From: Spirochaetota bacterium
GTDB taxonomy: Bacteria > Spirochaetota > Spirochaetia > Treponematales > UBA12059
Length of the DNA: 37,605 bases
Direction: 5' to 3'
Assembly (NCBI GenBank): GCA_018816345.1
Contig: JAHIWG010000130.1
Location: 1-37,605 of the forward strand
Each line of letters opens with the position of its first letter. Positions within the stretch are counted from its first letter, which is position 1. This document shows positions 1 through 37,605 of the stretch, piece after piece. Both the position numbers and the translations under genes were made by a program. The notes beneath the pieces are model-generated. The model did no database searches, was not told the origin of the DNA, and worked only from the letters and a program-made list of their open reading frames with translations.

Positions 1-597
1 CTCGAGCGTTCCGAGCAGACCCTGCGCGCCGGGCGCTCGTCCTATCGGGTCAAGGGCTACTGGGGCCTCCCCGAGTTCGATACTCCCTCCTTCGCGACCG
101 AGATGATGATCGGCATGTGCGAGAACGCCATGGCCGGGCTGCTCACTCGACGGGCCCTCGTCGTCAATCCGGGGGTGGGGCGGACCGCCGGCTACATCAG
201 GGCCAGGGCCAAGGGAGCGACGATAGACCTGTGCGGACGCGACTCGCTCGCGCTCGCCGCCAGCGCCGCGAACCTGGGCTCGGGCCCCGCCGGCGCCCGG
301 GCGGACGGCGACTCAGTACCCGCGCCAGCAGTCGCCGCGTACGCCTTCACGGCCGAGCTTCCGGACGCGTCCTACGACCTCGTCGCCGAGCAGCCCGATA
401 TTACCCCGCGCGTCGACACCTTCGACTCGTGCTGGTCGGAGGCGGCCCGCGTCCTCAAGCGCGGCGGCTCGTACGTCTCGGCCATGCCGTCGGCCGCGAT
501 GGATCGTTTCGAGAAGCGACGGCCCAAGGGCTTCGTTCGCGTCGCCGAGCGCAAGAAGAAGGGCTTCGCCTGCGCCGCGTGGAGGCTGGAGTCGTAA
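1..597 (+). CDS. class I SAM-dependent methyltransferase, rRNA-type (5' truncated)
   Basis: The reading frame is open from the first base of the window, so the N-terminus lies outside it and only the C-terminal ~198 residues are seen. They contain a Rossmann-like start of a SAM site (ALVVNPGVGRTAGYIRA), then an acidic turn and ALAASAANLG. These resemble the MTS-type rRNA (guanine-N2) methyltransferases such as RsmC and RlmG. The tail (MDRFEKRRPKGF followed by a KKKGF..AAWRLE stretch) also looks like that family. The usual NPPF/NIPA catalytic loop is not recognisable; its place is taken by AEQPDITPRVD, so the substrate is uncertain and it may be a diverged paralogue. It ends 87 bp before pckG and is probably a separate transcript, because a promoter-like sequence lies in the gap. 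The methyltransferase fold is fairly likely; rRNA as substrate is inference. Confidence 0.6.
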   Translation, partial: LERSEQTLRAGRSSYRVKGYWGLPEFDTPSFATEMMIGMCENAMAGLLTRRALVVNPGVGRTAGYIRARAKGATIDLCGRDSLALAASAANLGSGPAGARADGDSVPAPAVAAYAFTAELPDASYDLVAEQPDITPRVDTFDSCWSEAARVLKRGGSYVSAMPSAAMDRFEKRRPKGFVRVAERKKKGFACAAWRLES

Positions 598-628
598 GGA
601 TTTTCCTCCGGAAGTGTCGCATTTCAGC

Positions 629-655
629 TTGTGCAACGGCCGTTTCGGGTATAAA
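629..655 (+). promoter_or_regulatory. possible promoter of pckG
   Basis: TTGTGC at 629-634 and TATAAA at 650-655 resemble sigma-70 -35 and -10 boxes. The spacer is 15 bp, shorter than optimal. Transcription would start about 20-25 bp before the pckG ATG and keep the GGAG ribosome site at 671-674. Support is motif similarity only. Confidence 0.35.
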
Positions 656-684
656 ACTTTTTCGACAGAAGGAGAGCGCCCGAA

Positions 685-2508
685 ATGAATCTCGATAGCC
701 TCAGGCACGCGCGGCTGCGCGAGTGGATAGACGAGAACGTCGCGATGTGCATGCCCGACGACGTATACGTATGCGACGGCGGCCGCGAGGAGGCCGATCG
801 CCTGGCCGAGCGAATGCTCCGCTCCGGCAGCTTCAAGCGCCTCGAGAAGCGGCCTAACTCGTTCTACGTACGGAGCGACCCGGGCGACGTCGCCAGGGTC
901 GAGAACAATACCTTCATATGCTCCCGATTCCGGGAGGAAGCCGGCCCGACCAATAACTGGCGCGATCCCCAGGAGATGAAAGGCGAGCTCAGGCAGCGTT
1001 TCTTCGGCTCGATGCGAGGGCGCACGATGTACGTCGTGCCCTTCTCGATGGGGCCCGTCGGCGGGCCCTTGTCGCAGATAGGCGTCGAGATTACCGATAG
1101 CCTCTACGTCGTCCTCAACATGCGGATCATGACGCGGATGGGCGCGGCCGTGCTCAAGGAGCTGGAGCGGGACAGGCCGTTCGTCAAGTGCCTGCACTCG
1201 GTGGGCTATCCCCTGACGGCGGGCCGCAGGGATATAGCGTGGCCCTGCGACGCCAATAACAAGTACATCGTCCACTTCCCCGAGGAGCGGGCCATATGGT
1301 CCTACGGCTCGGGCTACGGCGGCAACGCCCTGCTGGGCAAGAAGTGCTACGCCCTGCGCATAGCGAGCGTGATGGCCCGCGACCAGGGCTGGCTCGCCGA
1401 GCACATGCTCATCCTAGGCATCACCAACCCGGAGGGCAAGAAGAAGTACGTCGCCGCGGCCTTCCCCTCCGCCTGCGGCAAGACTAACCTGGCGATGCTC
1501 GTGCCTAACATTCCCGGCTGGAAGGTCGAGACGGTAGGCGACGACATAGCCTGGCTCCGCTGGGGCGACGACGGCAGGCTCTACGCCATAAACCCGGAAT
1601 ACGGTTTCTTCGGCGTAGCCCCCGGCACGAGCATGAAGTCCAACCCCAACGCGATGATGTCCGTGGAGAAGAACAGCATCTTCACGAACGTGGCCCTGAC
1701 CCCCGACGGAGACGTCTGGTGGGAAGGCATAGGCTCGGAGCCGCCGGCGGGACTCGTGGATTGGCTGGGCGAGCCGTTCGACCCGGGCAAGGGCAAGCCC
1801 GCGGCCCATCCGAACAGCCGCTTCACCGCGCCCGCCGCGCAGTGCCCCGTCATCGACCCCGCCTGGGAGGATCCCAAGGGCGTGCCCGTCAGCGCCATAC
1901 TGTTCGGGGGGAGGCGGGCCGGCACGGTACCGCTCGTGCACGAGGCCCTGGACTGGGAGCACGGCGTGTTCATGGGTTCCATCGTCTCCAGCGAGACGAC
2001 GGCCGCCGCTACCGGGGCGGTCGGGCAGCTCAGGCGCGACCCCTTCGCGATGCTGCCGTTCTGCGGCTATAACATGGGCGACTACTTCCACCATTGGCTC
2101 AGGATGGGCGAGCGCTCCGGCGTGGTGCATCCCAAGTTCTATTACGTCAACTGGTTCCGCAAGGGAGCGGACGGCAAGTTCCTCTGGCCCGGCTTCGGCG
2201 ACAACGCACGCGTCCTCAAGTGGATCTTCGAGCGCTGCGACGGCGCGGGGGAGGCCGTGGAGACGTCGATAGGCATAGTCCCCGCCCCCGGCGCCCTGGA
2301 TCTCGAGGGCCTCGACGCCAAGCCGGAGGCGATCGCCGAGCTCCTGGCCGTGCGCGAGGACGAGTGGCTGGCCGACGTGCCCGGCATCAGGGCGTTCTTC
2401 GGGAGCTTCCACGACGGCTTCCCCGAGGAGCTCTCGGCCAGGCTCGAGTGGCTGGAGCGCCGCCTGCGTAACCCCTCGGCGCATAAGACGCGGAGCGCCA
2501 TCGCCTAG
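685..2508 (+). CDS. pckG: phosphoenolpyruvate carboxykinase (GTP)
   Basis: A 607-residue protein, the normal length for the GTP-dependent class. It interconverts oxaloacetate + GTP with PEP + CO2 + GDP at the junction of the TCA cycle and gluconeogenesis; in anaerobes it often runs toward oxaloacetate. The class-specific nucleotide loop FPSACGKTN lies at about residues 260-268, and its Cys264 matches the reactive cysteine of GTP-PEPCKs. The metal/nucleotide segment [14 protein letters not shown] is at about 284-297, followed by the conserved [14 protein letters not shown]. The guanine-site region near the C-terminus includes [15 protein letters not shown]. The ATG at 685 is preceded by GGAG (671-674). 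The gene appears monocistronic: a tandem repeat follows and the next gene has its own ribosome site. Cytosolic; identification is secure. Confidence 0.97.
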
Positions 2509-2514
2509 TCGCGA

Positions 2515-2565
2515 CGACCGCCAAGGCGACGCGATCGCCAAGGCGACGCGACCGCCAAGGCGCGG
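2515..2565. repeat. 17-bp tandem repeat, 3 copies
   Basis: Three adjacent 17-bp units of the form CGAYCGCCAAGGCGACG occupy 2515-2531, 2532-2548 and 2549-2565, and a decayed fourth begins at 2566. They start 7 bp after the pckG stop. Immediately downstream, AACGGCCGTT (2575-2584) is a short palindrome that could help end transcription, but no T-tract follows it. Confidence 0.8.
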
Positions 2566-2645
2566 CGATTGCCTAACGGCCGTTAAAGGCCTTAGAATGA
2601 TACCGGCGGCCTGCCATGCCGGAGGCGCGCCGGGAGGCGTCCGCT

Positions 2646-3638
2646 ATGCTAGCCGCGAGAACGAAGAAGCTATATGCCATCGACCCCCGGTCGTGGGAGC
2701 ATCCCGCCGACAAGGCGGCCCTCGCCGCCCTACGGGGCGTTAAGGGGCTCGACGACGTAGCAAAATTCGTGTTCGGGAAGACGGGCGAGCAGTCGCTCCG
2801 GCTGCTCCATATTGCGTCGTCCGTGCGGGTTACGCCTAACCAGTTCCCGCGGGTCCATCAGATGATGGAAAGGACGGTAGACGCGTTCGACTGGGGCTAC
2901 AGGCCCGAGGTCTTCGTGACCCAGAGCCCCTTCTTCAACGCGGGCGTCTACGGCGTCGCCGAGCCTTTCGTAGTGCTGAATAGCTCCGTCGTCTCACGCC
3001 TGGACGACGCGGAGCTGGCCTGCGTCGTAGCCCACGAGATGGGCCATATCATGAGCGGCCACGCGGCCTATAAGACCCTCCTATGGCTACTGCTCAACCT
3101 GTCGACTAATATCGCTCCGGCCGCCGAGCTCGTCATCGCCCCGATCGTCGCGGCCCTACGCGAGTGGGACCGCAAGAGCGAGCTGTCGGCGGACAGGGCC
3201 GGCCTGCTCGCTACCCAGTCCGAGGACCCGAATTACGCCGTGCTGATGAAGATGGCGGGCGGCGACGACGTCACCCAGCTCAATATGAACGATTTCTTCG
3301 CCCAGGCCGAGGAGTACGAGAGCCGCAAGGGCTTGCTGGACGGCATCCACAAGATACTCAATACGGTGTGGGAATCGCATCCTTTCCCGGTGATACGCCT
3401 AAAGGAGCTCCGGTCATGGGCCGCATCGGGCCAGTACCGGGCCATCCTCGACGGCAATTACCTGAAGCGCGGTTTCTACGAGGCGGACGCGGCCTCCGAT
3501 ATCAAGCGGGGCTTCGATTTCTATAAGGAAGAGCTGGCGAAGGGCGACGATCCCCTGTCTACGGCGGCCCGCTCCCTGGGAGAGGGCCTTAATAAACTGG
3601 GCGAGGGCATCGGAGAGGCGCTCAAGGGACTGTTCTAG
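2646..3638 (+). CDS. M48 family zinc metalloprotease
   Basis: A 330-residue protein. HEMGH at about residues 130-134 is the HExxH zinc motif, and the glutamate of ELSADRAG (about residue 179) is the expected third ligand, as in the M48 (HtpX/Ste24-like) clan. Unlike HtpX there is no clear N-terminal membrane pair and no signal peptide. One hydrophobic stretch just after the zinc site (LLWLLLNLSTNIAPAAELVIAPIVAAL) might be membrane-associated. It resembles bacterial 'Zn-dependent protease with chaperone function' proteins whose substrates are unknown. The ATG at 2646 was chosen because GGGAGG (2632-2637) lies 8 bp before it; the earlier in-frame ATG at 2616 has no ribosome site. The last 17 bp overlap the convergent zur gene. 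The peptidase family is secure and the cellular role is not. Confidence 0.85.
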   Translation: MLAARTKKLYAIDPRSWEHPADKAALAALRGVKGLDDVAKFVFGKTGEQSLRLLHIASSVRVTPNQFPRVHQMMERTVDAFDWGYRPEVFVTQSPFFNAGVYGVAEPFVVLNSSVVSRLDDAELACVVAHEMGHIMSGHAAYKTLLWLLLNLSTNIAPAAELVIAPIVAALREWDRKSELSADRAGLLATQSEDPNYAVLMKMAGGDDVTQLNMNDFFAQAEEYESRKGLLDGIHKILNTVWESHPFPVIRLKELRSWAASGQYRAILDGNYLKRGFYEADAASDIKRGFDFYKEELAKGDDPLSTAARSLGEGLNKLGEGIGEALKGLF

Positions 3639-4008
3639 CGGCGCAGTCGCGGCACTTCCCCGAGAGGTACATCGTATGCCTCGAGACGCGTAGGCCGAGT
3701 TCCCTCTCGAATTCCGAAACGAGGCCGCCTATCCTGCAGGCGCCGAGGTCTATGAACCGGTGGCACGACTCGCAGTGGAACCAGTGGCGATGCGGGGCGT
3801 TGGCGCCCACGTAGAATCGCTCGACCCCGCGCTCCGCGCAGTGCAGCACGAACGACTCGGCGAGGCCCTCGTCCTCGAGGTAATGGAGCGCCCGGTAGAC
3901 CGTCGCCTGGTCGCAGCAGCCCGCGACCGCCGCCGCGACGCCTCCCGCCGACATGGGCTCTCGGGAGCCGTTCAGGGTCTCGAGCACCGCGGCCCTCGCC
4001 CTGGTCAT
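3622..4008 (-). CDS. zur: Fur-family zinc-responsive repressor (Zur)
   Basis: A 128-residue protein with the Fur layout. An N-terminal winged helix holds the recognition helix DQATVYRALHYLEDEGL (about residues 33-49). The dimerisation/metal domain has HRHWFHCESC (73-82) and a C-terminal CRDC (119-122); the two Cys-x2-Cys pairs form the structural zinc site of this family. The ATG overlaps the znuB stop (ATGA), so it is the last cistron of the zinc-transporter operon. That placement is the main argument for Zur rather than Fur or PerR. Zinc would be the co-repressor, and the likely operator is the palindrome at 6715-6731, making the operon autoregulated. Its 3' end overlaps the convergent M48 gene by 17 bp. 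Fur family is certain; zinc specificity is inferred from context. Confidence 0.88.
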   Translation of the reverse strand: MTRARAAVLETLNGSREPMSAGGVAAAVAGCCDQATVYRALHYLEDEGLAESFVLHCAERGVERFYVGANAPHRHWFHCESCHRFIDLGACRIGGLVSEFERELGLRVSRHTMYLSGKCRDCAARTVP

Positions 4009-4886
4009 GCCGTCGTCTCCGCCGCGCGGGGCTTCCTCCCGGTAGCCCTGGAGCGGATCGCGACTATGGCGGCAATCGTCAGGAACGCCGCGCCGGCAAA
4101 GACGACGACGACCGCTCCCGCCGGCATGTCCAGCGCCCAGCTCGCCGCGAGGCCCCCCGCCGTGAAGGCCGCGGATAGGACGGAGCCGCCTATCATCATC
4201 GCGGCGAGGTTCCTGGCCGCGAACCCGGCGGTCCCGGCCGGCAGGGTCAGCATCGCGATGACCATGACTATGCCCACGAAGGTCTGGAGCAGCACTATGG
4301 CGACGGCCGTCACAGCGAGCGTGGCCACGAAAACGGCGTCCGTGGGCACGCCCCTGACGCGGGCGAATTCCTCGTCGAAGGCGCTCGCCTCTATCTGGGG
4401 GTAGAAGCGCCAGGCCAGGAAGACGACGATCGCGTCGAGGACGGCGAGCATGACGAGGTCGCGGGTCGAGACGAGGAGTATGTTGCCGAAGAGGTAGCTC
4501 ATGGGGTCGGCGTAGCCCGGGGTCTTGGCGATGAATAGGACGCCCACGCTCATGCCTACGGCCCAAAGGGCGTTTATGACCGTGTCCTCCCGTTGCTTCG
4601 CCTTGAGCGAGACGAAGCCTATTATCGCCGCCGACGCCAGGGCGAATACCAGGGCCCCCGCGATAGGAGGCAGGCCCGGGAAAACGCCCTTGGCCGCCAG
4701 GTAGAGCGCCATGCCTATCCCGCCCAGCACCGCGTGCGATATGGCGCCGGCGAGACCGGCGATACGCTTGACCGTCACCACGGAACCGATGACGCCGAAC
4801 AGTACGGATGACAGGAGCCCCGCGGCCAGCGCGTTGCGAACGAACGGCATCGACGGGTCGAGGAGGGCGGAAATATAGCCGCTCAT
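4005..4886 (-). CDS. znuB: zinc/metal ABC transporter permease
   Basis: A 293-residue integral membrane protein of the ABC-3 (ZnuB/TroC/MntB) family, with about eight or nine hydrophobic helices. Family landmarks include RIAGLAGAISHAVLGGIG near residue 40, LFGNILLVS near the middle, and the late helix containing QTFVGIVMVIAMLTLPAGTA. It forms the channel through which metal delivered by the binding protein crosses the inner membrane, powered by the adjacent ATPase. Its ATG overlaps the znuC stop and its stop overlaps the zur start, each by 4 bp, which indicates translational coupling. Zinc rather than manganese or iron is inferred from the linked Zur-like regulator and the operator type. Confidence 0.92.
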   Translation of the reverse strand: MSGYISALLDPSMPFVRNALAAGLLSSVLFGVIGSVVTVKRIAGLAGAISHAVLGGIGMALYLAAKGVFPGLPPIAGALVFALASAAIIGFVSLKAKQREDTVINALWAVGMSVGVLFIAKTPGYADPMSYLFGNILLVSTRDLVMLAVLDAIVVFLAWRFYPQIEASAFDEEFARVRGVPTDAVFVATLAVTAVAIVLLQTFVGIVMVIAMLTLPAGTAGFAARNLAAMMIGGSVLSAAFTAGGLAASWALDMPAGAVVVVFAGAAFLTIAAIVAIRSRATGRKPRAAETTA

Positions 4887-5767
4887 AGCCCCGCCTTCCC
4901 GCCGCAGCAGCCGTCGTCCGGCAGTTCCGTGTCATGGAGCACCTGCAGCGCGGGGCCGCCGTACTGATCGCTGGCGACGTGGGAAGCGGGCGTCGCCAGA
5001 TGCCTGATGACGCTGCGCCCGTGCCCGCGCTCCCCCACGCAGAACACGGAGTCGGTGAGCGCGGTGACGAAGCCCGTGTCGTGGGTCACGACCAGTATGG
5101 TCGCCTCGCCCTTCAGCCCGCCGAGCGTCTCGAATAGCCTGGCCTCGCTCTCCGCGTCCATGTTGGCCGTAGGCTCGTCGAGGACCAGCAGTTCCGGCTC
5201 GGCGGCCAGGGCCCTGGCCACGAGGACGCGCCGCCTCTGCCCTCCGGAAAGGGCGGAGTAGGGGCGGCCGGCGAGCTCCGAGACGTCGGCCATCGCGAGC
5301 GCGTTCAGTACGGCCCTCTCGTCGTCCCTGCCGTAGCGCCTCGTCGAGCTATGGAGCCGGCCCATCCTGACGACCTCGGCTACGGAGATGGGGAAGGCGG
5401 GGTCGTACGACACGTGCTGCGGCACGTAGCCGATGGAGCGCCTCGCCTCCTCGGGCGGCAGGCCGAGCACCGAGACGCGGCCCGCGGAGGGCCTGGCCAG
5501 GCCGAGCAGGAGCTTGAGCACCGTCGTCTTGCCGGCGCCGTTAGGGCCGACGAGGGCGGCGAATTCGCCCGCGTGGATATGGAAGCGCGCGCCGTCGAGG
5601 ACGGGTACCTCGCCGTACGAGAACGATACGTCGTCGAAGCGCACGGCTACGACCGGGGCGGCCTCGGCGGACCCGTACGGGGCCCGAGGAACGGGGGCCG
5701 GCGAAGGAGAGGCGCCCGCCGCGGAGTCTCGTGAGGCGGGGGCTCCCGCCGCGCTGACGCGCGTCAC
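4883..5767 (-). CDS. znuC: zinc/metal ABC transporter ATP-binding protein
   Basis: A 294-residue ABC ATPase. Walker A GPNGAGKT is at about 74-81, the Q-loop at about Gln117, signature LSGGQ at 173-177, Walker B LLVLDEP at about 193-199 and the switch histidine at 229 (VVTHD). The order and sequence fit the metal-importer subfamily. The start is GTG, overlapping the znuA stop as GTGA. Two parts are unusual. An Ala/Pro/Ser-rich N-terminal extension of about 38 residues precedes the ATPase fold. A C-terminal tail of about 50 residues contains two histidines and ends in CCGG, so it could bind metal. Both tails look low-complexity and are presumably disordered. Cytosolic side of the membrane, paired with ZnuB. 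Confidence 0.93.
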   Translation of the reverse strand: MTRVSAAGAPASRDSAAGASPSPAPVPRAPYGSAEAAPVVAVRFDDVSFSYGEVPVLDGARFHIHAGEFAALVGPNGAGKTTVLKLLLGLARPSAGRVSVLGLPPEEARRSIGYVPQHVSYDPAFPISVAEVVRMGRLHSSTRRYGRDDERAVLNALAMADVSELAGRPYSALSGGQRRRVLVARALAAEPELLVLDEPTANMDAESEARLFETLGGLKGEATILVVTHDTGFVTALTDSVFCVGERGHGRSVIRHLATPASHVASDQYGGPALQVLHDTELPDDGCCGGKAGL

Positions 5768-6678
5768 GGCCGCGACTCCCGCAGGGCCGTCCCGATGCGC
5801 CTTAGGTTATCCAGCCAGTCCCTGGCCAAGGGGTCTATAGTGACGACGACGCCGCCTATAGAGTCGGCGATAGCCTTCGCGGCGCTCGAGGGGAACTGCG
5901 CCTGAACGAAGACGACCTTGGCGCCGTCCGCCCTGGCCTCCGCTATAAGCGCCGCCAGGGCCTTCTGCGTCGGTTCCTTGCCGCCAGTCTCCACCGCCTC
6001 CTGCTCGATGCCGAACTCGTCCAGCAGGTATCCGAAGGACGGATGATAGACGAACACCGTAGCGCCGCGCAGCGGCTCGAGGGTTCGGGCCAGCTCGTCG
6101 TAGACCGCGTCGACGTCCCGCGCGAAGGCGTCGTGGTTGGCGGAGTACGCGGAGGTCCCGCCAGGATCGGAGGCGGTCAGGGCGTCCCTGATAGACGCCG
6201 CCATCGCCTTGACCGCCTGTCGGCCCAGCCAGACGTGGGGGTCCCGCCCGCCTTTGGCCTCCCCGATAGCCTCAGGGCTCTTTCCCGGCTCTCCCTCGTG
6301 GCTATGGGCGGATAGGTCCCGGTATACAACGCCGCTCGTCGTGTCGGCGATGCGGAGGCCGGGATATAGCGCGGAGACCTTCGGGACCAGCGAGCGCTCG
6401 AATTCCGCGCCTATGGTAAGCCACAGCGTCGCGGACGAGAGGTCCGCCATCTGCCTGGGCGTGGGCTCGTACGAGTGGGGACTCTGCCCCGGGCCTACGA
6501 GTACGACCGGCCTGAACCTGCCGCCGGCTATCCGCTCCACGAAATAGGCCTGGGGCTGGATGCTCACGACGACGGCGGGAGCTCCTCTGAGGGATTCCCT
6601 GCTCCCCATCGCGAATGCCGTCGCGGCCGCAAGGACCGCGAGGGCCGCTACCGCGGCGAACGTTCTGCTCGACCTCAT
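5764..6678 (-). CDS. znuA: zinc-binding periplasmic protein
   Basis: A 304-residue cluster A-I metal-binding protein. A signal peptide (MRSS, then a hydrophobic stretch ending AFA before MGSRES) directs export. All four expected ligands are present: His68 in SPHSYEP, His148 in DPHVWLG, His212 in YHPSFGYLLDEFG and Asp282 in TIDPLARDW. A short His-containing loop (SAHSHEGEPGK, about 123-133) is a reduced version of the His-rich loop of ZnuA proteins. The ATG at 6678 is preceded by GGAGG (complement of 6684-6688). A longer open frame to 6861 runs through the operator region and is not used. First gene of the operon. Zinc is favoured by the loop and regulator; manganese is less likely. Confidence 0.93.
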   Translation of the reverse strand: MRSSRTFAAVAALAVLAAATAFAMGSRESLRGAPAVVVSIQPQAYFVERIAGGRFRPVVLVGPGQSPHSYEPTPRQMADLSSATLWLTIGAEFERSLVPKVSALYPGLRIADTTSGVVYRDLSAHSHEGEPGKSPEAIGEAKGGRDPHVWLGRQAVKAMAASIRDALTASDPGGTSAYSANHDAFARDVDAVYDELARTLEPLRGATVFVYHPSFGYLLDEFGIEQEAVETGGKEPTQKALAALIAEARADGAKVVFVQAQFPSSAAKAIADSIGGVVVTIDPLARDWLDNLRRIGTALRESRP

Positions 6679-6714
6679 CGAAACCTCCGTATGACTATCC
6701 GCGTTCTTGATTAC

Positions 6715-6731
6715 TTGCGAATCATTTGCAA
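6715..6731. promoter_or_regulatory. candidate Zur operator
   Basis: TTGCGAATCATTTGCAA is a 17-bp palindrome around a central C with one mismatched pair. Its AATnATT core and 7-1-7 spacing are those of Zur/Fur boxes. It lies 37 bp upstream of the znuA ATG, where it could block that promoter. The hppA promoter, firing the other way, is about 70 bp further away. Zur binding is inference from the motif and the gene context. Confidence 0.55.
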
Positions 6732-6798
6732 AAATACTGTAGCGAACGCTATTTCGGCAAGCGCGTCGGTATAGTATTCTGTGCTGGGGTGATTTTTG

Positions 6799-6827
6799 TT
6801 GCCGACTCAGGTGCCGTGCCGTATACT
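6799..6827 (+). promoter_or_regulatory. sigma-70-type promoter of hppA
   Basis: TTGCCG (6799-6804) and TATACT (6822-6827) are separated by exactly 17 bp. The predicted start near 6834 gives an AT-rich leader of about 50 nt before the GTG at 6884. Confidence 0.6.
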
Positions 6828-6883
6828 CTGATGCTATATTTATGTAAATATGAAAGTACATTCATGTTAAGGGGGGCTTTATT

Positions 6884-8956
6884 GTGAACGTTACTTGGGT
6901 ATTAATAATTACGGCGCTAGGAGGGGCGGTAGCGATAGCCTACGCCGTCGTCAAGAGCGTATGGATCAAGAAGCGGCCGATAGGTAACGATACCCTCGCG
7001 CGTATCGGGGGCTACATCGCCGACGGCGCGCAAGCGTTCCTGAAGCGCGAGTATACGGTCCTCGTACCCTTCGTAGCCCTCGTGGCCCTGTTCCTCGGTG
7101 TCGCCAGCTCAGGGGCGCTCCGGCTTACCTCGTTCGCCTTCGTCCTCGGCGCTACCTGCTCCGCGGCCGCCGGCTACTTCGGCATGAGGACGGCCACCGC
7201 CGCGAATTCCAGGACAGCGTCGGCCGCCGCGGGCGGGATAGGGCCCGCGCTCTCGGTGGCCTTCGCCGGCGGCTCGGTCATGGGCATGACGGTTGTCGGC
7301 CTCGCCCTGCTAGGCATATCCGCCCTGCTCGCGATAGGGGTCGCCATGTTCGGCGACTCCCTGCCGGCCTTCCGCGACACCATCTTCCCGATCCTGTCCG
7401 GCTTCAGCCTCGGCGCCTCGACGATAGCCCTCTTCGCCCGCGTAGGCGGCGGAATCTTCACGAAGGCCGCGGACGTCGGCGCCGACCTCGTCGGCAAGGT
7501 AGAGGCCGGCATCCCGGAGGACGACCCCCGGAATCCCGCCGTCATAGCCGATAACGTGGGCGACAACGTCGGCGACGTCGCCGGCATGGGCGCGGACCTA
7601 TTCGAGTCATACGTCGGCTCCATCGTCGGCTGCGTCGTCCTCGGCGTCGGCGTCGCCGCGTCCGACGGGATGCGCCTCCGCCTCGCCCTGCTCCCCGTGC
7701 TGATGGCCGCGATGGGCGTCGTCGCCTCGATACTAGGTACCTTCCTCGTCCGCGCCAAGCCCGGGCGCTCGCCCCAGAAGGCTCTCAACGCCGGCAGCTT
7801 CGGCGCCGCCGCCCTCGCCGCCGCGCTGCTCTATCCCCTGGCCGCGCTCGCCCTCGGCCGCGGGACCTTCGACGGCGGCAAGGGCGCCCTCCACGTCGCC
7901 TTGGCGGCCATATTCGGCTTGGCCTCAGGAACCGCGATAGGACTCCTCACAGAGTTCTTCACGGGCACCGATACGGCTCCGGTACGCAAGATAGAGCGTT
8001 CCTGCGATACCGGCGCGGCTACGGCCATCATCTCCGGCCTCGGCGTCGGGATGCTCTCCACCCTGCCTCCTATCCTCGTCATATCGGGCGCCATACTCGG
8101 AAGCTACGCGCTGGCGGGCCTCTACGGCATAGGCATGGCGGCCCTCGGCATGCTCGTCACCCTCGGCATCCAGCTATCCGTCGACGCGTACGGCCCCATC
8201 GCGGACAACGCGGGCGGGCTGGCCGTCATGTCGGCGATGGATCCCCACGTCCGCGAGGTCACCGACGAGCTAGACGCGGTCGGCAACACGACCGCGGCCG
8301 TCGGCAAGGGCTTCGCGATAGGCTCCGCGGCGTTGACGGCCATCATACTGTTCAGCGCCTTCGCCCAGTCGGCCGGCGGCGCCAACGTCCTGGTCTTCAA
8401 CATCACCGATCCGCGCGTGCTCGTAGGCCTCCTCCTCGGCGGCATGATCCCCTTCCTGTTCTCCTCGCTGGCGATGGACGCCATCGGCGTCTCCGCCTTC
8501 GCCATGATAGAGGAGGTCCGCAGGCAGTTCCGAGAGCGCCCCGGCATACTCGAGGAGACGGAGACCCCGGATTACCGCGCCTGCGTCGACATATCGACCC
8601 AGGCCGCGCTTAAGAAGATGATACTGCCGGGCCTTATAGCCGCGGCGAGCCCGGTCGTGGTAGGATTCGCGGGAGGGATCGAGATGCTCGGCGGCCTACT
8701 GGCGGGAGTCACCGTGACCGGCGTCCTCATGGCTATCTTCATGTCTAACTCGGGCGGAGCCTGGGATAACGCGAAGAAGCTCATCGAGAGCCGCGTCAAC
8801 GGGAAGGGCTCCGACGCGCACAAGGCGGCCGTGGTCGGCGATACCGTAGGCGATCCGTTCAAGGATACCGCGGGCCCGGCCCTGAACATCCTGATCAAGC
8901 TCATGGCGATCATCTCCCTGGTGATCGCGCCGATGCTCAAGACGTATTGGGGGTAG
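6884..8956 (+). CDS. hppA: membrane-bound proton/sodium-pumping pyrophosphatase
   Basis: A 690-residue polytopic membrane protein with about 15-16 helices. It hydrolyses pyrophosphate to pump H+ or Na+ across the membrane, recovering energy from biosynthetic PPi. The substrate-site signature [18 protein letters not shown] followed by [19 protein letters not shown] is canonical. A second acidic site is [17 protein letters not shown] near the C-terminus. The segment [20 protein letters not shown] has Ala and Gly where K+-independent enzymes carry Lys and Thr, so this is the K+-dependent subtype. Whether it moves H+ or Na+ cannot be decided by eye. The start is GTG at 6884, preceded by a G-rich ribosome site (6871-6876). 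The next gene starts 4 bp after the stop. Confidence 0.96.
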
Positions 8957-8960
8957 GAAG

Positions 8961-9746
8961 ATGAACGAAGAAAAGCATCTGTATCTCGTCATGCATCCGA
9001 ACCACGCGCTCATAGCGAGCCAGCTCGATCCGGAGCGTTTCGCTAAGCACTATACCCAGGGTTCGACGCGCTATTTCGAGGGCCGCCTGATTTTCGTGGA
9101 GATAGACCCGAGCTTCAGGAACCCGTTCTTCAATATCGATCAGGCCTTCTCCGAGCTCAGGGCCCACGAGGACGGCCGTCCCAAGGCGACCAAGTTCATA
9201 TCGAGCTACCGCACCTTCGAGCACATGGACTTCTCGGCCTTCGGCAAGCTGTACTACTGCAACTCGCTCGGGGACTTCGTCGAGCTCGAGGCCGCCGACT
9301 ACGACCCGAAGATGCGCGGCGACGAGATGCGCATAGTGCTCGAGATCAACCCCATCAAGATGATGGTGCTGACAAAGTACAACTTCATAGAGTACGCGAA
9401 GTACATAACCGACCCGGAGATGCCCAAGGGCGCCCCCGTCATGTTCTACGCCCAGCTCGAATTCAACGTGGACGACTTCCTCAAGGAATTCCAGGACAAC
9501 CCGTTCATACGCTGCTTCGTGCCGGGAATCCATCCTGCGCGGCTCCGCGAGGCCATCTTCGAGGTCCGGGCCAAGCCGGGCAAGAACACCAAGGGCCTGT
9601 CGCTAGACTGCCCGGTCGATCGCATATCGTATAAATTCCTGCGCCACGGCTTCATGTTCGCGTCGGCCAAGGAGACGAAGTTCTACCCGCTGATGTCGCT
9701 CGAGGACGTGGAGCGCAAGTATTACAAGTTCTGGAAGAATATGTAG
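8961..9746 (+). CDS. conserved protein of unknown function, hppA-linked
   Basis: A 261-residue protein that I cannot assign to a named family. It has no signal peptide or membrane helix, is rich in aromatic and charged residues (Phe, Tyr, Lys, Asp, Glu), and reads like a compact cytosolic domain. Segments such as [23 protein letters not shown] at the start (residues 5-27) and [22 protein letters not shown] near the end look like conserved blocks rather than random frame, and codon use matches its neighbours. It starts 4 bp after hppA with AGGA just upstream, so the two are co-transcribed and probably coupled. A link to pyrophosphate or ion homeostasis is possible from position alone. Its length and composition make it a genuine gene; the function is unknown. 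Confidence 0.8.
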
Positions 9747-9777
9747 CATAAGGCTCCGGCGGCCGGGGGCTCCCCGC

Positions 9778-9870
9778 TAAGGCGGGGGCTCTCCATTAGG
9801 GCGGGGGCTCTCCGTTAGGGCAGGGGCTCTCCATTAGGGCGGGGGCTCTCCGTTAGGGCAGGGGCTCTCC
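9778..9870. repeat. 19-bp G-rich tandem repeat, 5 copies
   Basis: Five units of TAGGGCGGGGGCTCTCCRT start at 9778, 9797, 9816, 9835 and 9854 (the last is incomplete). Units 2/4 and 3/5 match each other at the variable sixth base, suggesting duplication of a two-unit block. The array fills the gap between two convergent genes and runs into the 3' end of the GGDEF-EAL gene, supplying its last codons and stop. The runs of G could form a quadruplex. Confidence 0.9.
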
Positions 9871-11520
9871 TCGCTTGAGGAGGGCCCTGAATTCATCGTA
9901 GGTCCGGGGCTCGCTGAAGTAGTAGCCCTGCATATAGCGGACTCCGAGGTCGCGGAGGAGGACGTACTGCCCCCTGTTCGCGACGCCCTCCACGAGCACG
10001 TCCTTCTTCTTGCTGCCTATCATCGTGATTACGCCGCGGATGAAGGCGAGGTCGTCGTCGCTATCGGCGATCCTGTCGACGAACGACTTGTCTATCTTGA
10101 TGGTCTTGGCGGGAAGACGCTTGATATAGGCCAGGGACGAGTAGCCCGTGCCGAAATCGTCTATGAGCACGTCTATGCCTAGCTCGGCCAGGCGGCGTAT
10201 CTTGTCTATCACCGACTCGATATCCTCCATGCTCTGGCTCTCGGTTATCTCCAGCTTGAGCGAGCGCGGGGATACGGCCTCGGCCTCCAGCAGTTCCTTT
10301 ATGTCCTGCACGAGGGAAAGGCTGCCGAATTCCTTGCTCGACAGGTTTACGGAGATATAGCGGTCGCCGAGCGCGCTTCCGAGCCGCTTCAGGTCCCTGC
10401 ATACCTGGAAGAGCACCCATTTCCCTATCATCGCTATGTTGCCCGATTCTTCCGCTATCGGGATGAAGACGTCGGGCGGAATATTGCCGAGTTCCGGATG
10501 CTGCCACCTTATGAGGGCCTCCGCGCCGACTATCATGCCCGCCGAATCTACTATGGGCTGGAAATGCGCCGAGAACTGCTTCTCGACGAAGGCGGTGCGT
10601 ATATCCGAGCGCAGCCTGGAGACGTACTGGCCGCGCTCGAATAGGGTCTTGTTGAACATGACGAGCGTCTCGTTCTTCTCCCTCGCCTCGTTGAGCGCCG
10701 ACATGGCTCGAGCCACGACGACCTCTCGGCAATCCCCGTCGATGGGGTAGATGGCCGCCCCGATGTTGCACGAGACGTTGATGACCGTGCCCTTATGGCT
10801 ATACGGGAAATCGGTCTTGCTCCTTATGTTCTCGACGACTATGGGGATGTCGGCGCCCCTCTTCAGGGTCGTCAGTATCACCGCGAATTCCTTGCCGTCG
10901 AACCTGAATACGTAGTCGCTGGCGCGCAGGGCTTCCTTTATGCGCAGGGCCGTCGATTCCAGGAGCAGGTTGCCCAGCTCGTACCCGAAATTGGCGTTAA
11001 TATGCGATATGCTCCTGAGCTTTATGAACAGGACGGCCCGTATGCGGTCGGCCTCGGCCCGCCTGGCCTTCTCCAGTTCCATGTCGAGGACGATGTCGAA
11101 GGAGCGCCTGTTGAAGAGGCCGGTGGTCGGGTCCTTGAACTCGAAGTCCAGGAGCTTGGATTCCAGCTTCTTGACTATGCTGACGTCGTGGGAGAAGACC
11201 ATGACGTGGGTGACCACGTCCTCCTCGACGAACGGGTAATACGAGACGTGGATATACTTCGTCGACTTGCCGAACCTGAACTGGTCTATATCGTGGGATT
11301 CCTTGCCCTCGAAGCATTGGTCTACCCGGTACTTGATCCTCTCGTGGAATTTAGAGTCGCCCCAGACCTCCGCGACCGACTTGCCGGTTATATCGACGGC
11401 GGGTAGGCCTATGGCCTCGGCGTACGAGTCGTTGACGAATTCATATCGATAATCCCGGCCGATGAGGGTGATGAAATCTCGTGAAGCCTGCAGGATTTGC
11501 TCATAGTGCTTCGGCGTCAT
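9853..11520 (-). CDS. PAS-GGDEF-EAL protein, probable cyclic-di-GMP phosphodiesterase
   Basis: A 555-residue soluble signalling protein. A PAS sensor occupies about residues 1-120, then a GGDEF domain (opening KDPTTGLFNRRSF at about 129-141) and an EAL domain (about 305-550). The GGDEF active-site motif has become FDGKEF (207-212), so cyclase activity is unlikely, though it could still bind GTP as a regulator. The EAL domain keeps the catalytic set: Glu334 in EALIR, Asn392, Glu424, Asp454-Asp455 in DDFGTG, Lys475 and Glu511. Hydrolysis of c-di-GMP is therefore expected. The start at 11520 has AGAGGTG upstream. The final codons and the stop are made by the 19-bp tandem repeat. It is divergent from the CdaR-like gene, with 72 bp between the two starts. 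Confidence 0.92.
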   Translation of the reverse strand: MTPKHYEQILQASRDFITLIGRDYRYEFVNDSYAEAIGLPAVDITGKSVAEVWGDSKFHERIKYRVDQCFEGKESHDIDQFRFGKSTKYIHVSYYPFVEEDVVTHVMVFSHDVSIVKKLESKLLDFEFKDPTTGLFNRRSFDIVLDMELEKARRAEADRIRAVLFIKLRSISHINANFGYELGNLLLESTALRIKEALRASDYVFRFDGKEFAVILTTLKRGADIPIVVENIRSKTDFPYSHKGTVINVSCNIGAAIYPIDGDCREVVVARAMSALNEAREKNETLVMFNKTLFERGQYVSRLRSDIRTAFVEKQFSAHFQPIVDSAGMIVGAEALIRWQHPELGNIPPDVFIPIAEESGNIAMIGKWVLFQVCRDLKRLGSALGDRYISVNLSSKEFGSLSLVQDIKELLEAEAVSPRSLKLEITESQSMEDIESVIDKIRRLAELGIDVLIDDFGTGYSSLAYIKRLPAKTIKIDKSFVDRIADSDDDLAFIRGVITMIGSKKKDVLVEGVANRGQYVLLRDLGVRYMQGYYFSEPRTYDEFRALLKRGEPLP

Positions 11521-11586
11521 ATAGCACCTCTTTTATTTTAATGGTAAGTATATGTCCCCGCGCGTATCGTTTCCAGGTGCTATACT
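11520..11586. promoter_or_regulatory. divergent promoter region with 10-bp inverted repeat
   Basis: TATAGCACCT (11520-11529) and AGGTGCTATA (11575-11584) are exact inverse copies 45 bp apart, one beside each start codon. TATACT -10 boxes occur in both directions: 11581-11586 on the plus strand and 11547-11552 (complement) on the minus strand. The plus-strand box overlaps the right repeat arm. Neither has a good -35, so activation by a protein bound at the repeats is plausible but unproven. Confidence 0.4.
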
Positions 11587-11592
11587 ATTAAA

Positions 11593-12741
11593 ATGAACGG
11601 ATCCGAGCTCGACGGCGCGTCCGCAGCGGCCTTCCTCGCCAGGCTAGGCGAGCATATCGACCATAATATCAACATCATCGACCGGGAAGGCGTCATCATA
11701 GCCAGCCTGGACCCGTCCAGGGTCGGTAGCTACCACGACGCCGCCAGGCGGCTCGTCGCGACCGGGGCCGCGATCGAGCGCGTCGCGGTCGATCCCGATC
11801 TTCCTTCCGGCGTAAGGCCCGGCGTCAACCTACCCATCGTCCGTCGCGGCGAGACGATAGGCGTGGTGGGCGTGACCGGCGAGCCCGACGAGGTTACGCC
11901 GCTCGCCTACGCCGTGAAGACGAGCGTGGAATCGATGATAGAGCTCGAGGCGTGGAAGGAGAAGGCGCTCAAGCACCAGGATCGCAAGAACCTGCTCCAG
12001 AACCTGCTCCTCTACGACGACGACGCGCCGAGATCGTCGGTCGACGCGCTCGCGAGGAAGCTCGGCTACGATCCCTCAGCGGTAAGGATACCCGTCATCC
12101 TAGCGCCGCCAGCCGGGCTGGATCCGCCTGACGCGCTATCGGCGATCAAGCGCGTCGGAGGGAGCGGGAACCAGGACTTGTCGTTCTCGACCTCCGACGG
12201 GACGATCCTGGTATTCAAGGCGCTGAGGCTCCCCGCGGAAGGCTTCCTCGAGGCGCTGTCGGCGGAGGTGGGGGACTACGTCGACGCGGTCCGGTCAGCC
12301 ATGCGCTGCCGGGCGCCGGCGGCGGCCTGGGTCGGCGCGCCGCAGACCGCCCTGGGGCGCTACAGGGCCGCCTACAGGCAGGCCCTCTGGCTATCCGAGC
12401 GGTTCCCCGATCCCGGGGCGGATCCCGTCTTCCTCTTCGACCATACGCTCGAGTACCTCTCGAGCATGATACCCAGGAGCGAGTACGTCGCGGCGATAGA
12501 CGTCGCGTTCGGCCTCGTCTCGCCCGAGGCCGTACGAGAGCTCGGGCCGTCCATCAAGGCGCTCGCCGACGTGGCGCTCAACGGCAAGGAGGCCGCGGCC
12601 CGGCTCGGCGTCCACCGGAACACGCTCTCGTCCAGGATGGACAGGGTCTCGCGTATCCTCGGGCGAGACCCGAGGCGGGACCCGAAGGCGCTCGACCTCC
12701 TGCGCCTGATCATCCGGTACGCCGAGCTACAAGGGCCCTGA
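11593..12741 (+). CDS. CdaR-family transcriptional regulator (sugar-acid/glycerate responsive)
   Basis: A 382-residue protein. An N-terminal diacid-recognition domain covers about residues 8-135 (HNINIIDREGVIIASLDPSR and the GVVGVTGEP segment are typical). A diverged middle region follows, and a C-terminal PucR/CdaR helix-turn-helix lies at about 325-380 (NGKEAAARLGVHRNTLSSRM). CdaR proteins activate genes for glucarate, galactarate and glycerate use. Here the neighbours are a GntP permease and a glycerate kinase, so glycerate is the likely inducer. The ATG follows TATACT by only 6 bases and has no well-spaced ribosome site, suggesting a leaderless message. Specificity is inferred from context. 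Confidence 0.88.
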   Translation: MNGSELDGASAAAFLARLGEHIDHNINIIDREGVIIASLDPSRVGSYHDAARRLVATGAAIERVAVDPDLPSGVRPGVNLPIVRRGETIGVVGVTGEPDEVTPLAYAVKTSVESMIELEAWKEKALKHQDRKNLLQNLLLYDDDAPRSSVDALARKLGYDPSAVRIPVILAPPAGLDPPDALSAIKRVGGSGNQDLSFSTSDGTILVFKALRLPAEGFLEALSAEVGDYVDAVRSAMRCRAPAAAWVGAPQTALGRYRAAYRQALWLSERFPDPGADPVFLFDHTLEYLSSMIPRSEYVAAIDVAFGLVSPEAVRELGPSIKALADVALNGKEAAARLGVHRNTLSSRMDRVSRILGRDPRRDPKALDLLRLIIRYAELQGP

Positions 12742-12802
12742 ACTCGGAGGGCGTTGTGCGTCGTGCACATCCCGGGGTCCCTCCGCGCGGCCACGTTCCC
12801 AT

Positions 12803-12840
12803 ATACCGATCCCGGAACCTGGCCTACCCTTACTCGGTAT
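12803..12840. promoter_or_regulatory. inverted repeat upstream of gntP
   Basis: ATACCGA (12803-12809) and TCGGTAT (12834-12840) are exact inverse 7-mers separated by 24 bp. They end 21 bp before the permease ATG, inside the 120-bp gap after the regulator gene. They could be an operator for the CdaR-like protein or a leader hairpin. The arms are short enough that chance is possible. Confidence 0.3.
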
Positions 12841-12861
12841 CCACAAGTACGGAGGTATCAT

Positions 12862-14196
12862 ATGGTATCAGGCGGAATGGCCATCATCCTGCTCCTGGCC
12901 GCGGTAGCGCTCATCATCCTGTTCACGGGGAAGCTCAAGGTGAACGCGTTCCTCGTCCTCATAGGCATCGCGTTCGCGTACGGCCTCGCGATAGGGCTTC
13001 CCGCCCTCGAGGTCGTCAAGAACATCAAGAACGGCTTCGGCGGGACCCTGACGAGCATAGGCATCGTCATAGTAGCCGGTACGATCATGGGCACCATCCT
13101 AGAGAAGACCGGCGCGGCCTTCTCCATGACCCAGGCCATCCTGAAGATAGTCGGCAAAAAAAGAGCCCCGCTGGCCATGAACATCGCCGGCTACGTTGTC
13201 TCGATACCCGTGTTCTGCGATTCCGGCTACGTCATCCTCACGCCGCTCAACAAGGCCCTGGCCAAGGAGACCGGCACGTCCATGGCCGTCATGGCCGTGG
13301 CGCTGGCGACCGGCCTCTACGCGACCCATACCATGGTACCGCCGACCCCCGGTCCCATCGCGGCCGCCGGAGCGCTAGGCGCCGACCTCGGCAGGGTCAT
13401 TATCCTCGGCCTCATCGCCGCCATCCCCTCGTCGCTGGCCGGCCTCTTCTGGGCCACCAAGGTAGCCAAGAAGTACCAGATAGATTCCGACGTCCACGAG
13501 TCGTACTCCGACATCGTCAAGAAGTTCGGCAAGCTCCCCGGTACCTTCCTGTCGTTCCTGCCCATACTCCTGCCAATCGTCCTCATACTCCTCAAGTCGG
13601 TGGCCGAGTTCCCGTCCAAGCCCTTCGGCTCGGCCGGCTTCCAGCAGTTCCTCTCGTTCATCGGAGACCCGGTCACCGCCCTGATGATAGGCGTCCTGAC
13701 CTCGCTCCTCCTCGTCAAGAAGGAGAGCCTCGGCGACGCGGTGGGCGGCTGGATGAGCGAGGGCATCAAGGCCTCGGCCATGATACTCGTCATCACCGCC
13801 GCCGGCGGATCGTTCGGCGCCATCATCAAGGTCAGCCCCATCGTCGACTTCATCAAGACCAACATGGTCGGGCTCCAGCTTGGCATGCTCCTGCCGTTCC
13901 TCATCTCCGCCGCCCTCAAGACGGCCCAGGGCTCCTCCACGGTCGCCATCGTGACCACGGCGAGCATACTCGCGCCGATGCTGGCCTCGCTCGGGCTCGA
14001 CCCCGCGCTGACGGTCATCGCGATAGGCGCCGGCGCCATGGTCGTATCGCACGCCAACGACTCGTACTTCTGGGTCGTATCGCAGTTCTCCAACATGCCG
14101 GTAACGACCGCGTACAAGGCCTATAGCTCCGCGACCGCGGTCGAGGGCCTCGTCGCCTTCGCCGTCGTCTTCGTCCTGTCGCTCTTCATCCGATAA
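12862..14196 (+). CDS. GntP-family permease, probable glycerate/sugar-acid importer
   Basis: A 444-residue membrane protein of about 12-13 helices belonging to the gluconate:H+ symporter family. Conserved blocks include CDSGYVILTPLNKALAKETG (residues 115-134), THTMVPPTPGPIAAAGALGADLG, TAQGSSTVAIVTTASILAP and SHANDSYFWVVSQFS. It would bring glycerate, gluconate or a related acid into the cell by ion symport. The ATG at 12862 is preceded by GGAGG (12851-12855). A longer open frame to 12754 lacks a ribosome site and adds a non-hydrophobic leader. It sits between the CdaR-like regulator and the glycerate kinase genes, which makes glycerate the best substrate guess. Family is secure and substrate inferred. 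Confidence 0.93.
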   Translation: MVSGGMAIILLLAAVALIILFTGKLKVNAFLVLIGIAFAYGLAIGLPALEVVKNIKNGFGGTLTSIGIVIVAGTIMGTILEKTGAAFSMTQAILKIVGKKRAPLAMNIAGYVVSIPVFCDSGYVILTPLNKALAKETGTSMAVMAVALATGLYATHTMVPPTPGPIAAAGALGADLGRVIILGLIAAIPSSLAGLFWATKVAKKYQIDSDVHESYSDIVKKFGKLPGTFLSFLPILLPIVLILLKSVAEFPSKPFGSAGFQQFLSFIGDPVTALMIGVLTSLLLVKKESLGDAVGGWMSEGIKASAMILVITAAGGSFGAIIKVSPIVDFIKTNMVGLQLGMLLPFLISAALKTAQGSSTVAIVTTASILAPMLASLGLDPALTVIAIGAGAMVVSHANDSYFWVVSQFSNMPVTTAYKAYSSATAVEGLVAFAVVFVLSLFIR

Positions 14197-14206
14197 GGCT
14201 CTACAA

Positions 14207-14245
14207 GAGCGCCGGCTAGCGCGGGTTCGCCCCCGGCCGGCGCTC
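14207..14245 (+). terminator. GC hairpin after gntP
   Basis: GAGCGCCGGC (14207-14216) pairs perfectly with GCCGGCGCTC (14236-14245) across a 19-nt loop. No T-tract follows, so it may be a Rho-type or partial terminator, or an mRNA-stabilising hairpin between permease and TPR genes. Confidence 0.5.
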
Positions 14246-14274
14246 CCTCATCTCCAAACATCCGAGGACTGACG

Positions 14275-14991
14275 ATGCCACGAATCCTAGCCGGCCTCTA
14301 CGAGCGCTTCGGGCTTAACGCGTATATCCAGGGCGATCCCGCAAAGGCCCTGCTCTGGTTCCGCAGGCTCGAGCGGCTCGAGCCCGACTCGATCCGGACG
14401 CTCCGCAACCTGGGCGTGATACTGCTCGCCGCCGGCGACGCCGCCGGCGCCGAGGAGTACCTGCTCCGGGAGGAGCGGCGCTACGGCGAATCGTTCCATA
14501 GGCATTCCGCCCTCGCCGATATAGCGTACGCCAGGGGCCGGAGGGAGGACGCCGCGCGCCGCTACGAGGCGGCGCTCTCCGATCCCGAGGCCGCTCCCGC
14601 GGGGGCCAGGCGGGGCGACAGGGCCTTCCTCGAGGCGCGGCTGCGGATATGCCTCGACCCGGGAGCGTTCGCCGCCGCCGCCGAGGGCGCCGAGCGTTTC
14701 AAGGCCGCGGAAGCCGCGCGCGACTCAGGCGATCCGCGGGCGGCCCTGGCGCTGTTCGAGGAGGCCGTGGCGCTGGACCCGACCCACTGGCCCGCCCTTA
14801 ATAACGCGGGCTCGATAGCGCTGAACGACCTCGGCGACCCGGCGCGCGCGCTCGCGCTATTCAAGCGCTCCTTCGCGCTGGCGCGCTCGGCCCAGGTAGC
14901 CAGGAACGTGGAGCTCGCCGGCGCCGCCCTCGCCGAGAGCCCCGCGCGCGGGCGTAGGCCGGCCGCTACCCAGGAAAGGAAGACGGAATGA
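14275..14991 (+). CDS. tetratricopeptide-repeat protein
   Basis: A 238-residue Ala/Arg-rich protein with TPR-like helical repeats. One pair is YIQGDPAKALLWFRRLERLEPDS followed by TLRNLGVILLAAGDAAGAEEYLL; later come RGRREDAARRYEAAL and DSGDPRAALALFEEAVALDPTHWPALNNAGSI. About four or five repeats are visible. There is no signal peptide or membrane segment, so it is probably a cytosolic scaffold. It lies inside the glycerate locus and its stop overlaps the kinase start (ATGA), so the two are translated together. GAGG precedes its ATG. Why a TPR protein should accompany glycerate kinase is unclear; no catalytic domain is visible. Confidence 0.8.
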   Translation: MPRILAGLYERFGLNAYIQGDPAKALLWFRRLERLEPDSIRTLRNLGVILLAAGDAAGAEEYLLREERRYGESFHRHSALADIAYARGRREDAARRYEAALSDPEAAPAGARRGDRAFLEARLRICLDPGAFAAAAEGAERFKAAEAARDSGDPRAALALFEEAVALDPTHWPALNNAGSIALNDLGDPARALALFKRSFALARSAQVARNVELAGAALAESPARGRRPAATQERKTE

Positions 14992-16373
14992 ATCCGAGGA
15001 ACGACGCCGAGGCCATATTCAGGGCCGCCGTCGCGCGGGTGGACCCAGCGCCGATGATCGCGCGAGCCCTGCGCCTGGACCCGCCCCTCGGCGCGGGCCT
15101 GGGTCGCCTCGTCGTGTCCCCGGGCGGCCCCGACGAATTCTCCTACGACCTCGCGCGCTACGACAGGATATTCGCGACCGGCATGGGCAAGGCTTCGGCC
15201 AAGATGGCCGCGGGACTCGAGCTAGCGCTCGGCGAGCGGCTATCGGGCGGGCTCGTCGCCGTCAAGGAAGGCCACGTGGAGCCGCTGGAGCGTATCCGCC
15301 TCGTAGAATCGGGCCATCCGGTGCCCGACTCGCGCTCTATAGCCGCGGCCTCCGCGATACTCGGGCTCGGGCCGTCGCTCGGAACGACCCTGACCGAACG
15401 CGACCTCGTCGTCGTGCTCGTCTCCGGCGGGGGCTCGTCGATACTATGCGCGCCCGCGGACGGCCTGACGCTCGAAGACAAGGCGTCGGCGACGAAGGCG
15501 CTCCTCGGCTGCGGAGCGACGATCAACGAGGTGAACTGCGTCCGCAAGCACCTGTCCGCGGTAAAGGGCGGCAGGCTGGCGGCGGCGCTCGCGCCGGCGT
15601 CGGTGCTGACGCTCGTCCTCTCCGACGTCATCGGCGACGACCTCGACGCGATCGCGTCCGGTCCGACGGTGCCGGATCCCACGACCTTCGCCGACGCCCT
15701 CGAGATAGTCAGGCGCTACGGCATCGAGGGCGAGCTGCCGGCCGCGGTCGCGGAGCGCCTGCGCTCGGGCTCCGTCGGCGGCCCGGGGGCCCCGGCGGAC
15801 ACTCCCAAGCCCGGGTCCGCCGCCTTCGCCCGGTCGAGGACCCTGCTCGTCGGCACTAACAGGCTCGCGCTCGCCGCCGCGGAGGCCGAGGCGGCGAGGC
15901 TTGGCTACGGGACCCTCGTGCTGTCGTCGCGCATAACGGGCGAGGCCCGCGAGGTCGCCTCGGTGTTCCTGGGCATAGGCAAGGACGTGGCCGCGTCGGA
16001 CTTCCCCGTGAGGAAACCCGCCTGCGTCATAGCCGGCGGCGAGACTACCGTGACCCTGCGCGGCGGGGGCAAGGGCGGGCGCAACCAGGAGATGGCGCTA
16101 GCCTTCCTCTCCGCGCTCGGCCGCTCGCCCAAGGACGGCGAGGGACTGACCTTCCTGTCCGGGGGTACCGACGGCAACGACGGCCCTACCGACGCGGCTG
16201 GCGCCGTCGTCGACGCTGCCCTGTACCGCTCGGCCGCCGCGGCGGGCCTGGACCCGGAGGCCTCGCTCGCCGCGAACGACTCCAACGGGTTCTTCTCCCA
16301 GGCGGGCGGGCTCGTCGTGACGGGGCCGACCAATACCAACGTCTGCGACGTCCAGGTGCTGCTGGTTACCTGA
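14988..16373 (+). CDS. gckA: glycerate 2-kinase (class II, MOFRL type)
   Basis: A 461-residue enzyme that phosphorylates D-glycerate with ATP, giving 2-phosphoglycerate for lower glycolysis. The N-terminal DUF4147 domain shows FATGMGKASAKMA, LVVVLVSGGGSSILCAP and the CVRKHLSAVKGGRLA segment, together with LSDVIGDDLDAIASGPTVPD. The C-terminal MOFRL domain shows CVIAGGETTVTLRGGGKGGRNQEM (residues 345-368) followed by LSGGTDGNDGPTDAAGA. All major motifs are intact. It is translationally coupled to the TPR gene and closes a locus with a CdaR-like regulator and a GntP permease. Import, phosphorylation and control of glycerate are thus encoded together. An alternative would be hydroxypyruvate reductase (TtuD annotation of the same fold), but the kinase is the characterised activity. 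Confidence 0.94.
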   Translation: MNPRNDAEAIFRAAVARVDPAPMIARALRLDPPLGAGLGRLVVSPGGPDEFSYDLARYDRIFATGMGKASAKMAAGLELALGERLSGGLVAVKEGHVEPLERIRLVESGHPVPDSRSIAAASAILGLGPSLGTTLTERDLVVVLVSGGGSSILCAPADGLTLEDKASATKALLGCGATINEVNCVRKHLSAVKGGRLAAALAPASVLTLVLSDVIGDDLDAIASGPTVPDPTTFADALEIVRRYGIEGELPAAVAERLRSGSVGGPGAPADTPKPGSAAFARSRTLLVGTNRLALAAAEAEAARLGYGTLVLSSRITGEAREVASVFLGIGKDVAASDFPVRKPACVIAGGETTVTLRGGGKGGRNQEMALAFLSALGRSPKDGEGLTFLSGGTDGNDGPTDAAGAVVDAALYRSAAAAGLDPEASLAANDSNGFFSQAGGLVVTGPTNTNVCDVQVLLVT

Positions 16374-16416
16374 GCGGTAGGAGGGACGATGCCCGAGGTA
16401 GACGAATAGGACTCCG

Positions 16417-16439
16417 GGGCCCGCGGGCGCGTCGGGCCC
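16417..16439 (+). terminator. GC hairpin after glycerate kinase gene
   Basis: GGGCCCG (16417-16423) pairs with CGGGCCC (16433-16439) over a 9-nt loop. No T-tract. It lies in a very GC-rich 144-bp gap that ends with the ribosome site of the next gene. Confidence 0.4.
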
Positions 16440-16517
16440 GGCCCGCCTGCCGCCGGCCCTTGCCCCGGCGATCGTTCGACCGTATCCTTAAGCCATACGT
16501 ACTTCGAGGAGGTTCCG

Positions 16518-17015
16518 GTGCTAGATAACGAAATCCTGGCGGCCGTCAAGGCCGGCATGAAGGGCGAGCTCGATTCGGTCACGGTGTACGAGGACGCGGC
16601 CGCCGCCTCCACGGGCGAGGTCAAGCGTTTCTTCCAGGAGAGGGCCGCGGCGGAGAAGGAGCACTTCAACTACCTGCTGGGCTACTACAAGACGAGGACT
16701 ATAAACCTGACGCCCGAGCGCGACGCCGCCGCCGAGCTGGGGGGAGGGTGGAGGTCGGCCATCGTCGGGGAGGCCTTCCTTAAGCAGGTAGCCTCGTCAA
16801 GGCACCTGATGGCGGCCGTGACCGCGGCCCTCCACCTGGAGGCGGACGCCGTGCGCCTCTACCGGGACTGGTCGGCCCGCGCCGAGGCTCCCGCGCTTAA
16901 GGGCCTCCTGGATCTGCTGGTCGAGTGGGAAGAGCGCCATTACGCCGACCTCCTCGTCATGCAGGAGGAGCTTGAGCGGTCATATTTCGACGTAAACCGC
17001 TTCGAGCCGTTCTAG
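16518..17015 (+). CDS. ferritin-like (rubrerythrin-type) diiron protein
   Basis: A 165-residue four-helix-bundle protein. The expected carboxylate/histidine ligand helices are visible: GELDSVTVYEDAA near residue 15, AAAEKEHFNYLLGYY near 50, LHLEADAVRLYRDWS near 112 and EWEERHYADLLVMQEEL near 137. This gives paired Exx(Y/H) motifs as in rubrerythrins. There is no C-terminal rubredoxin domain, because the protein ends at residue 165 without Cys-x2-Cys pairs. It is thus an erythrin-like rather than a classical rubrerythrin, likely acting on peroxide or storing iron in an anaerobe. The start is GTG, with GAGGAGG (16506-16512) five bases before it; no better ATG exists. It stands alone and converges on the DUF2804 gene. 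Confidence 0.85.
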   Translation: MLDNEILAAVKAGMKGELDSVTVYEDAAAASTGEVKRFFQERAAAEKEHFNYLLGYYKTRTINLTPERDAAAELGGGWRSAIVGEAFLKQVASSRHLMAAVTAALHLEADAVRLYRDWSARAEAPALKGLLDLLVEWEERHYADLLVMQEELERSYFDVNRFEPF

Positions 17016-17038
17016 GGACGCGCGCCCGGGGTCGCGCC

Positions 17039-18076
17039 TCACCACCAGTTGAGCACGTCCTCGGCGAATCCAAGGAAGCGGTCCAGCTTCAGCTTCTTGC
17101 CGTCGTCGAGCGTGGCCGTCCCCGTGAATTCGCCGAAGACCTGGTGCTGGTCCGACCTTATCGGCCCTAGCACCGTCTTAGAGCCGCGGTCGACGAGCGG
17201 GGCGAAGTCCATCTCGAAGCGGCCGTCGGAGCTGGAGAAGCGCCACGGCCTGGTATAGTCCCGCTCGTCGAGGTGGAAGGTCACCTCGTCGAGCTTATGG
17301 GCCTTGCCCGCGTAGAAGAGGGCGTTCTCGCTGGCCGGAGTGCGGTCGGAGAAGCCGTAGCCTATGTTCCAGCCGAAGGGGACGCCGTCGACGTAGCCCG
17401 AGGCCGAGCCCCAGTACCAGCGGTTCTTATAGGTCCAGCGCCCGCGGCCCCAGTCGAGGGCGCCGAAGTCCCTGCCCGGGTCGTACTCGTAGCGGCGCTT
17501 CCCGATAGCGAAGCCGCCGGAGGCCTGCATGCAATTGATCTTGCGGTTGTAGTAGAAGGCCCTGCGATTCTCCGCCCACGAGGTGGCTATGTTCATGCTC
17601 TCGAGCTCGGGCGGCTGGGTGAGTATTATGGCGCCCTCGAGCCCCTCGTCGCCCCGGGCGTTCCTCATGCCGGGGGCCTTGAACGATAGCGTCCGTACCC
17701 CGCCCGCGTAGACGAAGTCTATCGCCAGCTTCTTGTCGCGGAAGGATATACGGCCCTCGTCGGAACCGGCGGGGAAGCCCGTCCTGCCGAGCGGGAGGGC
17801 GCTGATCGAGTCTACCTGATGGAAGGAACGCGCCTCGAAGTCCAGGAAGCAGACGGCGAACATCCCGGCGAAGCCTAAGTCGCTCATAGTCAGCGTCAGG
17901 CCGAAGCGGCCGTCATGCGAAAGCACAGAGTAGTAGTCCCATTCCTTAATCCGGAGCGGCCCGGCCTTGACGCAGCTCCGGTCGTAGCTCCAATACGGTT
18001 GCCGGGCCCAGCCCTCGGCCGTTATACGGCCCTCGTCGTCCAGTAGCTCCATGGGAGCCGCTATCTCTTTTTGCAT
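17039..18076 (-). CDS. DUF2804 family protein
   Basis: A 345-residue protein of the DUF2804 family, whose function is not established. Recognisable blocks are EWDYYSVLSHDGRFGLTLTMSDLGFAG near residue 45 and TSWAENRRAFYYNRKINCMQASGGF in the middle. The signature DWGRGRWTYKNRWYWGSASG follows at about residue 205. The composition (many Trp/Tyr/Phe, alternating polar/hydrophobic) suggests a beta-rich, lipocalin-like fold similar to carotenoid/hydroxyneurosporene-synthase relatives. That last point is from general resemblance only. It has no signal peptide. The ATG at 18076 follows GGAGGTGG. It is divergent from the VF530 gene and appears monocistronic. Confidence 0.85.
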   Translation of the reverse strand: MQKEIAAPMELLDDEGRITAEGWARQPYWSYDRSCVKAGPLRIKEWDYYSVLSHDGRFGLTLTMSDLGFAGMFAVCFLDFEARSFHQVDSISALPLGRTGFPAGSDEGRISFRDKKLAIDFVYAGGVRTLSFKAPGMRNARGDEGLEGAIILTQPPELESMNIATSWAENRRAFYYNRKINCMQASGGFAIGKRRYEYDPGRDFGALDWGRGRWTYKNRWYWGSASGYVDGVPFGWNIGYGFSDRTPASENALFYAGKAHKLDEVTFHLDERDYTRPWRFSSSDGRFEMDFAPLVDRGSKTVLGPIRSDQHQVFGEFTGTATLDDGKKLKLDRFLGFAEDVLNWW

Positions 18077-18214
18077 CGCGCCACCTCCGCCTCAGTACGG
18101 ATACTATACGACGCGATCCTTGGCTTTACCAGCGATAATCGCCTGGCGCGCGAGGGCCGTAGTGTCGTATAATCGCCCCGTCGAGCGGCCGCGAAGGCCG
18201 CCGCCGAGGAGCGC

Positions 18215-18478
18215 GTGGTGCCGGATGAAGCCGTAGAGGATCCCTTGCACGGGGTGACCCTGAAGATGATGGTAGAAGGGCTCCATGAGAGGCTGGGCTG
18301 GGCCGCGCTAGCGGCCAAGATACCGGTGAAATGCTTCGAGAACGAACCCAGCGTCGGGTCGAGCCTTAAGTTCCTCAGGAAGACGCCTTGGGCCCGCGAG
18401 AAGGTCGAGCTCCTGTACCTTTACACCTTTTACCCCAAGCGCGCGGGGGAGCTCGCTAAGCGCCGTCGAGATCGCTGA
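18215..18478 (+). CDS. VF530-family (DUF2132) small DNA-binding-like protein
   Basis: An 87-residue protein matching the VF530/DUF2132 family along its length. It shows DPLHGVTLKMMVEGLHERLGW at the start, then KIPVKCFENEPSVGSSLKFL and RKTPWAREKVELLYLY. The family is known from a structure with a helical fold reminiscent of DNA-binding proteins, but its role is not established. The start is GTG at 18215 or the adjacent GTG at 18218. GAGGA at 18206-18210 is better spaced (7 bp) for the second. A short basic tail ends the protein (RAGELAKRRRDR). A strong terminator follows 12 bp after the stop, so it is likely a single-gene transcript. Confidence 0.87.
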   Translation: MVPDEAVEDPLHGVTLKMMVEGLHERLGWAALAAKIPVKCFENEPSVGSSLKFLRKTPWAREKVELLYLYTFYPKRAGELAKRRRDR

Positions 18479-18490
18479 GCCGGGAAGGCC

Positions 18491-18520
18491 GCGCCGGAGG
18501 GCCCTCTCCGGCGCATTTTT
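18491..18520 (+). terminator. rho-independent terminator
   Basis: GCGCCGGAG (18491-18499) pairs with CTCCGGCGC (18506-18514) over a 6-nt loop, followed by ATTTTT. This is the clearest intrinsic terminator in the window and ends the VF530 transcript. Confidence 0.9.
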
Positions 18521-18522
18521 AG

Positions 18523-18551
18523 TTTACGCCGAGTTAGCCTCATGCTATCCT
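18523..18551 (+). promoter_or_regulatory. possible promoter of the BMP transporter operon
   Basis: TTTACG (18523-18528) and TATCCT (18546-18551) are 17 bp apart, directly after the VF530 terminator and about 72 bp before the binding-protein ATG. Motif match is moderate. Confidence 0.35.
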
Positions 18552-18623
18552 TACCGGAACCATAGGGCAACGCTTCGCGCGTATATATCCCGGGATGATG
18601 CGAATGCGCTTTAGGAGGCGATC

Positions 18624-19619
18624 ATGAAGAGGACTCTAGCGGTAGTGCTGGCGTTGGTGGCTCTAGCGGGCTCGGCGTACGCCGCGCCCAAATCCAAGGT
18701 GCGGATAGCCTTGATAATCGAATCGACGGTGGACGACAAGGGCTGGGGACAGGCCATGCACGACGCCATAGATTCGGTTCAGAAGAAGTACGGGGCGTCC
18801 CTCGTGGAGTATAACTACAGCGAGAAGATGAAGCCCGTCGACGCCGGCTCGGCGGCCAGGCAATACGCCTCCCGCGGCTTCGACATCATCATCGCCCACG
18901 GGGCCCAGTTCAAGAACCTCATCCTCGAGCTGTCCGAGGAATTCCCGAAGACCACCTTCGCCTTCGGCACTAACGCCGACGTTGGCCCCAAGAACGTGTT
19001 CACCTACATGCCCATGAGCGAGGAGACCGGTTACATTAACGGCGTCATAGCCGGCATGGTGACCAAGTCCAATATCATCGGCGTAGTAGGCCCCGTGGAC
19101 GCCGGCGACTCCGCCCGCTATAACCGCGGCTTCTGGCTAGGCGTCAAGTCGGTCAACTCCAAGGCCGAGATCAAGGTGGCCCATACCGGTTCCTTCGCCG
19201 ATTACGTCAAGGCCGCGGAGCTCGCCCATACCCACATCAAGGCGGGCGCGGACGTGCTCACCGGGGCGGCCCAGCAGGCCACGGGCGGCCTCCGCGCCGT
19301 CGCGGAGTACAAGGATAAGCAGATATGGTGGCTCGGCCAGGATACCCTGCAGATCGCCATGCCCGAGGGCTTCAAGGTCATAGCCGCCGCAAGCTACGAC
19401 TACGCCCCCGTCATAGAGGCGATGATCGATAAGCGCCAAGCGGGCACGCTAGGCGGCGAGAACATCCCGCTGACCTTCAAGAACGGCGGCTTCGTGTTCA
19501 AGTACAACGACAAGGTAGGCTCCGTCCTGACCGCGGCCATCCGGAAGGCCGCCGACAAGGCCCGCGCCGATATCACGGCTCAGAAGCTCAAGCTCGACTG
19601 GCAGGCGATCAAGTACTGA
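18624..19619 (+). CDS. BMP/PnrA-family nucleoside-binding protein
   Basis: A 331-residue exported binding protein. The signal peptide MKRTLAVVLALVALAGSAYA is followed by APKSKVRIALI; there is no lipobox cysteine, unlike treponemal PnrA, so it is probably soluble in the periplasm. The BMP fold is marked by ESTVDDKGWGQAMHDA, the hinge segment FDIIIAHGAQFKN, MSEETGYINGVIAGM and IIGVVGPVDAGDSARYNRGF. The family binds purine nucleosides in the best-studied cases, and some members carry other ligands. AGGAGG lies 7 bp before the ATG. The ATPase and two permeases follow, but an unusual 199-bp gap with a palindromic element separates them from this gene. Confidence 0.92.
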   Translation: MKRTLAVVLALVALAGSAYAAPKSKVRIALIIESTVDDKGWGQAMHDAIDSVQKKYGASLVEYNYSEKMKPVDAGSAARQYASRGFDIIIAHGAQFKNLILELSEEFPKTTFAFGTNADVGPKNVFTYMPMSEETGYINGVIAGMVTKSNIIGVVGPVDAGDSARYNRGFWLGVKSVNSKAEIKVAHTGSFADYVKAAELAHTHIKAGADVLTGAAQQATGGLRAVAEYKDKQIWWLGQDTLQIAMPEGFKVIAAASYDYAPVIEAMIDKRQAGTLGGENIPLTFKNGGFVFKYNDKVGSVLTAAIRKAADKARADITAQKLKLDWQAIKY

Positions 19620-19628
19620 CCCGCCTCT

Positions 19629-19644
19629 AGGCAAAAGCCTTTTT
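19629..19644 (+). terminator. weak attenuator-like hairpin
   Basis: AGGC-AAAA-GCCT followed by TTTT begins 10 bp after the binding-protein stop. The 4-bp stem is too short for a firm terminator. Partial termination here would favour binding protein over membrane components, a common arrangement in ABC operons. Confidence 0.35.
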
Positions 19645-19650
19645 GACGAT

Positions 19651-19785
19651 TTAGCCACGGAGGCGCGGAGACACGGAGAAGAGAGAGAGATCAAGGAAGG
19701 TAGATAGAGTAAGGATATTACTCGTTCCTTCTTCTCTCTCTATTCCTTAGCTCCCGGCCTGCGCGCCTCCGTGCCTCCGTGGTTC
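19651..19785. repeat. palindromic MITE-like element
   Basis: About 135 bp form one imperfect palindrome. The left outer arm CCACGGAGGCGCGGAG (19655-19670) matches the complement of the right outer arm (19767-19782) at 15 of 16 bases. Further in, GAGAGAGAGA (19681-19690) and AAGGAAGG face a CTTCTCTCTC tract and TTCCTT in mirrored order. The centre is AT-rich (about 19709-19722). The CCACGGAGGC motif resembles dispersed palindromic repeats seen in many bacterial genomes. No coding capacity. Confidence 0.75.
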
Positions 19786-19818
19786 AATATCCCTATTACT
19801 TACACCAAGGAGCTCGCG

Positions 19819-21351
19819 ATGGGCCATGAACCTATACGGAGCCTCGAGCTTCGAGGCATCACGAAGCGCTTCCCCGGCATCCTTGCCTGCGACCATATAG
19901 ACCTCTCGGTGGGGGAGCACTCCGTCAGGGCCCTCGTCGGCGAGAACGGGGCCGGCAAGACGACGCTGATGAACATCCTCATGGGCCTGTATCAGCCCGA
20001 CGAGGGCCGCATCCTGATCAACGGGCGCGACGTCAGGTTCCGCTCGCCTAACGACGCCTTCGACCACGGCATAGGCATGGTACACCAGCACTTCATGCTG
20101 GTGCAGAACATGACGGTCGCCGAGAACGTCGCCCTTGGCATGAAGTCGTCCCATCGGTCGTTCAGGCTCGACATAGCCGCCGTCAGGAAACGCATCCTGG
20201 AGGTCTCGGAGCGGCACGAGCTCCCGGTCAACCCGGACGCGCTGGTATGGCAGCTCTCGGTCGGGGAGCAGCAGCGGGTGGAGCTGGTGAAGACCCTGTG
20301 CCTGGGCGCGCGGTTCCTGATCCTGGACGAGCCGACCTCGGCGCTTACGCCGCAGGAGACCGACGAGCTCATCTCCCTCCTCCAGAAGATGTCGAGCGAG
20401 CTGTCGATAGTCTTCATAAGCCACAAGCTGCACGAGGTGAAGGCGCTATCCGATACCGTGTCGATACTGCGCAGGGGGAAGATAGTCTTCGAGGGACGCA
20501 CGGAGAACCACTCTCCCGCGGACCTCGCGGCCCTTATGACCGGCCACGAGGTGGAGCTGCCGCGCGTCGACTCCGGCTCCGCCGCGCGCGGCGGGGCCCC
20601 GGGCCTCCTGTCGATCCGGGAGCTCCGGGTGAAGGGCGACCGTGGCAACCTGGCCCTGGACGGCGTGAGCCTCGAGATAGCGCCGGGCGAGATCGTAGGC
20701 CTGGCCGGCGTCTCCGGAAACGGGCAGCGCGAGTTGGCCGAGGCCCTGAACGGGCTCAGGCCGGTGGAATCGGGCTCCATACGCCTCGACGGCGCGGAGC
20801 TGGCGGGGGGCTCGGCCGGCGACGTGATACGGGAGGGCATGGGCTACATCCCCGAGGACCGTAACACCGAGGGCATCGTGCCGTCGTTCTCCGTCAAGGA
20901 GAACCTCGTCCTCAAGGATATAGGCGGCAAGGAGTGGAGCGCCGGCGGTTTCCTGCGCCTCGGGGCCATAGCCGATAACGCGAAGGCGCTCCGCGAGCGC
21001 TTCGATATCCGCTGCCCGTCGACCGACACCGCGGCGGGCTCCCTGTCCGGCGGCAACATCCAGAAGGTGATCCTCGCGCGGGAGCTAGCGCGCGGGCCTA
21101 AGGCGCTGGTCGCCGTGTATCCGACGCGCGGCCTGGACATGGGCGCCGAGGAATTCATCCATAAGCAACTACTGGCGCGCCGTTCAGAGGGCGTAGCCAT
21201 CCTCCTCATCTCCGAGGAACTGGAGGAGATCATGAACCTGTCCGACCGCATCGCGGTGATATACAAGGGCGCGATACTCAAGGTCGTACCGGGCAAGGAC
21301 GCCACCAAGCGCTCGCTGGGCCTCCTCATGGCTGGAGTCGCCGATGAATAG
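19819..21351 (+). CDS. BMP-type nucleoside ABC transporter, double ATPase
   Basis: A 510-residue protein with two fused ABC domains, as in RbsA/NupA-type importers. Domain 1 is complete: Walker A GENGAGKT (about 41-48), signature LSVGEQQ and Walker B FLILDEPTSAL. Domain 2 has the degenerate P-loop GVSGNGQRE in place of GxxGxGKS, the intact signature LSGGNIQK, and VAVYPTRGLDMG instead of the standard Walker B. This asymmetric pattern is normal for the family, so domain 1 probably does the main hydrolysis. The ATG at 19819 was chosen because AAGGAG (19807-19812) precedes it by 6 bp; an in-frame ATG at 19771 lies within the palindromic element. The 3' end overlaps the first permease gene by 8 bp. 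Confidence 0.95.
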   Translation: MGHEPIRSLELRGITKRFPGILACDHIDLSVGEHSVRALVGENGAGKTTLMNILMGLYQPDEGRILINGRDVRFRSPNDAFDHGIGMVHQHFMLVQNMTVAENVALGMKSSHRSFRLDIAAVRKRILEVSERHELPVNPDALVWQLSVGEQQRVELVKTLCLGARFLILDEPTSALTPQETDELISLLQKMSSELSIVFISHKLHEVKALSDTVSILRRGKIVFEGRTENHSPADLAALMTGHEVELPRVDSGSAARGGAPGLLSIRELRVKGDRGNLALDGVSLEIAPGEIVGLAGVSGNGQRELAEALNGLRPVESGSIRLDGAELAGGSAGDVIREGMGYIPEDRNTEGIVPSFSVKENLVLKDIGGKEWSAGGFLRLGAIADNAKALRERFDIRCPSTDTAAGSLSGGNIQKVILARELARGPKALVAVYPTRGLDMGAEEFIHKQLLARRSEGVAILLISEELEEIMNLSDRIAVIYKGAILKVVPGKDATKRSLGLLMAGVADE

Positions 21352-22591
21352 GACGGGGAAGCTGGCCTACAACGCCGCCGTGGTGATAGCCGCGGCCGCC
21401 GCGGCCATGGGCATCGGCGCTATAGTCCTCGCCGCCGTCGGCGCGGATATTTTCAAGGCCTACGCGGTCATACTGACCGAGCCCTTGAAGGACATGATAG
21501 GCCTGACGGAGATAGTGGTCAGGGCCGTGCCCCTGTCGCTTATAGCCATGGGCATAGCCATCGCGTTCAGGAGCGGGATACTGAACATCGGGGCGGAAGG
21601 CCAGATGCTCATGGGCATACTCGCCTCCAGCGCTACGGCGATAGCCTGCGCGTCCCTTCCCAAGCCCGTGCTCATCCCCTTGGCTATACTCGCCGGCGCG
21701 GCCGGGGGAGCGGCCTGGGGCGGCATAGCGGGCGCGCTCAAGGCGCGGCTGGGCGTCAACGAGATACTTTCTACGGTGATGCTCAACTATATAGCCGCCC
21801 AGTTCTATACTTTCCTGCTCCGGGGACCGCTCATGGATCCCGAGGAGCTGCTGACCGGCTCGGGAACCCCCCAGACCGTCCGCATGCCGAGGAGCGCGTG
21901 GCTCGACCGCCTGCTTCCCGGCACGAGGCTCCATTCCGGCGTCTTCATAGCGCTGGGCCTGGCCGTCGTCGTGTTCCTGCTCCTGTGGAGGACGTCTACG
22001 GGCTTCAGGATGCGCGCCGCCGGGGCGGAGGCCAAGGCGGCCCGGTACGCCGGCGTCAAGGTACAGCGCTACCTCGTGCTAGCCATGCTCCTGTCAGGGG
22101 CCTTCGCGGGCATGGCGGGGGCCGTCGAGATACTGGGCGTGCATAGGCGCGCCATAGAGGGCGTGTCGGGAGGCTACGGCTTTACCGGCATCGTAGTCGC
22201 GCTGTTCGGAGGCCTGCACCCGGCCGGCATCATCCCCGCCTCGCTATTCTTCGGGCTCCTGCTCCTGGGCGCCGATATGACCCAGCGGCTGGCCGACGTG
22301 CCGGCCAATATGGTGCTGGTCCTCCAGGGAGCCATAATCCTCGCGATAGTCTCGGCGAGGCAGTTCATGAGCAATCCCTACGTCCAGGACAAGGTGGCGC
22401 GCGCCTGCGCGAAGATGTTCAGGCGTCCCCCGCCGCCCGCGCCTCCAGGGTCGATCGAGGCCTGTCCCGACCCGTCCGACTCGGTGGATCCCTGCCTCGT
22501 CGGCGAGGACTCCGCCGTCGGAGATAGTTCCGCCGTCGGAGATAATCCTGCCGCCGGCGAGGGCTCCGTAAAGAAAAGGGGAACGCGATGA
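21344..22591 (+). CDS. BMP-type nucleoside ABC transporter permease 1
   Basis: A 415-residue inner-membrane protein of the BPD_transp_2 (ribose/branched-chain amino acid/nucleoside) family with about ten helices. Landmarks are IGAEGQMLMGILASSAT near residue 83, LKARLGVNEILSTVMLNYIA near 130 and GGYGFTGIVVALFGGLHPAGII near 275. These match the longer of the two permeases in BMP operons. The last ~60 residues are a hydrophilic extension absent from typical members: a Pro-rich stretch followed by Asp/Ser/Gly repeats of the EDSAVGDSSAVGDNPAAGE kind, ending KKRGTR. This tail would lie in the cytosol. The gene overlaps the ATPase gene upstream by 8 bp and the second permease downstream by 4 bp (ATGA). 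Confidence 0.94.
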   Translation: MNRTGKLAYNAAVVIAAAAAAMGIGAIVLAAVGADIFKAYAVILTEPLKDMIGLTEIVVRAVPLSLIAMGIAIAFRSGILNIGAEGQMLMGILASSATAIACASLPKPVLIPLAILAGAAGGAAWGGIAGALKARLGVNEILSTVMLNYIAAQFYTFLLRGPLMDPEELLTGSGTPQTVRMPRSAWLDRLLPGTRLHSGVFIALGLAVVVFLLLWRTSTGFRMRAAGAEAKAARYAGVKVQRYLVLAMLLSGAFAGMAGAVEILGVHRRAIEGVSGGYGFTGIVVALFGGLHPAGIIPASLFFGLLLLGADMTQRLADVPANMVLVLQGAIILAIVSARQFMSNPYVQDKVARACAKMFRRPPPPAPPGSIEACPDPSDSVDPCLVGEDSAVGDSSAVGDNPAAGEGSVKKRGTR

Positions 22592-23538
22592 ACGCCGGAT
22601 CGTTCGTGCTCAACATCCTGATCCTCGGCGTGCCGTTCTCGGTCGCCCTCCTGCTCGCGGCTCTCGGCGAGACTATCAACCAGCGCGCCGGTATATTCAA
22701 CCTCGGATGCGAGGGAATCATGGCCATGGGCGCCTTCGTGGCCTTCCTGCCGCCGTTCTTCCTCGCCGGCACGCCTCTGGCCGGAAGCGCCAACCTCATA
22801 GGCCTGGCCCTGGCTATCGGCGTCGGGGCTCTCCTGGGCGTGCTGTTCGCCCTCGTCGTGGTGACCTTCAGGGCGCCGCAGGGCATAGCGGGCATAGGCC
22901 TGCAGATGCTCGGTTGGGGGGCGGCCGGGACCTTGTTCAGGCATTACGTGGGCGGCGTCACGGGGGTCCCGGGCATACAGCCGGTGCCCGTTCCGGGGCT
23001 CTCCAGGATCCCGATCCTGGGTAAGGTGCTATTCAACCATAATCCGCTCGTATATATCGCGTTCCTCCTCGTGCCGGTCTTCTGGTACCTGCTATTCAAG
23101 ACGCCGTGGGGCCTGAAGGTCAGGGCCGTGGGCACCTATCCCCGCGCCGCCGACTCGCTGGGCATACGGGTCTCCAGGGTCAGGTACCAGGCGCTGGCCC
23201 TTGGCGGCGCCATGGCGGGGCTCGCGGGCGCCTACCTGAGCCTCGCCCAGGCCAAGATGTTCGCCGACGACCTCATCGCGGGCCGGGGCTTCATAGCCGT
23301 CGCCCTCGTGTACTTCGGCCGGTGGAACCCCGTGGGCGTGATGGGCGGAGCCCTGCTCTTTAGCCTGGCGCAGGCGTTGCAGCTGTCTATCCAGGTCGCC
23401 GGCATTAACTTCCCGTACGAGTTCGCGGTGATGCTGCCCTACGTCCTCGTGATAGTTGTGCTCGCCCTGGTACGCAAGGCTAAGATGGTAGGCCCGACCG
23501 AGCTAGGGAAGCCGTTCGACAGGGAGCAGAGGATCTAA
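22588..23538 (+). CDS. BMP-type nucleoside ABC transporter permease 2
   Basis: A 316-residue inner-membrane protein, the shorter permease partner. Family blocks are LLLAALGETINQRAGIFNLGCEGIM (residues 18-42), YPRAADSLGIRVSRVRYQALALGGAMAGLAGAYLS (about 185-219) and RGFIAVALVYFGRWNPVGVM (about 233-252). With permease 1 it forms the heterodimeric channel. Its start overlaps the previous stop, and a long GC hairpin follows the stop, so it closes the operon. Codon use and GC match the flanking genes and nothing is truncated. Nucleoside import is the family-based expectation; the exact ligand depends on the binding protein. Confidence 0.94.
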   Translation: MNAGSFVLNILILGVPFSVALLLAALGETINQRAGIFNLGCEGIMAMGAFVAFLPPFFLAGTPLAGSANLIGLALAIGVGALLGVLFALVVVTFRAPQGIAGIGLQMLGWGAAGTLFRHYVGGVTGVPGIQPVPVPGLSRIPILGKVLFNHNPLVYIAFLLVPVFWYLLFKTPWGLKVRAVGTYPRAADSLGIRVSRVRYQALALGGAMAGLAGAYLSLAQAKMFADDLIAGRGFIAVALVYFGRWNPVGVMGGALLFSLAQALQLSIQVAGINFPYEFAVMLPYVLVIVVLALVRKAKMVGPTELGKPFDREQRI

Positions 23539-23543
23539 TCCCC

Positions 23544-23568
23544 GGGAGGGCCCGTAACGGGCCCTCCC
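23544..23568 (+). terminator. GC hairpin ending the transporter operon
   Basis: GGGAGGGCCCGT (23544-23555) is exactly complementary to ACGGGCCCTCCC (23557-23568). In practice the innermost pairs open to form the loop. It begins 6 bp after the last permease. No T-tract follows (CCTATT), so termination would rely on stem strength or Rho. Confidence 0.6.
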
Positions 23569-23696
23569 CCTATTCGGCTCTCTACTATTTCCGCTCCTCG
23601 CTATGCCGCGACCCTAGACTCGCCATGCTCCCCTCGGTACACTCCCCGGCTCGATTGAGCCACGCTAGAGTCGTGGCCATACTATGGAGGAACCGA

Positions 23697-26570
23697 TTGA
23701 AGCAAGTAATTCATGGCAAAAAAGCATGGCTCGGGGCCCTGGCCATAACCCTGGCCGTTCTAGCCGCCGCGTGCGCGAGCGGCGCGGCCGGCGTCCGCGG
23801 CGATAGGCCCGTAGTCGACTATCCCGGCCTCGGCCTGTCCGGCGATCCTATCCCCATGAGCGATGGCATCCTGACCGGTACCCTACCTAACGGCCTTCGC
23901 TATTACCTCGCGTCGAACCAGAGGCCCGAGAAGCGCGTTACCCTGAGACTGTTCGTCGACGCGGGCTCGCTCCTCGAGACCGAGGACCAGCGAGGGCTGG
24001 CTCACTTCGTCGAGCACATGGCCTTCAACGGGACCGAGCGTTTCCCGAAGGCCGAGCTGCTCGGCTATCTCAGGGGCCTCGGCATGAAATTCGGCCCCGA
24101 GATCAACGCCTACACTTCATTCGACGAGACTGCTTACGTTATCGAGGTTCCGACCGACGGTTCCGCCGTACCCGCGGGAGCCTTGGCCGTGCTAGACGAT
24201 TGGTCCCGAGCGATTTCTATCCTGCCCGAGGAGGTCGAGGCCGAGCGAGGCGTTATCCTCGAGGAGCATAGGCAGGGACTGGGCGCCATGGATAGGCTGA
24301 GGCGGGTAGCCTTCCCCGTGCTGTTCGAAGGATCCCCGTACGCCGACCGGATGCCGATAGGCCTCCCGGCCGTTATTCAGAACGCGCCGGCCGAGACGCT
24401 GCGAGCCTTTTACGAGAAGTGGTATCGGCCGGATAATATGGCCGTGGCCATAGTCGGCGATTTCGACGCCAAGGCGCTGGAGGCCGAGCTAGCGGGCCTT
24501 TTCCCCGCCGAGAAGCCGTCCGTACCCCTGGATAGGCCTCGTTTCGAGCTGCCGGCTCCCGTCCCCGGAAGGATAGCCTATTGCGCGGCGTCCGATCCCG
24601 AGCTTACGTACGACGCTATACAGCTATCGTATAGGCAAGAGCCTAGCCGCGAGCGGGCCGATATCGAGTCTTTCAGGGACGGGCTCATGGCCGCCATAGG
24701 CGGGATGATCCTCGACGAACGCGTCACGGCAGCGCTGGAGAGTCCCGACGCGCCCTTCGTGTACCTAGGCGCGGATTCGTCGCGCTACGGCCGCGAGTCG
24801 AGCGTCTATACGCTGACGATAGTCCCGGCGCTCGGCGCGATGGACAGGAGCATCGAGGCCGTGCTCGCGATGAAGGAGTCTATATCGCGTTTCGGCTTCG
24901 GCGAGCAGGAGATAGCGCGGGCCAAGAAGAACCTGCTCTCCGCCTTCGAGGCCGCCGCCTCCGAGAAGGGGCGTCAGGAATCCCTCGGCCTCTCGAACGA
25001 GATGGCTGAGCATTTCTTCCGCGAGCAAGCCTTGCCCGATCTCGATTGGCGGCTCAAGGCCGCGAGGCTCCTGATCCCGGGGATAGGCGCGGCCGAGCTG
25101 CGGTCGTCGGCCGCGGCGCGGTTCGAAGGCGACGACCTCTGCGTCCTCCTATTGTCCGGCGAGGGGCAGGCTTCCGGCATCCCGTCCGAGGCGCGGGTCA
25201 GGGAGCTCGTCGCGGCATCCAAGGCGGCCGTCTTGACGGCTCCGGCGTCCGCCGATCTCGACGGCGCGCTCGTGGCCGTCTTGCCGCCTCCCGGCGCAAT
25301 AGTCGTCGAGGCCGTAGACCCAATAAGCGGCGTGATCCGCTGGAGCCTTTCCAATGGCGCGAGGGTGCTCGTAAAGAAGACCGATAATAAGAACAACGAG
25401 ATAGTGCTCATAGGCCTGGCCAAGGGAGGCACGAGCGGAGTCGCCGACGACGAGGCCGTGAGCGCGGCCTTGGCGGCGGATATGGGCGCCGCATCCGGCC
25501 TCGGGGAGCGATCCGCCCTCGACGTCGAGAAGCTCCTCGCGGGACGGCAGGCGTCGGTATCCTTCTTCATGCAGCCGTATTTCCGCGGGTTCCAAGGCGG
25601 CGCTACGACTGAGGACCTACCCGCCCTGATGGAGCTGCTCCATCTTAACTTAACGGCTCCGAGGATAGAGTCCGGGGCGGTCAAGGCCCTCATGCAGAGG
25701 CTGGAGGCGAGCCTAGCCCAGCGGGACGCTAGCCCCGAGACAGCCTTCAGCGACGCGTTGACCGATCTCTATACCGGCGGCCACGAGCGGTTCAAGCCTC
25801 TGACGGCGGACTCGCTTCCCAGGGTTTCTAACGACGACGCCCTCCGTATCCTCAAGGGCGCCATGAGCGTCGGCGACTATAGTTTCGTCTTCGCCGGGAA
25901 CGTCGACCCGCAGGCCTTGCGCCCCCTCGTGGAGAGGTATATCGCATCGATACCAGGCGCCCGCTCCGAAGCGGGCTGGAAAGACCTGGGCATACGGCGG
26001 CCAGGAGCGGCCGAGCGCATCGTACGAAAGGGGCAGGAGGAGAAATCGATAGTATACCTGGGCTGGTTCTCCCCCGAGCCGTACGGCCGACTGGCTGACG
26101 CCGCCGCCCAGGCCCTCGGCAACTATCTCGACATCCGCGTCACCGAGGAAGTCCGCGAGAAGCTGGGAGGGGTATACTCCGCCTCCGTAGGCCTGTCCCT
26201 GGATTACCTGCCCCGCGACGAGCTTAGCCTCCTCATAGGCTTCTCGTGCGATCCGGGGCGTGTGGACGAGCTTTCATCCGCGGTCGTCGCGGAGCTATCG
26301 GCCGCCGCCGCGGGCTCTATCGATACGGATCGCTTCGGGAAGGCCGTCATGGCCCTGAGGAAGGGCCTCGAGGCCTCGATGCAGGATAACGGGTTCCTCG
26401 CCGCCGATATCGCGATGAGCGACGCGCTCGGTAAGACGACGACGGCCGAGCTCTACGGCCTAGACGCCGTGTACGCGGCCCTGACCCCTTCCGATATCGT
26501 CGCGGCGGCGGCGGCCCTGGCAGGTTCCGGGCCAGCGCGCGTCATACTCTATCCCGAGGAACGTAGGTAG
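23697..26570 (+). CDS. M16 (insulinase/PqqL-type) peptidase, lipoprotein
   Basis: A 957-residue zinc peptidase of the large, two-unit M16 type. The inverted zinc motif is HFVEHMAFNG (HxxEH), with the third ligand in the glutamates of EEVEAERGVILEEHRQ about 75-80 residues later. A second M16 half (from about residue 560) lacks the motif, as usual. The start is TTG at 23697: GGAGG (23686-23690) precedes it by 6 bp. Translation from there gives KQVIHGKKAW, a hydrophobic run and the lipobox LAAAC, i.e. a classical lipoprotein signal. The upstream ATG at 23625 has no ribosome site and spoils the signal. It probably degrades peptides in the periplasm. Its last 22 bp overlap the convergent oxidoreductase gene. 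Confidence 0.93.
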   Translation: MKQVIHGKKAWLGALAITLAVLAAACASGAAGVRGDRPVVDYPGLGLSGDPIPMSDGILTGTLPNGLRYYLASNQRPEKRVTLRLFVDAGSLLETEDQRGLAHFVEHMAFNGTERFPKAELLGYLRGLGMKFGPEINAYTSFDETAYVIEVPTDGSAVPAGALAVLDDWSRAISILPEEVEAERGVILEEHRQGLGAMDRLRRVAFPVLFEGSPYADRMPIGLPAVIQNAPAETLRAFYEKWYRPDNMAVAIVGDFDAKALEAELAGLFPAEKPSVPLDRPRFELPAPVPGRIAYCAASDPELTYDAIQLSYRQEPSRERADIESFRDGLMAAIGGMILDERVTAALESPDAPFVYLGADSSRYGRESSVYTLTIVPALGAMDRSIEAVLAMKESISRFGFGEQEIARAKKNLLSAFEAAASEKGRQESLGLSNEMAEHFFREQALPDLDWRLKAARLLIPGIGAAELRSSAAARFEGDDLCVLLLSGEGQASGIPSEARVRELVAASKAAVLTAPASADLDGALVAVLPPPGAIVVEAVDPISGVIRWSLSNGARVLVKKTDNKNNEIVLIGLAKGGTSGVADDEAVSAALAADMGAASGLGERSALDVEKLLAGRQASVSFFMQPYFRGFQGGATTEDLPALMELLHLNLTAPRIESGAVKALMQRLEASLAQRDASPETAFSDALTDLYTGGHERFKPLTADSLPRVSNDDALRILKGAMSVGDYSFVFAGNVDPQALRPLVERYIASIPGARSEAGWKDLGIRRPGAAERIVRKGQEEKSIVYLGWFSPEPYGRLADAAAQALGNYLDIRVTEEVREKLGGVYSASVGLSLDYLPRDELSLLIGFSCDPGRVDELSSAVVAELSAAAAGSIDTDRFGKAVMALRKGLEASMQDNGFLAADIAMSDALGKTTTAELYGLDAVYAALTPSDIVAAAAALAGSGPARVILYPEERR

Positions 26571-28645
26571 ATAGCGACGGGTATCCCGTGCATGACCGGG
26601 GCGACGGCCGGGCCGGAACCATCGGTCGAGGTGAGAGCGTTGGCCGAACCGCCGCGGTCGACGCCGTCCGGTCCCAGCTCGAGCCAGGCGCCCTCGTGCA
26701 GGCTGACGACGCCGGGCGCGATGTCGTCGGAGACCAGGGCGCGGACAAGGACCGCGCCCCGGTCGTTGCTCGCGACCAGCCCGTCGCCGCTCCGAACGCC
26801 GAGCCTCGCGGCGTCCTCCGCCGCTATCGTCAGTTCGCCCGAGTCGGGGCCCGCGCGCCCTCCGCCCTGCGAGTGGGTGCGGCGTATCGTCTTGGGCGTA
26901 ATAAGCGAAAAGGGGTAGCGCGGGTCGGCCGGAGGGTCGGTCCACGCGGGAACGGCAGAGCGGCCGGTATCGCGGGCGTAGGCCTCGCTCCGTAGCTCGA
27001 CCCTGCCCGACGGCGTCGGGAGGGGGTTGGCCTCGGGGTCGGCGGCGAAGTCGGACAGGCCGACGCGGTCGCGGCCCTCGCCTATGTAGACCCCCGTCGC
27101 CCTGAACGCGTCCGCGTCCGGCGCCTCGGACTCGGCGACGAAGCGCTCTAGCCACTCGGACGCCGACCTGCCCCCTGAGAAGGCCTCGCCGAAGCCCATG
27201 CGCTCCGAGAGCTCGCGGAAGACGTCGTAGTCGCTCCTGGCCAGCCCGCGCGGCGGTACGGCGGCCTTCTTGTAGAGCAGGTAGTCGCCTAGCCAGGGGG
27301 CTCCGAGGTCTTCCTTCTCCAGGGCCGAGCAGACCGGCAGCACGACGTCGCACAGCCTGGCCGTCGGAGTCATGAACAGCTCGTGGCAGACCGAGAACTC
27401 CAGCGATTCCATCGCGCGCTTAGACTTGAGGCAGTCGGCGCCCTGGTTGACGGCGTTGAAGCCGGCTACGTAGGCGGCCCCGACGTCGCTCGGGTAGCCT
27501 CCGCGACGGCCCTCCAAGACGGCGTCGGGCCAGCGCAGGATGGGCGCTGACCGGTAGTCGCCGGCGGGCAGGTCCGGGAAGGAGCCCGCCCTGGGGGTCG
27601 GGAGCCGGTTGTTAAGGGAGCCAGTCGAGCCGCCGGCTATCCCGAAGTTGCCCGTGGCCACCTGCAGGGCCGCCGAGAGGCGATAGCTCTCCTCGCCGTT
27701 AAGTACGCGCTGTATCGAGTATCCGGGCACGAGCATCGCCGGAGAGGCCGCCGCGTACTCCACGGCGAACGACTCTATGGTCGCTGCGTCGACGCCGCAG
27801 GCGCGCTCTGCCCAGGCCGGCGACCGCTCCACGCCGTCGGCTGCCCCGGAGACGTAGCGCTCGAGGTCTTCCATGCCTACGGCTAGGCGGGAGGCTCGGG
27901 GCATGTCCACGAGGCCGCGCTTGAATAGCGAGTACAGTACCGCGAGCATCATAGCCGCGTCGGTGCCGGGCCGTATCGGTATCCAGCGGGCCCCGAGCGC
28001 CGCGGCCGTCCTCGTTCGCCGAGGGTCTATGACTATGACCGGGGTCCCCGCGCGGGCGGCGGCCGCCACGGCCGGCCCGAGTTCCGTTCCCAGCCTGGCC
28101 TCTAGTATGTTAGCGCCCCACAGCACGACGAGGCGGCTATGCCTTACCGTGGACGCGTCCCATCCCGAGCGCTTCGCGGCGTCGCCGAACAAGTAAGGCA
28201 GGACGAAGCGGGCCGCTCCGTTAGAGTAGTTGCTCGACAGGCCCGTGCCCCCGCCCGAGGCCGCGAGGAGCCTGGTCAGCAGCCCTTCGCTATTATGCAG
28301 GGCTCCCGTGGAACCGGCGCCGCCGAGGCCCATGACGCCGCTCGGGCCGAGGCGCTCTCGCGTCTCGCCTAGGCGCCTTGCAACGAGGCCGAGCGCCTGG
28401 TCCCACCCGACCTCGCGGAAACGCCCGGAGCCCCGCGGCCCGTCCGCGACGAGGGGAGACAGGAGCCTGTCCCGGGCGTAGTGCTCCTCGTGGAGCGAGT
28501 AGCCTCGCGGGCACGGCTTGAGGCCCGGGGCGGCCGGGTTCCGTTCCAGCCTCGTTACCTCGCCGTCCTCCACGACGGCGACGAGGGGACAGGCGTTGCC
28601 TCCGCAATCCTTACCGCAGAACGTGGGGACTCTCTGTACCATCAT
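26549..28645 (-). CDS. molybdopterin (bis-MGD) oxidoreductase, DMSO-reductase family
   Basis: A 698-residue catalytic subunit. The N-terminal [4Fe-4S] site has Cys10, Cys14, Cys19 and Cys45 (FCGKDCGGNACP and KPCPRG). Molybdopterin domains follow with GLGGAGSTGALHNSEGL and VVLWGANILEARLG, then VIVIDPRRTRTAA, VPGYSIQRVLNGEESYR and the C-terminal domain containing ITPKTIRRTHSQ. The SNYSNGAARF segment places a serine where DMSO/TMAO-type enzymes hold molybdenum, so serine ligation is likely but unproven. There is no Tat signal; the enzyme should be cytosolic. No electron-transfer or membrane-anchor gene lies beside it. Two adjacent ATGs (28645, 28642) follow GAGGAG. The substrate is unknown. It is divergent from mobA. 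Confidence 0.9.
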   Translation of the reverse strand: MMVQRVPTFCGKDCGGNACPLVAVVEDGEVTRLERNPAAPGLKPCPRGYSLHEEHYARDRLLSPLVADGPRGSGRFREVGWDQALGLVARRLGETRERLGPSGVMGLGGAGSTGALHNSEGLLTRLLAASGGGTGLSSNYSNGAARFVLPYLFGDAAKRSGWDASTVRHSRLVVLWGANILEARLGTELGPAVAAAARAGTPVIVIDPRRTRTAAALGARWIPIRPGTDAAMMLAVLYSLFKRGLVDMPRASRLAVGMEDLERYVSGAADGVERSPAWAERACGVDAATIESFAVEYAAASPAMLVPGYSIQRVLNGEESYRLSAALQVATGNFGIAGGSTGSLNNRLPTPRAGSFPDLPAGDYRSAPILRWPDAVLEGRRGGYPSDVGAAYVAGFNAVNQGADCLKSKRAMESLEFSVCHELFMTPTARLCDVVLPVCSALEKEDLGAPWLGDYLLYKKAAVPPRGLARSDYDVFRELSERMGFGEAFSGGRSASEWLERFVAESEAPDADAFRATGVYIGEGRDRVGLSDFAADPEANPLPTPSGRVELRSEAYARDTGRSAVPAWTDPPADPRYPFSLITPKTIRRTHSQGGGRAGPDSGELTIAAEDAARLGVRSGDGLVASNDRGAVLVRALVSDDIAPGVVSLHEGAWLELGPDGVDRGGSANALTSTDGSGPAVAPVMHGIPVAIYLRSSG

Positions 28646-28715
28646 GCCTCTCCTCGCGGGGCTCCGGCCGCGGCCCGCCTCGAAGTTAACGACGGGGAGC
28701 CTGAAGAGGTCAAGA

Positions 28716-28740
28716 CCGCTCCGCCGCCTCGGCGGAGCGG
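28716..28740. other. perfect 11-bp hairpin between mopterin gene and mobA
   Basis: CCGCTCCGCCG (28716-28726) and CGGCGGAGCGG (28730-28740) pair without mismatch around CCT. It lies in the 137-bp divergent intergenic region, just upstream of the mobA -35. It could be a protein operator or a hairpin in the leader of the divergent oxidoreductase gene. It does not show the multi-stem layout of the Moco riboswitch. Confidence 0.6.
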
Positions 28741-28745
28741 AGGGC

Positions 28746-28775
28746 TTGCCCGGCCGCCCCGTCCCGGTCGATACT
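28746..28775 (+). promoter_or_regulatory. possible promoter of mobA
   Basis: TTGCCC (28746-28751) and GATACT (28770-28775) are 18 bp apart. A start 7-8 bases after the -10 falls on or beside the mobA ATG at 28783, predicting a leaderless or near-leaderless message. Confidence 0.45.
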
Positions 28776-28782
28776 TACGGGG

Positions 28783-29448
28783 ATGACGCATACGGTATCG
28801 CCGCTTTTCGGAACGGCCTGCGTGCTCGCCGGCGGGCGTGGCAGGCGCATGGAGGGTCGGGACAAGCTCCTCGTCGGGTTCCGCGGGGAGCGCCTGCTCG
28901 AGCGGATAGGGCGCCAGCTCCGCAGCCGGTTCTCGGACCTGGTGGCCGTATCGTCGCGTCCGGAGGTCTTCGAGGGCCTCGGGTACCGCGTCGTGCCGGA
29001 CTCGCTCCCCGACGGAGGGCCCCTCGCGGGCCTCCACGCGGGGCTCCGCGCGACGCGGAGCGAATGGGTCTACCTGGTGGCCTGCGACATGCCGTTCTTC
29101 TCCCCCGCCTGGGTCGACGCGCTGGAGCGCAGGATAGAGGAACTGCCTGGAAACGGCGACGGAGCCGCCGATGCTCCCGTCGCCGTCGCGGCCGCGTCGG
29201 GGCCGTACTTCGAGCCGTTCCACGCGTTCTATAGGGCCGCCTTCGCGGACGATATCGAGGCGGCCTTCCTCGCCGGGGGCGGACGGCGGCCGTCGATCCA
29301 GTCGGTCGCGCGCTCCCGGGCGGTCGAGCTGCTCGACGGCGGCGCCTACGTATCAAGCTCGTCGCCTATATTCGCTAACGTCAATACGCCGCGGGATCTC
29401 CTCGACGCGGAGGGCGCTTCTATAGGGCGCGACGTTCCGGTCATTTGA
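28783..29448 (+). CDS. mobA: molybdenum cofactor guanylyltransferase
   Basis: A 221-residue cytosolic nucleotidyltransferase that attaches GMP from GTP to molybdopterin, producing the guanine-dinucleotide cofactor needed by DMSO-reductase-family enzymes. Diagnostic motifs are ACVLAGGRGRRMEGRDKLL (residues 12-30), GGPLAGLHAGLRA (78-90), LVACDMPFFSP (98-108) and, near the C-terminus, FANVNTPRDLLDAEG. It is slightly longer than the E. coli enzyme, with a Gly/Ala-rich insert after the DMPF motif. It sits back to back with the molybdopterin oxidoreductase it would serve. No Shine-Dalgarno is visible at useful spacing. The ridA promoter overlaps its stop codon. Confidence 0.92.
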   Translation: MTHTVSPLFGTACVLAGGRGRRMEGRDKLLVGFRGERLLERIGRQLRSRFSDLVAVSSRPEVFEGLGYRVVPDSLPDGGPLAGLHAGLRATRSEWVYLVACDMPFFSPAWVDALERRIEELPGNGDGAADAPVAVAAASGPYFEPFHAFYRAAFADDIEAAFLAGGGRRPSIQSVARSRAVELLDGGAYVSSSSPIFANVNTPRDLLDAEGASIGRDVPVI

Positions 29449-29473
29449 CAGGAACCGGCGACGGGGCCATACT
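29445..29473 (+). promoter_or_regulatory. strong sigma-70-type promoter of ridA-patB
   Basis: TTGACA (29445-29450) and CATACT (29468-29473) are 17 bp apart, the best -35 in the window. The predicted start leaves a leader of about 30 nt with AGGAG before the ridA ATG. The -35 overlaps the mobA stop. Confidence 0.65.
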
Positions 29474-29511
29474 GGGCTTCCCTTAATCCCATGCGCTCAT
29501 AGGAGAAACCC

Positions 29512-29889
29512 ATGCCCAAGACCGTCATAGCGACCAAGAACGCGCCCGCCGCCCTCGGCCCATACTCTCAGGCTATAAAGACAGACTCGCTGCTCTTCTG
29601 CTCGGGCCAGCTCGGCCTCGACCCCGCCACCGGGGAGCTCGCCGACGGCGTGCGCGCGCAGGCCGACCGCGCCATGGGCAACCTGAAGGCGGTCGCCGAG
29701 GCCGCCGGGACCTCTCTCGACCGCGTGGTCAAGACGACCATATTCCTCAAGGACATGGCGGATTTCGCGGCAGTGAACGAGGTCTACGGGTCCTATTTCC
29801 CCGGGGACAAGCCCGCCCGCTCCACTATAGCCGTCGCGGCCCTGCCCAAGGGCGGCCTCGTCGAAATCGAAGCCGTCCTCTCCCTTTAG
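29512..29889 (+). CDS. ridA: RidA family enamine/imine deaminase
   Basis: A 125-residue cytosolic protein of standard RidA length. It hydrolyses reactive 2-aminoacrylate and related enamines released by PLP enzymes. Conserved features are APAALGPYSQAIK (residues 11-23), FCSGQLGLDP, the catalytic Arg103 in ARSTIAVAALPKGGLVEIEAV (102-122) and Glu120. All are intact, so it falls in the active RidA class rather than the arginine-lacking Rid groups. It is followed 8 bp later by patB, a PLP-dependent C-S lyase whose beta-elimination produces aminoacrylate. The pair looks functionally matched: the lyase makes the toxic intermediate and RidA clears it. AGGAG precedes the ATG. Confidence 0.95.
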   Translation: MPKTVIATKNAPAALGPYSQAIKTDSLLFCSGQLGLDPATGELADGVRAQADRAMGNLKAVAEAAGTSLDRVVKTTIFLKDMADFAAVNEVYGSYFPGDKPARSTIAVAALPKGGLVEIEAVLSL

Positions 29890-29897
29890 GCCGCGGC

Positions 29898-31061
29898 ATG
29901 TACGATTTCGATAGTCCTATCGATAGGACGAAGACCGACTCGCTAAAATGGAAGTCGACGGGAGCCTGTCGATCGGCCGCCTACCCGGACGTGATCCCGA
30001 TGTGGGTGGCCGACATGGATTTCGCGACTCCCCCAGAGGTCGTGGAAGAGATGAAAAGGCGAGCCGGGCATCCCATCTACGGATATTCCGCCGAACCCGA
30101 GGCCCTGTACGCCGCGTATACGCGATGGATGCGCGACCGCTACGGCCAGGGCGTCGAGCGGGAATGGCTATCGTTCTCGCCCGGGATAGTGCCGGCGATA
30201 GCGACTGCCATCAGGGCCTTCACCGAGAGGGGCGACGGCGTCGCTATCACGCCCCCCGTGTACCATCCCTTCAAGAAGCTAATAGAGAAGAACGGTCGCG
30301 CCGTCGTCGAGGCTCCCCTGGTCGACCGCGGCGGGCGCTACGAGTTCGACTTTGGCGCCCTGGACGCGGCCTGCGCTAAGGCCAGGCTCCTCGTGCTGTG
30401 CAGCCCCCATAACCCCATAGGCCGCGTGTGGAGCCGCGACGAGCTCCTCGCCGTCGCCGAGATAGCGGAGCGCCGCGACGTCATAGTCGTGGCCGACGAG
30501 ATACACGCCGACCTCGTATTCGCCCCCGCGCGCGTCGAGCCGGCTCTCGGCCTTGGCGAGCGGCTACGGAAGCGCCTCGTCTCGGCCTGGGCCCCGAGCA
30601 AGACCTTCAATATCGCGGGGCTCCAGGCCTCGGTCATTGTAGTGCCCGACGAGGGCCTGAGGGCGGCCTTCGCCCTGGAGAGCGAGGCGACCGGCCTCGG
30701 CGGACCCAACTGCATGGCCACGGCGGCCGCCGCGACCGCCTACGAGCGATGCGGCCCGTGGCTCGACGAGGCGCTCGCCTATATGAGGGGCAACTACGAG
30801 GCCCTGGTCGGCGGCCTGTCGGCCCGGGCCCCGGCGCTCAAGGTCTACCCCCTGGAGGGCACCTACCTCGCATGGATAGACTTCCGCGGCGCCGGCCTCT
30901 CGGGCGACGTCGGGGGGGAGCTCGTAGAGCGCGCGGGCCTCTGGCTCGACGCGGGCACGCGCTTCGGCTCCGGCGGCTCGGGCTTCGCGAGGCTCAACCT
31001 CGGCTGTAGCCGGGCGGTCGTCGAGACCGCCGCGGACAGGCTCGCCGAGGCCTTCGGCTAG
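29898..31061 (+). CDS. patB: PLP-dependent cystathionine beta-lyase (PatB/MalY family)
   Basis: A 387-residue fold-type I PLP enzyme of the MalY/PatB group. Landmarks are IPMWVADMDFATPP (residues 33-46), HPIYGYS, the aromatic-stacking region ITPPVYHPF, LCSPHNPIGRVW (167-178), VVADEIHADL and the Schiff-base lysine Lys235 in APSKTFNIAGLQ. It cleaves cystathionine (and cysteine conjugates) to homocysteine (or thiol), pyruvate and ammonia. It is co-transcribed with ridA and faces the metF-metH-asd operon, which together give a route from aspartate semialdehyde and cystathionine to methionine. The stop overlaps the asd stop: CTAG at 31058-31061 supplies TAG to both strands. A general aminotransferase role is less likely given the motifs. 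Confidence 0.92.
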   Translation: MYDFDSPIDRTKTDSLKWKSTGACRSAAYPDVIPMWVADMDFATPPEVVEEMKRRAGHPIYGYSAEPEALYAAYTRWMRDRYGQGVEREWLSFSPGIVPAIATAIRAFTERGDGVAITPPVYHPFKKLIEKNGRAVVEAPLVDRGGRYEFDFGALDAACAKARLLVLCSPHNPIGRVWSRDELLAVAEIAERRDVIVVADEIHADLVFAPARVEPALGLGERLRKRLVSAWAPSKTFNIAGLQASVIVVPDEGLRAAFALESEATGLGGPNCMATAAAATAYERCGPWLDEALAYMRGNYEALVGGLSARAPALKVYPLEGTYLAWIDFRGAGLSGDVGGELVERAGLWLDAGTRFGSGGSGFARLNLGCSRAVVETAADRLAEAFG

Positions 31062-32173
31062 GCCAGGGCCGGCTCAAGCTCCAGCTCGGGCATCGCCTCC
31101 CCTAGGACGGCGAAGCCCGCGGCGCGGGGCACGAGCCCCTTGACGACGCACAGCTCCGCGAGCAGCACCGTGCCGCCCGCGGCGCCCCTGAGGGTATTGT
31201 GCGACAGGAGCTCGAACTTCCATCCGAGGGTCGAGCAGGGCCGTAGCCTGCCTAGGGTAGCGCTCATGCCCTTGCCCGCGCCGCGGTCGAAGCGCGGTTG
31301 GGGCCTGTCGGGGGCGTCTATGTATACGAGCGGCCGCTCCGGGGCGCTCGGCAGGCGGAGGCCGTCGGTATCCGCCCCCGCGTCCATCCAGGCCCTCAGT
31401 ATGGAGGCCCTGTCAGCCGGCCGCTCGAGCGAGACCGACACCGCCTCCAGGTGGCCGTCGGAGACCGCCACCCGGTGGCACGCGGCGCTGACGCCGAAGG
31501 TCGCTCCCTCTACCCTCGAGCCGTCCGCGGAGAGCCTGCCTAGTATCTTGATGGGCTCCGCCTCGAGCTTCTCCTCCTCGCCGTGGATGTACGGGACGGC
31601 GTTGTCTATGAGGTCCATGAAGGGGACTCCCGGATAGCCGGCGCCCGAGGCCGCCTGGAGCGTCACCACGTTGACCGCCCTGAGCCCGAACGCGTCGTCC
31701 AGGGGCTTCAAGGCCATCACGAGGCCTATGGTCGAGCAGTTGGGATTGGTCACTATCGCGCCTCCGCCCGGGTAGGGCTGGCGCTCGACGAGTCGCAGGT
31801 GGTCCGCGTTGAGCTCCGGCACGACGAGCGGCACGTCCACGCGCATCCTGTGGCAACGGGCGTTGGAGACCACGAGCCGGCCGCTCTTGGCCCAATCCTC
31901 CTCTATCTCCGAGGCGACGTCCGCGTCGAGGGCCGAGAACGCTATGGCGGGCCCGGAAAACGGCGCGCAGCCGCGTACCGCCATCGTCGCCGCGGCCTGC
32001 GGCATGGGGTCCGGGAGCATCCATCGCGTGCTCTGCCCGTATGGCTTGCCAGCCGATCGTTCCGAGGCGCAGAGCGCCACCGGCTCGAACCACGGGTGAT
32101 CGAAGAGGATCGATACGAGCCTCTGGCCTACGGCGCCGGTCGCCCCTAGAATCGCTACCGGTATCCTTTGCAT
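31058..32173 (-). CDS. asd: aspartate-semialdehyde dehydrogenase (archaeal/fungal-type)
   Basis: A 371-residue NADPH enzyme that reduces aspartyl phosphate to aspartate semialdehyde, the branch point for lysine, threonine and methionine. The nucleotide loop GATGAVGQRLV is at residues 10-20, the catalytic cysteine is Cys146 in TNPNCSTIG, and the acid/base histidine is His233 in SAACHRV. LQAASGAGYPGVPFMDLIDN and the NPNCSTIG form place it with the archaeal/yeast branch rather than the E. coli branch. GGGAG precedes its ATG. It starts 16 bp after the metH stop and is the last gene of metF-metH-asd, consistent with supplying the homoserine/methionine pathway. Confidence 0.95.
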   Translation of the reverse strand: MQRIPVAILGATGAVGQRLVSILFDHPWFEPVALCASERSAGKPYGQSTRWMLPDPMPQAAATMAVRGCAPFSGPAIAFSALDADVASEIEEDWAKSGRLVVSNARCHRMRVDVPLVVPELNADHLRLVERQPYPGGGAIVTNPNCSTIGLVMALKPLDDAFGLRAVNVVTLQAASGAGYPGVPFMDLIDNAVPYIHGEEEKLEAEPIKILGRLSADGSRVEGATFGVSAACHRVAVSDGHLEAVSVSLERPADRASILRAWMDAGADTDGLRLPSAPERPLVYIDAPDRPQPRFDRGAGKGMSATLGRLRPCSTLGWKFELLSHNTLRGAAGGTVLLAELCVVKGLVPRAAGFAVLGEAMPELELEPALA

Positions 32174-32189
32174 GGTACAGCTCCCTTCG

Positions 32190-35100
32190 CTATCGCGCGT
32201 CTATATAGCGCGCCGCCGCCCTCGGTACGAGCACCGCGGTCACGCTGAATTCTGGATCCAATTGATGCCCCTCGGTCGCCCGGAGGCCTATCTCGCCGGC
32301 CCTGAGCAGGGCGAGCAGCGGCGCGTTCGCCTCGACCCCCGGGCAGCCGGGGAATCCGAACGAATAGCGCTTGCCGGCGCTCGAGGCGCCCCTGCCGGCC
32401 AGCTCCACGGCTATCGACTCATGGGCCGTCTCCGCGGCGGCCTCCGCGAGGCCGGCCAGGAGGCCGTGGGCTCGGAGGTAGGCCGACGAGTCGCCCGCGG
32501 CCCTGACCGAGGCCAGGTATCCGGCGGCCTTCGCGCCTAGCGTCACGCAGAACGCCGCGGCCGAGTCGTCGCGGGCGTAGTAGTCGGCTACCGAGCGTCG
32601 TTCCCCGGCCGCTTCCCGAGGGAAGGCGAAGGCAGCCGCTTTCCCGGCGCCGTCCGAGAATTCAACGGTCTCGCCGTCCCGCTTCGTCGCGGCGAAGAAG
32701 CCGTAGCGGCATGACGCCGTGACGCCGCCCGCGGCCGTCAGCGCCGCGACCGCCTCCGCGAGGGCCGCCCGGCCCTCCGCCTCGTCGGCGTAGCCCCAGC
32801 GGGACCTGGCCACGGCGTTGTAGTCCAGCCTGCCCAGGAGCTCCGCGAACGGCACGTCGGCCATTGCCGCGGAACCGAGGAAGGGCGGGACGAAGGCGGG
32901 GCCGTCGACGAGCGCGCGGCGCGGCCACGGTTCCGGTTCCGCCGACGGGAGCGCTGAAGCCGCGCCGTCGCTAACTTTTGCGGCTCCTCGCGTCCCCGCC
33001 GCGCCGGGAGAAGAACCCTCGGCGCGGGAGCCTCCTAGCAGGGATACGGCCTCGAAAGGGTCTCGCGCGTAGGCCACGAGGCCGGGGCGCGCGGGCTCTA
33101 TGCGCTCGGCCACGTACTCGCGGTCGACCGCGGCGCCTCCGCAGAGGAGGATCGCCCTCGAGCCCGAGGCCGCGAGCGCGCCCGCCACCCGCTCCATCTC
33201 CGCGAGCGACTTGGTAAGGAGGCCCGAGACGCCTACCGCCACGGTCCCAGCCTCGCGGGCGGCCGCCGCGATGTCGGCCGCGCTCCTGTCGGTGCCTAGG
33301 TCGACGACGTAGAAGCCGGCGGCCTCGAGGACCATGCCGACGAGGTTCTTGCCTATATCGTGCAGGTCGCCTTTCACCGTGGATAGGACGACGCGAGGCC
33401 CGCGCGCGGCCGCGACGCCCGCGGCGGCTCGGAGCGCCTCGAAGGCTTCCCTGGCCGAGTCGGCGCTGCGCAGCACGAGGGGCAGGGCGATAGCGCCGGC
33501 GTCGTACCGCCTGCCTAGCTCCGCCATGGCCCCGGCGATGGCTTCCGCCACGGCGGTCGCTCCGGGGCCCGTACCGGCGGAGGCGACCGCGGCGACCGCG
33601 CCCTTCGAGTCGCCGGCCATCACGGCCGCGGCGACGCGCGCGAGCGGATCTATCGCCTCCGGGCCCTCCGGGCCGCTCGCCTGGTCGGCTAGGGCGGCTG
33701 GCGCTGGCGCGAAAGACAGGAGGAGGCCTATGGCGTCGCCGTAGCCCGCGTCGCCGCCCCTGGCCTCTATGAGCGCGTCGGCGGCGTCGGCTAGCCCCTC
33801 CGGCACGTCTAGCTCGAGGACGGCCGGGTCGACGATGGCCGCCGTCAGCCCCGCGGCCCTCGCGGCGGCGACGAAGCGCGCCGTAAAGGCCGGGCGCATG
33901 GCCTTGGGAAGGCCGAACGACGAGTTGCCCACGCCCAGCACCGAGCCTGAGCCGGGGCATGCCTCCCGGAGCCCCGCTACCGCGGCCAGCGTCTCGACGG
34001 CCGCGAAAGCCAGCGAGCGATCGCCCGAGGCCACGGGGAAGGTGCATGCGTCGAATAGGAGGTCCTCGGGCGCGAGGCCCCTGGAGAGGGCCAGCTCGTA
34101 GAGCCCGCGGCAGACGGCCAGCTTAGTCCCGCGGTCCCGGGCCGGGCCGTTCTCGTCCATAGCGAGGCACACTACGGCCGCGCCGTACTCCCTTGCCAGG
34201 TCGAAGGCGAGCGCGGCCTTGGCCGGGTCCTCGAGGTTCACCGAGTTGACGAGGGGCCTGCCTCCGACGAGCGGCAGGCAGGCGGCCAGCGCCGCCGGAT
34301 CGGTCGTATCGACGGAGACGGCGGCCGCGGCCACGGAGGCCGTCCTCGATACTATGCCGGAGAGAGCGGCGACCTCGTCCTTGGCGGCTCCCGCGACCGA
34401 GACGTCGACGGCGGCCGGACCCTTGGCGGCCCTGCCCGCGGCGAAGCGGGCCGCGGCCTCGAGGTCGCCGGCCTTGACGAGGGCCTTGAACGCGGCCGAG
34501 CCGGAGGCGTTGGAACGCTCGTCTATGACGAGCATGGCCGGCCTCGCGTCGGGCCCGCCTGCGACATCGGGCCCGCCTGCGACGACGGATTTTCCGGCGA
34601 CGACGGGTCCTCCGGCGACGACGGGTCCTCCGGCGACGACGGCCGAGAACGAGGAGGCTAGGGCGAATCGCCTCGCGGGCCTGGGCGACGGGCGCCCTAT
34701 CCCGGCTATAGCCCGGGCGAGCGCGGCTATATGGTCCGGCCCGGTGCCGCAGCAGCCTCCCGTTATACCTGCGCCGAAGCGCGCGGCTATGGCCGACGTC
34801 TTCTCGGCGAAGGCGGCGGCGTCGAGCGGCCAGCTTACCCTTCCGTTAGCCGATCGGGGGAGGCCAGCGTTGGGCATTATGCATATAGGGGCGCTCGAGG
34901 CGGCGGCGAGCGCCCCGAAGGCGGCCTCCAGCTCGTCGGGGCCGCCCGAGCAGTTGAGGCCTATGGCCAACGGGCCGAAGGGCTCGACGACGGCCGCGAA
35001 GGCCGCCGGGTCGGCCCCGGAAAGGAGCCGCCCGCGCGCGTCGACGGTCGCGCTCGCGATGAACGGCAGGAACCGGCCCGTCGCCCGCCCGGCTTCCTCG

Positions 35101-35669
35101 AGGGCCCCGATGGCGGCCTTGCACTGAAGGCTGTCCTGGACCGTCTCGATGAGCGCCAGGTCGGCCCCGCCCTCTATCAGGCCCAGGAACTGCGGCAGGT
35201 AGGATTCGCGTAGCTCCCGGTAGGATGACCCGCCGAGGCTGGGAGCGTCCGATCCAGGCCCTACAGAGCCCGCGACCCAGCGCGGGCGACCGTCCCTGGC
35301 GGTGGCGGCGTCGGCCGCCCCGCGGGCCAATCCGGCCGACGCCGCGTTGATGCGCCTGGCCAGGCCCGCGGCGCCTTCCGCCCCTAGGCCTTCGGCGTCG
35401 GCGGCGAAGCGCCCGAGGCTCCTGGCGTTGGCGTTGAACGTCGCCGTCTTGAGTATCTCGGCGCCGGCGGCGAGGTAGCCTTCATGGACGGCCGAGGCGG
35501 CGCCAGGCCGCTCGAGGGCCACGAGGTCGCGCCTGTCGGGGTCCTCGTCGCCCAGGAGCGCGTCGAGGAGGCTGCCTGTAGCGCCGTCGGCGAGGACGAC
35601 CCGCTCCCGTATTGCCGCCACGAGCGCCTCGGCTCGTCCCGAGGAGGCGATCGACGTGCCGGCGATCAT
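32190..35669 (-). CDS. metH: cobalamin-dependent methionine synthase
   Basis: A 1159-residue, full-length enzyme that transfers the methyl of 5-methyl-THF to homocysteine through cobalamin. Domains in order: homocysteine/zinc barrel (about 20-325; Cys240 and Cys306-Cys307 in GGCCGTG); a linker with six VVAGGP-like repeats (344-373); pterin barrel (about 378-640); B12 cap (680-755); B12 domain with DLHDIGKN (His770 is the cobalt ligand); a second linker; and the AdoMet reactivation domain (about 930-1159, RYSFGFPGCP). The pterin barrel is diverged: the usual ERxNxTGS and DIN motifs read DERSNASGS and DVS, although GNSSFG is kept. The ATG overlaps the metF stop (ATGA). A longer frame upstream lies within metF and is not used. 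Confidence 0.96.
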   Translation of the reverse strand: MIAGTSIASSGRAEALVAAIRERVVLADGATGSLLDALLGDEDPDRRDLVALERPGAASAVHEGYLAAGAEILKTATFNANARSLGRFAADAEGLGAEGAAGLARRINAASAGLARGAADAATARDGRPRWVAGSVGPGSDAPSLGGSSYRELRESYLPQFLGLIEGGADLALIETVQDSLQCKAAIGALEEAGRATGRFLPFIASATVDARGRLLSGADPAAFAAVVEPFGPLAIGLNCSGGPDELEAAFGALAAASSAPICIMPNAGLPRSANGRVSWPLDAAAFAEKTSAIAARFGAGITGGCCGTGPDHIAALARAIAGIGRPSPRPARRFALASSFSAVVAGGPVVAGGPVVAGKSVVAGGPDVAGGPDARPAMLVIDERSNASGSAAFKALVKAGDLEAAARFAAGRAAKGPAAVDVSVAGAAKDEVAALSGIVSRTASVAAAAVSVDTTDPAALAACLPLVGGRPLVNSVNLEDPAKAALAFDLAREYGAAVVCLAMDENGPARDRGTKLAVCRGLYELALSRGLAPEDLLFDACTFPVASGDRSLAFAAVETLAAVAGLREACPGSGSVLGVGNSSFGLPKAMRPAFTARFVAAARAAGLTAAIVDPAVLELDVPEGLADAADALIEARGGDAGYGDAIGLLLSFAPAPAALADQASGPEGPEAIDPLARVAAAVMAGDSKGAVAAVASAGTGPGATAVAEAIAGAMAELGRRYDAGAIALPLVLRSADSAREAFEALRAAAGVAAARGPRVVLSTVKGDLHDIGKNLVGMVLEAAGFYVVDLGTDRSAADIAAAAREAGTVAVGVSGLLTKSLAEMERVAGALAASGSRAILLCGGAAVDREYVAERIEPARPGLVAYARDPFEAVSLLGGSRAEGSSPGAAGTRGAAKVSDGAASALPSAEPEPWPRRALVDGPAFVPPFLGSAAMADVPFAELLGRLDYNAVARSRWGYADEAEGRAALAEAVAALTAAGGVTASCRYGFFAATKRDGETVEFSDGAGKAAAFAFPREAAGERRSVADYYARDDSAAAFCVTLGAKAAGYLASVRAAGDSSAYLRAHGLLAGLAEAAAETAHESIAVELAGRGASSAGKRYSFGFPGCPGVEANAPLLALLRAGEIGLRATEGHQLDPEFSVTAVLVPRAAARYIDAR

Positions 35670-36649
35670 CGAGAGGCCCCGTTCGCGCGGCCGAAGACGG
35701 CCTCGAGGGTCTCCACGGCGTCCCTGGCCTTGCCCATGGTGAAGAAGTGCACGCAGGGCGCTCCCGCGTCGAAGAGGCCCTCGACGAGGGCCGCCGCGTG
35801 CTTGATGCCCGCGAGCCGTTCCTCGGCCGGGCTCCTGGCCTCGGAGAGGGCCGCCGCGAGCTCGGGCGGCACGTCGACGAAGAAGGTCCCGGGTACCCCG
35901 GCCAGGGAGCGGGCCCTGACCAGCGGCTTGACGCCCGGGATTATTGGCGCCCGGATGCCGGCCGCCCTGGCCCGCTCGACGAAGCTCCTGTATCGCGACG
36001 CGTAGAAAATCATCTGGGTGGCTATCCACGACGCCCCGGCCCCTACCTTCTCGGCGAGCGACTCGAGGTCGGCCTCCGGGTTAGGCGAGCTGGGATGCTT
36101 CTCGGGGTACGCGGCGACGCCTACGGCGATCCCGGCGGGAGAGCCCTTGGAGCCGTCGGAAAGGTACTCGCCCGCGTTCATGGCGGCTACGATGCGGACC
36201 AGGTCCACGGCCCTGGGGAGCGATCCCGCGGCGTTACCCGCGGGGGCGCGCTCGGCGAAGGGGGTGAAGCGCTCGTCGCCCCGCACGACGAATACGTCGG
36301 AGAACCCGGCGTAACGGAGGTCAATGAGCTGGTCCTCGGCCTTGAAGCGGTCGCTTCCCAGGCAGACGACGTGAGGGACGACCGAGGCCCCGGTCCGCTC
36401 CCTGATGGCGACGCATAGTCCTAGCGTGCCGGGCTTGCCCCGTATAGGCACCGCGACGGGCTTGCCGTCCTTCTCGGCCCAGGCCCGGCCCGCGGGATGG
36501 TCGGTGACGCTGACGAAGGCCGGGTCGAAGGGCGCTACCGCCTCGACGCAGGCTATGACGCCGTCGGGGTCGCCGCCCCGCGACGGCGGGACTACTTCTA
36601 TGGAGATCCGGCGCGGCTTCTCGCCGAGCGCCTGCATAACGCTGCCCAT
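35666..36649 (-). CDS. metF: 5,10-methylenetetrahydrofolate reductase
   Basis: A 327-residue flavoprotein reducing methylene-THF to 5-methyl-THF, the methyl donor for the adjacent MetH. The catalytic glutamate is Glu18 in ISIEVVPPSRGG, matching the FEFFPP motif of other MTHFRs. Other landmarks are FVSVTDHPAG, VVPHVVCLGSDR, DVFVVRGDERF, VAAYPEKHPSSP and ATQMIFYASRY, with IIPGVKPLV following. AGGAGG (complement of 36655-36660) precedes the ATG by 5 bp. It is the first gene of metF-metH-asd and is translationally coupled to metH. A TATACT box (complement of 36719-36724) about 70 bp upstream may be its -10, but no good -35 accompanies it. I see no SAM or cobalamin riboswitch consensus in the leader. 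Confidence 0.94.
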   Translation of the reverse strand: MGSVMQALGEKPRRISIEVVPPSRGGDPDGVIACVEAVAPFDPAFVSVTDHPAGRAWAEKDGKPVAVPIRGKPGTLGLCVAIRERTGASVVPHVVCLGSDRFKAEDQLIDLRYAGFSDVFVVRGDERFTPFAERAPAGNAAGSLPRAVDLVRIVAAMNAGEYLSDGSKGSPAGIAVGVAAYPEKHPSSPNPEADLESLAEKVGAGASWIATQMIFYASRYRSFVERARAAGIRAPIIPGVKPLVRARSLAGVPGTFFVDVPPELAAALSEARSPAEERLAGIKHAAALVEGLFDAGAPCVHFFTMGKARDAVETLEAVFGRANGASR

Positions 36650-37097
36650 ATAGGCCTCCTATTTCGAGTACGCCGGGGCGTCGTACCGGCTCGGCTCGCG
36701 CCTCGACGATACGCCTCAAGTATACGGCCACTAGCCGCTGCCCGGACGGAGGATGTAGCTATTCGACTGTGTAAGACTGGCCCGAGCGCCGTCCGTTCCG
36801 CGTCGACGGAATCGGATCGTCAAAGGCCGGTTAAAAACCGGCGCTTCGGTTCATGGACGCCCGGGGCGTCACATCGTCTGGCGCTTGGAATTTCGCGTGG
36901 GTTTGTTCGTGGAGTCGGTATCGGCGGTAAGCGCGAGGCGGGCGGAGGTCGAGGCGTTGAAGGCGTGTGCGGCGTATAACCGTATTCGTTCCATAATCGT
37001 CTCCTCGCGGGCTCCATGGCCCGCTATGAAGACTATATCGACTATCGAAATGAAGCGCAAGGGGTACCTGTCGATAGAAACATGGTCGAAAGGGACA
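36650..37097. other. 448-bp intergenic region upstream of metF
   Basis: No convincing gene lies here. Contents: the metF ribosome site (36655-36660) and possible -10 (36719-36724, minus strand); a perfect hairpin GCCGGTT-AAA-AACCGGC (36826-36842), which read on the minus strand is followed by CCTTTG and could be a weak terminator; and a 41-codon minus-strand frame with a good ribosome site (36869-36994). Several overlapping plus-strand frames here have no ribosome site or recognisable protein. The region is a likely site for metF control, but no known riboswitch consensus was recognised. Confidence 0.6.
36869..36994 (-). CDS. possible small protein (41 aa)
   Basis: The frame starts with ATG at 36994, preceded by GAGGAG (complement of 37001-37006) at 7 bp, and encodes a 41-residue peptide. 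It is basic and Ser/Thr/Ala-rich (it opens MERIRLYAAHAF and ends NSKRQTM), with no membrane helix or known motif. It lies between the window-edge membrane-protein gene and metF, on their strand. The good ribosome site is the only positive evidence. It could equally be the remnant of a decayed gene or chance. No function assigned. Confidence 0.3.
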   Translation of the reverse strand: MERIRLYAAHAFNASTSARLALTADTDSTNKPTRNSKRQTM

Positions 37098-37605
37098 TCA
37101 TCGAGCGGTCAGCTCTATCGCCCCGTCCCGGCTCATGACGTAGGTCGCCGTGGCCAGGGCGGAAGGCTCGAAGGGGGGAGCCGCGAGCGTCGATACCGAG
37201 CAGCCGATCAATGCGGCGGCGACGTCGCCCGCCGAGACTCCGCTTCCCGCCCGGCCGGGGCCGATTATAGAAGGGCCCGCCCCGTGTAGCGCGACGCGCG
37301 TCCCTCCCGCCTCGACGGCGGAGGGCCTATAGCGCCTCGAGCCCAACGCCAGCGAGAACGGCCCTCGGATCTCGGCTATATCGAATTCGAGGACGATGTC
37401 CCCGGCTCCCAGCGATACGTTACGCTCCGTAGACAGGCCGCCCGCGGCCCTGAGGCGGACGGCGCACATGGAGGCCTCCTCGGTCGCCGAGTAGGCGGTA
37501 AGGCGGGCGGCCTCGTCCCCGGCCGACCACGGCAGCCAGGCGGAGAGGCCTACGCCGGCGATCGCCGTCGCTAAAACGCCGTACGCGAGGCAGGGGAGGC
37601 CGGCC
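37098..37605 (-). CDS. membrane-anchored protein of unknown function (5' truncated)
   Basis: The frame is open to the right edge, so the N-terminus is missing; about 168 residues remain. They begin with a hydrophobic segment (LPCLAYGVLATAIAGVGLSAWLPW) that looks like a membrane helix or signal anchor. An Ala/Ser/Gly-rich hydrophilic domain follows, with beta-strand-like stretches such as GDIVLEFDIAEIRGPFSLALG, and the protein ends ATYVMSRDGAIELTAR. I recognise no family. An internal ATG at 37467-37469 exists, but the continuous open frame with a helix upstream argues for the longer protein. The layout suggests a bitopic protein with an extracytoplasmic domain. Codon use resembles the neighbouring genes. 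A real gene is likely; its function is unknown. Confidence 0.6.
   Translation of the reverse strand, partial: AGLPCLAYGVLATAIAGVGLSAWLPWSAGDEAARLTAYSATEEASMCAVRLRAAGGLSTERNVSLGAGDIVLEFDIAEIRGPFSLALGSRRYRPSAVEAGGTRVALHGAGPSIIGPGRAGSGVSAGDVAAALIGCSVSTLAAPPFEPSALATATYVMSRDGAIELTAR

Follow-up and report, generated by a model that had tools for sequence, protein, structure and literature searches.

A palindrome in a bmp-ABC transporter operon of a Spirochaetota bacterium: a gene-less element very probably belonging to a dispersed, mobile-type family that also bears GxxExxY genes

Among the described intergenic palindromes of bacteria, GTAG and CGTC REPs are reported, in the part of the source available, to have stems of 5-13 bp with the tag at the foot of the hairpin (PMC3733652). 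For ERIC, an effect on the stability of neighbouring transcripts is described, and for ERIC, RPE and YPAL the available sections of the same source give no known mobilising gene and treat transposase-driven transposition as hypothetical only (PMC2229807). Hairpins within operons have been assigned a role in Escherichia coli, where, by the sections available, malE and four further ABC operons give their binding-protein mRNA extra stability, and stable hairpins free of a U-tract occur at 26 of 34 boundaries that have the stable gene on their 5' side (PMC5927463).

The window analysed here, a stretch of 37,605 nucleotides from a Spirochaetota bacterium, is contig C122 of a draft genome of 3.8 Mb in 175 contigs (96.4% complete; G000, hereafter the source genome). 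Inside a transporter operon of the window, between the bmp gene and the ABC ATPase gene (Table 1), an imperfect palindrome of 132 bases was confirmed at 19653-19784. An earlier note, made from the letters of this DNA, had placed a palindrome of about 135 bp at 19651-19785 and was correct to within a few bases; its count of 15 matching bases out of 16 in the outer arms was obtained again (19655-19670 against 19767-19782), its mirrored inner GA/CT tracts were recovered at 19678-19698 and 19725-19745 with 86% complementarity, and the overlaps of 4-8 bp that it gave for the downstream transporter genes were measured at 8 and 4 bp. The arms are built of tandem 8-bp units, here CACGGAG/CACAGAG, and comparison of 19 copies from the source genome gave an outer consensus ahead of the arm of approximately RGAATTTAG. 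The bmp-ATPase gap measures 199 bp, given an ATPase start at the ATG at 19819. RNA of 19640-19800 folded at -70.3 kcal/mol, compared with -45.5 ± 3.9 kcal/mol in 200 dinucleotide shuffles (z -6.4), none of which (0/200) folded as low. Across the whole window, no Rfam match exceeded the gathering score, and the tRNA/tmRNA search found none. Upstream of bmp, a terminator-like hairpin followed by a T-run was noted at 18491-18514, which could attenuate transcription in the bmp leader or mark where a short transcript ends.

A DNA search of the source genome returned more copies of the window palindrome. A covariance model, R1, was constructed from 15 of the genome's own copies with 24 arm pairs, L010 and L065 being left out of the alignment and L062:994-1105 added. 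In the arms, 86.9% of the cells paired, compared with 81.2% in shuffles, and both this percentage and the arm covariation score were above 500 of 500 shuffles; the measures counting pairs and pair types were not above the shuffles (500 shuffles). With both strands merged, R1 matched at least 27 distinct places in the source genome. The search scored 150 of 594 candidates, and R1 copy numbers are therefore lower bounds. One palindrome lies nested within another (C89; L067 1030-1264). When the 27 places were taken together with the coding copy described below (28 copies), 22 had the 3' end of an adjacent gene no more than 40 bp away under a longest-ORF rule; C136a, C15 and C75b were also found at gene 3' ends when the sequence was read directly, and C100a (L075:1412-1545), C43 and C175 gave no clear fit to this placement.

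Table 1 Coordinates of the palindrome, its parts and the surrounding operon genes in the window (R1, covariance model of the palindrome family)
Feature	Position	Strand	Basis or remark
bmp, first gene of the operon	18624..19619	+	PnrA-like binding-protein family, PF02608
AT-rich left outer flank	19645..19654		
Gene-less palindromic element	19653..19784		R1 match: 96.2 bits (+), 75.4 bits (-)
Left arm, three 8-bp units CCACGGAG-GCGCGGAG-ACACGGAG	19655..19678	+	CRCNNAG type; sequence
Inner purine-rich/pyrimidine-rich mirror tracts and central hairpin loop	19678..19745		
Right arm, inverted copy of the left arm	19759..19782	-	15/16 outer bases matching
ABC transporter ATPase	19819..21351	+	ABC_tran PF00005, two stretches
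Permease	21344..22591	+	PF02653; 8 bp overlap with the ATPase gene
Second permease	22588..23538	+	PF02653; 4 bp overlap

The proposal of a dispersed MITE-like repeat, which a unique element or a lack of dispersed copies would have spoken against, was borne out by these at least 27 places and by element-free sites in relatives. As in a MITE, the window element is dispersed, non-coding and bounded by inverted terminal repeats; element-free sites in relatives are provided by other copies of the family, and a coding relative with the same ends lies at C100:16307-16784. No target-site duplication was visible around 19 copies of the source genome, the search giving two shared words of 6 bp where, by our own estimate, about one is expected by chance. 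Many extragenic palindrome copies near gene 3' ends could also point to a repeat of REP/REPIN type, mobilised by a tyrosine transposase (RAYT, Y1_Tnp), and 32 of 58 order genomes have Y1_Tnp genes. This origin is nevertheless extremely improbable: no Y1_Tnp match was obtained in G000, G003 or G016, all of which carry R1 copies, neither a GTAG nor a CGTC tag is present, and the arms comprise 24 pairs against stems of 5-13 bp in REPs. RAYT mobilisation was rejected, with the reservation that 0 Y1_Tnp matches in a draft (G000, 96.4% complete) are not proof of absence.

The coding relative, a palindrome of about 480 bp in the source genome, holds a frame of 124 codons that encodes a GxxExxY protein; the existence of this coding form with a nuclease-fold gene had been missed in the earlier note. 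The gene is a clear member of TIGR04256 (GxxExxY; 138.5 bits against a cut-off of 35) and of PF13366 (PDDEXK_3; 134.5 bits against a cut-off of 22) and is the only PF13366 match in the source genome. Across the family, the coding form measures about 410-650 bp and consists of the same arms, with 2-4 tandem CRCNNAG units, around one GxxExxY gene of about 120 aa. PF13366 was present in 53 of 146 genomes of the order. For a sample of 30 loci from the order, spans of 300 bp upstream and downstream of the GxxExxY gene were compared, and in 22 of them the best flanking inverted repeat lay beyond the 99% point set by 220 shifted controls. A scan of named genomes from many phyla retained the best 80 of at least 565 candidates encoding a relative, for which reason this set samples proteins that closely resemble the query; 73 of the 80 loci were used, seven being without enough flank, and in 40 of the 73 an inverted repeat exceeded the 99% point of 1139 controls. 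The double unit CRCNNAG-N1-2-CRCNNAG stood in the correct orientation on both sides of the gene at 32/73 named loci, compared with 2/764 shifted positions, and on at least one side at 54/73, compared with 32/764 (Fisher p below 1e-34 for the motif against shifted positions, loci and shifts not being independent). Double units in the wrong orientation were found on both sides at 2/73 named loci. For the order sample, the motif was present on both sides at 9/30 loci and on at least one side at 14/30; neither side carried it at 16/30 order loci and 19/73 named loci.

GxxExxY loci without CRCNNAG units often carry other periodic inverted arms, of ACAGGAT, ACGGATT and AAAGAT types, and the arm type may therefore follow the protein subfamily. 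Such other inverted arms, with periodic units of about 8-9 nt, were observed at L128, L136, L145, L131, L147, L150 and L126. Genes of PF05635 (IVP) were tried as another cargo of CRCNNAG arms and rejected, the motif being present at 0 of 19 loci. Two GxxExxY palindromes were seen in a Planctomycetota genome (L228 1209-1721 and 2361-2900), about 1.7 kb apart at most. In several family genomes a radical SAM gene resembling kamA (named by eye) lies near the GxxExxY gene (L061 1507-3367; L287, L293, L298), with GxxExxY seemingly now on one side and now on the other, a pattern suggestive of short-range moves or of a preferred region.

Coding and gene-less copies were found to go together. R1 recovered gene-less palindromes in 28 of 40 genomes chosen from the 80 named loci, L184-L186 being left out as members of the source's own order. 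The largest number of matches in one genome was up to 73, in a Geobacteraceae genome; match counts for the order and for the named genomes include both strands. Within the order, R1 was present in 20 of 58 genomes, and PF13366 exceeded its cut-off in 14 of these 20 and in 7 of the 38 others (Fisher p 0.0002, the genomes being related and G026 counted by partial matches; 13 of 20 and p 0.001 if G026 is removed). Six of the 20 (G007, G015, G016, G025, G034 and G041) gave no PF13366 match. When the best gene-less arms were scored against GxxExxY flanks for 28 genomes, the mean was 32.2 within a genome and 21.3 against the others, and 0 of 20,000 permutations reached the own-genome mean; the own genome alone was best in 10 of the 28 and was tied or beaten in 18. 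Unusual arms are common to the coding and gene-less copies of one genome, e.g., in G154, G146 and G169. From these sequence comparisons it appears close to certain that the window element belongs to a GxxExxY-bearing family and is a palindrome of the mobile type.

The protein was examined by alignment and structure prediction. Residues E21, D61, E71 and K73 were invariant in the alignment of 28 of 30 order proteins and in that of 58 named proteins, drawn from 76 that were free of stops (4 of 80 contained one). The AlphaFold model (pLDDT 97, pTM 0.89) has a PD-(D/E)XK fold. Foldseek gave no match to the PDB below an E-value of 0.001, the best being SSO0001 (1.4e-3), which we take to be Cas4. 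VIA-align placed 99 residues on SSO0001 (Z 10.1, rmsd 3.6) and 86 on an Hjc resolvase (Z 7.2, rmsd 3.4), and gave Z 8.1 for a restriction-like protein of Spirosoma. The PD-(D/E)XK-like core is common to the GxxExxY model, the archaeal Hjc resolvases and SSO0001, a likeness of fold that does not imply a substrate. Sequence searches with the protein returned no relative from the PDB and no match in PHROGs or PADLOC. As modelled, GxxExxY is a nuclease fold in which the E...D...ExK residues are kept, and thus a predicted nuclease.

That GxxExxY drives the spread of the elements is the best single reading of these sequences, and one that we hold with slightly more belief than doubt. The nuclease would recognise the arms, whether as a hairpin, as a cruciform or as a periodic duplex site, and would cut at the arms or at the target; host repair or replication could then copy coding and gene-less palindromes to new sites, usually directly downstream of a stop codon. 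GxxExxY might instead be cargo, or a selfish nuclease gene landing in pre-existing palindromes that spread otherwise, by another enzyme or by replication slippage together with template switching. Palindromes in genomes that gave no PF13366 match (G007, G015, G016 and others) would fit such an origin; we know of no transposase motif in GxxExxY, and template switching could keep palindromic arms matched. We consider it unlikely, however, as the arms of coding copies vary from genome to genome together with those of gene-less copies, across phyla, and as the gene is enclosed by correctly oriented arms. Moreover, a recognised GxxExxY frame is present in most single palindromes of 400-560 bp, and none was seen to contain another known gene, in a sample of loci chosen for GxxExxY and with a family assignment that covers GxxExxY frames only.

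Relatives were compared at three sites. The flgB-flgC junction is short and element-free in G007, G005, G002, G017, G020 and others, and holds palindromes in G000 and G003, of the same genus, and in G019 and G021, of another genus. In the hslU-flgB-flgC run of the source genome, two palindromes flank flgB (L062 993-1768; genes named by eye). The GxxExxY site of the source genome is occupied by the coding form in G000, G003 and G005, by a shortened version of it in G002 and by a gene-less palindrome in G017; G007 has no palindrome there. At the bmp-ATPase junction, an element lies at the same point, with differing arms, in G000, G006, G002 and G001, all of one genus; G003 carries an unrelated hairpin, the sequence in G007 is different or has decayed, and in other genera there are unrelated hairpins or a short gap. 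The earlier note had suggested a search of orthologous operons for an empty site; element-free sites were found for other copies of the family, and at the window site relatives have other sequence. Three congeners have an element at this position too, which makes the window insertion an old one for the genus and not a recent one. The insertion would be ancestral in part of the genus, its arms having changed between species with pairing kept. The corresponding gap of G002 (L096) holds a near-perfect short palindrome (z -6.5) where the window element sits, with pairing arms and a short middle, as if template switching corrects palindromes.

Concerning the operon, we judge the chances about even that the window copy stabilises the bmp mRNA. 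As with malE, a stable hairpin free of a T-run follows the binding-protein gene. If transcribed, the window copy would form this hairpin after bmp and could act as a 3' barrier to exonucleases, like the malE-malF hairpin, whereby the bmp mRNA would outlive the ATPase-permease part. This reading is reasonable because of the hairpins at orthologous junctions and the precedent of the E. coli ABC operons. When 13 orthologous bmp-ATPase gaps were folded, nine had z <= -2.5; weaker hairpins were found in L093, L098 and L109 and none in L102. By eye, the hairpins of other genera are non-homologous to the element, and GC-rich relatives may have hairpins at many operon junctions, which would weaken the comparison. 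In the source genome, a second bmp locus on C75 has a copy at the junction of bmp and an ATPase-like gene (ATPase identified by eye); five other bmp regions (L351-L355) gave no R1 match.

At the bmp-ATPase junction, a strong GC-rich hairpin past a stop codon could also act as an intrinsic terminator or attenuator. This is very unlikely, given that no T-run follows the stem, that the terminator scan does not list the palindrome, and that the terminator/promoter scan gave no + strand promoter-like site suited to driving the genes downstream. An insertion at this junction could also have been tolerated without having any function in the operon, a serious possibility, though one we lean against. 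About 26 other copies lie at unrelated junctions, and most copies in the source genome stand right after stop codons, where harm is least, as would be expected of it. Against it, pairing arms persist at the same point in G000, G006, G002 and G001 despite arm differences, other genera carry unrelated hairpins at this very junction, and the second bmp locus on C75 likewise has its copy between bmp and the ATPase gene.

Taken as a whole, the best explanation, a gene-less member of the CRCNNAG family that was spread by GxxExxY and forms a bmp-stabilising hairpin, is in our view probable. A wider reading is held tentatively, with a little more doubt than belief: an undescribed class of mobile DNA, found in bacteria and at least one archaeal MAG, may have GxxExxY proteins as its mobility enzymes, with hosts reusing its hairpins to stabilise mRNA inside operons, the present nucleoside transporter operon among them. 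In that class, a single PD-(D/E)XK nuclease of about 120 aa would recognise periodic CRCNNAG arms in hairpin or cruciform form and would spread its own gene and non-coding palindromes without a classical transposase. If GxxExxY does move the elements, it would be a mobility enzyme of very small size and distinct from the classical families of transposases. For a widespread protein family that lacked an explanation, a concrete genetic context is gained, and for a widespread intergenic palindrome, unnamed as far as we found, a candidate partner. Unrelated hairpins in other genera occupy the position that a mobile palindrome has in this ABC operon, which makes the operon a clear case in which to ask whether mobile DNA was co-opted to adjust the amount of binding protein relative to channel. 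No paper linking GxxExxY, PF13366 or TIGR04256 to palindromes was found in a search outside which most subscription journals and supplements lay; the arm sequences, searched as words, were not found in this literature, supplements excluded, and the profile-database records examined give neither a function nor a genetic context for the GxxExxY family.

Several described systems resemble the window family in part. The Geobacter multicopy sequences likewise comprise intergenic palindromic and repeat families, for which the main-text descriptions available mention neither CRCNNAG arms nor a GxxExxY link (PMC2700814, PMC2996986). Two Geobacteraceae genomes were among the richest in R1 matches of the 40 named genomes, and some Geobacter repeat families may be the same thing as the R1 palindromes. 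ERIC, RPE and YPAL are, like the window element, intergenic palindromes of roughly 100-170 bp, as far as the available sections describe them (PMC2229807). The window family differs from them in having a coding form and in spanning phyla, and no target-site duplication was seen in it. The pairing of REP/REPIN with RAYT also joins short multicopy extragenic palindromes to a coding element with matching ends. Unlike REPs, the window family has CRCNNAG arms of 24 bp and no GTAG/CGTC stems of 5-13 bp, and the gene linked to it belongs to the PD-(D/E)XK nuclease superfamily and is not a Y1 transposase. Some REP/REPIN elements stabilise the upstream mRNA, as in malE-malF, which is the role proposed here for the window element.
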